Source of the DNA: Oscillospiraceae bacterium
GTDB taxonomy: Bacteria; Bacillota; Clostridia; Oscillospirales; JAAYXM01
Length of the DNA stretch: 64,000 nt
Assembly: GCA_015068085.1 (NCBI GenBank)
Contig: SVLF01000007.1
Coordinates: 1 to 64,000, forward strand
Reading direction: 5' to 3'
Shown here: piece after piece, positions 1-64,000 of the stretch
How positions within the stretch are numbered: the stretch's first letter is position 1
Layout: each line of letters starts with the position of its first letter
Notes under the pieces: generated by a model
The model's database searches: none
What the model was told of the DNA's origin: nothing
The model's input: the letters and a program-made list of their open reading frames with translations, nothing else
Program-made: the position numbers and the translations under genes

Positions 1-87
1 CCTTTGTTTCTTTGTTGTGGTTGGCAAACCCACTTCTATTTTAAACAAAGGAGGATTATTTTTCCACCCATAGCTAAAGCTTTTTGG

Positions 88-113
88 AACTACCGGCACT
101 GCCGGTAGTTTTC
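88..113 (+). terminator. Rho-independent terminator
   Basis: aactaccggc-act-gccggtagtt stem followed by a short T tract. Confidence 0.7.
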
Positions 114-120
114 GTTATCC

Positions 121-161
121 AAAAATCCCGCCGTTTGGGAAAAGCCTTCCCAAACGGCGGG
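121..161 (-). terminator. terminator of acetate kinase gene
   Basis: 14-bp perfect stem cccgccgtttggga/tcccaaacggcggg with A tract on the + strand (U tract on the - transcript). Confidence 0.75.
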
Positions 162-186
162 GTTGATATTATTTTATACTGTCAGC

Positions 187-1380
187 TTAAAGAGCCTTAA
201 CGATTTCTTCTGTATCCTTTGCAATCATAAGCTCTTCGTTGGTCGGGATTACAAAAATCTTAACCTTGGAGTCAGCAGCGGAAACATCTGTTTCCTTGCC
301 GCGAACCTTGTTCTTCTCCTCATCCATCTTAACGCCCATATACTCAAGACCGCTGCAGATGTCTGCACGGAGATCGCAGGAGTTCTCACCGATACCTGCG
401 GTGAATACGATAGCGTCAACGCCGCCCATAGCGGTGGAGTATGCACCGATGAACTTCTTAACCTCATAGATGAACTTGTCAAGAGCGAGACGCGCACGCT
501 CGTTGCCGTTTGCAGCAGCTTCGTCAAGATCACGGAAGTCAGAGCTTACGCCGGAGATACCGAGAACGCCGGACTTCTTGTTGAGGATGTTGTTCATTTC
601 CTTGATGTCATAGCCATATCTGCCCATGAGGTACTCAAGGATTGTTGCGTCGATATCGCCTGCGCGTGTTCCCATAAGGAAGCCTGCGAGCGGGCCGAGA
701 CCCATGCTGGTGTCTACGCACTTGCCGTCAACAACAGCGGAAAGGGATGAACCGTTGCCGAGGTGGCAGCAGATAACGCGACTGTGTTCAGGATTGCCGA
801 GCATATCAATTGCACGAGCGGAAACATAACGGTGGCTTGTTCCGTGGAAGCCGTAGCGACGGACATCGTCCTTTTCGTAATACTCATACGGAATCGGGTA
901 TATGTAAGCCTTCGGCGGCATTGTCATATGGAATGCAGTGTCAAAAACCGCAACCTGCGGAGTGGTGGGCATAACCTTCTGGCATGCGCGGATACCCGTG
1001 AGATTTGCCGGGTTGTGAAGCGGGCCGAGGGGAATGCACTTTTCAATTGCAGCGATGCACTTATCGTCTACAAGGCAGCTTGCCGTAAATTCCATACCGC
1101 CGTGGAGAACGCGGTGACCTACAGCTGCGATTTCGTCTGTGGATGCGATAACGCCCTTAGCCGGATCTACGAGGATATCAAGAACTGCCTGAATTGCCTC
1201 ACCGTGTGTGGGCATTGCGATATCAGCCTTTACATCGTCACGTCCCGGAACCTTGTGAGTAAGGCGACCGTCAATGCCGATACGCTCGCAAAGACCTTTT
1301 GCGAACACCTCGCCGCCTTCGGATTCCATGAACTGGTACTTGAGGGATGAGCTTCCTGCGTTGATAACAAGAATTTTCAT
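187..1380 (-). CDS. ackA: acetate kinase
   Basis: MKILVINAGSSSLKYQ start, HRVLHGG, HLGNGSS and TAGIGENS motifs; listed 470-aa ORF trimmed to the conserved start at 1380. Confidence 0.95.
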   Translation of the reverse strand: MKILVINAGSSSLKYQFMESEGGEVFAKGLCERIGIDGRLTHKVPGRDDVKADIAMPTHGEAIQAVLDILVDPAKGVIASTDEIAAVGHRVLHGGMEFTASCLVDDKCIAAIEKCIPLGPLHNPANLTGIRACQKVMPTTPQVAVFDTAFHMTMPPKAYIYPIPYEYYEKDDVRRYGFHGTSHRYVSARAIDMLGNPEHSRVICCHLGNGSSLSAVVDGKCVDTSMGLGPLAGFLMGTRAGDIDATILEYLMGRYGYDIKEMNNILNKKSGVLGISGVSSDFRDLDEAAANGNERARLALDKFIYEVKKFIGAYSTAMGGVDAIVFTAGIGENSCDLRADICSGLEYMGVKMDEEKNKVRGKETDVSAADSKVKIFVIPTNEELMIAKDTEEIVKAL

Positions 1381-1548
1381 AATACTTTCCGTTCCTTTCG
1401 GTAAATTATTTCTGTCATTTAGCTTGCAAATTACGCCAAATACAGTTAAAATAGTATACAGATAATATTGATAAATAAACAACTCTATATATTTTATCCC
1501 ATTTAGCGGATTTTTGCAAGAGTTTTTTACAAAAGACGGTGATTTTTT

Positions 1549-2742
1549 ATGAACATTTGCGGCATTGTCTGTGAATACAACCCTTTCCACAACGGACATT
1601 TGTATCAGATTGAAGAAACAAGGCAGCGCGGGGCAGACGGAATAATCTGCGTTATGAGCGGAAATTTCGTTCAGCGCGGAGATTTTGCAATAATGCCGAA
1701 GACGGCGCGTGCTGCCTCTGCTGTTCGCTCCGGAGCAGATGTTGTTATAGAGCTTCCTGTGCCGTGGTCAATCTCCTCCGCGGAGCGTTTTGCCGCCGGA
1801 GCGGTTTCAGTGCTCGATGCACTCGGGGTTGTTTCATCAATTTCATTCGGTGCGGAATGTGCCGACGAAAAAAAGCTTCTCAGGATCGCGAAGATTTTCA
1901 CGGATAAAGACTTTGATGCGAAAGTTATGGAAGAATACTCCTCCGGAATTTCTTTTGCCGCCGCACGCGAGCGTGCGCTCGCAAAGGTTGACAGCTCGCT
2001 CTCACCGCTCATCGCAGAGGCAAACAACATTCTTGCTGTGGAATACCTTAAAGCTATAACGCGATTGAAATCTCCCATACGCCCCATCGTTATCAAACGC
2101 ACGGGCGCTTCTCACGACAGCACGCAGGCATCGGAAAGCATTGCCTCTGCTTCATATATCAGAGAGCTTATCTCCCGCGGAGAGGATTTTTCGAAGTTCG
2201 TTCCGCGATCCTCTGCAATGCTTTTTGAGGAAGAAGCAGAAAAAGGTACGGCACCTGTCTTTTCATCTGCGGCAGACCGCGCGATAATGTCCGTTTTAAA
2301 AAGGCTGACCCCCGAAGATTTTGCAAAATACGGCGATGTATCCGAGGGACTGGAGTTTCGTCTTTTTGACGCAGTAGAAAAAAGCCACAGCGTGGCAGAT
2401 GCCGTAGACCTTGCAAAAACAAAGCGATATGCACACGCGCGCATCCGCAGAATTTTCCTCAACGCTTTTTTGGATATAGACTCCTCCCTGTCACTCGGTC
2501 GCGTTCCTTACGCCCGTATACTCGCATTCAACAACCGCGGCCGTGAAATTATAAAAAAGGCTAAAAAGCTTTCACAAATTCCAATAATCACTCGTCCTTC
2601 CTCAATAAAAAACGAGGACGAAAGATTGCAAACCCTTTTCGCCCTCGAACGACGCGCAGATGATATATATTCACTTTTCATGAAAGCTCCCATATCTCAG
2701 GGAAGCACGTTTACGCAATCCCCGATATACATCGAAGATTAA
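1549..2742 (+). CDS. tmcAL: tRNA(Met) cytidine acetate ligase (TmcAL/YlbM family)
   Basis: MNICGIVCEYNPFHNGHLYQI nucleotidyltransferase signature; family gene commonly lies next to ackA. Confidence 0.85.
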   Translation: MNICGIVCEYNPFHNGHLYQIEETRQRGADGIICVMSGNFVQRGDFAIMPKTARAASAVRSGADVVIELPVPWSISSAERFAAGAVSVLDALGVVSSISFGAECADEKKLLRIAKIFTDKDFDAKVMEEYSSGISFAAARERALAKVDSSLSPLIAEANNILAVEYLKAITRLKSPIRPIVIKRTGASHDSTQASESIASASYIRELISRGEDFSKFVPRSSAMLFEEEAEKGTAPVFSSAADRAIMSVLKRLTPEDFAKYGDVSEGLEFRLFDAVEKSHSVADAVDLAKTKRYAHARIRRIFLNAFLDIDSSLSLGRVPYARILAFNNRGREIIKKAKKLSQIPIITRPSSIKNEDERLQTLFALERRADDIYSLFMKAPISQGSTFTQSPIYIED

Positions 2743-4118
2743 AGCGCATTTACAAGCTCTTTAAAATACTTCCCGCGGAGCATAAAGTTATCAAACATAT
2801 CAAACGATGCACACGCAGGTGAAAGCGTAACGATATCGCCCGCTTCCGCACTCTCCGATGCCGCTTTTACGGCATCCTCAAATGACGTACACATAATTAC
2901 CGGAAGCTTTCCCGCATCATAACCGGGCGTATTTTCAACCGCCGCGCGGATTTTTCCCGCAGTTGCACCTACAAGCACAAGTGTTTTTACGTAATCGAGA
3001 ACGGCAGGTCCAAGCTCATCAAACGGAATCTTCTTATCATATCCGCCGGCGATTAAAATAACCTTTTTGTCAAACGCACGAAGTCCCGCTATGGTCCGCG
3101 TCGGGCTTGATGCAATTGAGTCGTTATAAAACTTAACTCCGGAAATTTCGCGTACAAGCTCCATACGGTGCTCCACTCCGCCAAACTCGCGTGCAACGGT
3201 ACGGATATCATCAAGCGATACAAAATCGCTTGTCGCCGCAATCGCCGCCATATAGTTTTCAACGTTGTGCATTCCGGGAATCTTTATATCGGAAAGAGCG
3301 AGGATTTTTTCGTTTTTTCCTGCGTTTCTGAATACAATAAAGCCTTCCTCCACGCAATACCCGTCTTTCAGAAGCTCCTTTGACGAAAACAAAACAGCGC
3401 GCCCCTCAAGCTCCTTCGCAATTGTTCTTGTAACCTCGTTGTCAAAATTGAGAACAACCTTTCCGTCCGATGTTTTATATATCTGACGCTTTGCCTCGGT
3501 ATACTCTTCCATGGATTTGTGCACATCAAGATGGTTAGGCGTTATGTTTGTTATAACCGAGATGTCCGTGCCGTGCTTTATATTCATAAGCTGAAACGAT
3601 GAAAGCTCAACAACGGCAAAATCGTCATTTGTCATTTTGCCTGTATCGGCAAGAAGCGGTTTTCCGATGTTTCCGCCGACAAAAGCGCGCTTCCCCGCTT
3701 GTTTTAACAGCTCGCCCACAATGGTAGTCGTTGTGGTTTTCCCGTCACTTCCCGTTATTCCGATGCTCATGCACGGGCAGAGGGATAAAAACTGCTCCAT
3801 TTCTGTTGTTACGACGGTGCCGCGCCCTTCCGCTGCCAGAAGCTCGGGAACGTCATATCGCATACCGGGAGTTTTGAATATAACGTCAACATCACCGAGC
3901 GAGGAAAGATACCCTTCTCCGAGCGAAAATTCCGCACCGCGGGCGCGAAACTCCTCTACGGTCGCCGCGTCATGCTCTTCCTTTCTGTCGCAGATAAGAA
4001 CCTCAGCTCCCGCAGAGAGCAAAAGCCGGATAAGCGGAATATTGCTTACTCCCATACCAATAACGGCACAGCGCTTTCCTTTCATATCCTTTGTAAAATC
4101 AGCAAACGAAGCACTCAT
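2739..4118 (-). CDS. murD: UDP-N-acetylmuramoyl-L-alanine--D-glutamate ligase
   Basis: Mur ligase motifs GITGSDGKTTTTT, NITPNHLDVH, FYNDSIASSPTRTIAGLRAF. Confidence 0.95.
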   Translation of the reverse strand: MSASFADFTKDMKGKRCAVIGMGVSNIPLIRLLLSAGAEVLICDRKEEHDAATVEEFRARGAEFSLGEGYLSSLGDVDVIFKTPGMRYDVPELLAAEGRGTVVTTEMEQFLSLCPCMSIGITGSDGKTTTTTIVGELLKQAGKRAFVGGNIGKPLLADTGKMTNDDFAVVELSSFQLMNIKHGTDISVITNITPNHLDVHKSMEEYTEAKRQIYKTSDGKVVLNFDNEVTRTIAKELEGRAVLFSSKELLKDGYCVEEGFIVFRNAGKNEKILALSDIKIPGMHNVENYMAAIAATSDFVSLDDIRTVAREFGGVEHRMELVREISGVKFYNDSIASSPTRTIAGLRAFDKKVILIAGGYDKKIPFDELGPAVLDYVKTLVLVGATAGKIRAAVENTPGYDAGKLPVIMCTSFEDAVKAASESAEAGDIVTLSPACASFDMFDNFMLRGKYFKELVNAL

Positions 4119-4196
4119 TTACTCTAACCTCCCATACTCATAGAAAAAACAATCAGGCAACCGAAGAAAACGGCTGCCGGATCGTCATCATCTCAA

Positions 4197-4436
4197 TTAA
4201 TCCTCGACAACAATGTCCTTAACAAGCTCACGGAAAGCCTTATATTCTTCCTCTGTGCCGTTAACGGAAACTGTTACGGGCTTTGTGAGGTCTATGCTGA
4301 AGATACCCATAATGGATTTTGCGTCGATAACATATCTGCCGGAGATGATGTCAATATCGCACATCTGCGAGCAAGCAGCATTTACGAAGCTTTTAACCTC
4401 ATTGATGGACGAAAGCGTAATTTTGAAATTGTACAT
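4197..4436 (-). CDS. HPr-like protein without the canonical phospho-His
   Basis: AKSIMGIFSIDL matches the HPr Ser46 region; the position aligning with His15 is Ser. Confidence 0.7.
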   Translation of the reverse strand: MYNFKITLSSINEVKSFVNAACSQMCDIDIISGRYVIDAKSIMGIFSIDLTKPVTVSVNGTEEEYKAFRELVKDIVVED

Positions 4437-4543
4437 AATTTAAGTCTCCCTTCAAATTTTGTGTTGCCTTTTGGCATATAAATAAAGTATAATACTTTTG
4501 GAAGCTTTTTTCAACCATTTCTATGTAAATTTTAGGTGAACTT

Positions 4544-5836
4544 ATGAAAATTTATTTTTACACACTCGGCTGTAAGGTCAATCAATTTGAAACACAGGCT
4601 CTTTCCCTGCTTCTTTCAGAGCATGGGCACGAGGTTTGCGAAAGCCCTGAAAATGCAGATGTGATTGTGATAAACACCTGCACGGTAACAGCCGTGAGCG
4701 ATCAGAAATCAAGAAGCGCAATCCGAAGATTTGCCAAGAATTATCCGGGCGCAAAAATCGCGGTATGCGGCTGTCTTTCGCAGATAAATCCCGAAAGCAT
4801 AAGGAGTATCGAAGGAGTATCTGTTATCGCCGGCACCGCCGCAAGGGACGTGTTTGTTGAAAATATATGCAATATATCATCTGTAAATAACCGCAGCTTT
4901 ACACCGGATAATTCTTTAAAACGACGCGAGTTTGAATACCTGCCCGCAGGCGGGCTTCACGGTCACACCCGCGCTATGCTGAAAATAGAGGACGGCTGCA
5001 CAAATTTCTGCACCTATTGCATAATCCCCTATTCCCGCGGTCCGGTGCGCTCTCTCGCACCCGACATCGCAGTTGCTGAATGCAGAAAGCTACGCGCGCA
5101 AAACTATAAAGAGATTGTTCTCACCGGAATCGAGATTTCCTCATACGGGAGAGACTTAACACCGAAAGCAGAGCTTTCCGGGCTCGTTGCACAGCTGTGC
5201 GAAGAGTTTCCTGACATCCGCTTCAGGCTCGGTTCAATAGAGCCGAGAACGATAACAAAGGAGTTTTGTGAAAAGCTAAGAAGCTTTACTAACTTATGTC
5301 CGCATTTTCATCTTTCAATGCAAAGCGGTTGTGATGAAACCCTTTCACGTATGCGCAGAAAATACGACACAGAGCGCTTTTATCTCTCAGTTTCTCTTCT
5401 GCGAGACTATTTTCCCGGGTGTGCAATTACAACAGATATGATTGTCGGTTTTCCCGGCGAAACTGAAGACGAATTCAAAACCACACTCGCGTTCATCGAA
5501 AAATGTGAGTTTTCAGCTATGCACATATTCCCGTATTCCAAGCGCGCAGGCACGCCCGCGGCAAAGATGGAAAACCAGATTACAAAAGCGGAGAAATCCG
5601 AGCGCGCCCGCCGCGCATCCGGCGTTGCAAAGCGTATGGAAAGCGAGTATCTTAAAAGCCTTACCGGCAGCATACACTCCGTTCTTTTTGAAGAGCCGTG
5701 TGACGGATATTTCGTCGGGCACGCGAAAAACTACGTGCGCGTTTACGTAAAATGCACCGATAACCTGAAGAACAGCATCAAAAACGTGAAAATATGCGGT
5801 CTGTTTGCTGACGGGCTGCTCGGGGAGATTTTATAA
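4544..5836 (+). CDS. mtaB: tRNA t6A37 methylthiotransferase
   Basis: MiaB/MtaB family: FYTLGCKVNQFET, radical-SAM CTNFCTYCIIPYSRG, C-terminal TRAM-like region. Confidence 0.9.
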   Translation: MKIYFYTLGCKVNQFETQALSLLLSEHGHEVCESPENADVIVINTCTVTAVSDQKSRSAIRRFAKNYPGAKIAVCGCLSQINPESIRSIEGVSVIAGTAARDVFVENICNISSVNNRSFTPDNSLKRREFEYLPAGGLHGHTRAMLKIEDGCTNFCTYCIIPYSRGPVRSLAPDIAVAECRKLRAQNYKEIVLTGIEISSYGRDLTPKAELSGLVAQLCEEFPDIRFRLGSIEPRTITKEFCEKLRSFTNLCPHFHLSMQSGCDETLSRMRRKYDTERFYLSVSLLRDYFPGCAITTDMIVGFPGETEDEFKTTLAFIEKCEFSAMHIFPYSKRAGTPAAKMENQITKAEKSERARRASGVAKRMESEYLKSLTGSIHSVLFEEPCDGYFVGHAKNYVRVYVKCTDNLKNSIKNVKICGLFADGLLGEIL

Positions 5837-5891
5837 TCCCCTCTTTTCTTACTCCGAATGCTTTTCATGTGCTTCGCTTTGTTACTTTTCC

Positions 5892-5920
5892 TTGAACAGA
5901 AAAAGCATTTGTGGTATACT
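5892..5920 (+). promoter_or_regulatory. promoter upstream of murB
   Basis: TTGAAC-N17-TATACT; spacer is conserved with two other promoters in this window. Confidence 0.7.
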
Positions 5921-5952
5921 AAATATATATCAATTTTGAAGGAATCATCATT

Positions 5953-6846
5953 ATGCTTAAAACAATATCTGATCTGCTCCTCAACATCCCGGATTTATTC
6001 ATTCTCAAGGATGAGCAGATGTCTCTCCACACCACATTCAAAATAGGAGGTCCTGCAAGGCTGTTTCTTGATGCGCACTCCGTTGATGCCGCGCTATGTG
6101 CGCTTGACGTTCTCGGCGGTTTTGGTGTATCTCCTCTCATTATCGGAAACGGCAGTAATCTCGTTGTTTCCGATGAGGGTATTGACGGGGTTGTTCTCAA
6201 GCTTTCATGCAGCAAGGTTTCTGTTTCCGGGAACAAGATATTCGCAGAAGCGGGAGCTACGCTTTCTTCCGTTGCGTCAATCGCACAGCGGCGCGGTCTC
6301 GGCGGGTTTGAATTTGCCCACGGAATTCCCGGAAGCGTCGGCGGTGCTCTTGTTATGAACGCAGGTGCATACGGCGGCGAAATATCACAGGTGCTTTCAA
6401 AAAGCACCTACGTTTCTCATGACGGAATATTTACAATTCCTGTCAAAGAACATAATTTCGGCTACAGAACAAGCATTTATAAGCAAAATCCTGCATTTAC
6501 CGTTTTGTCCGCCGAGTTTTCCCTTTATGAAGACACCCCGGATGCAATAGCCTCAAAAATGCGTGAGCTTGCCGAGCGCCGGCGTGAAAAACAGCCGTTG
6601 GAATTTCCAAGTGCCGGAAGCGTTTTCAAGCGTCCCGAAGGGCATTTTGCCGGAGCATTGATCGAACAATGCGGTCTCAAAGGCTTTTCAATCGGCGGTG
6701 CTGAGGTTTCCGAAAAACACGCAGGCTTTATCATAAACCGCGGCGATGCAACTGCCGATGACGTTAAAAGGCTTGTTGAACATATAAAGAATACCGTTTT
6801 GAAAGAGACCGGCGTAACACTTGAATGTGAAATCTGTTTTGTATAA
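5953..6846 (+). CDS. murB: UDP-N-acetylenolpyruvoylglucosamine reductase
   Basis: HTTFKIGGPA, GNGSNLVVSDEG, GIPGSVGGALVMNAGAYGGE, PSAGSVFKRP. Confidence 0.95.
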   Translation: MLKTISDLLLNIPDLFILKDEQMSLHTTFKIGGPARLFLDAHSVDAALCALDVLGGFGVSPLIIGNGSNLVVSDEGIDGVVLKLSCSKVSVSGNKIFAEAGATLSSVASIAQRRGLGGFEFAHGIPGSVGGALVMNAGAYGGEISQVLSKSTYVSHDGIFTIPVKEHNFGYRTSIYKQNPAFTVLSAEFSLYEDTPDAIASKMRELAERRREKQPLEFPSAGSVFKRPEGHFAGALIEQCGLKGFSIGGAEVSEKHAGFIINRGDATADDVKRLVEHIKNTVLKETGVTLECEICFV

Positions 6847-6862
6847 AGGAATGTGAAAGAGT

Positions 6863-7723
6863 ATGGATTTTTTCATAATATCGGGGATGTCCGGTGCCGG
6901 TAAAAGCCGTGCTGCATCGGTTCTCGAGGATATGGGGTTTTACTGCGTTGACAATATGCCGCCGGAGCTTATCCCGAAGTTTGCGGAAATGTGCATTGCC
7001 GCAAACAGCCGTTTTTCTCAGGTTGCACTTGTTACGGACATCCGCGCCGGAATTGATTTTTCTGCGCTTTTTGAAGCACTTGACAGCATAAAAACACTTG
7101 ACTGCAATTATAAAATTCTTTATTTTGAAGCTTCAACCGATGTTATCATAAAGCGGTATAAAGAAACCCGCAGGCGTCACCCGCTCTTTGAAGAGGGCGT
7201 TTCAATCGGAAAGACAATAGAAAAAGAGACAGAAATGCTTGCAGGGGTTCGCGCACGGGCAGATTATATAATCGACACCACTGCGCTCACCTCTCTCAAT
7301 CTGCGCTCACGGCTTATCCAGTTTTTCGATGATAACACCCTGCGCGACCAGTCTATGATTGTTAACGTTTCATCCTTCGGCTTCAAATACGGTATTCCGG
7401 CAGATGCAGACCTTGTTTTTGATGTGCGTTTTCTGCCGAATCCGTACTACGATATCTCTCTCCGTCCTAAAACCGGACTTGACAAAGAGGTTTATGACTA
7501 TGTGATGAAATTCCGCCAGACGCAGGACTTTCTTTCCCACCTTTACAGCATGACGGATTATCTCATTCCGCAATACGTAGAAGAAGGCAAAACCTCGCTC
7601 AACATTGCTATCGGCTGTACCGGCGGCAAGCACCGCTCGGTTACACTTTGCGAAGCACTTGGGGACCATATTGCAGCGCTCGGCTACAGAACGGTTAAGA
7701 TGCACCGCGATGCATCAAGATAA
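6863..7723 (+). CDS. rapZ: RNase adapter / nucleotide-binding protein RapZ
   Basis: GMSGAGKSRAASVLEDMGFYCVDNMPP and IGCTGGKHRSVTLCE. Confidence 0.95.
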   Translation: MDFFIISGMSGAGKSRAASVLEDMGFYCVDNMPPELIPKFAEMCIAANSRFSQVALVTDIRAGIDFSALFEALDSIKTLDCNYKILYFEASTDVIIKRYKETRRRHPLFEEGVSIGKTIEKETEMLAGVRARADYIIDTTALTSLNLRSRLIQFFDDNTLRDQSMIVNVSSFGFKYGIPADADLVFDVRFLPNPYYDISLRPKTGLDKEVYDYVMKFRQTQDFLSHLYSMTDYLIPQYVEEGKTSLNIAIGCTGGKHRSVTLCEALGDHIAALGYRTVKMHRDASR

Positions 7724-7745
7724 TTCATCTTTGGGAGATTATAAA

Positions 7746-8726
7746 ATGAATCCTGAAAATTCAATCGGTCACGGCATTGTCGCCATTGGCGGAGGAACAG
7801 GGCTTTCCACAATGCTTCGCGGCCTGAAAAAGCACATTGACGATATAACGGCAATTGTTGCGGTTTCCGACGATGGCGGAGGAAGCGGGGTTCTTCGGAC
7901 TGACCTTAATATGCTCCCTCCCGGAGATATACGCAACTGTATCATAGCCCTTTCAAACACAGAACAGCTTATGTCCCGTCTTTTGTCACACCGTTTTCAC
8001 GAGGGTTTGCTTGACGGGCAGAGCTTCGGGAATTTATTTTTGGCGGCACTCAATCAGGTGACCGGGTCTTTTTACCAGTCTGTGCGCTATATGAGCGATG
8101 TTCTGGCAATAACCGGGCGGGTTCTCCCCGTCACCACGGAGGATGTGCACATAGAAGCAGAATTCGAAAACGGTGCTGTTGTTCGCGGCGAATCCAATAT
8201 AAACACACAGAAAAAACTTCTGGACAGCCCCATCCGCCACATCCGTATGATACCGGAGCATCCGAAGGCACTTTCCGACACCATAAGCGCAATAACAAAT
8301 GCACGCCTTCTTATCTTCGGTCCCGGAAGCCTGTATACAAGTATAATACCGAATCTCCTCGTTGACGGAATCGTTGATGCCGTCCGTGCATCAAATGCAC
8401 GAAAGGTCTACATATGCAATGTGATGACCCAGGACGGCGAAACGGAAAACTATACTGCAACTGACCACATAAAAGCCCTTTTCGACCATTCCTATGACGG
8501 GCTTTTTGACACGTGCATCGCAAACAATGCCGAAATCTCGCGCGAGCTTATAAAAAAATATGCCGCAGAGGGTGCAGAGCCAATGCCGATTAATGAAGAG
8601 GATTTTGAAAAGATGGGCATAAAGCTTATCCTCAAGCCACTGATTTCAGAAAACACACCGCTTGCACGCCACGACCCGGCAAGACTCGCCGAGGTTATTA
8701 TGGATGTGTATAACGGGAAACTATAA
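7746..8726 (+). CDS. yvcK: YvcK family (gluconeogenesis factor, CofD-like)
   Basis: VAIGGGTGLSTMLRGLK, VSDDGGGSGVLR, LPPGDIRNC; start trimmed to ATG 7746. Confidence 0.93.
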   Translation: MNPENSIGHGIVAIGGGTGLSTMLRGLKKHIDDITAIVAVSDDGGGSGVLRTDLNMLPPGDIRNCIIALSNTEQLMSRLLSHRFHEGLLDGQSFGNLFLAALNQVTGSFYQSVRYMSDVLAITGRVLPVTTEDVHIEAEFENGAVVRGESNINTQKKLLDSPIRHIRMIPEHPKALSDTISAITNARLLIFGPGSLYTSIIPNLLVDGIVDAVRASNARKVYICNVMTQDGETENYTATDHIKALFDHSYDGLFDTCIANNAEISRELIKKYAAEGAEPMPINEEDFEKMGIKLILKPLISENTPLARHDPARLAEVIMDVYNGKL

Positions 8727-8751
8727 CACGCGAAAAGGATTGGTCATAAAA

Positions 8752-9675
8752 ATGACTTTTTCTGCAAGGATAAAAGAAGAGCTGTGCTCTTTGCCAATAA
8801 AGAATGCTGAAGCCGCACTTGCAGAGCTGTGCGGTATGGTGCTTTTTGCAAACGCAACCAAAAGCACTAAAATCAAGCTCACAACGGAAAACAAAAGCAT
8901 TGCGCACCGTGCATCATGGCTTTTGAAAAGCCTTTTCGGATTTGATTTTGACAAAAAAATCGTTCCCGTCGGGAGTATCAGAAAATTCAGCCTGATAATT
9001 GAAAATGCCGACAAGCTTCACGAAATATTTGACGCGTTCGGGACTGACCCGAAAATTTCAATCCGCTTAAACGCTGCCATTGCGGAAACGGATGAGGCTC
9101 GCGCCGCGTTCTGCCGCGGAGCCTTCCTTACCGGCGGCTCGGTAACGGACCCCGAAACAGGCTATCACCTTGAGCTTGTAACATCACACAACAACTTAAG
9201 CCGCGAGGTTATCTCTCTGCTATTTGAGCTTGAGCTTCCCGCAAAGCTTGCGGCAAGAAAATCGAACAACATAATCTATTTAAAAGAAAGCGGACATATA
9301 GAGGATTTTCTCACCCGCATAGGTGCGCCGCTTTCCGCGCTTGACCTTATGCAGACAAAGCTTTTGAAGGACGTAAGAAACAAGATCAACCGAAAGGTAA
9401 ACTGCGAGGTCGCCAATATGACGAAAACCGCAGATGCCGCAAAAGCCCAGCTCCACGCAATAAAAATCATCAGGGAACACACAGGGCTTGAAGCACTTAC
9501 GCCTCAGCTTTACGATGCGGCAATTCTCCGCACGGAAAACCCGGAGCTTTCCCTTTCCGAGCTTGTAAAGCTCTCCGGAGGGAAAGTCGGGCGCTCGGGT
9601 CTTAACCACAGATTAAACAAGCTTATCGCAATTTCAGAGGATATTTTATCACGAAAGGATGCACAGAACAAATGA
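8752..9675 (+). CDS. whiA: sporulation/cell-division regulator WhiA
   Basis: MTFSARIKEELCSLP start, LAGLIDADG-like fold, C-terminal HTH KVGRSGLNHRLNKL. Confidence 0.93.
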   Translation: MTFSARIKEELCSLPIKNAEAALAELCGMVLFANATKSTKIKLTTENKSIAHRASWLLKSLFGFDFDKKIVPVGSIRKFSLIIENADKLHEIFDAFGTDPKISIRLNAAIAETDEARAAFCRGAFLTGGSVTDPETGYHLELVTSHNNLSREVISLLFELELPAKLAARKSNNIIYLKESGHIEDFLTRIGAPLSALDLMQTKLLKDVRNKINRKVNCEVANMTKTADAAKAQLHAIKIIREHTGLEALTPQLYDAAILRTENPELSLSELVKLSGGKVGRSGLNHRLNKLIAISEDILSRKDAQNK

Positions 9676-12600
9676 GTGGCTTTGTACATCTTCATGTTCA
9701 CAGCGAATACAGTCTTCTCGACGGCGCCTGCCGTATAAACCGACTTTGCGAGCGCGCAAAGCAGCTCGGTCAGCCTGCCGTTGCCATAACCGACCACGGA
9801 GTAATGTACGGGATTATCGACTTTTACCGTGCGGCGAAGGCGGCGGGGATAAAGCCCATTATCGGCTGTGAAGTGTATATGGCTCCGCGCTCTATGACGG
9901 ATAAAGAAGGCTCTGCCGACAGAGAGCCTGCCCACCTTGTTCTTCTCTGCAAAAACGAAACCGGATATAAAAATCTTATTCATCTCGTCAGTGCATCCTT
10001 TATGGAAGGCTTTTACGGCAAGCCGAGAATAGACCTCGATATCCTGAGAAAGCACTCTGAAGGGCTCATCTGCCTTTCTGCGTGTATTGCAGGGACGATT
10101 CCGCGCCTTATTCTGCGCGGTGACTTTGACGGTGCTCTTGAATATGCAAAAGAGCTTTACACAATCTTCGGAACGGATAATTTTTATCTTGAAATACAGG
10201 ACCACGGCATTGAGGAGCAAAGAGTCGTCAACCGTGAAATAGTCAGAATCTCACGTGAAACAGGAATCCCGCTCGTTGCAACGAATGACGCGCATTACGT
10301 AACACGCGAGGATGCGTATATTCAGGACGTTCTGATGTGCATACAAATGAACAAATCCGTCAGTGACCCCAGCAGAATGAAGTTTGCAACAAACGAGTTT
10401 TTCATCAAGAGCGAGGAGGAAATGCGCGACCTTTTCCCTCTGCAGCCGGAAGCGCTTGAAAACACACTGAAAATCGCCGAAATGTGCAATCTTGAGTTTG
10501 AATTCGGCAAGCATCACTTGCCTGAATACGACACACCAAAGGAATATGCAGACTCGCTTGCATATCTTAAGCATCTTGCAAACGACGGCTTTTCCCGCCG
10601 CTATCCCGACACCCCCGCGGGATACAGAGAACGCCTTGATTATGAGCTTGATATGATTACCCGTATGGGATATGTCGACTATTTTCTCATCGTGTGGGAT
10701 TTTATAAATTATGCACGCTCTCAGGATATACCGGTAGGACCCGGACGCGGAAGCGCCGCCGGAAGTATCGTTTCATACTGCCTCGGCATCACGAACATTG
10801 ACCCGATGAAGTATAACCTGTACTTCGAGCGCTTTCTTAATCCGGAAAGAATAAGCATGCCGGATATCGACGTTGACTTTTGCTACGAACGGCGTCAGGA
10901 GGTAATTGACTACGTTGTGCGCAAATACGGCGAGAAGCGTGTTGCGCAGATAGTCACCTTCGGTACAATGGCGGCACGCGGCTCCATCCGTGACGTTGCG
11001 CGCGTTCTTGACTTTCCGTATAACGAAGCCGACACAATTGCGAAAAACGTGCCGAACGAGCTTCATATGACGCTTGAAAAGGCGCTTAAGGTTTCAAAGC
11101 CGTTCCACGATTTTTACGAAGCGGACGAAAAATACAAAAAGCTTATCGATACCGCCATTGCAATTGAAGGTATGCCGAGGCATGCCTCTACCCACGCAGC
11201 AGGCGTTGTCATCACAAAAAACGCAGTTTCGTCCTACGTTCCCCTTGCCAGAAACGACGAAGCGGCGGTAACGCAGTTTACAATGGTCACGCTTGAGGAG
11301 CTTGGTCTTCTCAAAATGGACTTTTTGGGGCTTCGCAACCTTACCGTGCTCCACGATGCAGAGGTGCTTGTGCGCAAGCACACGCCCGCCTTTTCATTAT
11401 CCGATATTCCCGACAATGACGAGCTGACCTTCCGCGAGCTTTCTCTCGGTCACACGGCAGGTGTTTTCCAGCTTGAAAGCCAAGGCATGACGTCTGTTGT
11501 CGTAGGAATGAAGCCGCAGTCAATAGAAGATATCACCGCTATTGTTGCACTTTACCGCCCCGGTCCGATGGACTCTATTCCCCACTATATAAGTTGTAAA
11601 AACAATCCCGAAAACATAAAATATCAGCATCCGATGCTGAAGGAAATTCTCGAGGTTACCTACGGCTGTATCGTTTATCAGGAGCAGGTTATGGACATTT
11701 TCCGCAAGCTTGCCGGATATTCGCTCGGACGAGCCGATATGGTTCGCCGCGCTATTTCCAAGAAGAAAGAAAAGGACCTTCTCCGCGAGAGACAGAACTT
11801 TGTTTACGGAAACGAGCAAGACGGCATCGCAGGTGCCATCAATAACGGAATTCCCGAAGATGTCGCAAACAAGATATTCGATGATATCGTCGCATTTGCA
11901 AACTATGCGTTCAATAAGGCACACGCCGCAGCATATGCTGTTGTTTCATATCAGACGGCGTATATGAAGTTCCATCATCCGCGTGAGTATATGGCAGCGC
12001 TTCTCACCTCCGTTCTTGACTTCACAGACAAGCTTGCCGGATATTTCGAGCTTTGCCGCGAGATGGGAATAAAGGTCCTTCCTCCGGATATCAATGAGTC
12101 CTCCGCAAGCTTCACGGTAAGCGGAGAAAATATCCGTTTCGGTCTTGCCGCAGTAAAAAACGTCGGTCGTTCTTTTGTGAAAACACTCACCGACGAGCGC
12201 GATGCCGGAGGACCGTTCCGCTCTCTGCGTGATTTCTGTATGCGCTTGCAGTCTCGCGAGCTTAACCGACGCGCGCTTGAAAATCTTATCAAGTGCGGAG
12301 CCTTTGAAAGCACCGGTGCAAACCGCGCCCAGCTTCTTCAGGTTTATGACGGCATCTTAAACGGAATATCCTATATGAAGAGCAAAACGATAGAAGGACA
12401 GTTTAATCTTTTCACATCCGATACAGAAAACGAAGAACCAATGTACACCGAAGATCCACTTCCGCGCATTTCTGAGTATCCGCCCAAAACAATACTGTCG
12501 TTTGAGCGCGAGACGCTCGGTATTTATCTGTCGGGACATCCTCTGGATGATTATGCTCCTCTCCTGGAAAGGCTCAGAACCGAAACTGTTTCCGATGCGC

Positions 12601-13127
12601 TCAACACCGAAAAGCACAACGACGGTGACAGCGTTTTTATCGCCGCCTGTGTCTCATCGGTGCGTCTTAAGGCAACGAAAAGCAATGCAATGATGGCTTA
12701 CGCCGTATTTGAAGGAACGGTCGGCTCGATTGAGGGTATCGTTTTCCCGAAGGTACTCGAAAAGCATCAGGCTGTTCTTGAAGAGGGTGCTATTGTAGTT
12801 ATCCGCGGAAGAATAAGCACTCGTGAGGATTCTGCACCCCAGCTTATATGCGACGAGCTTCACAAGATATCCGAATATGAATATATGAGCACAGACACAT
12901 CCGGCACAGACAAGCTTTATCTGCGTTTTCCGTGCGAAGACTGTCAGAATGCAAAAGCAGTCAAAGCAATGACAACGGCGTTTCCCGGAAAGCTTGAAAC
13001 GATAATGTATTTCGAGGACACAAAAAAGCGTGTCCGGACGCATATGGCAAATGATATAATGCTCTTTAACCGTCTTCGCGAAATGCTCGGTGCAGAAAAC
13101 GTTGTACTGAAAAACGCCGGAGATTAG
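9672..13127 (+). CDS. dnaE: DNA polymerase III subunit alpha
   Basis: PHP domain FVHLHVHSEYSLLDGA, GPGRGSAAGSIVSYCLGIT, PDIDVDF, OB fold. Confidence 0.97.
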   Translation: MSGFVHLHVHSEYSLLDGACRINRLCERAKQLGQPAVAITDHGVMYGIIDFYRAAKAAGIKPIIGCEVYMAPRSMTDKEGSADREPAHLVLLCKNETGYKNLIHLVSASFMEGFYGKPRIDLDILRKHSEGLICLSACIAGTIPRLILRGDFDGALEYAKELYTIFGTDNFYLEIQDHGIEEQRVVNREIVRISRETGIPLVATNDAHYVTREDAYIQDVLMCIQMNKSVSDPSRMKFATNEFFIKSEEEMRDLFPLQPEALENTLKIAEMCNLEFEFGKHHLPEYDTPKEYADSLAYLKHLANDGFSRRYPDTPAGYRERLDYELDMITRMGYVDYFLIVWDFINYARSQDIPVGPGRGSAAGSIVSYCLGITNIDPMKYNLYFERFLNPERISMPDIDVDFCYERRQEVIDYVVRKYGEKRVAQIVTFGTMAARGSIRDVARVLDFPYNEADTIAKNVPNELHMTLEKALKVSKPFHDFYEADEKYKKLIDTAIAIEGMPRHASTHAAGVVITKNAVSSYVPLARNDEAAVTQFTMVTLEELGLLKMDFLGLRNLTVLHDAEVLVRKHTPAFSLSDIPDNDELTFRELSLGHTAGVFQLESQGMTSVVVGMKPQSIEDITAIVALYRPGPMDSIPHYISCKNNPENIKYQHPMLKEILEVTYGCIVYQEQVMDIFRKLAGYSLGRADMVRRAISKKKEKDLLRERQNFVYGNEQDGIAGAINNGIPEDVANKIFDDIVAFANYAFNKAHAAAYAVVSYQTAYMKFHHPREYMAALLTSVLDFTDKLAGYFELCREMGIKVLPPDINESSASFTVSGENIRFGLAAVKNVGRSFVKTLTDERDAGGPFRSLRDFCMRLQSRELNRRALENLIKCGAFESTGANRAQLLQVYDGILNGISYMKSKTIEGQFNLFTSDTENEEPMYTEDPLPRISEYPPKTILSFERETLGIYLSGHPLDDYAPLLERLRTETVSDALNTEKHNDGDSVFIAACVSSVRLKATKSNAMMAYAVFEGTVGSIEGIVFPKVLEKHQAVLEEGAIVVIRGRISTREDSAPQLICDELHKISEYEYMSTDTSGTDKLYLRFPCEDCQNAKAVKAMTTAFPGKLETIMYFEDTKKRVRTHMANDIMLFNRLREMLGAENVVLKNAGD

Positions 13128-13230
13128 AAAGTTAAAAAATTGTCATATCATAGCTATTTACTTTTTTAATCTTAATGGTATAATTAATATATAGAATAAG
13201 TTAGTTTTCTGTTTGAAAGGTTGATTTACT

Positions 13231-14202
13231 ATGTCAGAAATTAAAACGATAGGTGTCCTAACAAGCGGCGGCGATGCTCCCGGAATGAATGCGGCAATCC
13301 GCGCCGTTGCACGTACAGCGGCATATCACGGCATAACCTGCCTTGGCATACGCCGCGGATATAACGGTCTCATAAACGGCGATGTCGTAGAACTGAACGC
13401 CCGAAGCGTTAACGGAATTATCTCCAAAGGAGGAACAATGCTCTTCACCGCGCGCTGTCCTGAGTTTATGACCCCCGAGGGAATAAAGAAGGGTGCAGAT
13501 ACGTGCAAATATCTCGGAATCGACGGAATTGTCACTATCGGCGGCGACGGAACCTTCCGCGGTGCACGTGACCTTGCAGCAAGCGGAGTTCATACAATCG
13601 GCGTCCCCGCAACGATTGACAATGACATTTCATCAACTGAGTACAGCATCGGCTTTGACACAGCCTGCAATACTGCACTTGACGCAATCGACAAGCTGCG
13701 TGATACGATGCAATCCCATGAGCGTTGCTCTGTTGTTGAGGTTATGGGGCACAATGCCGGTCATCTTGCGCTTCATGTTGCAATTGCCTGCGGTGCTCAG
13801 GCTGTTCTCGTTCCCGAAAAACCGTTTGACTTCCAGCGCGATGTTGTTGAAAAAATCCGCGCAGGACGAATCAACAAACGGTCTCACTTTATCATCATTC
13901 AGGCAGAAGGCGTTGGAAACTCAGTCGACATCACAAACCGTATTATTGAAGAAACCGGTATTGATACACGTCTCACCATTCTCGGCCACATTCAGCGCGG
14001 CGGAAGCCCAACGGCGCGCGACCGCGTTATGGCAAGCCGTTTTGGTGAATATGCAGTTCACACACTTATGGCAGGAAAAACCAACCGCGTTGTCTGCGCA
14101 CGTGACAATGATATATGTGATATTGATATAAACGAAGCCCTCGAGATGAAAAAGGATCTCCCTGAGAATATGTATATGACCTCAAAGATAATGTCGATAT
14201 AA
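13231..14202 (+). CDS. pfkA: 6-phosphofructokinase
   Basis: IGVLTSGGDAPGMNAAIR, IGGDGTFRGA, PATIDNDI, HIQRGGSP. Confidence 0.97.
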   Translation: MSEIKTIGVLTSGGDAPGMNAAIRAVARTAAYHGITCLGIRRGYNGLINGDVVELNARSVNGIISKGGTMLFTARCPEFMTPEGIKKGADTCKYLGIDGIVTIGGDGTFRGARDLAASGVHTIGVPATIDNDISSTEYSIGFDTACNTALDAIDKLRDTMQSHERCSVVEVMGHNAGHLALHVAIACGAQAVLVPEKPFDFQRDVVEKIRAGRINKRSHFIIIQAEGVGNSVDITNRIIEETGIDTRLTILGHIQRGGSPTARDRVMASRFGEYAVHTLMAGKTNRVVCARDNDICDIDINEALEMKKDLPENMYMTSKIMSI

Positions 14203-14213
14203 CTTTAACAACT

Positions 14214-14249
14214 TTGCACCGTATGGAAAATGATTTCCATACGGTGCAA
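14214..14249. terminator. bidirectional terminator between convergent pfkA and the Gfo/Idh gene
   Basis: 16-bp perfect stem ttgcaccgtatggaaa-atga-tttccatacggtgcaa. Confidence 0.75.
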
Positions 14250-14292
14250 TCATTGTGCAGTATACCACAAATTACCTTTTCGAAAGCTATGC

Positions 14293-15591
14293 TCAGTATT
14301 CAAATCCCAGACTTTTTGCATACTCTGATACACTTTCAACCGTTCCCTGCTTGCGCGCTTTTTCTGCGGCAAAAGCTATTATATGGTTTTGAGTCGAAAT
14401 ATCAATATCAGCAGCACAAAATCCCTTATATTCTCCGTTAAAATATTCATAGAGTTCATATATAATGCCGGTATCTCCGCCACCGTGTCCTCCCTCTATG
14501 CTTTCCTCTGTCCATTCAACAGATAGATTTATTTTCTTTCTGTCCTCAAATGTGAAAACTGTAATTTCCGTATCACTTGCATTTGCATATAGCTCGCCTT
14601 TTGTTCCAAAAATGCGGATATAGCGTCCGCCTTCATTAAATGCGTTCATTGTAAGAGATGCCGTAACTCCTCCTTCAAACTGCATGTTTACAATCTGATG
14701 GTCAACAACATCGTTCCCCGCATGATATACACACGCTCCATAGTTGGAGTTCCTTATGCCTGCAAGCACTTCTTCATCCAGCGGAGGATCATTTTCCGAA
14801 TATCCTTTTGATGCTGCCCAGCGGCAAAATCCCAACGGGCATTTTTCAGAAAAATAAATTTTGTTGATATCATACGGACATTCCTCCCTTACAGGACAAA
14901 AAGTGTCCACACAACGCAAAGGTGCATTTTCAGGTGCGCGTTCAGGCTTAAAATACGTCAATTCGCCAAAAGAAGATACTTTTTCACACGGTCGGTTAAT
15001 CAGCCATTGAATAATATCAACATCATGACAACATTTCGCAAGAAGCATCGGCGTGGTTTCATCTTCACACTTCCAATTTCCTCTTACATAGCTGTGACTA
15101 TGATGTACATTCCCGACACCTTCAACAGCCAGCACAGACATTACATCTCCGATCAATCCATCCATCACAGCCGTTTTCACGGTTTTATAAAATGGTGTAT
15201 ATCTGAGGACATGGCAAACTAAAACTTTCACACCCTTTTTCTTCGCCGCCGTTGCAATCGCAATGCATTCTTCTGCAGTCTGGGCAATCGGCTTTTCTAA
15301 AAGCAAATTATACCCGCATTCTATTGCAGCCAACGCAGGTTCCAGATGCATTTCATCCAATGTTGCGATTATCGCTACATCCGCCAATCTGGGTAATGAA
15401 AGAAGTTCGTTATAGTTTGCAAAGCAATTTTCTTCCGGAATACTGAACATTTCTTTTATATGTCTTCTGCGCGATTCAATCGGTTCCGCAACTCCCACAA
15501 CATCAAACATATCGGGAAGCTTCTTCATATTTTCGACATACGTTGTTCCCCTGCTTCCGGCACCTACCAGGATAACAGTAAGTTTTTTCAA
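14293..15591 (-). CDS. Gfo/Idh/MocA family oxidoreductase
   Basis: KKLTVILVGAGSRGTTYVENM Rossmann motif, LLEKPIAQT motif; TTG start proposed at 15591. Confidence 0.85.
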   Translation of the reverse strand: MKKLTVILVGAGSRGTTYVENMKKLPDMFDVVGVAEPIESRRRHIKEMFSIPEENCFANYNELLSLPRLADVAIIATLDEMHLEPALAAIECGYNLLLEKPIAQTAEECIAIATAAKKKGVKVLVCHVLRYTPFYKTVKTAVMDGLIGDVMSVLAVEGVGNVHHSHSYVRGNWKCEDETTPMLLAKCCHDVDIIQWLINRPCEKVSSFGELTYFKPERAPENAPLRCVDTFCPVREECPYDINKIYFSEKCPLGFCRWAASKGYSENDPPLDEEVLAGIRNSNYGACVYHAGNDVVDHQIVNMQFEGGVTASLTMNAFNEGGRYIRIFGTKGELYANASDTEITVFTFEDRKKINLSVEWTEESIEGGHGGGDTGIIYELYEYFNGEYKGFCAADIDISTQNHIIAFAAEKARKQGTVESVSEYAKSLGFEY

Positions 15592-15705
15592 AACAACCAC
15601 TCTTTTCTTGACATATTTTTTATTATATGATAGCATAAAAGAGTGGTTCTTCATAGAACAAAAACGCGCCATTTTAGCATTATATTGATTTTTCAGGTGA
15701 TTTCT

Positions 15706-16520
15706 ATGCAATTTGAATATTTAGAAAGGACTCCTGTAGCATACAGTCCTTCTGCCGTAAAAGTGCTTCGCTTTTCACCAAAAGCCGGAAGCAATTGCTT
15801 TCGGCTGCACTGGCATGACCGTATTGAAATAATATATTTAAAACGCGGTCTGGTCGAATTCATCTGCGGAGCTCAAAGCGGCACGTTAAAAGAAGGATGC
15901 GCACTTATCGTTCCGCCACGCTCCGTTCATCATATGAAAGCGGTAAGCGATTCCGCATATGATACGTTAATGTTTGATGTAAGATTTTTTTATAACGAAA
16001 CTGAAATATGTAAAAACCTCCTGCCCTGTTTTATGAAAAACAGCGCAAAATACGAAAATATCTGTACATCAAAAAAGTTCTTTCATGCATAAACAGACTG
16101 TGCAACGAAGTCAACACCGACACATTGAATGCCGTTTGCGAAGTTTATCGTTTACTTCATTTGCTTATTGAAGAAAAAATTGTAGTTGTTTCAGACGAGA
16201 AAAAGAACGATGATGTTTCTCGTATAACCGAATATCTTGAGCAGAATTTTGCAGAAAGCATAACATCACAACAGTTAAGTGAGCAATTCGGATATACTGC
16301 AGCTCATCTATGTCGCAAATTTAAAAAGGAAATCGGTCTGCCTCCATTAACGTATCTTAAAATTTACAGACTTGAACGTGCATATAACCTGATTACAGAA
16401 AGCACCCTCCCAATATCTGACATAGCCGAAAACAGCGGATTTGATGATCCCAACTATTTCACACGCTGTTTCACTGCCCACTTCGGTCATCCTCCCTCTT
16501 ATTATCGGAAGAAGCAATAA
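15706..16520 (+). pseudogene. AraC-family regulator split by a frame change (programmed frameshift, mutation or sequencing error)
   Basis: cupin-like N-terminal part 15706-16092 and AraC HTH part (ITSQQLSEQFGYTAAHLCRKFKKEIG) in the -1 frame; both parts join cleanly at A AAA AAG 16071-16077. Confidence 0.7.
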
Positions 16521-16682
16521 TCACTATGCCAAAAAGATGGCGCTGTTATTTAATCATCAAAAAAACAACCAAAAAACAACGCTTTCAGCGTTGTTCTAAT
16601 GCTATTTGCTTGTTCAAAGATTTTGCAAAAAACTCTATACTAATAGCAACGAATCAACGCTATTGGTATTGGAGGATACACA

Positions 16683-17003
16683 ATGGATAAAATTGTATTA
16701 GGCGCAAGAATCCGCGAAGCGCGCAATAAATGTAAATTCACACAAGAAGTTCTGGCAGAAAAAGCAGATATCGGTGTTATGTATCTCGGCGAAATCGAAC
16801 GCGGAATAAAAATGCCAAGCCTCAATGTATTTATTCGCCTTGTCGAGGCTCTCAACATTTCTGCAGACTATATTCTTCGGGATGAACTAAGCTCAGGCAG
16901 GGATTTTGTTTTTGACGAGCTTACAGCTAAACTCTCCCCGCTTACTCCTAAGCAACGCAAAGCTGCTTCGGACATATTAGATGCTTTTATAAGAAATTTG
17001 TAA
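16683..17003 (+). CDS. XRE-family transcriptional regulator
   Basis: HTH_3 pattern ARIREARNKCKFTQEVLAEKADIGVMYLGEIERGIKMPSL. Confidence 0.85.
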   Translation: MDKIVLGARIREARNKCKFTQEVLAEKADIGVMYLGEIERGIKMPSLNVFIRLVEALNISADYILRDELSSGRDFVFDELTAKLSPLTPKQRKAASDILDAFIRNL

Positions 17004-17056
17004 TATACTGTTGCATTTTACATAATTCGACTATTTTCGACATAAAGATATGTTAT

Positions 17057-17102
17057 CATTAGCATATAGCATTGAGCACACGCTATATGCTAATGTTTTT
17101 TT
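17057..17102 (+). terminator. terminator/attenuator ahead of abrB-like gene
   Basis: 14-bp perfect stem cattagcatatagc/gctatatgctaatg followed by T7. Confidence 0.75.
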
Positions 17103-17118
17103 CAGGAGGACCATCTCA

Positions 17119-17292
17119 ATGAAACAAATAGGAATAATAAGGAAAACTGATAAACTCGGAAGAATCGTTATACCGAAAGAAATACGAGATTTTTTCGACA
17201 TTGACATCTGCGAGCCTGTCGAAATTCTCGCTACCGAAAACGGAGTTCTTATACGAAAAGCAAATTACAAGCTTGAAAAAATCCAGCAATGA
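17119..17292 (+). CDS. AbrB/SpoVT-type transition-state regulator
   Basis: MKQIGIIRKTDKLGRIVIPKEIRDFFDIDICEPVEILATENGVLIRK, classic AbrB N-domain. Confidence 0.88.
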   Translation: MKQIGIIRKTDKLGRIVIPKEIRDFFDIDICEPVEILATENGVLIRKANYKLEKIQQ

Positions 17293-17361
17293 ATGTCTTG
17301 ATTGTTTGCGAAAAAAACAGTCTCTTCCTGCAAGGGAAAAGACTGTAGTAAATACTCTATG

Positions 17362-17880
17362 TCATACCGTTTTTTTCACTGCCATATAGAAGCTTATGCC
17401 GGTTATCGGTGCAAAGGATACGTCAGGCGTGTTATATCTGTCAAGAAAGCGTGCCTGTATTTCATCCGACATGATATATTCGTAAATGAGAAAGCCGCAG
17501 TCAGAAAGAAGCTTTTCCATCTTTTCAAACGGCTCATTCTCCGGGCGATCAAGCACGACAGTGCTTCCCTCTTTGAATATCCGTGAAAGCGCCCCCATCA
17601 GCCCCTGAAGCTTTATAATCGGCATATCAAAGCTTAGTCCTAACATATTGCAAAAACACATTTCATCCTTTGCAAAGCACGGAATTTCGATTTGTGATAT
17701 TCTCCCTTTGCTTGACAGCAAAATGCGCGAGTGGCGCATTCCCTCGGCATCAGGAAGCTTAAACGGCGCAAGGCGCGTGTTAAAATCAACATACTGCTGT
17801 GCACCGAGCTGCTTTGCATTCCGCAATGCCGGAGCCGCATATTCCGCGCGGGCAAGAGTTCCCATAAGTATATTCTGCAT
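17362..17880 (-). CDS. conserved hypothetical protein
   Basis: intact 172-aa ORF upstream of gltX in the same orientation; no family confidently recognised. Confidence 0.5.
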   Translation of the reverse strand: MQNILMGTLARAEYAAPALRNAKQLGAQQYVDFNTRLAPFKLPDAEGMRHSRILLSSKGRISQIEIPCFAKDEMCFCNMLGLSFDMPIIKLQGLMGALSRIFKEGSTVVLDRPENEPFEKMEKLLSDCGFLIYEYIMSDEIQARFLDRYNTPDVSFAPITGISFYMAVKKTV

Positions 17881-17903
17881 AAATTTTCACCTCAGTTCGA
17901 CTA

Positions 17904-17930
17904 AAACAGCCCCTTTCGGGGCTGTTTGTC
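17904..17930 (-). terminator. terminator downstream of gltX
   Basis: aacagcccc-tttc-ggggctgttt hairpin. Confidence 0.6.
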
Positions 17931-17931
17931 T

Positions 17932-19407
17932 TTACGATAGTTTTTCAATTGCGACATCTATTCTGCGGAGAGTTTCTTCTTTTCCGAGAATGTGACAGAA
18001 CTCAACACCGCCTCCGGGCGTTACCTGCTTGCCTGAAAGCGCCGTGCGAAGCGGCCACAGAACAAATCCGTTCTTAAGCTCGTGCTCTGCAATATAGGCA
18101 AAGAGAGTGTCGTGGATACACTCAAAGCTCCAATCGCTTATTCCCTCAATAACCGGGCGAAGCTCACGCAGTGTGACAAGCGCGGTCTCTGCATTCGTCT
18201 TCATCTTCTTGTGGAAATACATCTCGCTGTCATACTCCGGAACAGCGTCAAAGAAATCAACCTGCTCGGGAATATCGGAAAGCCGCTCACATCTCTGCTG
18301 AAGAAGCGGAGCAATGAGATCCGGATTAATGTCGGGGTTCTTTACGCCCTGACGGATATACGGGCGAGCAACCTCTGCAAACTGCTCCGGTGTCATTGCG
18401 CGGATGTACTCTGCATTTATATACTTAAGCTTTGCCGTGTCGAAAATTGCAGGCGACTTTGATATGCCGCGAAGCTCGAAAATATCGACAAGCTCGGAAA
18501 GCGAGAATATTTCCTGCTCACCGCCCGGGCTCCACCCGAGAAGTGTTACATAGTTTACAACGGCATCCTTAAGATAACCTTCGTTTATAAGATCCTCATA
18601 GGACGGGTCTCCGTTGCGCTTTGAAAGCTTATGCTGTGCATCCTTCATAACCGGTGAGCAGTGAACATACGTCGGGATTTCCCAACCGAAAGCCTCATAG
18701 AGAAGATTATATTTCGGCGCGGAAGAAAGATACTCCGAGCCGCGCACGACGTGAGTAATTCCCATAAGGTGATCGTCGATAACGTTTGCGAAGTTATATG
18801 TCGGATACCCGTCGCTCTTTATAAGAATCTGATCGTCAAGGTCTTCATTCGGAACGGTTATATCGCCGTAAACAACATCTGAAAACGTTGTTTCGCCGCT
18901 TTCCGGCATCTTCTGACGAATAACATACGGAACCCCTGCATCAAGTTTCTCCTGAATCTCTTCCGGAGAAAGGCGTGAGCAACGTCCGTCATACTTCGTC
19001 GGTGCATCCCCTTCCTTTTCCTCATGGTCGGTCTTTTCGCAGAAGCAACGGTATGCCGCTCCCTTTTCTATCAAAAGCTCGGCATACTGCTTATACATTC
19101 CCATACGTTCACTCTGAACATACGGACCTACAGGGCCGCCGATATCCGGACCTTCATCGTAGTTAAGTCCCGTTTCGCGGAGCGTGCGGTAGATAAGGTC
19201 AGTAGCTCCCTCAACAAGACGTCCGCGGTCAGTATCCTCGATACGGAGGATAAAATCACCGCCGTTGTGCTTTGCAATCATATAGGTATAGAGAGCTGTG
19301 CGGAGATTGCCTATGTGCATATACCCCGTGGGGCTGGGAGCGAAGCGCGTTCTTACCTTTCCTTTAGGAATACGCGCCTCTGCCTCCTCGTAAAATTTCA
19401 TATCCAT
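17932..19407 (-). CDS. gltX: glutamate--tRNA ligase
   Basis: [31 protein letters not shown] (KMSKS-equivalent). Confidence 0.95.
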
Positions 19408-19482
19408 TTATCATCAATCCTTATCTTATCCCCCGCCGCGTAAGCGGCGGGGTAATATTGCTTAAATATTTCAAAACTATAT

Positions 19483-21156
19483 TTATTTTTTCTTCGCCCA
19501 TGAATCCTTGAGCGATACTGTGCGGTTAAACACAAGCTTTTCTTCTGTTGAAAGCTTTGTATCAAGACAGAAATAACCGTTGCGGAGGAACTGGTAATGT
19601 CCGTCACCAAGGCCGTCTTTTATAGCAGATTCACATTTGCAGCCTGAGAGAATTTCAAGCGAATCGGGGTTGATGTTGTCCGTAAACGCACCGCCCTCGG
19701 GGAACTCGCCCGGATTTTCCGCGTTGAACAGATTCTCATAAAGGCGAACCTCCGCATCAACCGCGTCATGCGCCGATACCCAATGGATTGTACCCTTTAC
19801 CTTGCGCTTGTCGGGCGTATCACCGCCACGGGATTCGGGATCGTACTCTGCATGGATAACAGTTACATTGCCGTTCTCATCGGTCTCAAAGCTCTTGCAG
19901 GTAACATAATACGCATACTTAAGGCGAACTTCGTTTCCGGGGAACATTCTGAAATATCCCTTGACCGGCTCTGCAAGGAAGTCCTCCCGCTCGATATAAA
20001 GCTCACGCGAGAAGGTAACCTTATGTGTTCCGCTGTTCTCGTCAGCCGGATTGTTCTGTGCGTCAAAGGTCTCCGTCTGCCCTTCTGGGTAATTGTCGAT
20101 AACAAGCTTTATAGGACGGAGAACAACCATCATACGCATCGCGTTTTCGTTAAGATCCTCGCGGATGCAATGTTCAAGGAAACCGTAGTCAACGGTGTTA
20201 TATGCCTTTGAAACGCCGATTCTCTCGCAGAAGTTGCGGATGGAGCGCGGAGTATAGCCGCGGCGGCGTAGTCCCGAAAGCGTCGGCATACGCGGATCAT
20301 CCCAACCGTCAACGTGCTTTTCCTCAACAAGCTGGCGGAGATAGCGCTTGGACATAACTGTGTTTGTAACATTAAGGCGCGAGAACTCAATCTGGCGCGG
20401 CGGATTTTCAAATCCTATCTCCCGTACCACCCAGTCATAAAGCGGACGGTGGTTTTCAAACTCGATTGAGCAGAGGGAATGGGTAATGCCCTCAAGCGCG
20501 TCCTGAATCGGGTGTGCATAGTCGTAAAGCGGATAGATGCACCACTTATCACCCTGACGGTGGTGGTGAGTGTGCAGAATTCTGTATATTGCCGGATCGC
20601 GCATATTCATATTCGGAGATGCCATATCAATCTTTGCGCGGAGAGTGTGGCTACCGTCCGGAAATTCGCCGTTCTTCATACGCTCAAACAAATCGAGGTT
20701 TTCCTCAACGGAGCGGTCCCGGTACGGGCTGTTCTTGCCCGGCTCTGTGAGCGTACCGCGATACTCACGCATTTCATCTGCAGAAAGATCGCAGACGTAT
20801 GCCTTGCCGCGTTTGATAAGCTCTATTGCAAACTCATAGCATTTGTCGAAATAATCCGAGCCGTAGAAGATGCCGCCGTTAGGCTCAGCACCGAGCCAGC
20901 GAAGATCCTCTTCTATTGAACGGACATATTCATCATCCTCGCGGACGGGGTTTGTGTCGTCATAGCGAAGATTGAAAAGACCGTTATATTTCTGTGCAAC
21001 GCCTGCCGAAATCCAGATAGCCTTTGCACTGCCGATATGCAGATAGCCGTTCGGCTCCGGCGGAAAGCGCGTGTGAATCTTTGTTAATCCCTTTTTCTCA
21101 ATATCCTCATTTATCGCCTCGTGGATAAAATTGGTTGGGCTTGTGTTTACGTCCAT
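19483..21156 (-). CDS. glnS: glutamine--tRNA ligase
   Basis: [50 protein letters not shown]. Confidence 0.95.
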
Positions 21157-21326
21157 TATGTCAAACTACCTCCGATTTTTTACAGTTCACATTATTCTAA
21201 ACTATATTTTACCACACTTTGTATGCAATACTCAATAGTAAATTTGAAATAATTCAGCAAAAAAATCCGAGCGACCTGTTTATCGTTCGGATTTTTATGT
21301 TGTACTGCGCATCGGTGAAGCCTTTC

Positions 21327-21590
21327 TTACAGCGGCGGTTCTGCCAACGCATCAAGCAGAAATTTTGTTGCAAAGCGTATTCCCTTTTCAAACGCTTTTT
21401 CAGAAGAATATCCACTTAACTCATTTATGTTTTCTTCATATTCTTCCAGCATCGCACGTTGCTCTTCATTGAGAGACGAGATTAGTTTACTGAGACTCGC
21501 CTCTGTTTTTTTCACTGCATCCTGCATTTCGCAGACTCTTTCGTTACGGTTTTCAAACAAATACGTATTCCACAAATCTGAAAGAAACAT
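21327..21590 (-). CDS. small hypothetical protein (DUF6809-like, tentative)
   Basis: 88-codon ORF with strong SD (caggaggtgg) and a structured leader; start trimmed to ATG 21590. Confidence 0.6.
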   Translation of the reverse strand: MFLSDLWNTYLFENRNERVCEMQDAVKKTEASLSKLISSLNEEQRAMLEEYEENINELSGYSSEKAFEKGIRFATKFLLDALAEPPL

Positions 21591-21612
21591 ATTCCCACCT
21601 CCTGTCGCAAAT

Positions 21613-21777
21613 AAAAAGTGCGCAGCCGAAGCTACGCACGAAAAATGCATAACTCCGATTTGCTGCGACACAAAGTTTTCTCATAACACAGGTATGTGAA
21701 AATAGAGCATGCATTTTTACCGAAAGGCAAAAAAACACACCAGTGCTATTGAGAAAATATTAACCTTTATGTCGCAG
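21613..21777 (-). ncRNA. candidate structured leader RNA with pseudoknot and terminator
   Basis: closing stem 21777-21765/21675-21663 plus 21757-21750/21683-21676; 10-bp pseudoknot helix 21718-21709/21650-21641; terminator 21639-21613. Confidence 0.6.
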
Positions 21778-21781
21778 TTTT

Positions 21782-21810
21782 ATTTTACCACAGTTTCTTT
21801 CTTTTTGCAA
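21782..21810 (-). promoter_or_regulatory. promoter of leader RNA
   Basis: TTGCAA-N17-TAAAAT on the - strand; predicted TSS falls at the 5' arm of the closing stem. Confidence 0.6.
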
Positions 21811-21867
21811 TAAATTCAGACAAAATTTTTCCGCAAATCCCGAAGCTCTGCTTCATTGTATTTTCCC

Positions 21868-21896
21868 TTGAACAAAAAACGCATTTATGGTACAAT
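21868..21896 (+). promoter_or_regulatory. promoter of mntA/hepT module
   Basis: TTGAAC-N17-TACAAT with conserved spacer. Confidence 0.7.
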
Positions 21897-21931
21897 AAAC
21901 ATATACCACATCAGTGCGAGGTGTTACTACG

Positions 21932-22231
21932 ATGGATAACAAAACATTCGGGTTGCGCGAAGGCGTGTTGGAAAAGATAATAGAAATTGGAATCGGCTAC
22001 GATGCCGAGCGGTTGGTTATCTTTGGCTCACGTGCCCGCGGAGATTATAAAGAAAGAAGCGATATTGATATAGCCATATACGGCGGAAACACGGATAATT
22101 TCTCGCTCGATGTTGATGAATTTGTTCCGACGCTCCTGAAATTTGATGTTGTTAATATGAACAAGCCCGTACAGAAAGAGCTCCGTGACTCAATAGAAAA
22201 AGAAGGTGTCGTAATTTATGAAAAAGTATGA
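21932..22231 (+). CDS. mntA: MntA-like minimal nucleotidyltransferase antitoxin
   Basis: GS-X10-DXD motif GSRARGDYKERSDIDIAIYGG. Confidence 0.85.
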   Translation: MDNKTFGLREGVLEKIIEIGIGYDAERLVIFGSRARGDYKERSDIDIAIYGGNTDNFSLDVDEFVPTLLKFDVVNMNKPVQKELRDSIEKEGVVIYEKV

Positions 22232-22610
22232 AAACTTTTGCCGTGCGTATAAAAATCTTGAAGAATCCATAATTTTAGAACCACCGTATGATACGGTTAC
22301 GCTTACCGGACTTGTTGCGCTTTTTGAGATAACGTTTGAACAGTCGTGGGAAATGATAAAAGAAATTCTCGAATATCACGGCTATGAGCAAAGCAACACC
22401 GGATCACCGAGAATTGTAATTAAAACCGCTTTTCAGGCAGGTATGATTGATGATGAAGAAACCTGGCTTATGGCTCTTGCCGCACGAAACAACGTCGCTC
22501 ATTCATACAACGAGGATATAGCACTCAGCATTGTCCGTGAAACGAAGGACATTTATGCCGGTATGTTTAAAAAGCTAAAAGAAACAGTTGAAAAAGCCTG
22601 GATTAAGTAA
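22218..22610 (+). CDS. hepT: HepT-like HEPN toxin (HI0074-type fold)
   Basis: RX4HXY motif RNNVAHSY; overlaps mntA by 14 nt. Confidence 0.8.
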   Translation: MKKYENFCRAYKNLEESIILEPPYDTVTLTGLVALFEITFEQSWEMIKEILEYHGYEQSNTGSPRIVIKTAFQAGMIDDEETWLMALAARNNVAHSYNEDIALSIVRETKDIYAGMFKKLKETVEKAWIK

Positions 22611-22680
22611 CAAATCGCAAATAACGCAGCTCCACCGAATTTATATCGGCGTAAGCTGCGTTATTTTACACAAAATTTTA

Positions 22681-23025
22681 TTATATATCAAAATAGTTTC
22701 GCAGGGCTTCCGTTATTTCCTCTTGTTTTGCAACATCCGTAAGCGCAGACACCTTATTGAGAAGTCTGTCGTGCGAAACCGTGCGTATCTGCTGTACCAT
22801 TACAACAGACAGCTTAGGAAGCCCACTTTCGACCTGCTTCAAAAGTATTTCTGTCGGATAAATCTTATCTCCCGGCTTTACGCTCGAAAGAGGCAAAACC
22901 GTCGAAACCGGAATGTTATGATTTACGGCATCTGTGGAAATAACCATAACGGGTCTTGTTCCGCGTTGTTCACTTCCCTTTGTCGGGTCGAGATTACAGA
23001 AATATATTTCCCATTTGTTTACCAT
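22681..23025 (-). CDS. mazF: MazF/PemK-family endoribonuclease toxin
   Basis: WEIYFCNLDPTKGSEQRGTRPVMVISTDAVN, PemK/MazF core. Confidence 0.88.
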   Translation of the reverse strand: MVNKWEIYFCNLDPTKGSEQRGTRPVMVISTDAVNHNIPVSTVLPLSSVKPGDKIYPTEILLKQVESGLPKLSVVMVQQIRTVSHDRLLNKVSALTDVAKQEEITEALRNYFDI

Positions 23026-23288
23026 TCTCCCTGTACCTCGCTGTCCGATAATGAAAAATCTTCTGCACATCGGCTTGTTCTCTCAATAAAGGCTTCATCC
23101 GCTGCAGCTTTTTTCATCTGTGCCGCATACTGAGCTTTCTTTATCTGCTTGAGATATTCATCAACAGCCTGACGGATGCCATAATTTACAGACGGAATAA
23201 GATTTTCACCGGCGAGCGCTTTAAGGTCATTAAGCGCAGCAACTGGAAGCGTTGCGGTATATCTCGTTGTTTCTGTGTAGTTCATCAT
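23019..23288 (-). CDS. cognate antitoxin, RHH-like
   Basis: TRYTATLPVAALNDLKALAGE..NYGIRQAVDEYLKQ; overlaps mazF start by 7 nt; acidic C-terminus. Confidence 0.75.
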   Translation of the reverse strand: MMNYTETTRYTATLPVAALNDLKALAGENLIPSVNYGIRQAVDEYLKQIKKAQYAAQMKKAAADEAFIERTSRCAEDFSLSDSEVQGEW

Positions 23289-23484
23289 CAATATCACCTC
23301 AATTACAGTATACACTATATCATCCAAAATATCAACACTATTTTGATGATTTTTACGCATCACATTTTGCATCTTTTTATGCACCTTGCGGAACAAACCG
23401 CAAGGTGCTTGATTTTTGTACTTGCCTTTTTGCAAAGCACAGCTCATTTTTGCATATACTGCTTTTGTAAAGGGGAGATTACTT

Positions 23485-23925
23485 ATGCCGTTTTCCGACA
23501 GAGAGCTGCTTGCACGGCTTATCCAGTGCGAGGCAGGAGGCGAAGGCGACACCGGTATGCAGGCTGTTGCAAGCGTTATTATGAACCGTGTGTATGCGCC
23601 CGACGGAGAATACGCCCGCGTCGGTCAGCAGAATATCCGCAACATCATCTTTCAGCCCGGTCAGTTTGAATGTGCAACGGACTATTACAACAACCGCTAC
23701 AACCCGCAGAACATATATAATATGAACCCCGAGCAGATACATTACGATATCGCCGACTGGGCAATCGCAGGCAACCGTCTTTCCCCGCTCGGTACGGCAC
23801 TGTGGTTTTTCAACCCCTTCTCACCCGAATGCAGAGAGAATTTTCCGAGCGGAGTGGGCGTTTTTGCCGTGAGAGTGGGCGAACACTGCTTTTACAACCC
23901 TACGGAAGCGTATTCAGATACTTAA
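23485..23925 (+). CDS. cwlJ: cell wall hydrolase (SleB/CwlJ family)
   Basis: LLARLIQCEAGGEGDTGMQAVASVIMNRV, hydrolase_2 signature. Confidence 0.88.
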   Translation: MPFSDRELLARLIQCEAGGEGDTGMQAVASVIMNRVYAPDGEYARVGQQNIRNIIFQPGQFECATDYYNNRYNPQNIYNMNPEQIHYDIADWAIAGNRLSPLGTALWFFNPFSPECRENFPSGVGVFAVRVGEHCFYNPTEAYSDT

Positions 23926-23946
23926 TTTATATATGGAGTGATTTTT

Positions 23947-24273
23947 ATGGATTCATTAAACCCGAGAATGAACTTTACACAGCCGAGACCTCAAAATGAT
24001 TTTTATGAGCTCAGTGGCACACCTTCCGCTCAGCAATCACAGGTGCTGATGCTCGGCGAACAGTTGCAATCCTCAATCGGCTATTATGTGAGCTGCGAGT
24101 TCTTAATCGGCACGCAGATACTTGAAACGCGCGACGGAATTCTCGCTAAGGTCGGAACAAATTTTCTCACGCTGTATCAGCCAAACCTCGAGCGCTATAT
24201 TGTCTGCGACTTGTATGCACTTAAATTCATAACGATTTATAACAGCACAACTGTCCCAAGCCTGAACAGATAA
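23947..24273 (+). CDS. spore coat GerQ-like protein
   Basis: small Q/N-rich N-terminus plus conserved body, directly downstream of cwlJ-like gene as gerQ is near cwlJ in Bacillus. Confidence 0.5.
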   Translation: MDSLNPRMNFTQPRPQNDFYELSGTPSAQQSQVLMLGEQLQSSIGYYVSCEFLIGTQILETRDGILAKVGTNFLTLYQPNLERYIVCDLYALKFITIYNSTTVPSLNR

Positions 24274-24280
24274 AGAGAAA

Positions 24281-24308
24281 AGATGCGGCAGAATCATTTC
24301 TGCCGCAT
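24281..24308. terminator. terminator between convergent genes
   Basis: atgcggcagaa-tcat-ttctgccgcat hairpin. Confidence 0.65.
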
Positions 24309-24319
24309 TCGCTCTCTTT

Positions 24320-26080
24320 TTATACCTTTGAAAGAACATACTTTTCTGCGTATTTGTTGAAGTCGTCAACAAACTCTCCCGTAATGGAGTGCTTGACCTG
24401 ATTGAGGTATCCGTGCGTGTTGAGTTCTTCTTTTCTGATCTGAATTATGCATACCGCAATGTTCGAGCAATGGTCCGAAACTCTTTCGCAGTTCGTTAGA
24501 ACGTCTGAGAGGATAAAGCCAAGCTCTATAGTGCAGTTGCCTTCCTTAAGGCGCTTGATATGACGTGCCTTGATATCACTTCCGAGACCGTCGATAACCT
24601 GCTCAAGCGGCTCGACGTGTGCAGCAAGCTGCGCATCGTCCTGACCGAATGAGCGGATAGCAATGTCAAGAATTTCTTCAACCGCCGCAACGAGGATATG
24701 TAAGTCTGCCTTTGCTTCGTCGGAGAAGCTTATTCCCTTCTCGTCCATTTCGCGTGCGGTTTTGAGAAGGTTTACGGCATGGTCGCCTATTCGCTCAAAA
24801 TCTCCGATTGTATAAAGAAGTCTTGAAATCTCGCGGCTCTCGTCTTCGGATACGCCAAGCCCCGACAGCTTTACGAGGTATGTGCCGAGCTTGTCCTCAT
24901 AAGTGTCGATTCTCGCTTCAGCATCTTCGATTTCCTGTGCACGTTTTTCCGAGAAATCCCACATCAGCTCTGCTGCATCGTGGAAGGTTGCTTTCGCAAG
25001 CACTGCCATTTCTCCGGCTATGCCTTTGCAACGCTCAATTGCAAAGCTCGGGGTGTTGAGCAGACGCTCATCAAGGAAGTTCGTTGCATCCTCAGGTGCG
25101 CTATCCGGTACGGAAATCGTTGCAAGATGACCGAGCTGCTTTGAAAACGGAAGAAGCAGAAAGGTTGAAAACACATTAAACATTGAATGAACAACCGCAA
25201 TATCAACAGCAGACATCGACATTGTTTTAAAGCTGAAATCAAAGAAAAGGTCAAGACCGTAGAACAAAACAAAAACGATTATAACGCCGATTATATTGAA
25301 ATACAGATGGACAAGCGCCGCTCTTCTCGCATTCTTTTTCGCACCGATGCACGAGATAAGCGTTGTTGTACACGAACCGATGTTCTGACCGAGAATCATC
25401 GGTATTGCGAAGCCATATGTAACATTACCCGCAACAGCCATCGCCTGCATAATACCAACGGATGCAGATGAGCTCTGCAAAAGCGTGGTAAGAGCAAAGC
25501 CTGCAAACATACCGAGAATGGGATTTGTGAACATAAGAAGGAAATCCTCAAACCCCTGAAGGCTTGTTATCGGCTCCATAGCGTCAATCATCGTATTCAT
25601 ACCGACCATAAGCACGCCGAAACCGACAAGTATCGAGCCGATATCGCGCTTTTTGCTCTTCTTTGAAAGCATTATCATCGCAATGCCGACAAACGCAAAA
25701 AGCGGAGCAAAGTTTGACGGCTTTAAAAGCTGAACAAAAAAGCTGTCGCCCTGAATACCCGTAAGGCTGAGTATCCACGCCGTCGCTGTTGTACCGATGT
25801 TTGCACCCATAATAATTCCTATCGCCTGTGCAAGCTTCATTATGCCGGAGTTTACAAAGCCGACAACCATAACCGTCGTCGCGGCGCTGGACTGGATAAT
25901 TGCCGTTACAACAGCGCCGAGCAAAACACCCTTGAATATTTTGTCGGACAGGCGTTCCAGAATTCCCTCAAGCTTGCTTCCTGAAACGCGCTCAAGCCCC
26001 GAGCCCATTACCTTCATTCCGTAAAGGAACAGGGCAATACCGCCAAGAAGCTCAAAAATCGTAAAAATGTCAATACTCAC
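24320..26080 (-). CDS. Na/Pi cotransporter family protein with PhoU-like C-terminus
   Basis: GGIALFLYGMKVMGSGLERVSGSKL, duplicated QSSAATT/QSSSASVG motifs, C-terminal PhoU helices. Confidence 0.9.
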   Translation of the reverse strand: MSIDIFTIFELLGGIALFLYGMKVMGSGLERVSGSKLEGILERLSDKIFKGVLLGAVVTAIIQSSAATTVMVVGFVNSGIMKLAQAIGIIMGANIGTTATAWILSLTGIQGDSFFVQLLKPSNFAPLFAFVGIAMIMLSKKSKKRDIGSILVGFGVLMVGMNTMIDAMEPITSLQGFEDFLLMFTNPILGMFAGFALTTLLQSSSASVGIMQAMAVAGNVTYGFAIPMILGQNIGSCTTTLISCIGAKKNARRAALVHLYFNIIGVIIVFVLFYGLDLFFDFSFKTMSMSAVDIAVVHSMFNVFSTFLLLPFSKQLGHLATISVPDSAPEDATNFLDERLLNTPSFAIERCKGIAGEMAVLAKATFHDAAELMWDFSEKRAQEIEDAEARIDTYEDKLGTYLVKLSGLGVSEDESREISRLLYTIGDFERIGDHAVNLLKTAREMDEKGISFSDEAKADLHILVAAVEEILDIAIRSFGQDDAQLAAHVEPLEQVIDGLGSDIKARHIKRLKEGNCTIELGFILSDVLTNCERVSDHCSNIAVCIIQIRKEELNTHGYLNQVKHSITGEFVDDFNKYAEKYVLSKV

Positions 26081-26347
26081 GCAAATTCTCCTTTCTTCTC
26101 CGAAAGCGTTATATTTTTTAATTTACTCCGAGTATATCATAACACAATTTATAATGGCGTTCAATAGATTAAAAAAATGAAATTTGCAATTTTATACAAC
26201 GCCTTTTCGTGCAGATTGACGGAGAGGAAGTTTCTTGTGAGTATGAAACCGGAAAGGTGAATTTTCCTTCTATCGCAAATAATTTTCCAAATAGCAAAAA
26301 AAGAGTTGACAATATTATATATTCGGGATATAATTATATAGTTATTT

Positions 26348-26427
<80 letters not shown>

Positions 26428-26530
26428 CCTTGGAATCATTGCGGTTTCAAGGTGTTTTGCTATTTGTGGCGTGCTTTTTCAGAGCGCTTGAATGATTGTA
26501 AAATTTCTATTATTCAAGAGGTGCAGATTT

Positions 26531-27463
26531 ATGGCAAGAATTATGATGACAACAAGCGCAAATCCAACAGCCGAACAAGTGTTTTCTTTCTTCATCTCAG
26601 CGACTGCCGCACGAGGTGCAAAAGACAAAACACTTGACACTTACAAACAGCATTTTCGCTCTATTTCCAAACGACTTGATACCTCAATTCCAATAGGCAA
26701 TCTGACAAAAGTGCATTTGGATGATATGATATTCGAAATGCGAGCGGGCGGTCTTTCTTCACGCTCAATAAACAGTTATACACGCACTCTGAAAACTTTT
26801 CTCTCTTGGTGCAACTCTGAAGGATACACTTCTTTGAACATTCCCATTTATAAAGCAAGCGAATCCACAAAAGAAACATACTCGGATGATGAATTGTTGA
26901 TACTTTTAAAGAAACCAAGAGCGGGATGTAACTTTTGCGAATACCGCAATTGGGTTATTATCAATTTTCTTTTAAATAGCGGTTGTCGCGCGGCAACCGT
27001 GCGCAACATTCAGATACAAGATGTATATTTGCAAAATCGTCAGATACTGCTGAGGCATACGAAAAATGGCAAACTGCAAACAATCCCGCTCTGCATGGAA
27101 ATGGTTTCTATTCTCCAAGAGTATATGCAGATACGCGGTGGAAGCAGGACTGATTATCTGTTCTGCAATGAGTTCGGCAATTATCTTTCCGAAAGTGCCT
27201 TGCGGCAGACAATTGTAAAATACAATAGGAAAAGAGGAATAAAGCGAACCTCCATCCATGCATTTCGGCATACCTTCGCGCGAAAGTATCTTGTAGATTG
27301 CGGCGGCGATGCTTTCACATTGCAGAGGATATTAGGACACTCAACTCTTGCAATGACAAAGCATTATTGCAACATTTTTAATTCAGATATTGTTGATAAA
27401 TACGAAAGTCTTTCACCACTTGCACAACTTAAAAAAACGAGCGGGAAGTATATCAAAAAATAA
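26531..27463 (+). CDS. int: tyrosine recombinase/integrase
   Basis: NSGCRAATV..HAFRHTFARKYL..LQRILGHSTLAMTKHY catalytic pattern. Confidence 0.93.
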   Translation: MARIMMTTSANPTAEQVFSFFISATAARGAKDKTLDTYKQHFRSISKRLDTSIPIGNLTKVHLDDMIFEMRAGGLSSRSINSYTRTLKTFLSWCNSEGYTSLNIPIYKASESTKETYSDDELLILLKKPRAGCNFCEYRNWVIINFLLNSGCRAATVRNIQIQDVYLQNRQILLRHTKNGKLQTIPLCMEMVSILQEYMQIRGGSRTDYLFCNEFGNYLSESALRQTIVKYNRKRGIKRTSIHAFRHTFARKYLVDCGGDAFTLQRILGHSTLAMTKHYCNIFNSDIVDKYESLSPLAQLKKTSGKYIKK

Positions 27464-27505
27464 CGAAAAAGACGCAAGAAACAATCAAGTTTCCTGCGTC
27501 TTTTT
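27464..27505. terminator. bidirectional terminator between integrase and PIN-like gene
   Basis: aaaaagacgcaagaaac..gtttcctgcgtcttttt. Confidence 0.7.
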
Positions 27506-27540
27506 AACATCATTCATACATCTTTTATGCAACAAATCAC

Positions 27541-29466
27541 CTAAAATCTCTCTTTGATTTTCTCTGTTAAATATTCAATAATCTTTCCATATAAAAATCC
27601 CGCAAGTCCTCCACAGAGAATAGTCAAAAGACCGATAGCTATTCCTTTCGCTGTAAATGTCATATAATTATTTTGCACAAAAATAATTACCAACAGAAGT
27701 GCCACATACGGAACACCAAAAACGAGACCCGCAAACACATTGGCAAGAGTTCTTGAAAATGACTCTCTTTGAGATTCAACTTTTCTTTCCAGTGTTTGAT
27801 TTTTCTCAGACACATCCATTTTATCTGTTATAGCTCGACTGAGCTTATCTTTAGTTTTTTGATGTTCTTCCTTTTCTGTTTCATATTTCTTGTCTCCTTC
27901 AAACTGCGCATCCGCCTTAATCTGAACATAAACCTCTCGCCATGTTTGATCAGTAAACTGAGAATAATCCCCCGACGTAGCATCAAGAAGTTTTGTTTCT
28001 ACAATAGGATGTGACCTCAAAAACAAAAATTTCTCTTCCGTTAAGCCTTCCGCCTTTTTTTGATAAGCCTTATCCAAGGAAAGGTTAAAACTGGCAATCA
28101 TTTGAGGCGTAGGACGCAACAAAGCTCTACAATCTGCTAACAACTTAAAACTACTATAGTCGTTATTTTCATCACCATAATCCATCCAAAGAAGAGTACC
28201 AAAAATATCAGCTGTGATACTTGTCGGTATTATACCCTTAGCTGGCTCTTCTTCGCACGCAATATCTTTGCTAACCTTCGCAATTACTCTATTTGTTGTT
28301 ATAAATATAGCCTTTGCAGTTTTAATACTAGTTGATAGTGTTCCTCTTCTTTTTCTTTGAGTCATCACTATTGATCTGACATCCGTTCTAATACTATTGT
28401 CATAAAGTCCTTCAGTAGAATATTTACTATCTCTCTCACTATATTCGTTTTTTATTGCATCGGATATCTTTTCTTCGTCGGCTTGGAATTGATTTTCCTC
28501 TACCAAGTAGCTGGCATCATATCGAGCGATCCCCATAAGGTTAAGCATACCCTCAACTTCACCGATATATTCAACCATTTCCTCAGACGTTTTATCAGAA
28601 TTACGGAAAAACTGTGCCACCTTATTAGCTTTTGCGGGGTCATAGTCATCACGTTGCGCCCATCTCGCCGCGCGCTCCATTATTCCTAACACTTCCTGTA
28701 AGTTATGGTCAAACACAAAGAGAGACATCCCCACTTTCTTCGCTTTTTCAACGATATATTGGTATGCATCTTTTCTTTCAAGCGTATCCATCCCCAAAAG
28801 CGCAAAAATCATAGGAGTGTCTAAGAATACTTGCAAATCAGATTGTTGTGCAGAATCTGTATTTGAATAAAACAAAGTCGCCTTTGCAATATTTGCCATA
28901 CACAAGCCTTCAACAAAAGCGTGTCGTTCAACATCGCGTTCTCTTAAATCCAGAATATATTTACACCAATGATATACGAACTGACTATTTGTAGCGTCTA
29001 TATCCCCAATATGATTAAAAATAACATGGTCATCATAATCATCTAAAAAGGCAGTGATGTTTTTTTCTATTTCTTTTTCATTCAAACTATAATTATGTTT
29101 TTTTGCATATTCGCCAAAATCTGCAATAAGCGTTTTCCACTTACTTAGAAAACCATCGTCTGAAAGACGCAGTTTCCTCATCTCTGAAATATCCGGAACA
29201 TAGCTTCCTTTTACCCTTTTCACCATCTTCCTATCCATAGCTTCACCCAACACCTGTCGAACAAAAGTAGGCTGGAACGTTGCGTTGTATTTTTCTTTCA
29301 ACTTAGAACAAATGATACTTACATCAACAACTTCCATTCCCTCATCAACTATTATAGTTGCTATGAATGGTAAATATTTGTCGAGAATATTCGAAGAAAC
29401 AAAATTACTTTTCATCATCGCATATGCCTTAACAAACTGATCTGTCATCATATGTACCTCCACCAT
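27541..29466 (-). CDS. large PIN-like domain protein with C-terminal transmembrane helices
   Basis: LQVFLDTPMIFALLG (PIN motif 1-like), AKAIFITTNRVIAKV (T/N motif), coiled coil, two hydrophobic segments GLVFGVPYVALLLVIIFV and GIAIGLLTILCGGLAGFLYG. Confidence 0.6.
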   Translation of the reverse strand: MVEVHMMTDQFVKAYAMMKSNFVSSNILDKYLPFIATIIVDEGMEVVDVSIICSKLKEKYNATFQPTFVRQVLGEAMDRKMVKRVKGSYVPDISEMRKLRLSDDGFLSKWKTLIADFGEYAKKHNYSLNEKEIEKNITAFLDDYDDHVIFNHIGDIDATNSQFVYHWCKYILDLRERDVERHAFVEGLCMANIAKATLFYSNTDSAQQSDLQVFLDTPMIFALLGMDTLERKDAYQYIVEKAKKVGMSLFVFDHNLQEVLGIMERAARWAQRDDYDPAKANKVAQFFRNSDKTSEEMVEYIGEVEGMLNLMGIARYDASYLVEENQFQADEEKISDAIKNEYSERDSKYSTEGLYDNSIRTDVRSIVMTQRKRRGTLSTSIKTAKAIFITTNRVIAKVSKDIACEEEPAKGIIPTSITADIFGTLLWMDYGDENNDYSSFKLLADCRALLRPTPQMIASFNLSLDKAYQKKAEGLTEEKFLFLRSHPIVETKLLDATSGDYSQFTDQTWREVYVQIKADAQFEGDKKYETEKEEHQKTKDKLSRAITDKMDVSEKNQTLERKVESQRESFSRTLANVFAGLVFGVPYVALLLVIIFVQNNYMTFTAKGIAIGLLTILCGGLAGFLYGKIIEYLTEKIKERF

Positions 29467-29555
29467 TTTTTAAAACTCCGCCATACCAAGCAGCATCTTT
29501 TTCACAATAATATTTTACAGAACTTTTTACAAAAATGCAAATGGTTTTATCTCGC

Positions 29556-30719
29556 TCAATACATTTTTCTCACGTTTTCTACATAACTCTTGAACTTCTC
29601 CACAACATCATCCGGAGCAACTATTTTCACCTTTTTACCAAATCCCAAGAGCCAACCGAAGAACTGATTGCTGATTTCTACTTTTGCGGTAACTGTGAAA
29701 TGGCTGTCATCGCATTTGGAATATTGAGCTTCCTTTGTACCGAAACGTTCAATGGCGGTATCCAATAGAGGATTGATAAAACGCAAGGTAATTCGCTTTT
29801 CTTCACCGCTATACATATTGAAGGCTCTTCGAGTGTATGTTGTCAGGTCTATCTTCTTGAACTCTGCTTCTCCGTCTCTTGGTTCTCCGGTATATCGGAT
29901 GTCTTTCATTCTGTCAACGCGGTATGTCCATAACTTCTTCTTTTTATCATCAAATGCAAGCAAATAATAATTGCCGTCATTTATCAAAAGTTTGTATGGA
30001 CTTACGATATATCTTTCGCCTTTTCTTCGGTCTATCTGTTGGTTTACATCGTCAATTGTATGCTTCAAGTATTTAAAGCTGATCTTTTCCGGCTCGTGTG
30101 CATCATCTCCGTTTCGATAACTCATAGCATCATTGATTGTCATAACGTTTGTGAAAACATTTTTGTTTGCGGTTCTCGCCCTATCGACCATAAATGCATC
30201 GTGCCTGAGATTTTCTGCCTGATGCTCGCTTACCAACCCACAAACCACATCAATCAATTGTCTCACTTTCGATTCCGAAACAAATTTTGCCGTATAAACA
30301 CATTCAGCCAAAAGACGAATATCATTTAACTCAAATTTGCGTTGTTTTACATAAAAGCCTTTTGAATGTTTGTCATAAACAATTAATTTGAGTTCGTCAA
30401 ACTCATCATCTGCAAGCATTTCTGCCGCTTCTGAAATCTCGCAATCTTCCTGAAATGCCAATGCCACCTTGTTTATATCTTCAATATCGCGGTAAATTGA
30501 CCTTCTTTCTGCATAAACACCGTAATCAGCGAGAAACCCTTCAATATCGTATGCAGATACTGTGTGATTTTCATCTGTCGCAACCAACAGATATTGAAGA
30601 ACAAGATACGGTTTAAGTTTTTGGTTTTCTCTCTTGCCATGGTGTGCTTCTACCTTACCGTTTAAATGCTTGTCTGCTTTGCGGTAAAACTTTTTATATT
30701 TAATTTCCTCCACGTACAT
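29556..30719 (-). CDS. WYL-domain transcriptional regulator
   Basis: N-terminal wHTH plus KISFKYL..RYIVSPYKLLINDGNYYLLAFDDKKKKLWTYRVDRMKDI WYL core and C-terminal extension. Confidence 0.85.
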   Translation of the reverse strand: MYVEEIKYKKFYRKADKHLNGKVEAHHGKRENQKLKPYLVLQYLLVATDENHTVSAYDIEGFLADYGVYAERRSIYRDIEDINKVALAFQEDCEISEAAEMLADDEFDELKLIVYDKHSKGFYVKQRKFELNDIRLLAECVYTAKFVSESKVRQLIDVVCGLVSEHQAENLRHDAFMVDRARTANKNVFTNVMTINDAMSYRNGDDAHEPEKISFKYLKHTIDDVNQQIDRRKGERYIVSPYKLLINDGNYYLLAFDDKKKKLWTYRVDRMKDIRYTGEPRDGEAEFKKIDLTTYTRRAFNMYSGEEKRITLRFINPLLDTAIERFGTKEAQYSKCDDSHFTVTAKVEISNQFFGWLLGFGKKVKIVAPDDVVEKFKSYVENVRKMY

Positions 30720-30726
30720 CACTCCA

Positions 30727-30746
30727 ATTGAAAGTGCACTTTCAAT
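30727..30746. promoter_or_regulatory. palindromic operator candidate of the WYL operon
   Basis: 20-bp perfect palindrome ATTGAAAGTGCACTTTCAAT between extended -10 (TGTTATAAT, - strand) and SD/start. Confidence 0.65.
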
Positions 30747-30791
30747 AATTATAACATATAAGCTTCAAAAATGGAATCTTATTCATTTTTA

Positions 30792-30820
30792 TTGATTTAT
30801 TTTCCTAAAAGTGATATAAT
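30792..30820 (+). promoter_or_regulatory. promoter of structured RNA
   Basis: TTGATT-N17-TATAAT; predicted TSS near 30827. Confidence 0.7.
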
Positions 30821-30826
30821 ACAATC

Positions 30827-31049
30827 ACCACATACAACAATTTAATATCAATGACAAGATATTTCTACAAATATCTCTATTTGTGTTACACATTTATATG
30901 ATGTTACACGGCAATATTAAGTTTGTTAAAAACGCAGGCTGAAATATGTTTTGTCGTGTGATATTCATATTAGATTGTTGTGTGTGGTAACCAGTAATCA
31001 AGCCGCGTTTTTGATGCGTGGTGCAGATTTCTGTTGCCACGCATTTTTT
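30827..31049 (+). ncRNA. candidate structured RNA with long closing stem, pseudoknot and terminator
   Basis: 25-nt closing helix 30827-30851/30964-30988 (24 pairs incl. 2 G-U), hairpin 30857-30876, stem 30906-30914/30951-30959, pseudoknot 30928-30940/31001-31012, terminator 31014-31049. Confidence 0.65.
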
Positions 31050-31119
31050 ATTTGCGTGAGACTTTAGAAAGGAGTTCTTTATTCTTAATTTTAATAATCA
31101 TATTGAAAGGTGGCTTGAC

Positions 31120-31266
31120 ATGAAAACAATTAAATTTAAAGAAAGCGATAAAGACTTGATTCAAAGAATCAAAGAATATCAAAATGCACATGGCTTATCA
31201 TCGTTTGTGGCAGCAGTTCGCAAACTATGTGCAGATGCCCTTGCAATAGAGAAAATAAGACATTAA
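31120..31266 (+). CDS. small ribbon-helix-helix-like protein (48 aa)
   Basis: MKTIKFKESDKDLIQRIKEYQNAHGLSSFVAAVRKLCADALAIEKIRH; SD gaaaggtgg; not in the ORF track because of length. Confidence 0.6.
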   Translation: MKTIKFKESDKDLIQRIKEYQNAHGLSSFVAAVRKLCADALAIEKIRH

Positions 31267-31281
31267 AAGGAGAAATATCAA

Positions 31282-32640
31282 ATGAAAAAGAAAATTATAT
31301 CACTTACCCTTAGTGTTGCTATGTTTTTGAGTGTGTTCCCAACAACATTTGCAACGGGAGGCAGTCTCACAAATTTCAAGAAGAAAAACACATATGTTCC
31401 AGGTCAGTTTTCTGACGTTGCTCCTGGTGCATGGTATGAAAATACAGTGGCTTCTGCTTACGAAACCGGACTGATCAAGGGCTCATCCGAAACGAGCTTT
31501 AACCCAAATGGGAACATAACAATGGCAGAATCGCTCGCTTTGGCTTCCAGAATTCATAATATATATAACGGCGGAAGTGGTGAGTTTACCCAAGGATCAC
31601 CATGGTATAAGGTTTACGTTGATTATGTAGTGAAAAACGATATATATGAATTGGCATCACAGCATTCCCATTCACAGTTAAATGCAAATTGGTCGCGTGA
31701 AAATTTTATTAGATGTTTATCAAAAGCAATTCCTGAAGAAGAATTGAACGAAATTAACAGCATTCCGGATGGTTCTATTCCTGATGTTTTTTGGAAAAAT
31801 GATGAAATTTATTCTCTTTATAGAGCAGGAATCATTACCGGTAATGATGAAAAAGGAACGTTCAATGCAAATTCCCCAATCAAGCGCTGTGAAGTAGCAA
31901 CAATTGTTGCGCGGTTGATAGACAAATCGAAGAGAGTAAAGTTTTCCTTGTCCGGTGGTCTTGTGATGCCTGACTCTATCACAATAGAAGAACAAAAAGA
32001 CGCCATTAACATAGGTAACAGAATATATTTGCATGCAACCGTATTACCGGACACTTTACGCACTAACAAGACTTTGGTATGGTCATCCGATAATCCAACG
32101 GTTGCCTCAGTAGATGACGATGGGGATGTAACAGGGTTGACACCTGGAGAAGCAAACATAACCGCGACAACGGTAAACGGACTTTCTTATACAGTACGCG
32201 TTAAGGTAATGGATCTCCGTCCGAAATTTACATATGATTCAGTAAAAGAATTAGCCATAGCATGTTCCGAAGCAGGCGATGCTGGTATCCGAATGTCCAA
32301 CTATCTCTCAGCAGCACTGGATGATCTGCTCGACAGAGAAAACATCTATTTGCGTTATTCTATGATAAAGAAAGAAGCGGAGAGTGTATCATGGGATTTG
32401 ACAACAGCTATCAAAATACTCAAAAAACACGTCCCGGTAAAATTAACAGACGGTAGCACATTGTTGGAGCTGGCTGAAAAGGCTCTTTCAGCCAATGAAA
32501 AAATAATAGCATTAGAAATGACTGAGGACACAGCTATTGAACGTTCTATAGAACTTTACGATTTGGTTAGCGACTATCTTATCCATACTTCAGCTATCAT
32601 AGGCATCGTCGCGGATATGTCAGCCAATGTTGTCAAATAG
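31282..32640 (+). CDS. secreted SLH-domain and Big2 Ig-like protein
   Basis: signal peptide, FSDVAPGAWYENTVASAYETGLIKGSSETSFNPNGNITMAE SLH repeats, WSSDNPTVASVDDDGDVTGLTPGEANITAT Big2. Confidence 0.85.
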   Translation: MKKKIISLTLSVAMFLSVFPTTFATGGSLTNFKKKNTYVPGQFSDVAPGAWYENTVASAYETGLIKGSSETSFNPNGNITMAESLALASRIHNIYNGGSGEFTQGSPWYKVYVDYVVKNDIYELASQHSHSQLNANWSRENFIRCLSKAIPEEELNEINSIPDGSIPDVFWKNDEIYSLYRAGIITGNDEKGTFNANSPIKRCEVATIVARLIDKSKRVKFSLSGGLVMPDSITIEEQKDAINIGNRIYLHATVLPDTLRTNKTLVWSSDNPTVASVDDDGDVTGLTPGEANITATTVNGLSYTVRVKVMDLRPKFTYDSVKELAIACSEAGDAGIRMSNYLSAALDDLLDRENIYLRYSMIKKEAESVSWDLTTAIKILKKHVPVKLTDGSTLLELAEKALSANEKIIALEMTEDTAIERSIELYDLVSDYLIHTSAIIGIVADMSANVVK

Positions 32641-32698
32641 TCATTTCAAACCAAAAAGCAATCAAATCATATGGGTCAGACAAAATGTCTGACCTTTT

Positions 32699-33259
32699 TC
32701 ATTTTCTCGCCCTGACCAACGTACTTTTACTGATGCCGGTCATTTCAGTTACTTGTTTGTATGTCTTGCCTTGTTCCAATAGTGAAAGCGCAAGTTGCAG
32801 TTGTTGCGGTGTGTATTTCTTCGGTCTGCCTTCTCTGAAATTTGCATCTTGTCGTGCGAGCATCTTTCCGGTTTGCGTGCGCTCGACAATCATTCCTCTT
32901 TCATACTCAGCAAACGCGAGCATAACAGTCAGTATCAGATTTCCGGTGAGCGTATTTTCAATCAGTCCCATATTCAGAATGTGAACTCTTATGTTCCGTT
33001 CAAACAGTTCGCGCACTGTCTGAACCCCTTCTATTGCGGTTCGCGCAAATCTGTCGAGCTTGCTGACAACCAATGTATCACCCTCTTGGAGTTGTTCCAA
33101 CAGAGAAAGAAACGCAGGTCGTTCCATCGTCTTTCCGGTAAATGCTTCTTTGATTATCTTTTGACATCCGTATTTTTCAAGTGCGGCAACCTGCTCTTCA
33201 AGGCTGTTGCCGTCGCGCCCTTGTGCGGTTGTCGACACACGTGCATATCCGTAAATCAT
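32699..33259 (-). CDS. serine recombinase (resolvase/invertase)
   Basis: [34 protein letters not shown]-terminal [17 protein letters not shown]. Confidence 0.93.
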
Positions 33260-33398
33260 ATCAATTTTCTCCTTTACTTTTGGTTCTAAGTTATGACACC
33301 GCGCAAACCCGCATATTTTCAGCATTAGAAAAACGGTGTCATAACTTTTGAGTTTTGGAACGCGACAGTTTTTTTCTGCCGCGCTCCTTTTCTATCAA

Positions 33399-34058
33399 CT
33401 AATCCAAATGAGCAAGAATTAGTTGTTCATCGCAATCCATACATTTGATTCTGACTTCCTTTGTCGCTCTGACACTCATTCCGCAACAAGGACAAACGTA
33501 TTTTCTCGTGCTACTCTTCTTTCGTGGTGTTTGTCCGTTGTCTGAATTGCCGTTGTGCGTTCCGCTTCCACCAATCTGTGGTGCGTAAAAATCGTTTCGG
33601 CAAATTCTTATCTCAGGCAATTCTTTTTCCATACAGAACTCAAGCAACTCATCGCTCGGTGAAGTTCTCGACCATCCGTAGGTGTCGTGATGCGTGACCG
33701 CAAGACCGCACTCCTCAGCTTTTATTTTAAACTTTCGATTGTGGTATGTATTTCCTCTGCTACAATCTTTTATGTTGTTGATATCATTGTAGTAATGTAT
33801 CATTTCGTGCAAGAGAGTTGCAACAATTTCTTCTATTGGTCTGGAAAGCGTTCCTGCACCGAGGTTAATTTCTCTGACACCCTTTTCGTTGTCCAAACTC
33901 CAAGCATCATAAAGTGTGTAATGTCCGTATGCTTTCGGAGTTGACTGAATTGTTATCACCGGTCTTGAAAGTGCACTTTCAAAATATCGCTCATTCAAAA
34001 GCTGAAATATTGAATTGAGGTATCCTGCTACGCGATTATAGGTTGTCATTTCTTTCAT
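33399..34058 (-). CDS. SprT-like zinc metalloprotease family protein
   Basis: LLHEMIHYYND (HExxH), C-terminal CxxC zinc ribbon YVCPCCGMSVRATKEVRIKCMDCDEQL. Confidence 0.82.
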   Translation of the reverse strand: MKEMTTYNRVAGYLNSIFQLLNERYFESALSRPVITIQSTPKAYGHYTLYDAWSLDNEKGVREINLGAGTLSRPIEEIVATLLHEMIHYYNDINNIKDCSRGNTYHNRKFKIKAEECGLAVTHHDTYGWSRTSPSDELLEFCMEKELPEIRICRNDFYAPQIGGSGTHNGNSDNGQTPRKKSSTRKYVCPCCGMSVRATKEVRIKCMDCDEQLILAHLD

Positions 34059-34186
34059 AATTTTCACTCCCTTTACTTGATTTTTAGGAGTGAACATTTT
34101 ATAATTATTAATGTCCACTCCCTTTTCTCGGTTGTGGTCAACTCTTCGTCTGTGGCTTTGGTCGGCATTCAGATGAAGAGTTTTTC

Positions 34187-34462
34187 TTATGCGATGGAAA
34201 ACCTGCGACTTGCGGATTGTTTGATGAAGTTCTTGTATACATCCGGCATCTCCTTTTTGAAAGCTGTCGTGTCGAACCTCTGTGTCAGAACACTTGTCCA
34301 TCTTACGATGTAAGTTCCGACTTCAAGTTCTTCAACATCAAGGTCTGCCATCTCAGCCTTGATGCTGTCGCGAAGTGTATCAGCTTCTGCTTTTGCTTCT
34401 TCCATAAGTGCTTCCCACTCGTTAAGTGCCTCGATCTTTGCTACCAATTCGTTCTTGCTCAT
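34187..34462 (-). CDS. hypothetical mobile-element protein
   Basis: 91-aa ORF with SD, MSKNELVAKIEALNEWEALMEEAKAEADTLRDSIKAEM. Confidence 0.65.
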   Translation of the reverse strand: MSKNELVAKIEALNEWEALMEEAKAEADTLRDSIKAEMADLDVEELEVGTYIVRWTSVLTQRFDTTAFKKEMPDVYKNFIKQSASRRFSIA

Positions 34463-34602
34463 TTTTCATTTCTCCTTTAAATTTTTTGAGATGTTGTGTT
34501 TCATCTCTTAACTGTATTTATTATACTACGAAATTCGTAATTTGTCAATACGTTTTTCGTAATTTCTTTTACGAATTTCAAAATTATTTTTCGGATTGCG
34601 TA

Positions 34603-34631
34603 TTGAAATACTACGAAATACGTGATATAAT
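34603..34631 (+). promoter_or_regulatory. promoter of XRE gene with operator in spacer
   Basis: TTGAAA-N17-TATAAT; spacer contains tacgaaatacgt. Confidence 0.75.
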
Positions 34632-34655
34632 ACCAGTAGAAGGAGTTGATAAGCA

Positions 34656-34868
34656 ATGATTAAATTTAAGGTGAAGGTTATGCTTGCAATGCGCAACATG
34701 ACGCAAAAGGATCTTGCAGAAAAAACAGGTATCAGACCGCCAACAATTTCCGCAATCTGCACCGGAGCAGTGAAGCATCTTCCAATAGACGTATTGGATA
34801 AAATTTGTGCGGTTCTTGAATGTCAACCCGCAGATTTGATGGAGTATAGGGAATCCGCAAATGATTAA
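34656..34868 (+). CDS. XRE/Cro-family regulator
   Basis: MLAMRNMTQKDLAEKTGIRPPTISAICTGAVKHLPIDVLDKICAVLECQPADLMEY. Confidence 0.88.
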   Translation: MIKFKVKVMLAMRNMTQKDLAEKTGIRPPTISAICTGAVKHLPIDVLDKICAVLECQPADLMEYRESAND

Positions 34869-34998
34869 ATTTAAGACGTGGCGGGGGAGTATATTGCGGG
34901 AGAAAATTTTCTCACTTGCGAATTTTGTTTATACCACGCCTATCTCCTCACCAAATCGTATTTAAATTTCAAAAAACGACCGTCAGCGAAAATAAAAA

Positions 34999-35042
34999 AA
35001 TGCGGCAACAGCTTACGTTTTTATAAGCTATTGCCGCATTTC
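34999..35042. terminator. terminator hairpin
   Basis: aatgcggcaacagctta..taagctattgccgcatt. Confidence 0.6.
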
Positions 35043-35085
35043 ATATTTTGAGATTTTGCAATATTTTATCAACTGCGTTTTGAAT

Positions 35086-35253
35086 CTACTTTTCCAGTTC
35101 TTGCTCTTGGTTCTTAGATAACACAACCTTTGCATCTTCATCTGAACCTTTCTTTAGCATTGATTTTCTTTTTGATTGAAGTATTTCTTCGGGAGTGTAG
35201 CTGTCAAGATACATCGTTGGGTAGTAATCCGGAATTCTTTTATTTGACACCAT
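35086..35253 (-). CDS. small hypothetical protein
   Basis: MVSNKRIPDYYPTMYLDSYTPEEILQSKRK; good SD upstream; longer ORF start runs into palindromic DNA. Confidence 0.5.
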   Translation of the reverse strand: MVSNKRIPDYYPTMYLDSYTPEEILQSKRKSMLKKGSDEDAKVVLSKNQEQELEK

Positions 35254-35476
35254 TTTTCTTTTCTCCTTTTCTTCTGGATTATCGCTCGAATTGTGCTTTG
35301 CACAATTCCGAGCGGTTCGTTTCAGTTCAAATGTGCGCGAGCGCACTTTGAACGAACCGAACTTTTCTTCCATTGATTATTGAAATTTCTTATAAGTGGA
35401 TTAACTTAAATTGAAAAACAGTTAAATTTTGTCCTATATATAAAATATATATTTATTCTGGACAAAATTTAACTGT

Positions 35477-36061
35477 TTACTTTTTTCCTTTATAATTCCA
35501 CCAAGCATTTGGGGTTATGTAATGACCGATTGTTCTGATTTCGCCGTCCGCACGTCTTTTCCTTTCTATATTTCTATCGATCACTTCAAAATCTTCTATT
35601 AAAACTTTTTTAGCTCTTCCTATTACTTTTTCACTAATTCCGCCCAAATCTACTGATATCTGATAATTTGTGGTCAATTCATCCCAACGATGTTGAATTG
35701 ACCACAAATAAACTTTCAAAACCACTTCCCAAGAAACATTAGCTGCTGAATATCTATGATTTTTCAAATCATCTATTGCTCTTGGATCAATTCTGATTTC
35801 AGTCTCCTGTGGTATGATTTTTATGCAATATTTTTGCTCACTGTTTAAACATTCACAAAAGCCGTTCTTTGTTATCTCTTCAATTGCTTTCTTTAGTCTA
35901 TGTCTCGTTTGAGTTTGTGGAGCAAGCGATAAACTTCGACATAAGTCGGTCAAATTGCCTTCAAAACCATTTTGTTCCGCAATTATCGCCAAAACTCCGA
36001 ATTCACTTTTCTCGAGCGGGAGCCACTCTTTGTAACAGCTTACTTTTTCAACTTTCATCAC
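35477..36061 (-). CDS. hypothetical protein, possibly winged-helix/replication-associated
   Basis: 194-aa ORF, N-terminal wHTH-like LSLAPQTQTRHRLKKAIEEITKNGFCE. Confidence 0.5.
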   Translation of the reverse strand: MMKVEKVSCYKEWLPLEKSEFGVLAIIAEQNGFEGNLTDLCRSLSLAPQTQTRHRLKKAIEEITKNGFCECLNSEQKYCIKIIPQETEIRIDPRAIDDLKNHRYSAANVSWEVVLKVYLWSIQHRWDELTTNYQISVDLGGISEKVIGRAKKVLIEDFEVIDRNIERKRRADGEIRTIGHYITPNAWWNYKGKK

Positions 36062-36073
36062 AATGCTCTCCTT

Positions 36074-36532
36074 TTATGCTATTTTTACATCTTTAATCAG
36101 AGCGGGAGCAGAGTCAACATCTTTCTTTTCTTCCTCTTGGATTTTTACTCCGATTTCCGCAAACTTTTTGATTTCGGGAAACTTCTCAATAAACCACTTC
36201 TTGATTACCGGATATCTATACTGCAACGCCTGACATTTGGAAATTTGAATCATTCCAGAAAGTTCCTCTGCTATACTTTCTTTTTCTTTTGGAGATAAAC
36301 TCTTGTTTGTTGAGATGTAATCATACATATACTCATACGTTAAGCCGCGATAGGTGTTCTTCTTATGATTCTTCTTTATTGTTCTAAGAACAACAGAATA
36401 CTCCGGATAATCTTTTCGCACCTGCTGGAGATGCGCATATTCTGGACTCATCGTATTTTCTGCTCTCTTGGCAAAAGTTCTGTCCATTACAATCTTTCTT
36501 GCCGCATGGGAAATCTTTAAAGTATTCATTTC
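36074..36532 (-). CDS. hypothetical protein, paralog A
   Basis: shares DYPE-x-V, YxGLTYxYM-x-YI, KxWFxxKFPE with the neighbouring ORF; start approximate. Confidence 0.6.
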   Translation of the reverse strand, partial: EMNTLKISHAARKIVMDRTFAKRAENTMSPEYAHLQQVRKDYPEYSVVLRTIKKNHKKNTYRGLTYEYMYDYISTNKSLSPKEKESIAEELSGMIQISKCQALQYRYPVIKKWFIEKFPEIKKFAEIGVKIQEEEKKDVDSAPALIKDVKIA

Positions 36533-36542
36533 AACTACCTCC

Positions 36543-36938
36543 TTATGCACTCTGCTCAACAAGATTGTTTTCTATCATCTGACGCGGCGTCTTAACTTCA
36601 GGGAACTTCGCCAAGAACCACTCTTTTACTTCGAAGTAAGAAGCTGTTTCAAAACTTTCACTTTCAGTCTTACCGATAAGTTCATAGTAGAACTTGAGTG
36701 CTTCTTCATTATTTCTTCTCTGAATGTACTTTTCCATATAAGAGTATGTGAGACCTTTGTACTCAGCTTTTCTCTTGGTTTTCTTTACTTCTCTGACCTT
36801 AACTTCAAATTCCGGATAATCAGAACGAATTTTCTTTATCGCCTCATAAATGTCCGAACCGTAAACTCTTGCTTTCTTTGCCTCTGCCTTTGTGATCTCA
36901 ATTACCTTCAATTCAAAATTTGCAAACATTGTAGTCAT
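36543..36938 (-). CDS. hypothetical protein, paralog B
   Basis: see paralog A. Confidence 0.65.
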   Translation of the reverse strand: MTTMFANFELKVIEITKAEAKKARVYGSDIYEAIKKIRSDYPEFEVKVREVKKTKRKAEYKGLTYSYMEKYIQRRNNEEALKFYYELIGKTESESFETASYFEVKEWFLAKFPEVKTPRQMIENNLVEQSA

Positions 36939-37412
36939 TTCCTTTCATAATTAAATTTGATTTTTTATTGTTTATGATTTTCTTTTTATTTAAGTTTTCT
37001 GCGTTAGACTGTTACCTACGATGTGTCAACTTTCATTTTTTCTTTTCTCCTTTCCGCAAGTTTTTTTGTCTCGTCCCTTGCTTTGTGAATATAGTATACC
37101 AAATACAAAACAAAAACCAGTCGTTTTAATGGTAAGTTTATAAAAAGTTACAATAAAAAAACTGCAAGCTTTTTTGCCCACAGTTTCAGTACATATTCAA
37201 AGTTGTATCAGACTTGTTTGCTACTGGAATAAACGTTGAAGATTAGATGTATAAAAGTTGATTAAAAGATGTTATTGTGTTATAATGTTTTTAGCAATCA
37301 GTTCAAGCAGTTTATATAAGCAATGAATCAAGAGGTTTTGAAACGGGAGTTGCCTGAGAGCGCTTGCTTGCGGGGAACTCGACAGAGTTCACCGGAGCCG
37401 ATAGTTCGGCTC

Positions 37413-37462
37413 AATGGCATTCAAGAGGTCATGGGTTCGATCCCCACCGTCTCCACCAAACA
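37413..37462. repeat. right att repeat (tRNA-Ala 3' part)
   Basis: 50 bp identical to 26378-26427. Confidence 0.95.
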
Positions 37463-37472
37463 GAAAACGTAC

Positions 37473-37597
37473 CATCCGTAAGGTTGGTACGTTTTTTGTT
37501 TTGGTGTTACGCGAGACGGTGAGGGATCGAACAGGACGGCGCTCCGCAGAGCGCAAAAAGGGTGCCGGTGGCACGCTTTTTAGTCCGCGGGTAGATC
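37473..37597. repeat. 125-bp direct repeat copy 1
   Basis: matches 37629-37753 with 2 mismatches seen by eye. Confidence 0.9.
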
Positions 37598-37628
37598 CCC
37601 AATGTAAGTTTACGAAGAACGCAAATGG

Positions 37629-37753
37629 CATCCGTAAGGTTGGTACGTTTTTTGTTTTGATGTTACGCGAGACGGTGAGGGAGCGAACAGGACGGCGCTC
37701 CGCAGAGCGCAAAAAGGGTGCCGGTGGCACGCTTTTTAGTCCGCGGGTAGATC
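37629..37753. repeat. 125-bp direct repeat copy 2
   Basis: matches 37473-37597. Confidence 0.9.
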
Positions 37754-37760
37754 TCCTGTG

Positions 37761-38699
37761 TTAAAACAGCTTATCATTGATCATATATATAGGCTTTGCC
37801 ATTTTACCTGTGGTATCTAAATTATATTTAGATTCAAAATATTTTATTATCTCTTCTTCGGATGGGAATTCTATCCATTGATATGGTTCCTGGAACGCTA
37901 ATTTTTCCAAAAGATATACAGAACCATCTTTTTCATATATCACTCCTGCATGATCCAGAAACAGAAACGGATCAGATTCATCTACGGTATTGTGCACAAC
38001 AAGACCGATAAATTTTAATTTGGAATTTTTAAATTGAATTCCTCTCTCCTTAAGAGCTTGCTCCAAAACCTTTTTTTGAACCTCTTTATCAGTTGATAAG
38101 CTTGTAGGTATTGGTGCATAAAAGTTTTCAAATGCCTTTAAATTTTCATCTGTCATATATTTAGCGGGCATCATTTCAAACGAATTACTGTCAAAAGCCA
38201 ATGTCCACATGGATGTTTTTTCAAAATCAGTGTTGTTTATCAGGATATCATCTCTCAACAATGTAAACACTGCCATTCTGCAACAAACACCAACAAAATC
38301 AGGATATTTTTGCTCCCATACGTCGTTTATCTCATAAGGGTCGTAATTCACTTTATCCAAAGTGTTCCAACCCTTCAAAACCGATTCGGGCGCAGTTTCA
38401 TTGTATATATTAACGTAGTTAATACAATCTTTAATATATGATTCTTTTATTCCTGCTTTTTCCAAATCCTTGCTAAGCTCTGATTGATCTTCTTCAGAAA
38501 TCAAGTTACTGAATTTCACCTCGGGATTTACATAGGGATCTGTTATCCCACTGGATCTCAGATCTTTCGCATATCCGCTTTGGTTTTTATCAGGACTGTT
38601 CTCCCCCAAATTATCTGAACAAGCAGAAAATAATGCTGTCACCATAACTGATATTAAAAATACACTCAAAATTCTTTCAGCACTTTTTAAAACCTTCAT
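37761..38699 (-). CDS. putative lipoprotein (DUF4300-like, tentative)
   Basis: lipobox VTALFSAC; start placed at MKVLKSAERILSV. Confidence 0.6.
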   Translation of the reverse strand: MKVLKSAERILSVFLISVMVTALFSACSDNLGENSPDKNQSGYAKDLRSSGITDPYVNPEVKFSNLISEEDQSELSKDLEKAGIKESYIKDCINYVNIYNETAPESVLKGWNTLDKVNYDPYEINDVWEQKYPDFVGVCCRMAVFTLLRDDILINNTDFEKTSMWTLAFDSNSFEMMPAKYMTDENLKAFENFYAPIPTSLSTDKEVQKKVLEQALKERGIQFKNSKLKFIGLVVHNTVDESDPFLFLDHAGVIYEKDGSVYLLEKLAFQEPYQWIEFPSEEEIIKYFESKYNLDTTGKMAKPIYMINDKLF

Positions 38700-39262
38700 T
38701 TTTGTAACCATTCCTTTCATTGTGTTAAAGACACAAAACAACATGTAATAAAATCAAAATGCACTGCATTTTGTACCATACCTCTTCACTCTTAACTTTT
38801 CCCTCTTACCTGTCTGAATTTATTCAGACTTATTCTCCTTATTTCAATATTTATTACTATGGTTAAAACTTATGCGGTTCTTTCGAAAAATTTGTCGATA
38901 TGCAAACTAAAGTTTGCCCGATATTTTTACTATCGTAAAATCAATATGTTTTCCCTTCGGTCAAACTCGATATGATATAAATCTCGTTGCCGCAAGGCAA
39001 CATATCGAGTGCGAAGCACATATCGAGTCATTTTTGACATATCGAAAATCGAGGTACGAGATTTATATCGACGAATTCAACTTTGTTGAATTCATTATAC
39101 CATGTTTTCTTCCCATTTTCAATGGATCTTCAAAAACGGTAAATCCTTCATTTAAAAATTTTATTTTTGTTTTTTGCATAATCACCTCATTCCCGCGCAA
39201 AATATATGTACATCATCACGAAGAGATTTCGTGCTGATACAATTTTTAAGAGGTGAATTAAA

Positions 39263-39403
39263 ATGTCTAACCAGCAGAACAACAAAAACAATCAGAACAA
39301 CCAGCAGAATCAGCAGAACAAGAATAACCAGAACAATTCTCAGAACAAAAACAATCAGAACAACAGCCAGAACAAAAACGACAACAACCAGAGCAACTAT
39401 TAA
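39263..39403 (+). CDS. 46-aa Asn/Gln/Lys-only low-complexity peptide
   Basis: MSNQQNNKNNQNNQQNQQNKNNQNNSQNKNNQNNSQNKNDNNQSNY with SD aagaggtga. Confidence 0.7.
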   Translation: MSNQQNNKNNQNNQQNQQNKNNQNNSQNKNNQNNSQNKNDNNQSNY

Positions 39404-39455
39404 ACCCGGCAAAAACAACCGTTCCGCTTACTCTCTCGCGGGACGGTTGTTTTTC

Positions 39456-39484
39456 TTGAACAGAAAAAATATTTATGGTACAAT
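39456..39484 (+). promoter_or_regulatory. dinB promoter
   Basis: TTGAAC-N17-TACAAT with conserved spacer. Confidence 0.7.
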
Positions 39485-39521
39485 ATATAATACAACAGAG
39501 TATCCCGAAAGGAGGATTTTC

Positions 39522-40739
39522 ATGGACAGACACATACTTCACTGCGACCTGAACGCATTTTTTGCATCTGTTGAAGAGGTCCGCAATTCCGAGCTTCGCA
39601 AATATCCCGTGGCTGTCTGCGGAAATCCTGAAAACCGCCACGGGATTATCCTCGCCAAAAACGAAAAGGCTAAAAAATTCGGCGTAAAAACTGCCGAAAC
39701 AATATGGCAGGCACAGAAAAAATGCCCCGGGCTTGTGCTTGTCCCTCCACATTACAAAGACTATGCAAAATATTCGCGCATAGTAAACGACATTTATCTG
39801 CGCTATACCGACCTTGTCGAGCCGTTCGGTATTGACGAATCCTGGCTCGACGTGACCGGCTCTGCCCATCTTTTCGGAACTCCGCGCGAAATCGCAGACG
39901 AGCTGCGGCGCGTGGTGAAAAGCGAAACAGGCCTTACCATATCTGTCGGAGTTTCCTTTACAAAAGCATTTGCAAAGCTCGGAAGCGACTATAAAAAGCC
40001 TGATGCCACGACAGTAATAACACGTGAAAATTACAAAGACATTGTCTGGAAGCTGCCGGTTACGGATTTGCTTTTCGTAGGAAAGAGCGCGAAGAAAACT
40101 TTCGAGCGCCTCGGAATCTCCACTATCGGTGAGCTTGCCGCAAGCTCAAAGGAAAGCATCAGCTCCCTTCTCGGAAAAACAGGAGAAACAATACACGACT
40201 ATGCCAACGGAATAGACTTATCCCCCGTCCAATCGGCTTTTGCTGAAACCGACCCGAAATCCATCGGGCGCGGAACAACCTTTCCACACGACCTTACGGA
40301 GATTTCTGACATCAGAACAGGCATAACAGTTCTTTCCGATGACGTTGCTGCGCGTCTGCGAAAAAAGCACCTTATGGCAAACGTGGTAACGCTGACAGTC
40401 CGTGACCCCAACTTCAAAACAACATCACGTCAAAAAACGCTTTCCACACCCACGCATCTTGAACACGACATAACAGAGGCGTGCATGGAGCTTTATATGC
40501 GCTATTATGCAACGCGCCGCTCTCCCGTGAGAATGCTTACCGTCACGGTATCTTCTCTCGTTGATGAGGATACGGCAGGGCTTTTGCAATTTTCGCTCTT
40601 CGGCGATGATGAAATGCACGAAAAAACCGAACGAATGGAGCTTGCGATAGACAAAATACGCAACAAATTCGGACGGGATGCAATGAAAAAAGGTTCGTTT
40701 TTAAATCGTGACTTCACCATACGCGATAAAGACGGCTAA
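39522..40739 (+). CDS. dinB: DNA polymerase IV
   Basis: ILHCDLNAFFASVEEV, YSRIVNDIY, EPFGIDESWLDVTGS Y-family motifs. Confidence 0.94.
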   Translation: MDRHILHCDLNAFFASVEEVRNSELRKYPVAVCGNPENRHGIILAKNEKAKKFGVKTAETIWQAQKKCPGLVLVPPHYKDYAKYSRIVNDIYLRYTDLVEPFGIDESWLDVTGSAHLFGTPREIADELRRVVKSETGLTISVGVSFTKAFAKLGSDYKKPDATTVITRENYKDIVWKLPVTDLLFVGKSAKKTFERLGISTIGELAASSKESISSLLGKTGETIHDYANGIDLSPVQSAFAETDPKSIGRGTTFPHDLTEISDIRTGITVLSDDVAARLRKKHLMANVVTLTVRDPNFKTTSRQKTLSTPTHLEHDITEACMELYMRYYATRRSPVRMLTVTVSSLVDEDTAGLLQFSLFGDDEMHEKTERMELAIDKIRNKFGRDAMKKGSFLNRDFTIRDKDG

Positions 40740-40762
40740 ACTCAAAAAAACGGCAAAAGTAC

Positions 40763-40792
40763 TTGACAAACAAGTGCTTTTGGGTGTATTAT
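40763..40792 (+). promoter_or_regulatory. guaB promoter
   Basis: TTGACA-N18-TATTAT. Confidence 0.6.
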
Positions 40793-40805
40793 ATTCTTTA
40801 AATAA

Positions 40806-42293
<1,488 letters not shown>

Positions 42294-42359
42294 AAACAGC
42301 TATGAGCCGCATTCACTATGCGGCTCTGTTTATTAAAAAATCAAAGGAATGATTACTTT

Positions 42360-43085
42360 ATGTCCTGCAAAATGCAAAAGGATTTGAGCGTTTTTATAAG
42401 CCAGTGCGACAGCACTTCAAAAATGAGTATACCGAGCATCTTTTCCCTCTTCGGCGATCTTGCATCGGAGCATGCCCCGCAGATAGGTCTTGGTTTTAGC
42501 ACTCTTGCAGAAAAAGGCTTGTTCTGGATTGCCGTAAGAACCAAAATCAAGGTTCACCGCCGCCCTGAAATGACGGAGAGCTTCCTTGCAAACACCTGGC
42601 CGGAAGCCCCCGGCAGGGTGCGCTGTGTAAGGTACTACACCCTCACAGACATCAACTTGAATCTGATTGCCGAAGGCAAGAGCGAATGGGCAATAGTTGA
42701 CCTTTCAACCGGAAGACCGCATAAGCTCTCAGAAATCTATCCGGAAGAAATGCAACATCTCACCGACACTGCTTGTGACGAGCCCTTCAATAAAATCGCT
42801 GAGAACACCGATGATGCAGAAAAATTTGCCGTCTACACCGTTCGTTCAACGGACATTGATATTGGCAAGCATATGAACAATGCGGCATATATCCGTGCGG
42901 TTTTCGGTGCATTCACCTGCGCAGAACTTGAGGCAATGGATATAAGCGATGTTGAAATAAACTTCAAAGCGCAGTGCTATGAAGGAGATGAGCTTGCATT
43001 CTACAAGCGCAAATGTGGCGATGCACTTGAAGTAATCGTTCTGCGTCCCGACGGAAAATGCGCCGCGACGTTAAGACTTGCGTGA
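42360..43085 (+). CDS. acyl-ACP thioesterase
   Basis: hotdog repeats, DIDIGKHMNNAAYIR motif. Confidence 0.85.
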   Translation: MSCKMQKDLSVFISQCDSTSKMSIPSIFSLFGDLASEHAPQIGLGFSTLAEKGLFWIAVRTKIKVHRRPEMTESFLANTWPEAPGRVRCVRYYTLTDINLNLIAEGKSEWAIVDLSTGRPHKLSEIYPEEMQHLTDTACDEPFNKIAENTDDAEKFAVYTVRSTDIDIGKHMNNAAYIRAVFGAFTCAELEAMDISDVEINFKAQCYEGDELAFYKRKCGDALEVIVLRPDGKCAATLRLA

Positions 43086-43096
43086 AATATTGAATA

Positions 43097-43138
43097 AAAA
43101 AGCATACTGCGTTCACAAAAGCGAACGCAGTATGCTTT
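43097..43138. terminator. bidirectional terminator
   Basis: aaaaagcatactgcgttc/gaacgcagtatgcttttt. Confidence 0.75.
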
Positions 43139-44503
43139 TTATTTATACATTTTAAGGTATTCTGCTGTATTGGCTACCATTCCGTCAAACATCTCACGAG
43201 CCTTATCTATCGGCAAACGCACCAACGGGTCGTTTGCAAAAACCGCGAATGCAAGATCCAAGCTTCTTTCGGCAATTGCCTCGTCAAGCGACACCTGATT
43301 TCCGCACGCGTGTGAGACAAGCGAATAAATTTTCTGCGGAATTTCGCCTGCAAAAACCGGCTTTACACTGTCACCGCGGAAAACCGCATTTGTTTCAACG
43401 ATTGCTCCCATCGGCAAATTAGGAATTTGCCCGTAGTTCGGAAGATTTACATTGGTTATGAGGTCATCAAGGCCGAGAAGCGCCCGCATCTGACGGCATC
43501 CGTCCTCGCCGGTCGGCTTAAACTCCGGCTTCATTTCTCCCGAGAGAAGCTTTGCGCTCTTCTCTAATCTCTCACGAAGCTGGTTTCGTCTCCAGTCAAC
43601 GGTTGTAAGCCCGAATCCCCAGCCTTCTACCTGTTCGGGGCTGTTGAGATACCAGTCTCCGGGGCAGAACTCTGCAAGGTGACGGTCACCCGCCGCGGCA
43701 ATAACTCCGTAACGAAGGAATAAATCAAACTTAACCTTCTCACCGTGCCTTACTTTGTCATTTATGAGGTTCTCACCCTGCTTGAAGTCGAAGCCGCTTT
43801 CACGGTGCTGTACCGCGAACTCACGGTACAGAGGGAACAAATCAGTATTCTTATACTTTGCTTCCGTAACCCAGGTAAAATGGTTTACGCCTATCGGATT
43901 CACCTTGATTTCCTCACGCTTTACATCCTTTATTCCACAAAGCTTATCGAGCATTCTTGAAAGAAGAACCTGTGTTCCGAAAACCTCATGACAGCACCCG
44001 AACGCTTTAATTTGCGGGAAAACTCGATAAAGCGCCTTTATGCTGATGCTCATCGGGTTCGTATAGTTGATAACCCAAGCATCCGGGCAATACTTTTTTA
44101 TCGCTTCACCAAACTCTTCAAACATCGGCACCGTACGGAGCGAGCGGATAATCCCGCCAGGGCCCACGCTGTCACCGACAGACTGATATATACCGTACTT
44201 TTCGGGATAATGCACATCGGAGTGCATCTCATCAAACGTTCCCGGAAAGATTGATATTATTACAAAATCCGCGCCATCGAGTGCCTCACCTATCGTATTG
44301 CACGCGAGGTATGACCAATCACCGATTTCTATGCTGTTTCCTATCGTTTCATTTTTCTTCGCGGCATCAAAATCTATATCGTACAAATACACCGTGCCAC
44401 CCATATCCTTATCCTGAGCAAGATCGGTCATGAACCCCCACGCCCAGCCGCGTGAACCTCCGCCGATATATGCAACCTTCAGGTTCTTGTAATTCTTCTG
44501 CAT
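43139..44503 (-). CDS. glycoside hydrolase family 4 (alpha-glucosidase/galactosidase type)
   Basis: KVAYIGGGSRGWAWGFMTDLA, INYTNPMSISIKALYRVFPQIKAFGCCHEV, GVNHFTWV. Confidence 0.88.
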   Translation of the reverse strand: MQKNYKNLKVAYIGGGSRGWAWGFMTDLAQDKDMGGTVYLYDIDFDAAKKNETIGNSIEIGDWSYLACNTIGEALDGADFVIISIFPGTFDEMHSDVHYPEKYGIYQSVGDSVGPGGIIRSLRTVPMFEEFGEAIKKYCPDAWVINYTNPMSISIKALYRVFPQIKAFGCCHEVFGTQVLLSRMLDKLCGIKDVKREEIKVNPIGVNHFTWVTEAKYKNTDLFPLYREFAVQHRESGFDFKQGENLINDKVRHGEKVKFDLFLRYGVIAAAGDRHLAEFCPGDWYLNSPEQVEGWGFGLTTVDWRRNQLRERLEKSAKLLSGEMKPEFKPTGEDGCRQMRALLGLDDLITNVNLPNYGQIPNLPMGAIVETNAVFRGDSVKPVFAGEIPQKIYSLVSHACGNQVSLDEAIAERSLDLAFAVFANDPLVRLPIDKAREMFDGMVANTAEYLKMYK

Positions 44504-44521
44504 TGTAAAAATCCTTTCCTG

Positions 44522-45616
44522 TTATATATTTACATTGATGTAATACATTCCATCCCGTCCGTTCGTGTCAAGGCGCAAAGCTTTACCGTCAAACGTGATA
44601 CTGCAATTACGGTTATCCGCACAGTTTGCGCTCAAATTAAACGGCAGTTTATTCAGCCACAGAAGCGGAAGTGCGTCGTCATAGCCGTATCCACTGCCTA
44701 CGTTACAGATGTTGCGGATGTAAATCTCGCTATCGGTCTGTTCAATATCCGCCGCCATTCTGTCAGAACCGAGAATATTTTCAAAGCTTGCCTTGCCGTC
44801 TTCCACGCGGATTGCAAACTGAATATCTGTCCTCGTATACGGAAGAAAGGCACGGGTTATGTGAAATCCCGTAACGCCACGGCGTATCATCTCACAATAA
44901 TCCTTGTAAGAGCCGACCTGCGCCATATGGATTGGCACATTATTTGCCTTTGCATATTCTATTCCGTCACGCGATTCTTCCCAGTATTTCATCGGGTCGC
45001 TTTCCGGATAGATAAACATCGTTACAATACCGTTTTTAAACGGTATGACGTTGTCCACAACCTCGCGGGTAAGAGGTGCGCGGTGCAATATCACCTGCGA
45101 AAGTGGAATAGCATCGCTGTATTTTCTCACTTCACGCAGTGTTTCTATCGTGAATGAATTTATAACACAGCTTTCCTCAACATGATACTTTCTCACCGTT
45201 TTCATAACATCACGAACAAGCTCCGGAATTTTATTGTTGCGCAGCGTTATGTAAACGAGCTTGCCGTTTTCTTTGCATATACGGACATATGTGTCAAAAT
45301 CGCACACTTTGGCATAATGCCCCATTGCATCATATTCGGCAGCATATTCGAGAGTTTTGAGATAATCGTATGTAAGATCAACAAAAAGCTTTCGGTTATT
45401 TTTATCAAGCTTGCATATGCGTCCATTCTCGTCAAGCGTTATCCCGGCATCGTGGCACATAACAAGCCTGTTATCCTTTGTTATACGCACATCGCCTTTC
45501 AGTGCATTAAAACCGAGATGCGCGGCAAGCTGAAAATGCTCTGCCGTATTTATCGGCGCAAGGCCTATCTGCGAATACGCCGTGTTCATTATTTCCTTAT
45601 CAAAATTAAAATGCAT
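44522..45616 (-). CDS. glycerophosphodiester phosphodiesterase family
   Basis: NTAEHFQLAAHLGFNALKGDVRITKDNRLVMCHDAGITLDENGR. Confidence 0.8.
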   Translation of the reverse strand: MHFNFDKEIMNTAYSQIGLAPINTAEHFQLAAHLGFNALKGDVRITKDNRLVMCHDAGITLDENGRICKLDKNNRKLFVDLTYDYLKTLEYAAEYDAMGHYAKVCDFDTYVRICKENGKLVYITLRNNKIPELVRDVMKTVRKYHVEESCVINSFTIETLREVRKYSDAIPLSQVILHRAPLTREVVDNVIPFKNGIVTMFIYPESDPMKYWEESRDGIEYAKANNVPIHMAQVGSYKDYCEMIRRGVTGFHITRAFLPYTRTDIQFAIRVEDGKASFENILGSDRMAADIEQTDSEIYIRNICNVGSGYGYDDALPLLWLNKLPFNLSANCADNRNCSITFDGKALRLDTNGRDGMYYINVNI

Positions 45617-45680
45617 TATCTTTCTCCCTGCATCGCCATTTGCAGAGGACAGCCAAAACCACTGTCCTCTGCATTTTTGC

Positions 45681-45734
45681 TTATTGCTTCACATAATCAA
45701 GTATGCGCCCCAGAAGAACCGCAACCTTCGTGCG
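45681..45734 (-). pseudogene. remnant of an SLH-protein 3' end
   Basis: encodes RTKVAVLLGRILDYVKQ*, matching TRAEIAVLLKRVLDYMK* of the adjacent gene. Confidence 0.6.
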
Positions 45735-45776
45735 GCGTTGCCGCACAATGCAAAGTGCACAATGCAAAGTGCAAAA

Positions 45777-48700
45777 TTATTTCATATAGTCAAGTACCCG
45801 TTTCAGCAGAACTGCAATCTCCGCTCTTGTTGTATATTCAAGAGGGGCGATGAGGTTGTTCTTGCCGTTGACGAGACCTGCACCGATGAGGGCGGTGACG
45901 GCATCCTTTGCGTAAGGCGCGACAGTGGTGAAGTCGGAGTATTGCGAGGGAGAAATCCCTCCAACGTCTTCGACGGTCCCCCTCCCGCGAGGTTTGGGAG
46001 GCTCATTGCCAAGGCTCTGCAGTGCGCGGTAGACTATCACCATCATATCCTGGCGGGTAATGGTATTGCGCGGTGCGAACTTGTTATCACCGATACCGGA
46101 TACAATTCCGTTGTTACGTGCTATTGCAAGCTCTTGCGCGAAGTAGTCAGAAGCATTTACATCTGCGAAGTTTTCCGTATCATCGCTCGTGAGGTTAAAC
46201 GCACGAACGAGCAGGATTGCGAAATCTGCGCGGGTTATGTTGCTTGCCGGTGAGAAGGTATTCTCGGATGTTCCCTTTATAATTCCGTCTGCCGCAAGGG
46301 TGTTGATTGCATCTTCTGCCCATGAGTGGCTATCAAGGTCAGTGAATTGCGTTTTTTCCACCTCATCCGCCTCGCCTGCGCCCTGCACCTTTTCCTCGAG
46401 GAGAAGGCTTTCATCGTCGTCAGTTTTGTCGGTATTTGTCGTATCATCCGGTTTGTCGGTCGGTGCGGCACCGCCGCCACCGCCTCCTCCACCGCCGCCG
46501 GCAGGGGTTGATGTGTCTCCTGATGTTCCGGTATTTTCCGATGGCGTTTCGGTGCTATCATTGCTTGACGAACCGCCCGTTGTGGAACCGTAAACCGTTA
46601 CCGTGAAGTGAACGGTGCTTTCGCGCCCGTCGCTGTCACGGGCAGTTATCGCCACGTGGTTTTCGCCTATCTGCGAGCTGTCCGGCTTCCACGTAAACAC
46701 GCCGGTTTCCGCATTGACAGAAGCTCCGCGCGGAAGCGTTGTTCCGATGTAGGTAATTTTCGGTGCATTTTCTTCTACAGGGCTGGTTGCGCTGAGCGAT
46801 ACGGATATTGTGCTGCCCGCACTGGTAGTTATGCTGTCATTTACCGGCGCAAACTCAGGCGAGAAGTCCTCACTGAACGACAGCGGAATTTCAAAGCTCT
46901 GTCCCGCCGAAATATTATATACATATCCAAGCTCCGGATTTGAAGCATTCTGATGTCCGCGGATGAGCGTTGTTCTGTCTATATCAAGACGAATTACGTT
47001 CTTACCTTCGCCATAGGTGTGGTTTTCAAGAACGCTTGCACCCTCTATCTTATACACCGCGTTATCTGCGCCGTCATTTGCGATGAAGATGTATTCACCT
47101 GCAAGTGCATCAGTATCCTCAATTTCTGCAGAAATGTCGATATAGTTCTTGAATGCAAGATTTCTCTCAAAGCCTTCAATCTTACCGGTAAGAGTTCCCT
47201 TGTTCTCAACCTCATCGCCGATTATGTTGCCGTCGTGGACATAACGGTATGTCGGTGCGCCTTCGCTGTTCGTGCTGTACACTCCGACAAAGCCCCGGAA
47301 ATCGAACACTCCGCCGACGTTGTATTTAACCGAATTATTCGTCGCATAAACAACATAATCAATTCTCTCACCGCCTACGTGCGTTACCTTTACCGCGCGT
47401 GCCATATCACCGCTCTGTTCCGTGCCGGAGACCACGCTTACATCAACAGCCTCGATTTTATCAATATTGGATGTGTTGCGATACGGTTCATAGACCGTTG
47501 TGAAAAGGCTGTCAAGCTCCTGGCCTTCCGGTGCCTCGCGCTCAACATATACATATTCAAGCATCGTTGCGCGGTCGGCATCGAATCTATCTTTATATCC
47601 GATGTTCTTCGATGCCTCACTTCTCTGCGGAACGTGACCGCCCGCAAAGGCAACGCCGGTCGGCGTAAAGTCATTGACCTGCGTCATACGCAGATGTATA
47701 CCCTTCGGATTCGAAAGCACCTTTTTGTAGTCGGTAATCTCGAAATCAACAGTGAAGTTGCTTTGCGGCTCTGCCGCACGGCGAACGTTACGCAGCCAAG
47801 TATATCCGCGCGGGAACATTGTTTCATAGCTCCATGCCGGCTGTGTCCACGGATCCTGACCGTAGGTTACGGGGAAGACCGTTTCAAAGTCAACCTCTTC
47901 ACCCGGGAGCGCCTTGCGAACACTGCCATCCGGATTCTTCACATATGCCGCATCCTTTCCGGCATATGTTGCCCAGTCCATTGTTCCGTTCTTATCCACC
48001 TGAATAAGCTCGGGCTCTGTCGCCATTGAAAGTCCCGAAACCTCATTTACCTTCGATGATGCCGAGTGGTAAACATAAGTATGGTGGTTTCCGCCCGTTA
48101 CGCGGAAAAAGTCAACGCCGTAAGATGTGTCGTCATTTATCTTTACCATAACAAGACTTCTTCGATAATTCTCTGCCTCTGCATACTTATGGGTTGCATC
48201 AATATCCATAAGCTTTACCATTCCCGAATCATTAAAGTGAAGCGGGAAGCCGCGTACATCATCACCTATTGAATTCTTCTGATTTATCAGAACTGTGTTA
48301 TGAGATAGAGTTGAGCCTACCCACTGCAAGCGATTAGGCGTATAGCTTGTATCTTCAGGATATGCAAGGTCTGCACCGAGATTAAGACCGTATGCATCAA
48401 CGTTAAGCTCGAGAGAGTCAGGATGTCCGTGTCCGTCGGTGTCGCCTGCCGTTATCCAGAAGTCGCGCATATTGTTTACCTCTGTGCTTGCGGATGCAGA
48501 ATCATATATTCCGCCGTCACGAAGCACGGCAAAGCCCCACCCTGCCATAAGATCGCTTTCAAGCTTTCCCGTCTCATCAATAAGCGCAGCTATATCTTCT
48601 TCAAAGCTTTCCGGATCTTCTGTGAAAATATCATAGTGAAGCCCTTCCGTTGTTCTTCCGTTTCGTGTCCATATATACTGGGCAAGCTCGTCAGCGATAT

Positions 48701-51700
48701 CAGTATCGCGAAGCTCTTTAAATCCCTTCTTCCATATCTCGATATCTCCGCTGTAATTTTCAACCGATAACGTTGTTGATGTATCACCTATATGCGGATG
48801 TCCCGGCGGTGTAACCGGACGGACAAAAGCCATAAACATCTCACGGAACTTCGGGTTTTCATAGAGGTTGTATTTTGCTCCGTCCTTATAATCCGCAAGG
48901 AAGTCTGCCATCTTACCGAGCCCTTCTATCTGCGTGCGGTTATAGTTTGTGCTGGATTCATGTCCCATGCCGTCGCGGTCGATAACGTCTATAAGCTGGC
49001 TCGTTACTCCGTCACCGCCCTGCTCAAACGATCCGTCCGGAACTGCCGGCTGATAAATCCACTCGAGCATTTCGGTTGTCTCAGGCTGTCTGTCCTGAAC
49101 AATAGCATTTATTGAAGTTGTCGCCTGGCTTTGACCAAAGTTACCTTCAATTCTTGCACACTTGACGCCCCAATAATTCTTTCTGATAATTCCGTTTTCC
49201 CAATTCTTCCAGATATCATGAGAGCTTGACTTGTCGTTGCGGCGCATTTCATGCTCATACTCACGGCAATCCCCATCGCACATACGTACATAACCACTGC
49301 TTGTGTAATTCAAATGGTAATCGTACTTATCATCATCCGGCAATGTGTCATACCCATATTTCTTTGCCTTCTCGGAAAGATAATCTATAACCTGAGTATC
49401 GGAAAGCACGGGATAAAACGCATCTGCGCACAGTGCAAGAATCTGCGCCTGATTATTTGAGTCTATGCGTCCGGTGATAAGCCCTATACCGCTTCCGCCT
49501 TCTGTATTATACCATATACGGTCGTAAGAGCCGTCACCGTTATAGTCTATATCGTTGTGAATAAACATATCGTATGTGTGATAAACGTCTGCAATTCTGT
49601 CAAGAAGGATTGCTCCCGCTCTTCCGTATTTGATGTCTCCTGTATACAGATATGCATTCTTGAGCGTATCGAGAGCATCCGTAATTACGGTTTTCATCGT
49701 TCTGTCAACTATATGCGCAACATATATATGCTTTTCATCAAAATACTGAACTATACCGCTGCTTCCTGTGAGAGAATACTTATACGGAGTTACACCATCG
49801 GGCTGCAGCGGAACATATCCCCAACCGTCATCAACGCCCCACGTTTTCCAATCCTCACCGGGACGAAGACCCTGACTGTTATTAAGTGCCGGTGAAACTT
49901 TTGCCGGGTCAGCAAGCTCAGGATAAAGTGTGTTTACAAGATATCCGCCGTCAACGCCGAAGCCGTAGTGGTCCTGTTCTGCCTTCGTGAGAAAATCACC
50001 TTCGTTGATTTCTTTCTTACGTGCATCGTCTATTCCCGCATCAGGCAAGCTCTTTCCTTTTTCAAGGAGCATTGCACGGTGGGCTTCAAGCGCGCGGAGT
50101 CTGTCAAACGCGCCTTCGCGGTCAAGACCGAGCTTATAGAAACCCTCAAAGTCATTTGACGGGAAAAGACGTTTGCAGTCCGGACACTGTGTCTTCCACG
50201 GACGTGAAATGACATCTGTAATAAAGTTACTGCCTTTTTTATTGATACCCCCATCGCAATAACGGCAAAGGTTGTAGTACGGATCATTTACTCCGCCCAT
50301 TCTCGTGCTTCGCGGGAGTCCTTCGGCGAGAATTATATCATAGAGAGAATCAAGCTCCTGAACATATGTTTCAGCTGCTTTTTCCGCACTCTTTTTCATA
50401 CTCTTCGCCCAATCGTAAGTTGCAATATTCTCAAGAGCTGTAGCACGTTTTTCGGTTGTGTAATAAGTCGCTTCCGTTTTTCCGTCATCGCGCACAACCT
50501 CTATATTCTTTTCCGCGGAAACTTGCTCTCCGCGGAAGGTTGCGACAGCTGTTACCAGCACACCCTTTTCTTTCGCAAGAGCAGTGACATATCCCGGATC
50601 GTCAAACCTTAACGCATCGCCGTCGTCGCTTGTGTATGTTACGCCCTCTGCCGGAATAGTTATCTTATTCCCGCTCTTCATTGAGAGAACAAAAGAAAGC
50701 TTTGTCTTTCCGCCGACGTAGATAAGATCATCACACTCTATTTCCGCACCGATTATGTCAGTATCATCAATTGCATTTATAACTATGCTTTCCTTTATGG
50801 CAGAATCTGCGTTTGAAACCGTTGCGGTAATTGTCACTTCACCGTGACCGCGGCCCGTTATAACTCCGTTTTCATCCACCGTTGCAATATCGGGATTTGA
50901 CGACTCATACAAAACAGAGTATGTTTTCTTATCAAGCAAGGTACCGTCAAGAAGCCGTGCCGTTATTGAGGTAGCAAGCGTTTTTCCGTAAGCTACTTCA
51001 CTTCCCTCTGATGTGAAGCTTACAAGCTTCATTGTATTTATGCCGTCAAGCCTGAGAATACGAGGGCAGAAATAACTGGGCTTAGCATCTCCTTGTTCAA
51101 AAACAAGAACGTATTCGCCTTTTTCCTCAATATCAACTGTTCCGATAACTCTTCTGTTCACAGCATCCTTTGAAGGTGCAAGAAAGCTTACGGTGTTGAT
51201 ATATGTCTTTTTCGTCAGAAGCGAATCCACCTCCGCGACAGTTTGCGGTTTCGGAACAATATAAATGTTTGCGTTTGCCGTTGTTGCCGTTCTTGCATAA
51301 TATTCAAAATCTACTGCGTATTTCCCGGCAGTCGGAAACATTTATCGTAAGTCCGTACCATCGTCCCGCACCGGGATATATTCTGAGATAGTTGCTGGTG
51401 TAGCGCGCATTCTTTGCTACAAAATTATTCGGCCCCGCACCGAACCATTCCCACGTTCCGTCTGTGTAATCATCGGTAATACCTAAAATATCCGTATCTC
51501 TTGCAACATTTGGATTCGTGCTTTGCCCGGGCTTTGAAAACGGAGCCCACTCCGGACTTATCGTTTCGAAGAAATTATATGTATAAATGGTATCCGCGCA
51601 CGGAAGCTGCGGCGGAAGTTCGGTTACTTTATATGTGTCTTTTACCGTATCGTACAGCACTCCGTCAAAATATATTTCTGCCGTAAGCTCAGTTTCTCCT

Positions 51701-53400
51701 ATTGCATAAACATCAACCATACCGTCATTTTTTCCGATATCCGCAACAGATGTATCTGAGCTTTTCCACGTTATCGTTGCACCTGACAAATCTTTATATG
51801 ACTTATTGCTGAGAAGAATAGAAACCGAGGCTTCACCGTCTTCGTTGACTGTGATGCTCTTCTTCATCGGCACAGCGTCTCCCGTACCGCTTGTGAGCCA
51901 GAAATCACCGACAGAGCCTACACCGTCTCTTGCCCAGAAAGCGATTGTGTAATATCCGGCTTCCGGAATTTCAAAGCCCTGTATTTTGTTAGGTGCTGAT
52001 ATCAGCTTATCAAAATCATCTCCCGCGCCTTCTTCATCACACGGATAACTTCCTATGTAAGTGCCGAGAGATGCTTCTATTTTATCTTTGTTTCCGGAAA
52101 TATTGTCTGTGTAAACCCCACCGGCTTCTTCGAGCTTCTTGATTGTGCTGAGATAAACTCTCACATCCTTAGCGCCGCTCATTATTCCGTTTTTCATTTC
52201 CATTGTATATGTTCCCGCTACGGGGATATATACTTCATATACTACCGCAACATTAGACGCAATCTGCATATTGCCGGTACCTTTTGAGTTGTCACCTCTC
52301 GGTCGGGCATAACGTGTTGTGGTATTTTCTTTATCGAAATTACCGTCGTAGTATTGGTAAAAGTCATCAGTGTTTTTATATGTAGCCTGTCTTACTGCTT
52401 CATTACGGGGTGATCCGCCTATCGATGTCGCAAAATACCCTATATCATAAAATATCTTTGCACCGGCGTTTGCAACCTTGATGGTCTTTGATGCGGAAAG
52501 CACTCCTCCCGCAGATTCAAGTGTCGCCGTAATGGTTGCCTCGCCTTCTTCACCGCCGATGATTAAACCGTTATCGGATACCGTTGCGTTTCCGGTTACG
52601 GAATACGAAGCTTTATCGGTAACATCTTCAAAAGTGCCGTCGCTCATAATAGCTGTAACCGTCATCTGTGCCGTTCCGCCGTTCGGTGCGATTGCAGTTT
52701 TATCCACCTCTGCTGAAATCAACATCGGCACGGCGCCGGGTCCGCCGTTAAGAGTAATTGCCCCCGGATACATCCTCGCGTTTGAGTCTGTCCCTGAATT
52801 TTGATCCTTCAGTGCCTTATAAACGACCAAGTATTTGCCTGCTTCCGGGAAATAATAGTCTCCTGCTCCGATCGTTGCCTTCGCATTTCCCGAGCCGTTT
52901 TCATTTCTGAAATCAATATCCGTTGTCTGCGCCGTTTCTTCAGTAAGCGCAGCGGCAATTTCATTATCTGTATACTCTGTTCCCGTAGCTTCATTGATCA
53001 GCGGAAGAATCCACATTCCCGCTTGCTGTGCCGCGGCAACGCTTTTCTTCATGTGACCGTACTCAAGCGTCACATCATATTTTCCTGCCTTGGGAACATA
53101 TATCTCCACTGCTACCCATTCGCCTACAAAACAATTGTAGTAAAGGCAATATGAATTCTGCACAATAAACCCTCTGCTTGTAGCCTTTGAATGATAACCC
53201 CAGAATTCACTTGTGTCAGCAAACCCAATTCCGGTTATATCCGTATCATTCGGGAATGTATATCCCGCACCTGAAACCATCCCGTACCTTACGGTAATGC
53301 CGGAATATTCCTGCGCATTCTCTCCGTCTGCAGAAACCGCCGGCACAAGGCTTATAAGCATTGCAAGCGACAAAAACAATGATAATAATCTTTTCATCAA
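45777..53400 (-). pseudogene. giant secreted heparinase II/III-like polysaccharide lyase with Big2 and three SLH repeats, split by a frame change near 51335
   Basis: 51304-53400 has signal peptide and Ig/CBM-like modules; 45777-51341 has Big2, CPDCKRLFPSND zinc site, HGHPDSLELNVDAYGLNLGADLAYP..SHNTVLIN lyase motifs, poly-Gly linker, C-terminal SLH; frames join as LTINV-PTAGKYAV. Confidence 0.75.
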
Positions 53401-53444
53401 TGGTCCTCCTCGTGTTGTATGGATTCTAATATCTTTTCTCTATA

Positions 53445-54296
53445 TTACTCAAGATAAAGCGTTTCACCGGATGATATCTTGTGCATCTCGCCGTCAATCA
53501 CAAACCATATCTCAAAAAGAGTAGGGTTGTAAATAATTGAACCGTCTGCACTATAGATAAGCGAGTTATATGCATTTACGTATTCGTAAATTTCCATATT
53601 GGTCGCATACCATATATCGTCTTTTCCGGAAAGCTTCTCACAGATTTCATCAAGAAGCTCCCAGCCGGTATAACGCTCAAACTCGTTGCTGTGTCCCCAA
53701 AGGTAAAAGAGTCTTGGACCCCCGCGCGAATTTCTTATCCTGTTTTTCTCGTCATCCATAAAAGCATCGATGTATTCCGGAAGCTCAGGATTTGCGTGGC
53801 GCGTAGTCGGAATCCAGTTATGCCAGTCGGTAGGCAAATGGAACTCCTTATTGTCTCCACGGAGAGATCGGGCATATACAACATCAAGGTCTGTGAGATA
53901 TCTTTTGACGTTTTCGTAAGTAGCGCCGTTTTCAAAATACGTTATCCCTGAATCCGGATACGCCATTCCGCGTATTATAATCCCAAGCTTTTTTTCCCAC
54001 TCAAGCCGACAATCAAGGGTATCGCGGATTCCCTCAATGCATCTCATACTTCCGTTTGCACGGTGAACGGTACCGTGAATGGCAACCTCATGTCCTCTGT
54101 CAAGTATATATTCCCGAACCTGCTCCGCGGTAATATGGTTCTCGCGAAGCCCCTCGTGGTTGAGGTTAAACGTTGCTTTCATCCCGCACGAGGTTATCTT
54201 ATCCGAAAAGCGCATATCCTCACGCAGGCCGTCATCATAGCTTAGCGTTACCGCCTTTGCCTTTCCGCCCGGAAATCTTAAAAATCTGTATTGCAT
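53445..54296 (-). CDS. polysaccharide deacetylase family protein
   Basis: AVTLSYDDGLREDMRFSDKI, NLNHEGLRE, GHEVAIHGTVHRANG. Confidence 0.85.
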   Translation of the reverse strand: MQYRFLRFPGGKAKAVTLSYDDGLREDMRFSDKITSCGMKATFNLNHEGLRENHITAEQVREYILDRGHEVAIHGTVHRANGSMRCIEGIRDTLDCRLEWEKKLGIIIRGMAYPDSGITYFENGATYENVKRYLTDLDVVYARSLRGDNKEFHLPTDWHNWIPTTRHANPELPEYIDAFMDDEKNRIRNSRGGPRLFYLWGHSNEFERYTGWELLDEICEKLSGKDDIWYATNMEIYEYVNAYNSLIYSADGSIIYNPTLFEIWFVIDGEMHKISSGETLYLE

Positions 54297-54319
54297 AACA
54301 CCCGCTCCTTGCACCCAAA

Positions 54320-55885
54320 CTATTTTATCTTGTTATACGCATTTTCGTAAACCGCGAGAAGCTCTTTAATCGGAAGAGATGAAAGCTCCTTTTGGAATTC
54401 ATCCCATTCACTCATCGGACGCTGACCGATAATGAACTTCTGAATATTTTCTTTTACCATTGTACCAAGCGTTGTGCTGTAATCCGCCACTTCTGCTTTC
54501 TCCGCTGAGCTTAAGTTTATATATACAGTCGGATCAAGCTTCGGATAAGTATACTCAAGAACAAAATCAGTCGTTGCCGCCTGTTCCTCGGACATACCCG
54601 CCTCTGCTGCCGCCGGATCGATACGGAGATATGAACCGATTGTCTGGAAGCCGTAAAGAACCTGCGCATTGTTCTCTCCCTCTGGGAAGATAAAGCGTTT
54701 TTTGCCGTTGACTACCTCATAGGTTTCGCCTTCTTTGCCCCACGAAACAAGCTCGCTTCCCTCGTTGGAATAGAACCAGTTTATGTATCTCCATGCATTT
54801 GCAATGGATGCCTCATCTCCGGTGTTTGCAACTGCCATACCGGTCGGGTCCCAGTTGAGCTTGTTAAACATCGGAACACCGATACCGTTATCCGCATGCG
54901 GCGGTTTCATAGCTGTAAGGTTAAACTCCGGATTGTTAGGACGTGCAAGATTGTTGAAGAAGTCAATACGAATCTGATACTCCGGCATGATAAAGCCGCG
55001 GTCTGTGGTAACAAGCTCCTGCCACGAAGAAGTGTTGATTGTGAAATAATCCTGCGGAATAAGCTTTTCGTCATACATCTTCTTGAAGAATGTTACGAGC
55101 TGAAGCATAATGTCGCTTTCTGCCGTTCCGTAGCTCCACTTTTCATTATCGAAATCATAATAAACGCCATAGCTGAAATTCGGCTTCCACATTGAGCCTA
55201 TAACAGCAAGATTGTTGATGCCGTTTCTCATGCAGAAGGGATATGACTCAGGATACAGCTCTTTAAGCTTTTTTGAAACTGTGTAAAGCTCATCAAGAGT
55301 TTCCGGAGTTTTGAGACCGTGTTTGTCGAAAATATCCTTGCGATAGAGCCATGCGCGAACATTCTTTGAACGCTCCATACCGTAGACAGGCGTGAAATAC
55401 ACCTTCCCGTCAACCGCTTTATGCATATCTCTCATCCACTGCTCATCCTCGGAAACGCTATCCCAGAACTTATTATAGTCCGGCAGGAACTCTTCATAAT
55501 CATCAAAGGCAAGGAATGCGCCCTGCTCGCAGTAGTCTGAAAACGTTCCCGGTCTGCCGGAAAACCCGAATACATCCGGCAAGGAATCCGGTGCTGCCAT
55601 TGTGAGCGAAAACTTTGTTCCGAAGTCCGAAGACGGAACAGCGTTAACATTGATAGTCCCGCCGATTGCCTCTTCTATGTACTCCCATACCTTCCAGTTT
55701 TCGTCATACGGCCAGCTTGCATGGCTTGCTATAGTGATGTCAAGCACTGCATCATCGGGAATTTGCTTTCCCTCCGGAATGTCATAGGAGACCTCCCCCG
55801 AAAGCGCTTTCTCCCCCGCACCGCCGCAAGCGGCAAGCGATAAAATCATAAGTCCTGCAAGAATTAAGCTTAAAAATCTTTTCAT
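54320..55885 (-). CDS. extracellular solute-binding lipoprotein (sugar ABC type)
   Basis: lipobox LSLAACGG; SBP architecture. Confidence 0.88.
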   Translation of the reverse strand: MKRFLSLILAGLMILSLAACGGAGEKALSGEVSYDIPEGKQIPDDAVLDITIASHASWPYDENWKVWEYIEEAIGGTINVNAVPSSDFGTKFSLTMAAPDSLPDVFGFSGRPGTFSDYCEQGAFLAFDDYEEFLPDYNKFWDSVSEDEQWMRDMHKAVDGKVYFTPVYGMERSKNVRAWLYRKDIFDKHGLKTPETLDELYTVSKKLKELYPESYPFCMRNGINNLAVIGSMWKPNFSYGVYYDFDNEKWSYGTAESDIMLQLVTFFKKMYDEKLIPQDYFTINTSSWQELVTTDRGFIMPEYQIRIDFFNNLARPNNPEFNLTAMKPPHADNGIGVPMFNKLNWDPTGMAVANTGDEASIANAWRYINWFYSNEGSELVSWGKEGETYEVVNGKKRFIFPEGENNAQVLYGFQTIGSYLRIDPAAAEAGMSEEQAATTDFVLEYTYPKLDPTVYINLSSAEKAEVADYSTTLGTMVKENIQKFIIGQRPMSEWDEFQKELSSLPIKELLAVYENAYNKIK

Positions 55886-56015
55886 GTTGTTGTCCTCCAT
55901 TTATTAAGAATATTTTACAACCTTAGTTATATTATATAATGCGTAAATCGCAATTTTAATAAAATCGTTCACGTTCTGCAAAATTTCATATAGTAATTTG
56001 TGGGAATATAAATGA

Positions 56016-56079
56016 GCGGAGAGGATGTCCTCTCCGCCCGTGAATTTTAGTCTGCGTAGATTACGCGGTATGTGCCGTT
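56016..56079 (-). pseudogene. 3' remnant plus terminator of a surface-protein gene
   Basis: 56047-56079 encodes NGTYRVIYAD*, matching NGTYRVIYAN* of the 57146 gene; hairpin 56016-56037. Confidence 0.6.
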
Positions 56080-56094
56080 ACTTTGAAAAACCGG

Positions 56095-56151
56095 TTGACA
56101 AATTAAGTATTTTTATGTATAATGAAACTACGATAATATCGTAGTTTCATT
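56095..56151 (+). promoter_or_regulatory. higBA promoter and operator
   Basis: TTGACA-N17-TATAAT; 31-bp odd palindrome 56121-56151 (15-bp arms). Confidence 0.85.
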
Positions 56152-56163
56152 GGATGTGATAAA

Positions 56164-56493
56164 ATGACAAGAGAATTTGTTCATACCGCTCCTTTTCTCA
56201 AATGTTGGAAGGCGATGGGCTTAAGCACGGACGATTTAAGAAAGCTTGAACTGATACTGCTTAAAAGTCCGCAGTCAGGTGATGTAATACAAGGGACTGG
56301 CGGTGCGCGCAAGCTCCGGATTCGTCTTGAGGGAAAAGGAAAAAGCGGAGGCGGCAGAGTTATATATCTTGATATTTTCGAAAAAGAGAAATTATATTTT
56401 CTTTTTGCATATCCTAAAAATGTACAAGAGGATTTGATCCCTGAGCAAAAAGAAGCAATCAGGATGTTAATAAACAGAATAAAGGAGGAATAA
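56164..56493 (+). CDS. higB: RelE/HigB-family toxin
   Basis: GTGGARKLRIRLEGKGKSGGGRVIYLD..LYFLFAYPKN. Confidence 0.85.
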   Translation: MTREFVHTAPFLKCWKAMGLSTDDLRKLELILLKSPQSGDVIQGTGGARKLRIRLEGKGKSGGGRVIYLDIFEKEKLYFLFAYPKNVQEDLIPEQKEAIRMLINRIKEE

Positions 56494-56497
56494 GCTT

Positions 56498-56848
56498 ATG
56501 CACGAACCGAACTTTAAATCTTCACTATCTATGAATGAAATCGAAGAAAATTTCAAAAACATTGATTTCTTTTCCGGAATTATGGATGGTCTTAACGAGG
56601 CTCTTGCTTACGAAAAGGGAAAAGCTTCTTCTGTATCCTTTGCAAGAAAACAAAGCCTTCCTTCCGTAAACGTCGTCGAAATCAGAAAATCGCTTTCCAT
56701 GACGCAAAAATCCTTCGCTTCTGTTCTCGGCGTTTCATCCCGCACTGTTGAGTCATGGGAAAGCGGAAAAACAACTCCAACCCCAACAGCAAAAAAACTG
56801 ATACATTTAATTTCTCAAGATCATACACTGATTGATAGGTTGATGTAA
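56498..56848 (+). CDS. higA: HigA-family XRE antitoxin
   Basis: IRKSLSMTQKSFASVLGVSSRTVESWESGKTTPTPTAKKLIHLI. Confidence 0.88.
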   Translation: MHEPNFKSSLSMNEIEENFKNIDFFSGIMDGLNEALAYEKGKASSVSFARKQSLPSVNVVEIRKSLSMTQKSFASVLGVSSRTVESWESGKTTPTPTAKKLIHLISQDHTLIDRLM

Positions 56849-56867
56849 AACGCGCATTCAGTTACAT

Positions 56868-56891
56868 CTGGGCTGTAGCAAAACAGCCCAG
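56868..56891 (+). terminator. hairpin downstream of higA
   Basis: ctgggctgt-agcaaa-acagcccag, no clear T tract. Confidence 0.45.
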
Positions 56892-57145
56892 ACCGCATAA
56901 AGTGTAAAAGTGATATTTTTTTGCAGATAACATCGGAAAAGTATATGGTATGAAGTATGAAAGTAAATTGAAAATTCGGCAGAAGCCGAATTTGAGGATT
57001 TAGTTACACTTTATGCGTAAAGCTTATCGGACCTCTCGACGTACTTATGTACTACTTCGGGTCCGATTTGCTCATTCTGCACTATTTTTCTAAAGCCCCA
57101 AAGGGATTGTAGCAAAATGCATTTCGCTACAATCCCCCGTAAATT

Positions 57146-59917
57146 TTAGTTTGCGTAAATTACGCGGTATGTGCCGTTGTCGTTGTAGATGAGGTATGCT
57201 GTTGCAGCATCCACATCCGCACTGTCATACGGCTTTGCGGTAAACTGGCCACGCAAATTGTTCTTCGCTTCGCGGGATACTGCACGGCTGTTTGCAGAAT
57301 TTATTTTTGCATTTGCTCCGAAGAGAATACCAACTTCAACAATGTTCGCGCCGTTAGCATCGTAAGAAATCATTCTTGCACCATCTGTTTTCTTATCGTC
57401 GATTGAGATAATCGGCTTGTTGTCATTTTCTGCTTCTTCAAATGTAATCGTTGCTTCGCTCCATACGCAGTAGGTGTAGCTCGTTCCGTAAGCAACCGTC
57501 TCGCCGTTTACTTTCCAGAAGCCGGCATTATCTGCGCTCATCTCTATTTCCGTATCATATGCATATGTACCGGATGATTTATTGCTTGTCACATTTGCCG
57601 GAACCGTTACAGCAAAGCTGTCTGTGTCCGTAAACTTTGCAACAACGCGGGTAAGCTTTTCAAACACCTTATCTGCTGCAATTTTACTCTCACCGTCTAC
57701 CGTCCAGAAGAAGCTGTTGTAACCTGTAAGAGTCGGTGTTACGCCATTTGCAAGCGTACCAAACGTTTCATTATCGACAGCCTTGCTTGCAAGGAACTGT
57801 CCGTTGAAGTTGTAGAATTCAACGTTTACCGCTGCATCAGTTGCAGTGTCAACATCATAAACTGCGGTGAGATAGGTGTTTGTAAGAAGCGGGAAAGAAT
57901 ATGTTTTGCTTGTCGTTACCCACACGCCGTTATCACGGCTTCCGCGCTTCCAGCCGCGGAAGATGTATCCCTCAACATCACTTGCTGTTACCTTAACTGT
58001 TTTTCCGGGAGTTATATCTGGTGTTGTATTTCCGACTTTATAGTCTTCAATATTCGTCGTGACTCCTGCATTATCCGCAAGAGTTGATGTTGCCATAAAC
58101 TGAACAGTTTCTACTTCATCTGTTGCAGTTTTATCAACAACCGTAACTGTTCGCGTTGCGGTTACTGCATTGTCATCCTCGCCAATTGTTGCGGTAATGT
58201 CTGCTGTACCTGTTCCGACTGCTGTGATTGTTTTGCCTTCCACCTTAACAACAGATGTATCTGAGCTTACATAAGTTGTCGTATCATCGCTCTGTGCTAT
58301 GACATCACCATTAGTGTCACAAGCTATCGCACCGGTGATGGTTGCAGTGTTATCAGTGTCATTAAGGGTAAGAGTTGTCTTGTCCATCTCGACTATCGCC
58401 GGCATGGGAAGTGTTACGCCTGTGCCGTTGGTAAGGGTGAAGTTACCGACATATCCGTATCCGTCACTTGCTAAGAAAGAAATAATATGATATCCTTTTT
58501 CAAGTTCAATACCTGTCATAACATTAGGTTCACTTCTGACCGCATAATCATCCGCAGTTGCACTTGTTCTGTCGCAACTATATTCAGCTACTTTTCTTCC
58601 TAATTTCTCATTCCCGTTTGTCAATTCTACATTTTCTGCGTCGCTGACCCAAACCTCTGTATTTCCCGCTCCTGTATACTCCTGATTCCACATCTCCATA
58701 GTGTAATTACCTGTTTGCGGAACATATATTTCAAAAGCAAGCGCAATCGTATTCGTCAACTGAATTCCCGGTTTAGACAAGCGAAGTCTCAAATTTCCTC
58801 CGGATTGAGCCGGATTTGCAGTCTTAGAATTGTGTCCATAATATCTGTAGAATCCCTTCGAATAATCATAAGTAAGCGCTGTTAAAAAACCTTCGTTCAA
58901 CCTATCCAACATACCGTCTCCGATTTGGTAATCAATCGAAACGCCTTCTGCGGTGACAGTTATTTTTTCAGAAGATGCTACTTCCGGATAACCGTCTACA
59001 GTTGCAGTGATTGTAGTTGTACCATAAGCTTTCGCCGTGATAGCACCATTTTCATCAACAGTTGCTATGTTTTTATCACTACTAGAATAAGTAACCTTGT
59101 AATCCTCCGGTGCAACTGAACCGTCACTCATATATGCAGTCGCTGTCATCTGTGCTGTTTCGCCAATCTGAAGCTCTGTCTTATCATCAACAACGACAGT
59201 ATCCATTGTCATTGGAATTAAATTCACGTCATTTTCTCCGTCACCATCAAGAGTGATGGTTCCCGGATACAAGCGTGCGTTTGTACTATCTGTTTTTCCA
59301 GCAATTCCCTTATAAACAACTAAATATGTTCCGGATTCTGAAAACTCATAGTCCCCTACGTTTACCTGAGTTTCGCTATTTTTACTGCTTCCGTCATTAA
59401 GAAAATCCAAACTTGTTGTCTGTGCTGTTTTATCTACCAACGCCTCAGCTATCTGAGCATCTGTGTATTCTGTACCGGTAGTTTCATTAATCAAAGGAAG
59501 TATCCACATTCCAGCCTGCTGTGCTGCGCCAGCAGTAGTGGATGAATCTTTCATATAACCATGGTTGAGAACTATGTCATATTTTCCTTTTCGAGGAACA
59601 TATATTTCAATCGCTACCCAATCACCAACCAAAGCATTATAATAAATACAATACGAATTTTGTACACTAAACACCCTGTTTGTTGCTTTCGAATTATATT
59701 TCCAAAAACCATTTGTATCATCGAAAGTAACTTTGGTTAAATCTTCCCCTATCGCCGTATCATTAAAATTATACCCCGCACCGGAAACCATTCCATACTT
59801 CACCGTAATCCCGGAGTATTCCATTTCCGTCTCCGTCGTTGTATCTTCCGCAAATACTGCGGGAACGAGGCTTATGATGAGTGCCAATGCGAGTAATGTG
59901 CTTAAAAATCTTTTCAC
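57146..59917 (-). CDS. secreted surface protein with Big2 and CBM-like modules
   Basis: signal peptide MKRFLSTLLALALIISLVPAVFA, VTYSSSDKNIATVDENGAITAKAYGTTTITATV; homologous to the N-terminus of the 53400 gene. Confidence 0.8.
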   Translation of the reverse strand: MKRFLSTLLALALIISLVPAVFAEDTTTETEMEYSGITVKYGMVSGAGYNFNDTAIGEDLTKVTFDDTNGFWKYNSKATNRVFSVQNSYCIYYNALVGDWVAIEIYVPRKGKYDIVLNHGYMKDSSTTAGAAQQAGMWILPLINETTGTEYTDAQIAEALVDKTAQTTSLDFLNDGSSKNSETQVNVGDYEFSESGTYLVVYKGIAGKTDSTNARLYPGTITLDGDGENDVNLIPMTMDTVVVDDKTELQIGETAQMTATAYMSDGSVAPEDYKVTYSSSDKNIATVDENGAITAKAYGTTTITATVDGYPEVASSEKITVTAEGVSIDYQIGDGMLDRLNEGFLTALTYDYSKGFYRYYGHNSKTANPAQSGGNLRLRLSKPGIQLTNTIALAFEIYVPQTGNYTMEMWNQEYTGAGNTEVWVSDAENVELTNGNEKLGRKVAEYSCDRTSATADDYAVRSEPNVMTGIELEKGYHIISFLASDGYGYVGNFTLTNGTGVTLPMPAIVEMDKTTLTLNDTDNTATITGAIACDTNGDVIAQSDDTTTYVSSDTSVVKVEGKTITAVGTGTADITATIGEDDNAVTATRTVTVVDKTATDEVETVQFMATSTLADNAGVTTNIEDYKVGNTTPDITPGKTVKVTASDVEGYIFRGWKRGSRDNGVWVTTSKTYSFPLLTNTYLTAVYDVDTATDAAVNVEFYNFNGQFLASKAVDNETFGTLANGVTPTLTGYNSFFWTVDGESKIAADKVFEKLTRVVAKFTDTDSFAVTVPANVTSNKSSGTYAYDTEIEMSADNAGFWKVNGETVAYGTSYTYCVWSEATITFEEAENDNKPIISIDDKKTDGARMISYDANGANIVEVGILFGANAKINSANSRAVSREAKNNLRGQFTAKPYDSADVDAATAYLIYNDNGTYRVIYAN

Positions 59918-60100
59918 TTTGTTTTCCTCCTTGAATTTTGTTTTTATTTTAAATGTATTTGCTACTTAATTTAGTTTGGTGTTGTAATTACAACACCAAA
60001 GGGCATATGCCCTTTCGGATGGAAGCTTTCCCCTCTCGTGTCATCCTGAGGCTTGCCGAAGGATCTCCCGCGCATCCCTCCACTCTCGAAAGAGAAGCTT

Positions 60101-61141
60101 TTAAAACGGAGTTACCTTATATCCGTCCGTAACAGCGGTTGCATCTTCAATAAACGCAAGCAGCGCATCAAAGTCGGACGGAAGATGTGCGTGTCCGCCC
60201 TCGCGGAGACGATATGCAATGTTTTCCGGCACTCCGTAAAGCTCCCACACTTCTTTCGCGGCCTCGTGGGTGAGGTATGCCCCCTTCGGGTTTGCCCATG
60301 TATCGTCGCTTCCGTTCGTTTCAAGCAAGCATCGCGGTGCAACGCACGCTTTTAAGAAATGCTGGTCAAACGGCAGCTCGTGGTCGCGCCCGATATATTC
60401 CTTGAGCTTCGGACCGAACCAGTATGCAACACCGCGCAGAATTTCTTCAAGACGCTCGTTTCCGCGCTTTCCGTCGCGCGGCTCTGTTCGATAGCGGAAG
60501 CATCCGCCACCGCCGCACCCCGAGCCATTCGGGTTTACAACGGCGAAGCGTTCATCAACCGCTCCGGCAAGAAGCACTGTCTTTCCCCCGCGGGAATGAC
60601 CGGTTATCGTAACCTTTTCCGTATCAACAAACGGTAATGTTTCGAGCGCGTCCATCGCGCGGGAATATCCCCACGCCCACGCGGAAATTGCTCCAAAGGC
60701 AAGCCCCGGATACATTTCATAAATTCCGCCCGTGCGATCCTCATGGTGTAAATCCTTTGCAAACTCAACTCTGTTAAACTTTGCAACTACATATCCGCGC
60801 GCAATTGCATCGTCAATAACCGTGTCACTGCAATTGCGGTAGCATCCATCGCCGGTAAGGATGACGGGGTATTTCTTTCCTTCCTCAAGCGGACGCGGCT
60901 TGAACACCTGCATCATAAAGTTAAACCGCTCATTAATATGAACCTTCATACTAAGCGCATTTATCGGATGCTGAAGCTGTTCAACGCGGATGCTCTCCGG
61001 CTCCGGCGGAAGACCGCCGTACTCGAGGTCAACTATTCTATCAAGAATCTCACGTCGGCGCTTTCGCCACGCCTCTACGCTGTTTCCCGAATCAATCGGC
61101 GGAAGCGGCGCAAGGAGTCTGTCCTGCATACTTTTCATCAT
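60101..61141 (-). CDS. CE15-like (glucuronoyl) esterase
   Basis: TGHSRGGKTVLLAGAVDERFAVVNPNGSGCGGGG nucleophile region, late EGGHAHLPSD His. Confidence 0.7.
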   Translation of the reverse strand: MMKSMQDRLLAPLPPIDSGNSVEAWRKRRREILDRIVDLEYGGLPPEPESIRVEQLQHPINALSMKVHINERFNFMMQVFKPRPLEEGKKYPVILTGDGCYRNCSDTVIDDAIARGYVVAKFNRVEFAKDLHHEDRTGGIYEMYPGLAFGAISAWAWGYSRAMDALETLPFVDTEKVTITGHSRGGKTVLLAGAVDERFAVVNPNGSGCGGGGCFRYRTEPRDGKRGNERLEEILRGVAYWFGPKLKEYIGRDHELPFDQHFLKACVAPRCLLETNGSDDTWANPKGAYLTHEAAKEVWELYGVPENIAYRLREGGHAHLPSDFDALLAFIEDATAVTDGYKVTPF

Positions 61142-61323
61142 CCCTTCCTCAATTTTTGTTAAAAATGTATTACATTACGGCTTTATTATATATCCTATAC
61201 AACCCGAATTTAATAAAATCGTTCATAATTTCAAAAATTTTTTTTACAAGGTTTTGTATGTTGACAAACAGGAACGAATGGTGCTATATTATAATTATAA
61301 ATTCAAAAAAGGGATGTGAGAAA

Positions 61324-62256
61324 ATGGAAAAAGAGATGAAAAAAAGTAAAAACGCCATCATTTCAAGCTCTATTTCTCCTTTTCTCACCGAAAGACCTCC
61401 GGTCAACGTAACTCACATTACCGAAATAGTGAAAGAACATACCTTCCCGCGCCACACAGACTATCCCTCCATATGGATATGCCTTGACGGAGAGTTTCTC
61501 CTTCGCACCGAGCACGGAAATGTCCACTGCGCTTCCGGCAGCGTAGTAATTGTTCCTGCCGGAACTTTATACTATCCCGAGGTCTCCTCTGCCGGCAAGC
61601 TTTCCGTTATGCGTATATTTACGGAATACAACACCTACAAGAATGTTAACCACGCGGCTTTCATCAGTTCCATCACGCACCTGCTTCTGCACGCATTTTC
61701 AAAGGAGCTGGGCTTTGAGCCTGTGCGCACGGTCATTCTTTCCGCAGCTTCTCTCGAACAAGCAAAAACGCTTTTCTTCGCTCCGTCGCTTAAATCCATT
61801 GAAAAGTTCTTTTCTTTACCGGAGTTTTCTCTTTCCGATAAACAAAAAAAGACGGCGCTTTCCGTCTTCTCAAGGCGTCTTTTGCCGGTGCTTGATGCTA
61901 TGACGTATATTCATAAAAATTACTCGCAGAAAATCACCAGCGAAAGTCTTGCAAAAGCAAGCAGGCTTTGCCGCACAAATCTTTTTACGCTTTTTAAAAG
62001 ATATCTTGACGTATCGCCACTGACCTATCTTGTTATGATACGGGTTGTACGCGCACAGTTTGCGCTCACGCACACACAATATTCCCTGCAGTATATATCC
62101 GATATGTGCGGCTTCGCAAACTGCTCACATATGAGCAAATGCTACAGACAGTATAAAGGCTTTTTGCCGAGAGAAGACAGAGCAAAGATGAAGAGATACC
62201 GTAAAAAATATCCCAATCTTCACGTATCTCACGATTACTTTTTTAAAGAAGAGTAA
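61324..62256 (+). CDS. AraC-family regulator
   Basis: cupin-like N-terminus, HTH ITSESLAKASRLCRTNLFTLFKRYLDVSPLTYLVMIRVVRAQ. Confidence 0.88.
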   Translation: MEKEMKKSKNAIISSSISPFLTERPPVNVTHITEIVKEHTFPRHTDYPSIWICLDGEFLLRTEHGNVHCASGSVVIVPAGTLYYPEVSSAGKLSVMRIFTEYNTYKNVNHAAFISSITHLLLHAFSKELGFEPVRTVILSAASLEQAKTLFFAPSLKSIEKFFSLPEFSLSDKQKKTALSVFSRRLLPVLDAMTYIHKNYSQKITSESLAKASRLCRTNLFTLFKRYLDVSPLTYLVMIRVVRAQFALTHTQYSLQYISDMCGFANCSHMSKCYRQYKGFLPREDRAKMKRYRKKYPNLHVSHDYFFKEE

Positions 62257-62308
62257 AAAAATCCCTGCAGCTCAATCCGTCAGGATTTAACCGCAGGGTA
62301 TTTTTTAT

Positions 62309-63160
62309 TTATTTTTCCAAAAACAGAACGCCGAGGGTGCCGGGACCGCAGTGGGTGGAAATAGTACAGCTCGCACGGCTCGTGTATATTTCCTTAAACA
62401 ATCCGGTGGCTTCGACCTGCTTTTTAACAGCGGCAAGCCGCTCCTCCGGCACGCCCGAATGGGTAATATACATACGCTCCGGACGGACATTCGGATATTT
62501 TTCAAACTGCTCGGAAACATACTGAGAGAGAACTCTGTCCATATTTCCGCGATATTTTTTTGCCGCGTGAAGCTCGCCGGTTTCGTTATCAACTTCAATG
62601 GACACCTTAAGCCCGAGCATTCCCGCCGCAAGCGCCGCAACGCCGGAGCAACGCCCGCCCGCCTTCATAAAGTCAAGCGTTTCAAGGACGAAGCTACAGT
62701 GGCTTTTGGCACGGAGAGCCGATACCTCTTCCACAATCTGCTCTGCAGGAAGACCTTGTGCTATTCTCTCCCCTGCCTCTATTACAAGAAGCGCAATTGC
62801 GCTTGAAACATTGCGGGAGTCGATAACATGCACTCCCGGAAGCTCTGCCGCCGCAAGCAGGCATGACTGGTAGCTGCTCGTTATTGCAGAGGAAAGCGTT
62901 ATATGAATAACCTCATAGCCTTTATCCGTCCATTGACTGAAATATTCGATATACTCCTGCGGATTTATTGCGGATGTTTTGGGAAGCGTGCCGTCTTTAC
63001 GGAACGCCGCATAAAGGTCATCCGGAAAAACATCAACGCTATCCATATATTTTTTATCGTTAAGAGTGATTGAATACGAAATAAGATTTACGGAATACTT
63101 TTCCTGAAGTTCCGGACCGATATCGCAGGTACGGTCTGCGCTGAGAATAATCTTGGGCAT
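62309..63160 (-). CDS. DegV family (fatty-acid binding) protein
   Basis: KIILSADRTCDIGPELQEKY, DSVDVFPDDLYAAF, TSAINPQEYIEYF, SRNVSSA. Confidence 0.92.
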   Translation of the reverse strand: MPKIILSADRTCDIGPELQEKYSVNLISYSITLNDKKYMDSVDVFPDDLYAAFRKDGTLPKTSAINPQEYIEYFSQWTDKGYEVIHITLSSAITSSYQSCLLAAAELPGVHVIDSRNVSSAIALLVIEAGERIAQGLPAEQIVEEVSALRAKSHCSFVLETLDFMKAGGRCSGVAALAAGMLGLKVSIEVDNETGELHAAKKYRGNMDRVLSQYVSEQFEKYPNVRPERMYITHSGVPEERLAAVKKQVEATGLFKEIYTSRASCTISTHCGPGTLGVLFLEK

Positions 63161-63204
63161 ATCCTAAGTCCCCTTTCTTTAAGCCGAGGAGGAAAAACTT
63201 GTTT

Positions 63205-63930
63205 TTATTCTTCCTCTTCCCAGTTATGATAGACGTTCTGAACGTCATCATTGTCTTCAAGCATATCAAGAAGCTTCTGCATATTCTTGATATCATCTTC
63301 ATTTTCAAGCTTTGTGTACGTCTGCGGAACCATTTCGGACTCTGCAGATACAACGGTATATCCCGCCGCTTCAAGAGCGCCGCTTACCTCAACAACGGAA
63401 GTCGGGTCGCAATAAACCTCAACAACCTCTTCCGAGACCTCAACGTCATCAGCGCCCGCATCAAGGCACGCCAGCATAACGTCATCCTCATCGGCACCTG
63501 CGCGCTCGATAACAACAATGCCTTTGTTGTCAAACTGCCAGCCCACACAGCCGGTTGCACCGAGATTTCCGCCGTATTTATCGAAATAATGACGAACCTC
63601 GGATGCTGTGCGGTTGCGGTTGTCCGTCATAGTTTCAACAATAACGGCAACGCCGCACGGACCGTAGCCCTCATATACAATGGTTTCATAGTTTGCGCCG
63701 TCAGCACCTGAAGCACGCTCGATAATGCGCTTAATATTATCATTCGGCACATTATTTGCCTTTGCTTTTGCAAGGCAGGCAGCAAGCTTTGAGTTGCTTG
63801 CAGGGTCGGGGCCGCCCTCTTTTACGGCCACCGCCATTTCTCTTCCTATTTTAGTGAAAATCTTCGCTCTCTGAGCATCGGTTTTTTCCTTCTTATGAAG
63901 AATATTCTTCCATTTTGAATGTCCTGACAT
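63205..63930 (-). CDS. YebC/PmpR family transcriptional/translational regulator
   Basis: MSGHSKWKNILHKKEKTDAQRAKIFTKIGREM. Confidence 0.96.
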   Translation of the reverse strand: MSGHSKWKNILHKKEKTDAQRAKIFTKIGREMAVAVKEGGPDPASNSKLAACLAKAKANNVPNDNIKRIIERASGADGANYETIVYEGYGPCGVAVIVETMTDNRNRTASEVRHYFDKYGGNLGATGCVGWQFDNKGIVVIERAGADEDDVMLACLDAGADDVEVSEEVVEVYCDPTSVVEVSGALEAAGYTVVSAESEMVPQTYTKLENEDDIKNMQKLLDMLEDNDDVQNVYHNWEEEE

Positions 63931-64000
63931 TTTAGTTCCTCATTCCTTAGGGTTTTATATATAATATATAAGTATACAACATTGTTATGATTTTTTCAAG

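What the first reader, a model, noticed from the sequence alone, without database searches (positions are those of the whole stretch)
21609..21810. Second structured RNA: 5' leader of a small unknown gene with pseudoknot, terminator and possible SD-proximal switch
On the - strand, TTGCAA-N17-TAAAAT places the TSS at the 5' arm of ctgcgacataaag (21777-21765), which pairs with ctttgtgtcgcag (21675-21663), extended by ttttctca/tgagaaaa (21757-21750/21683-21676). Loop segment aaaaatgcat (21718-21709) pairs with atgcattttt (21650-21641) directly before terminator gtgcgtagc-ttcg-gctgcgcac-TTTTT. Downstream, atttgcgaca next to the SD could pair with the 3' arm tgtcgcagcaaat, a plausible alternative fold. 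This looks like a regulated leader rather than ordinary UTR.
Basis: partly seen in the sequence, partly recalled or inferred. Interest (0 to 1): 0.75.

Follow-up and report, generated by a model that had tools for sequence, protein, structure and literature searches.

The report
Widespread unreported RNA switch in Clostridia
The stretch is one copy of a previously uncatalogued RNA switch found in about a third of the related gut bacteria examined; it can fold in two mutually exclusive ways, one ending transcription early and one letting the following gene (often a cell-surface protein) be made, though what it senses is unknown.

Summary
Confirmed and much enlarged. Window 21777-21609 (-) is one member of a ~165-nt leader-RNA class: at least 12 copies in this genome (a second at 30811-31053), 100 of 298 genomes of the order, 97 of 392 of the class, none seen in other classes of the phylum, and no Rfam 15 match. 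Every unit has a sigma-A-type promoter (-35 at exactly 17 nt), a stem P1 starting at the predicted transcription start, a P2/P3 hairpin, a pseudoknot and an intrinsic terminator; a start codon usually lies 12-25 nt beyond the U-tract. They sort into two states: pseudoknot + terminator (OFF) and P3 + antiterminator (ON). So this is a transcription attenuator, probably an orphan riboswitch. Downstream genes are unrelated (window: DUF6809) but strongly enriched in lipoproteins and secreted proteins. The signal, its direction and any switching in cells are untested.

The parts
21805..21810 (-). -35 hexamer TTGCAA
   Evidence: across 133 copies a -35-like hexamer peaks at exactly 17-nt spacing (mean 4.1 of 6; 75% have >=4/6 at spacing 16-18 against 12-14% at control spacings)
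21782..21787 (-). -10 hexamer TAAAAT (extended, preceded by TGG)
21765..21777 (-). P1 5' strand, at the predicted transcription start
   Evidence: 10 of 13 pairs have changes on both sides; nearest-relative control p=2e-21
21756..21761 (-). AATATT in the P1/P2 junction, moderately conserved
   Evidence: AATA follows P1 in 95 of 134 copies
21726..21739 (-). hp5: 5' strand of apical hairpin P3 (TGTGTTTTTTTGCC), alternative partner of the core
   Evidence: hp5/core covariation z=-8.8; nearest-relative p=1e-10
21704..21721 (-). core: GGTAAAAATGCATGCTCT; pairs with hp5 (P3) or with the tail (pseudoknot)
21663..21675 (-). P1 3' strand
21640..21658 (-). tail: TCGGAGTTATGCATTTTTC; pairs with the core (pseudoknot, OFF) or with terminator 5' arm + loop (antiterminator, ON)
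   Evidence: pseudoknot; antiterminator
21613..21639 (-). intrinsic terminator GTGCGTAGC-TTCG-GCTGCGCAC-TTTTT; 5' arm + loop (21639-21626) is the antiterminator partner
21327..21590 (-). downstream gene, DUF6809 small protein (87 aa); SD at 21598-21603
   Evidence: Pfam PF20648, 35.8 bits, cut-off 27
30811..31053 (+). second, diverged copy of the same RNA in the window, with its own -10 and terminator
   Evidence: 45.5 bits, E=8e-7; tail/terminator pairing -16.7 kcal/mol; pseudoknot AAAAACGC-A-GGCT/AGCC-GCGTTTTT read
31120..31266 (+). 48-aa ORF downstream of the second copy

Best explanation
A 5'-leader transcription attenuator, most likely an orphan riboswitch class. Transcription starts at P1; P1 and P2 form and hold the A-rich core, which first pairs with hp5 (P3). 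When the tail emerges it has two choices. If it captures the core, probably through a GGAG/CUCU toehold and displacement of hp5, the pseudoknot sequesters the tail, the terminator forms and RNA synthesis stops before the gene (OFF). If the core stays in P3, the tail pairs with the terminator's 5' arm and loop, and RNA polymerase reads into the gene (ON). Shown by comparative sequence: the class, the promoter, all five helices, the mutual exclusivity, the position before genes, the surface-protein enrichment. Inferred: the toehold route, switching in vivo, that a small signalling molecule or other factor biases the choice, and that it favours the pseudoknot.
For: P1, P3, pseudoknot, antiterminator and terminator each pair better with their own partner strand than with partners from other copies and than with those of nearest relatives (p 2e-21, 1e-10, 2e-8, 1.5e-12, 5e-19); control strand pairs and the alternative P1-3'/terminator-3' pairing do not (p 0.14-0.41). 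Core bases are paired in about 98% (pseudoknot) and 88% (P3) of copies. A start codon with SD lies within 40 nt of the U-tract in 69 of 120 copies against 3 of 120 on the upstream divergent side, which leaves no room for an internal promoter. Downstream ORFs >=100 aa: 74% hydrophobic N-terminus against 27% background, lipobox 27.5% against 3.5%. Specificity: no match besides the window's own genome among 399 genomes drawn across the phylum.
Against: No expression data. Unpaired junction residues are only moderately conserved (AATA 71%, CAA 69%), weaker than in typical metabolite aptamers. Downstream genes share no pathway. Tandem arrays with a promoter and terminator in every unit and no gene between units are unexpected for a plain leader. 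Some copies have no nearby gene (L012, L016, L109, L111, L130). The crude energy comparison favours the terminator state and omits the pseudoknot loop penalty.
Confidence: 0.8

Rival explanations
1. The element is mainly a free-standing small RNA gene (about 165 nt, 5' end sealed by P1, 3' end by the terminator); downstream genes get only leaky read-through.
For: Own promoter and terminator in every copy; tandem arrays of complete units without genes between; some copies without a gene.
Against: Start codon within 40 nt of the U-tract in 69 of 120 copies against 3 of 120; an antiterminator conserved by covariation has no purpose in a constitutively terminated RNA.
Confidence: 0.12
2. The same attenuator, but set by an RNA-binding protein (or by polymerase speed or temperature) rather than by a small ligand.
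For: Weakly conserved unpaired residues while the paired core and tail are the most conserved segments.
Against: Nothing here distinguishes protein, physical and ligand inputs; no conserved protein gene accompanies the RNA.
Confidence: 0.3
3. A signal-less bistable attenuator that gives cell-to-cell variation in surface proteins.
For: The competing helices have similar duplex energies (P3 -12.5, pseudoknot -13.2, antiterminator -15.8, terminator -13.9 kcal/mol); regulon rich in surface proteins.
Against: RNA refolds quickly compared with cell memory; no single-cell data.
Confidence: 0.08
4. Leader-peptide (ribosome-coupled) attenuation.
For: In the window the core holds an ATG with an open frame.
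Against: The ATG is lost in many copies where the core changes to AAAAACGCAT, AAAAACACAT or AAAAATACAT while pairing is kept.
Confidence: 0.02

Closest known systems
ZTP (pfl) riboswitch
   Same: Leader RNA whose pseudoknot decides whether an intrinsic terminator forms (PMC7337938).
   Different: There the riboswitch is a transcriptional ON switch acting through its pfl pseudoknot (PMC7337938); here the pseudoknot strand is the antiterminator strand, so the pseudoknot favours termination. No pfl match in Rfam scans.
trp-type attenuators
   Same: A chain of adjacent segments with alternating, mutually exclusive pairings (general knowledge).
   Different: No conserved leader peptide; one of the pairings is a pseudoknot; downstream genes are not biosynthetic.
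c-di-GMP-I riboswitch (RF01051)
   Same: Multi-copy leaders in Clostridia; comparable frequency (RF01051 in 83 and this RNA in 100 of the same 298 genomes).
   Different: No covariance-model match over the element; co-occurrence lower than expected (18 against 27.9, p=0.009).
Type III toxin-antitoxin loci (toxIN-like)
   Same: Promoter, pseudoknotted RNA, terminator, then a small gene.
   Different: No short repeat units inside the RNA and no common downstream protein.

Membership tests
Transcription attenuator (riboswitch-type expression platform) | Promoter, structured leader and intrinsic terminator upstream of the start codon of the regulated gene | tested here: met
Transcription attenuator (riboswitch-type expression platform) | Antiterminator mutually exclusive with the terminator | tested here: met
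   tail/T5+loop z=-15; nearest-relative p=1.5e-12
Transcription attenuator (riboswitch-type expression platform) | Condition-dependent termination | not testable with these tools
   needs RNA-seq or in vitro transcription
Riboswitch (ligand-binding) | Aptamer that binds a specific ligand | not testable with these tools
   ligand unknown
Riboswitch (ligand-binding) | Highly conserved unpaired binding-core residues | tested here: inconclusive
   AATA 95/134, CAA 92/134
Any Rfam 15 family | Match at gathering score or a credible E-value over the element | tested here: not met
Type III toxin-antitoxin | RNA antitoxin followed by an endoribonuclease toxin gene of one of the known families | tested here: not met
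   downstream genes share no family

The most novel reading that the evidence does not exclude
A new riboswitch class for an unidentified signalling molecule that controls a cell-surface and lipoprotein regulon in gut Clostridia, about as common there as the c-di-GMP-I riboswitch, in which a pseudoknot and an antiterminator compete for one strand.
Probability: 0.5. Interest if true: 0.88.

Novelty: new variant of a known kind. Interest (0 to 1): 0.78.

Why it matters
A regulatory RNA class this frequent (a third of the sampled genomes of an order, up to 12 copies each) and absent from Rfam 15 points to a sensing system of uncultured gut and rumen Clostridia that has not been described. The two-state model is explicit to the base pair, so it can be tested directly with purified RNA polymerase and candidate ligands, and the regulon suggests control of the cell surface.

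Tried and rejected
SD-proximal alternative fold: window and L002 only. Antiterminator from the P1 3' arm with the terminator 3' arm: weak covariation (z=-4.2) that vanishes against nearest relatives (p=0.14). Telomerase-type U-A-U triple helix: the A-rich strand is the 5' strand of the pseudoknot stem, the wrong polarity for a Hoogsteen U strand in loop 1 (reasoning from known pseudoknot geometry, not computed). Leader peptide: start codon not conserved. DUF6809-specific leader: the third DUF6809 gene of the genome (L006) has no such leader and most copies precede other genes. Phage or plasmid origin: 0 in viral contigs, 0 in plasmids, 2 unannotated faecal 'phage' records. c-di-GMP link: no positive co-occurrence. 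Literature searches found no description, but only open-licence papers are held, so an earlier description elsewhere is not excluded.

Full report
OBSERVATION. Rfam 15 has no match to it, at gathering score or at relaxed E-value, in the window or in 19 related loci.

A CLASS, NOT ONE LEADER. A DNA search found four further copies in the same genome and more in genus mates. A ten-sequence alignment gave a covariance model. At E<=6.2e-4 it finds 12 copies in this genome, including a second copy in the window at 30811-31053 (+); it finds the RNA in 100 of 298 genomes of the order and 97 of 392 of the class. A sample of 399 genomes drawn across the phylum gave no match besides the window's own genome, which doubles as a false-positive control. 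None in viral contigs or plasmids; two unannotated faecal 'phage' contigs match.

ANATOMY. Each unit has a sigma-A-type promoter: a -35-like hexamer peaks at exactly 17 nt from the -10, mean 4.1 of 6 matches against about 1.5 at other spacings. P1 begins where transcription should start. Then come an AATATT junction, P2 of variable length, apical hairpin P3, the return strands, a 'tail' (CAATCGGAGTTATGCRTTTTTC) and a terminator (GTGCGTRGC-TTCG-GYYGCGCAC-U5).

COVARIATION. In ten sequences, P1, pseudoknot and terminator have 96.8% of cells paired, against 28-52% for slid structures, and 16 pairs with changes on both sides against 6.8 in shuffles. On 134 non-redundant copies I compared the duplex energy of each strand with its own partner and with partners from other copies: P1 z=-27, terminator -23, pseudoknot -9.7, P3 -15. 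The same ten core bases pair with the tail and with the 5' hairpin strand, and both pairings covary (z=-8.6 and -8.8), in about 98% and 88% of copies. P3 and the pseudoknot therefore exclude each other.

THE ANTITERMINATOR. The pseudoknot-free fold of the window leader pairs the tail UCGGAGUUAUGCAU with GUGCGUAGCUUCGG, the terminator's 5' arm and loop. Over 134 copies this pairing averages -15.8 kcal/mol with the own terminator and -12.4 with others (z=-15); in the 98 copies with uncommon terminators it is -15.8 against -11.6. Column counts agree: 88-89% paired against 24-64% when slid. Because related copies inflate such tests, I repeated them against the nearest relatives that have a different partner strand: antiterminator p=1.5e-12, pseudoknot 2e-8, P3 1e-10, P1 2e-21, terminator 5e-19; two control strand pairs gave 0.15 and 0.41, and a rival antiterminator (P1 3' arm with terminator 3' arm) 0.14. 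The strands thus form a chain hp5-core-tail-T5-T3 in which neighbours compete, which leaves two consistent states: core:tail + T5:T3 (terminate) and hp5:core + tail:T5 (read through). P1 and P2 stay formed in both.

LEADER OR SMALL RNA. A start codon with an SD lies within 40 nt of the U-tract in 69 of 120 copies and within 100 nt in 93, against 3 and 10 on the divergent upstream side. With 12-25 nt between U-tract and start there is no room for another promoter, so expression needs read-through. Tandem arrays exist: two or three complete units, each with promoter and terminator, then one gene. They, and a few copies without a gene, are the best argument for an additional small-RNA role.

REGULON. 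Downstream proteins share no family: BspA-type leucine-rich repeats (9 of 108), zinc ribbons (5), copper-amine-oxidase N domains (4), WG repeats, NPCBM, S-layer, DUF6809 (2). They share location: of ORFs >=100 aa, 74% have a hydrophobic N-terminus against 27% of background ORFs, and 27.5% a lipobox-like motif against 3.5% (simple regular expressions, not a trained predictor). The same order carries c-di-GMP-I riboswitches in 83 of 298 genomes; overlap is 18 against 27.9 expected, so there is no support for a shared signal.

WHAT IS NOT KNOWN. The signal, the direction of its effect, and whether termination varies in cells. Unpaired residues are only moderately conserved, so a protein or physical input is not excluded. 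The class has the architecture of a riboswitch; that it binds a ligand is inference.

Noticed in passing
window 21914-22610 (+): Nucleotidyltransferase (PF18765) followed by a nucleotidyltransferase-substrate-binding protein (PF08780), resembling an MNT/HEPN toxin-antitoxin pair, divergent from the leader.
   Followed up: partly
window 22681-23321 (-): PemK/MazF-type toxin (PF02452) with an overlapping upstream small ORF, probably its antitoxin.
   Followed up: partly
window 26348-27463 (+): tRNA gene followed by a tyrosine-recombinase-like ORF, as at the end of an integrated element; the ORF's family was not tested.
   Followed up: no
L020 2097-2296, L038 784-852: Gut-1 RNA (RF01706) lies within about 1 kb of leader copies (the L038 match is below the family's gathering score).
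   Followed up: no
L003 about 1850-2100; similar repeats in L004 and L005: A 24-aa hydrophobic peptide ORF between GGCAAG/CGGTTATGCC-type inverted repeats, like a type I toxin-antitoxin module, beside three of the leader copies.
   Followed up: no
L216, L217, L218 and other tandem loci: Two or three complete promoter-RNA-terminator units in a row with no gene between them; the reason is unclear.
   Followed up: partly

What the first reader, a model, noticed from the sequence alone, without database searches (positions are those of the whole stretch)
27541..30753. WYL regulator + membrane-anchored PIN-like protein: candidate undescribed defence pair
Same-strand genes 89 nt apart inside an integrated element. 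The 641-aa protein reads as N-terminal winged-helix-like region, PIN-like core (FLDTPMIFALLG.., IFITTNRVIAKV.., ITADIFGTLLWMD), coiled coil and two C-terminal TM helices, the layout expected of a membrane-tethered RNase effector. WYL regulators are established companions of phage-defence operons (BrxR/CapW type). Cargo position in a small tRNA island fits. I know of no named system with this exact pair, but could not search.
Basis: partly seen in the sequence, partly recalled or inferred. Interest (0 to 1): 0.72.

Follow-up and report, generated by a model that had tools for sequence, protein, structure and literature searches.

The report
Stand-alone membrane PIN nuclease, probable defence
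A mobile element in this bacterium carries a gene for a membrane-anchored, probably RNA-cutting enzyme of an unnamed family, scattered across many bacterial phyla on plasmids, prophages and defence islands, where it probably kills or shuts down phage-infected cells; the regulator gene next to it belongs to the element rather than to the enzyme.

Summary
Both genes are real and placed as described: WYL regulator 29556-30722 (-) and a 641-aa protein 27541-29466 (-), inside an 11-kb tRNA-Ala element with 50-bp att repeats.

The PIN reading holds. An AlphaFold model of residues 200-445 (pTM 0.81) has only PIN domains as its seven best PDB matches. D216, E258, D362, T390 and N392 are conserved across 21 divergent homologues. 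An N-terminal winged helix and a C-terminal two-TM hairpin are supported too.

The 'pair' does not hold. None of about 22 other homologue loci has a WYL gene nearby, and none of about 34 WYL-relative loci has a PIN-TM gene nearby (many with only 1.5 kb of flank). The WYL gene recurs in sister elements carrying type I or type III restriction systems. In a congeneric genome the integrase end is 98.6% identical up to 8 bp from the PIN stop codon, where a different gene takes over.

So this is one exchangeable cargo gene of an unnamed single-gene family, found beside R-M, GajA-like, GmrSD-HEPN and CBASS genes, and at the P2 fun(Z) defence locus in E. coli. A palindrome in the WYL promoter fits autorepression. 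Defence function and RNase activity are inferred. Identity with DS-3, a validated one-protein PIN system, could not be tested.

The parts
26348..26423 (+). tRNA-Ala(GGC), integration target
   Evidence: ARAGORN; Rfam
26378..26427 (.). attL, 50-bp perfect direct repeat (3' part of the tRNA)
26492..27463 (+). tyrosine integrase, 323 aa
   Evidence: Pfam Phage_integrase 6e-28; about 34% identical to integrases of sister elements; 320/323 aa identical in a congener
27466..27505 (.). terminator-like hairpin between the convergent integrase and PIN genes
   Evidence: consensus match only
27541..29466 (-). 641-aa wHTH - PIN - coiled coil - 2 TM protein (likely start 29451)
28132..28869 (-). PIN core, residues 200-445; D216, E258, D362, T390, N392
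   Evidence: AF2 pLDDT 80.5, pTM 0.81; Foldseek top hits all PIN
29556..30722 (-). WYL-WCX transcriptional regulator, 388 aa (likely start 30713)
   Evidence: Pfam WYL 5e-11, WCX 3e-8; start
30727..30746 (.). perfect 20-bp palindrome ATTGAAAGTGCACTTTCAAT, 1 nt after an extended -10 (TGTTATAAT) of the WYL promoter: probable operator
   Evidence: 18-bp core occurs exactly twice in the 3.17-Mb genome
33964..33983 (.). second copy of the palindrome (18/20), inside the SprT-like gene of the same element
37413..37462 (.). attR, right end of the element

Best explanation
The 641-aa protein is a stand-alone, membrane-tethered PIN-domain ribonuclease that acts as an abortive-infection-type defence effector, carried as exchangeable cargo in the slot next to the integrase of a small tRNA-Ala integrative element. 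Supported by computation: the fold, the conserved acidic site, membrane anchoring by a C-terminal two-helix hairpin, mobile distribution, defence-type neighbours, and exchange of cargo at this site. Inferred: at rest the PIN domain is held inactive within the protein (no antitoxin gene is present); the N-terminal winged helix or the family-specific helical regions sense a phage signal near the membrane; the activated PIN site then cleaves RNA (tRNA or rRNA most likely), stopping growth. The WYL protein is the element's own regulator. It most likely represses its own promoter by binding the 20-bp palindrome beside the -10 box, so the downstream cargo is read at a low level until the WYL/WCX domains bind a damage- or infection-related ligand.
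For: PIN: Foldseek of the core model gives 2fe1, 1v8o, 1w8i, 7vwo, 3zvk and 7og5 at the top, prob 0.97-1.00; full model also matches a viral 'PIN like domain' protein, prob 1.00, and BlaI winged helix, prob 0.93. Conserved D/E/D/T-N; Pfam PIN_3 in 2 of 12 homologues, best 3e-4. Two C-terminal hydrophobic segments in all 21 members. Defence context of homologues: 72 nt after hsdMSR, beside GmrSD_N + HEPN_MAE_28990, near a GajA-like gene, next to R-M, near CBASS genes, and between FI and G in a P2-like E. coli prophage, the position of P2 fun(Z), which PMC9519451 describes as a defence-enriched locus. Cargo exchange. Operator; CapW and BrxR bind such palindromes (PMC9122588, PMC9122601).
Against: No activity data. 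Foldseek E-values are weak (0.005 at best) although the ranking is consistent; TM-scores normalised to the PIN targets are about 0.5-0.6. Proximity to defence genes was judged without a background rate. The palindrome is not found in front of the related WYL genes. WYL and PIN could be transcribed separately; promoter-like matches around the 89-nt gap are no more than chance. The fourth acidic position is N in most members, so catalysis may differ from VapC.
Confidence: 0.55

Rival explanations
1. WYL + PIN-TM is a genuine two-gene defence system in which the WYL protein controls or inhibits the nuclease.
For: Same strand, 89 nt apart, no terminator between on that strand; probable operator in front of the WYL gene.
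Against: No WYL gene near any of about 22 other PIN-TM loci and no PIN-TM near about 34 WYL-relative loci; the closest WYL relatives lie in integrative elements with R-M cargo.
Confidence: 0.12
2. The protein is a defence factor that does not work by RNA cleavage: a PIN-like scaffold that senses or binds phage nucleic acid at the membrane and acts through the TM hairpin (pore or depolarisation).
For: TM hairpin in all members; N or D at the fourth site, and one member (L015) with Q at the E258 position.
Against: D216, E258, D362 and T390 are kept in at least 90% of members that share little else (27% mean column identity).
Confidence: 0.18
3. The protein serves the mobile element itself (stability, exclusion of rival elements, or regulation of transfer) rather than phage defence.
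For: Most copies are on mobile elements, several beside integrases or resolvases.
Against: R-M, GmrSD and GajA-like neighbours in other genomes; exchange with R-M cargo in sister elements; carried by prophages of a different type.
Confidence: 0.13

Closest known systems
PIN-domain nucleases (VapC; RNA-free RNase P/HARP as structural matches)
   Same: Predicted alpha/beta PIN core, with conserved D/E/D and a T-x-N motif at the end of strand 4
   Different: No VapB-type antitoxin gene; PIN is embedded between a winged helix and a coiled coil with two TM helices; sequence identity to the top PIN structures about 8-14%
DS-3 of DefensePredictor (PMC13092281), a validated one-protein PIN defence system without antitoxin
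   Same: Single-gene, PIN-dependent defence with proposed auto-inhibition
   Different: Described as a PIN domain split between the N and C terminus, with no mention of a winged helix or TM helices; accession not in the main text, so identity could not be tested
CapW / BrxR WYL-domain repressors
   Same: WYL and WCX domains; about 20-bp palindrome next to the -10 box (PMC9122588, PMC9122601)
   Different: No close sequence match among solved WYL structures (best E 4e-5); belongs to an integrative-element backbone; palindrome not conserved in relatives
P2 Fun(Z), anti-T5 gene
   Same: An E. coli family member occupies the same locus between G and FI
   Different: No sequence match: tblastn of the E. 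coli member against all phage records, P2 included, found nothing at E <= 1

Membership tests
PIN nuclease superfamily | PIN alpha/beta fold | tested here: met
   AF2 core pTM 0.81, strands 212-215, 248-252, 313-316, 386-390, 416-418 in full-length numbering; PIN structures rank first
PIN nuclease superfamily | Conserved acidic active site (D, E, D, D/N) | tested here: met
   D216, E258, D362 and N392 in at least 90% of 21 homologues, T390 in all
PIN nuclease superfamily | RNA cleavage | not testable with these tools
   Needs an assay
VapBC toxin-antitoxin | Cognate small antitoxin gene next to the toxin | tested here: not met
   The neighbours are the integrase and the WYL gene; homologues stand alone
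BrxR/CapW-type WYL repressor | DNA-binding N-terminus + WYL + WCX | tested here: inconclusive
   WYL and WCX met; the N-terminal HTH gave no Pfam match and was not modelled
BrxR/CapW-type WYL repressor | Palindrome in its own promoter at the -10 region | tested here: met
   20-bp perfect palindrome 1 nt after the -10
BrxR/CapW-type WYL repressor | Represses a downstream defence operon | not testable with these tools
   Needs EMSA or reporter
Named defence systems in PADLOC 2.0 | Significant profile match of the effector | tested here: not met
   No match at E <= 1 for the window protein; only scattered weak hits in homologues
DS-3 (DefensePredictor) | Sequence homology to DS-3 | not testable with these tools
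   DS-3 sequence or accession is not in the main text; supplements not available
P2 Fun(Z) | Sequence homology to Fun(Z) | tested here: not met
   No hit in phages although P2 is held there

The most novel reading that the evidence does not exclude
An undescribed, cross-phylum family of single-protein abortive-infection systems: a winged-helix sensor, a PIN RNase and a membrane hairpin in one chain, working without an antitoxin and moved as one exchangeable gene between integrative elements, plasmids, prophages and defence islands, with expression placed under whatever regulator the host element carries (here a WYL repressor).
Probability: 0.4. Interest if true: 0.68.

Novelty: new variant of a known kind. 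Interest (0 to 1): 0.52.

Why it matters
If right, it adds a membrane-anchored PIN nuclease family, absent from the defence library searched here, to single-gene phage defence, with copies in E. coli P2-like prophages that can be tested at once in laboratory strains. It also shows a small integrative element whose WYL regulator stays while its neighbouring defence cargo changes, a natural test of how mobile elements control swapped-in toxic cargo.

Tried and rejected
Single-sequence profile searches of the 641-aa protein (Pfam, NCBIfam, PADLOC, PHROGs, PDB) gave nothing above threshold. IMG/VR scans with the single protein or with distant alignments found little; the seven-sequence alignment was too diverse to scan with. 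The genome-contig scan returned only 2 loci because its patterns were long. Homology to P2 Fun(Z) was considered and rejected. Conservation of the palindrome in sister WYL promoters was tested and not found. A full-length Foldseek search was noisy; the PIN-core model resolved it. Looking for the rest of the sister element in the congener G004 failed: contig C59 is chromosomal and carries only an unrelated conserved upstream block. No held paper mentions the accessions of the homologues.

Full report
Observation. The two genes are at the stated coordinates on the minus strand: a 641-aa ORF (27541-29466) and a 388-aa WYL protein (29556-30722), 89 nt apart. Likely starts are a little downstream, at 29451 and 30713, from Shine-Dalgarno spacing and alignment with homologues. 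They lie in an element bounded by a perfect 50-bp repeat of the tRNA-Ala 3' part (26378-26427 and 37413-37462, about 11 kb), with a tyrosine integrase next to the tRNA.

What the 641-aa protein is. Alone it matches no Pfam, NCBIfam, PADLOC, PHROG or PDB entry above threshold. tblastn against plasmids found mostly full-length relatives at 20-23% identity (E to 4e-26) in Enterococcus faecium, Sporosarcina, Pantoea, Klebsiella, Arthrobacter and Hymenobacter. More came from E. coli (2 of 5,426 genomes at DNA level), a Chloroflexi and a Clostridia genome, an IMG/VR phage contig, an IMG/VR P2-like contig and about 1-3% of genomes sampled from the window's class and phylum.

Fold. In a 21-member alignment with 27% mean column identity, T390 is invariant and D216, E258, D362, R373, N392, W427 and L442 are kept in at least 90%. 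AlphaFold2 of the full protein (pLDDT 71) shows an N-terminal helix-turn-helix with a beta wing, an alpha/beta core, a long helical stretch and a C-terminal helical hairpin. The core alone (residues 200-445) gives pLDDT 80.5 and pTM 0.81; its seven best PDB matches are all PIN domains, prob 0.97-1.00. D216 follows strand 1, E258 lies in the helix after strand 2, D362 in the helix before strand 4, and T390/N392 at the end of strand 4, as in PIN nucleases (the placing against the PIN fold is from general knowledge). Two of 12 members match Pfam PIN_3. All 21 members have two hydrophobic C-terminal segments.

Is it a pair with WYL? No. hmmsearch with profiles of both proteins over every fetched locus found no WYL gene near any other PIN-TM gene (mostly 8-10 kb each side) and no PIN-TM gene near any WYL relative (many WYL loci had only 1.5 kb of flank). 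The five closest WYL relatives (45-66% identity) come from elements of the same kind: three have the integrase adjacent and convergent (L082, L084, L085), one has an integrase elsewhere on the same contig (L081), one shows element genes upstream (L083); backbone genes are shared. Their cargo differs: type III R-M ending about 30 nt before the WYL gene (L083), type I R-M (L084). In a genome of the same genus (L094) the same tRNA-Ala carries an integrase 320/323 aa identical, and DNA identity of 98.6% stops at 27533, 8 bp before the PIN stop codon, where a different gene ending in two TM helices begins (it scores only 10 bits against the family profile, so a very distant member is not excluded). 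The WYL gene is thus an element gene and the PIN gene an exchangeable cargo. No WYL gene was found in that congener's incomplete genome closer than 35% identity in its genus.

Defence surroundings. Homologues lie 72 nt downstream of hsdM-hsdS-hsdR (L038), beside a GmrSD_N + HEPN_MAE_28990 pair (L036), near a GajA-like gene (L043), divergently beside an R-M operon (L007), near CBASS-type genes with a SAVED protein (L008), near PADLOC candidate PDC-S46 (L015), and in P2-like prophages (L020, L021, L086). In L020 the gene lies between FI and G, where P2 has fun(Z), a gene that blocks T5. PMC9519451 reports that locus as a second defence-enriched site of P2-like phages, holding three of its validated systems. 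No background rate was computed, so this is qualitative.

Regulation. A perfect 20-bp palindrome, ATTGAAAGTGCACTTTCAAT, begins 1 nt after an extended -10 (TGTTATAAT) of the WYL promoter. Its 18-bp core occurs exactly twice in the 3.17-Mb genome, both in this element (about 8e-5 expected from base composition); the second copy is inside the SprT-like gene. CapW binds 19-24-bp palindromes overlapping the -10 and represses CBASS (PMC9122588); BrxR binds inverted repeats just downstream of the -10 and has a second box (PMC9122601). Autorepression by the WYL protein with read-through into the cargo is the simplest reading, but it is not conserved in sister elements and is untested.

Mechanism. I commit to a membrane-tethered PIN RNase that is auto-inhibited and switched on by infection, giving abortive infection. 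Fold, active site, anchoring, mobility and context rest on computation; substrate, trigger, auto-inhibition and phage protection are inferred.

Novelty. PIN-dependent one-protein defence is known: DS-3, validated with catalytic mutants and without an antitoxin (PMC13092281). Its described layout (PIN split between N and C terminus) differs from this one, but its sequence could not be compared. I therefore rate the finding a new variant of a known kind, not a new kind.

Noticed in passing
window 33964-33983: Second copy of the WYL-promoter palindrome (perfect 18-bp core) inside the coding sequence of the SprT-like gene (codons F-E-S-A-L-S), 3.2 kb away; the only other exact copy in the genome.
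   Followed up: partly
window 30764-31081: A 318-bp block upstream of a secreted SLH/Ig-like protein gene recurs at 77% identity upstream of a secreted-protein gene in a congener (L107 7893-8213); no Rfam match.
   Followed up: partly
window 31282-32640: Predicted secreted protein with S-layer homology and Ig-like (Big_2) domains as further cargo; the sister element L081 has a different secreted protein at the same place.
   Followed up: no
L094 1-557: In a congener the PIN slot next to a 98.6%-identical integrase end holds a different gene ending in two TM helices, cut by the contig end; possibly another membrane effector.
   Followed up: partly
window 59975-60015: Perfect 26-bp palindrome TTTGGTGTTGTAATTACAACACCAAA overlapping by 3 bp a perfect 18-bp palindrome.
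   Followed up: no
window 37414-37764: At and just right of attR, the ORFs on both strands contain a repeated block of about 40 codons; looks like a non-coding direct repeat.
   Followed up: no
L042 6132-7849: A family member is broken by stop codons in genome G546, suggesting decay after acquisition.
   Followed up: no
window 31121-31267: Unlisted 48-aa ORF (MKTIKFKESDKDLIQRIKEYQ...) resembling a small ribbon-helix-helix protein between the WYL promoter region and the secreted protein.
   Followed up: no

Follow-up and report, generated by a model that had tools for sequence, protein, structure and literature searches.

A large unnamed family of riboswitch-like RNAs, probable transcription attenuators, in gut-type Clostridia

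Riboswitches that act on transcription consist of a structured 5' leader in which mutually exclusive terminator and antiterminator helices precede a gene, and tandem copies of such leaders occur. T-box leaders (RF00230) likewise set an antiterminator against a terminator and are present in many copies per genome in Bacillota. A similar order of elements, namely a promoter, a structured RNA, an intrinsic terminator and then a gene reached by read-through, is seen in the RCd22-abiF system of C. difficile (abiF motif, RF03085; PMC12373285), and ToxI type III antitoxin RNAs are also followed by a terminator and a gene. We analysed a stretch of 64,000 nucleotides (the window) from an Oscillospiraceae bacterium (contig SVLF01000007.1, assembly GCA_015068085.1), in which a new structured RNA with a promoter, a 25-nt closing helix, a pseudoknot or switch and a terminator had been proposed from the sequence alone, and a retron considered unlikely.

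Structure of the RNA and its genomic setting

Inspection of the sequence confirmed each element of the original prediction. A TTGATT box (30792-30797) is separated by a 17-nt spacer from TATAAT (30815-30820), which has an extended -10 (TGA), placing +1 at about 30827. The arms of the closing helix form 24 of 25 pairs, of which 22 are Watson-Crick and two are G-U on the + strand, with one C.C mismatch. The loop AAAAACGCAGGCT is complementary to AGCCGCGTTTTT (31001-31012) with one bulged A (duplex about -14.4 kcal/mol), and the terminator has a folding energy of -18.5 kcal/mol. The features of this copy (copy 1, large subtype) and of a second copy found in the same window (copy 2, compact subtype) are as follows.

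30792-30820 (+), promoter of copy 1, TTGATT-N17-TATAAT with extended -10
30827-31049 (+), copy 1 of the RNA, from transcription start to end of terminator
30827-30851 (+), closing helix P1, 5' arm
30857-30876 (+), inner hairpin
30906-30914 (+), inner stem, 5' arm, pairing with 30951-30959
30928-30940 (+), strand L, loop AAAAACGCAGGCT, partner of M
30951-30959 (+), inner stem, 3' arm
30964-30988 (+), closing helix P1, 3' arm
30996-31012 (+), strand M, linker AATCAAGCCGCGTTTTT, pairing either with L (pseudoknot) or with T (antiterminator)
31014-31049 (+), intrinsic terminator (5' arm T 31014-31027, T' 31032-31044, U-run)
31054-31074 (+), conserved GCGTGAGACTTTAGAAAGGAG after the terminator, ending in a Shine-Dalgarno-like GGAG
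31120-31266 (+), 48-aa ORF directly downstream, no Pfam family, ribbon-helix-helix-like by eye only
31282-32640 (+), exported protein with SLH (1.4e-14) and Big_2 (1.2e-12) domains, probable regulated gene
21782-21810 (-), promoter of copy 2, TTGCAA-N17-TAAAAT
21613-21775 (-), copy 2 of the RNA
21705-21718 (-), strand L of copy 2, AAAAATGCATGCTC
21641-21657 (-), strand M of copy 2, CGGAGTTATGCATTTTT
21618-21639 (-), terminator hairpin of copy 2
21327-21590 (-), DUF6809 gene directly downstream of copy 2

We then asked if the fold was more stable than expected by chance. The predicted fold of 30827-31052 has a dG of -76.1, against -46.3 +/- 4.5 for dinucleotide shuffles (z -6.66, 0 of 200), whereas the opposite strand is weaker (z -3.54). 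A search of the 4227 families of Rfam 15 found only a tRNA in the whole window at gathering scores, and a search by E-value gave nothing but noise in the region, with nothing above a gathering score on the RNA.

Copy 1 lies inside an 11-kb integrated element bounded by an exact 50-bp repeat of the tRNA 3' end (att sites, 26378-26427 and 37413-37462), which carries a tyrosine integrase, a resolvase, a WYL regulator and a SprT-like protein. A 641-aa protein with C-terminal membrane segments and no Pfam family (27541-29466, minus strand), located beside the WYL regulator, is a possible cargo of the element. Copy 2 lies outside this element, and the RNA is not specific to mobile elements, although most relatives were not examined for mobile context. 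Blastn of copy 1 against plasmids and phages gave no match. Copy 2 matched no plasmid, but two human faecal phage contigs (MT835845.1:2059-2244 and MT837627.1) carry DNA 76% identical to it. Searches of viral contigs with exact patterns gave only chance matches, most inside apparent coding sequence, or none.

Distribution and conservation of the family

Blastn against whole genomes detected a copy at 77% identity in another species of the genus, copies at 76% in two other families of the order, an 88% relative of one of these, and two more distant copies matching in the 3' part. The conserved unit runs from the -35 box to an AGAAAGGAG Shine-Dalgarno behind the terminator, and GCGTGAGACTTTAGAAAGGAG is largely kept in three relatives in other genomes. 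In close relatives AAAAACGCAGGC within the loop is invariant. Covariation was visible already with six sequences, and the inner hairpin and inner stem are kept with changes on both sides. In the four closest relatives the gene behind the RNA codes for a lipoprotein, of apparently unrelated families. Of the two distant copies, one (locus L060) is followed by a lipoprotein ORF whose expected ATG is out of frame in an A-rich run, indicating a frameshift or an assembly error, while the other (locus L059) was given no gene call. Interestingly, loci L022, the WYL-gene relative, and L058 encode lipoproteins that look related, each preceded by an XRE regulator, but the RNA is present in L058 and absent from L022, providing a natural plus/minus pair.

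We built a covariance model from six copies, including copy 1 (R1; copy 1 scores 210 bits), and this model found about 18 more distant copies, among them copy 2, which scored 35 bits before it was used in any model. A second model of 13 compact copies (R2), which includes copy 2 and whose score for copy 2 is thus not independent, found the family in 142 of 399 genomes of the order and 99 of 394 genomes of the class. In a sample of 380 genomes of the phylum only the own genome matched. Assignment to gut-type Clostridia was inferred from gene content and from the one named relative contig (Bacillota bacterium, goat rectum). These wide searches scored only seven candidates per genome, and when 20 genomes were searched more fully, counts rose to 11 in the own genome and 29 in the richest. 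Tandem copies also occur, with pairs at L153, L157, L162, L182, L156 and L175 and four in a row at L186 (152-1072, minus strand); where parsed, each unit of the pairs has its own promoter and terminator. The L186 copies include a variant in which strand L reads TAAAGATG/TAAAGGTG and the linker U-run reads TTCTTT, a compensated change of the pseudoknot. No copy tested matched Rfam, either by E-value (six loci) or at gathering scores (twenty more).

Parsing of 134-135 copies showed a common anatomy. A strong promoter (mostly TTGACA/TTTACA/TTGCAA, a 17-nt spacer and TATAAT/TATACT) ends 4-6 nt before the closing helix in most copies, so that transcription should start at P1, and the promoter score is at least 9 in 121 of 135 copies. 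This is followed by P1, an inner helix, a hairpin whose 3' strand is L (consensus AAAAAYGCANGCTY), the P1 3' arm, linker M ending in a U-run, and the terminator. On the 97-copy alignment (96 distinct aligned sequences), 98.9% of cells in P1 and the terminator stem are paired and 15 of 17 pairs show changes on both sides; 0 of 500 shuffles reached this and slid controls collapsed, although the alignment was fitted to the model. An RNAalifold consensus of the compact set missed the inner helices because MAFFT misaligned the U-rich strand.

Competing pairings and the genes behind them

The original prediction allowed for a pseudoknot or a switch, and comparison across the family revealed a third competing strand in the terminator. 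Over 134 copies, cognate M fits cognate L (-15.4 against -11.7 kcal/mol, z -16.5) and cognate T (-19.1 against -15.1 kcal/mol, z -16.1) far better than those of other copies, with 0 of 5000 permutations as good. These permutations do not model the relatedness of the copies, but the control pair L:T, which should not form, showed nothing (z -0.6). Two of three individual L:M columns examined change together beyond permutation; for L7:M-2, with 88 G-C and 16 A-U, 110 of 114 are paired against at most 104 in permutations, while L8:M-3 alone was within the permutation range (105 against a maximum of 106). L is also complementary to the U-rich strand just 5' of it (z -7.4). Terminator and antiterminator are nearly balanced (medians -14.8 and -14.5 kcal/mol), while shuffled linkers reach only -7.3 kcal/mol. 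In copy 1 the antiterminator is about GCCGCG:CGUGGU plus AAUC:GAUU (-11.7 kcal/mol), weaker than that of copy 2 (-17.3 kcal/mol). No consistent similarity was seen by eye between P1 and the terminator, and an antiterminator formed by P1 was therefore not retained.

We next examined the genes following the RNA. A same-strand gene with a Shine-Dalgarno lies within 150 nt of 75 of 96 copies with enough flank, against 21 of 96 on the divergent side and 24% of random windows; a looser rule gave 109 of 124. Some copies have no clear gene behind them, though several of these keep, by our reading, a Shine-Dalgarno remnant. Of 108 downstream proteins, 23 match BspA-type LRR_5, 6 Cu_amine_oxidN1, 6 MazE/AbrB-like, 3 DUF6273, 3 DUF6809 and 2 SLH. 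An N-terminal hydrophobic segment, judged by a crude hydropathy rule, is seen in 57% of them against 35% of other ORFs of the same loci (Fisher P 0.0008), indicating enrichment for exported proteins.

Taken together, these results suggest with reasonable confidence that the RNA is a cis-acting transcription attenuator, a riboswitch-like leader of a new class. In this model P1 and the inner stem hold L in place, and M, as it emerges, can pair with L, which leaves T free to form the terminator. Summed, this OFF conformation is favoured by about 10 kcal/mol before any pseudoknot penalty, and we infer that termination is probably the default. If L is kept from M, for example by the local hairpin with the U-rich strand or by a bound ligand or protein, M could instead pair with T, the terminator could not form, and RNA polymerase would read on into the gene behind. 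In the absence of expression or probing data, the existence of transcripts, regulated read-through, the direction of switching and the signal, which is unknown, remain inferences, as does the mutual exclusion of the conformers, which follows from the shared strand T but was not measured.

Alternative explanations and relation to known RNAs

The strongest alternative, though unlikely, is a stand-alone, trans-acting small RNA or RNA antitoxin with a leaky terminator, similar to RCd22 upstream of abiF or ToxI upstream of toxN. A promoter that starts transcription exactly at the closing helix, a strong terminator, the tandem autonomous units (which are odd for a pure attenuator) and the few copies without a clear gene would fit this view. 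However, the downstream proteins share no single function and are not one toxin family, including LRR surface proteins, Cu_amine_oxidN1, lipoproteins and DUFs with only scattered weak PADLOC hits, and the M:T pairing, which an antitoxin would not need, is conserved. RF03085 did not match, and neither an Abi family nor a ToxN-like gene was seen among the Pfam families of downstream proteins that were examined; nor are there the repeats of a short pseudoknot found in ToxI. A selfish, MITE-like promoter-RNA-terminator unit appears less likely still. High copy number, tandem copies, varied neighbourhoods, the copy in an integrated element and the phage-contig DNA speak for mobility, but copies in one genome are strongly diverged (the best full-length pair in G685, one of the genomes searched, is about 86% identical), making a recent burst unlikely, and the alternative pairings and the placement before genes are under clear constraint.

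Ribosome-mediated attenuation by a leader peptide would account for the terminator and antiterminator arrangement, as in amino-acid operon leaders, but is improbable, since the transcript starts inside the closing helix with no room for a Shine-Dalgarno and start codon, the linker varies between 19 and 24 nt in most copies so that no reading frame is kept, and L often has ACG where others have ATG. A retron msr-msd RNA or another guide RNA, suggested only by the long closing helix with inner hairpins, is the most remote possibility, in agreement, as far as a retron is concerned, with the original prediction: no reverse transcriptase or nuclease was found nearby, the conserved region includes the linker and terminator, and copies precede unrelated genes. 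With respect to T-box leaders, there was no RF00230 match, no amino-acid genes were seen, and the loop GG is not constant, so no rule of pairing with the tRNA end applies. In contrast to transcription-terminating riboswitches in general, the core matches no Rfam riboswitch, most copies carry their own tightly placed promoter, no ligand is known, and the genes are mostly surface or unknown proteins rather than one pathway.

This family, present in a quarter to a third of sampled genomes of this class, has no Rfam entry, and we found no description of it in the open-access literature searched, although a fragment may be among the thousands of unnamed candidate RNAs from human microbiomes listed in the supplements of Fremin and Bhatt (PMC8040213), which could not be searched. 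It is possible, but somewhat less likely than not, that the RNA is a ligand- or protein-sensing riboregulator restricted to one class of Bacillota, which uses exchange between the pseudoknot strand, the linker and the terminator arm to control up to about 30 transcription units per genome, largely for surface and exported proteins, in answer to one shared signal. Even if the signal is a protein or RNA, the three-strand exchange with balanced energies is a clean natural switch. If this is a riboswitch class with one signal, finding that signal would expose a shared control system for surface proteins of gut Clostridia.
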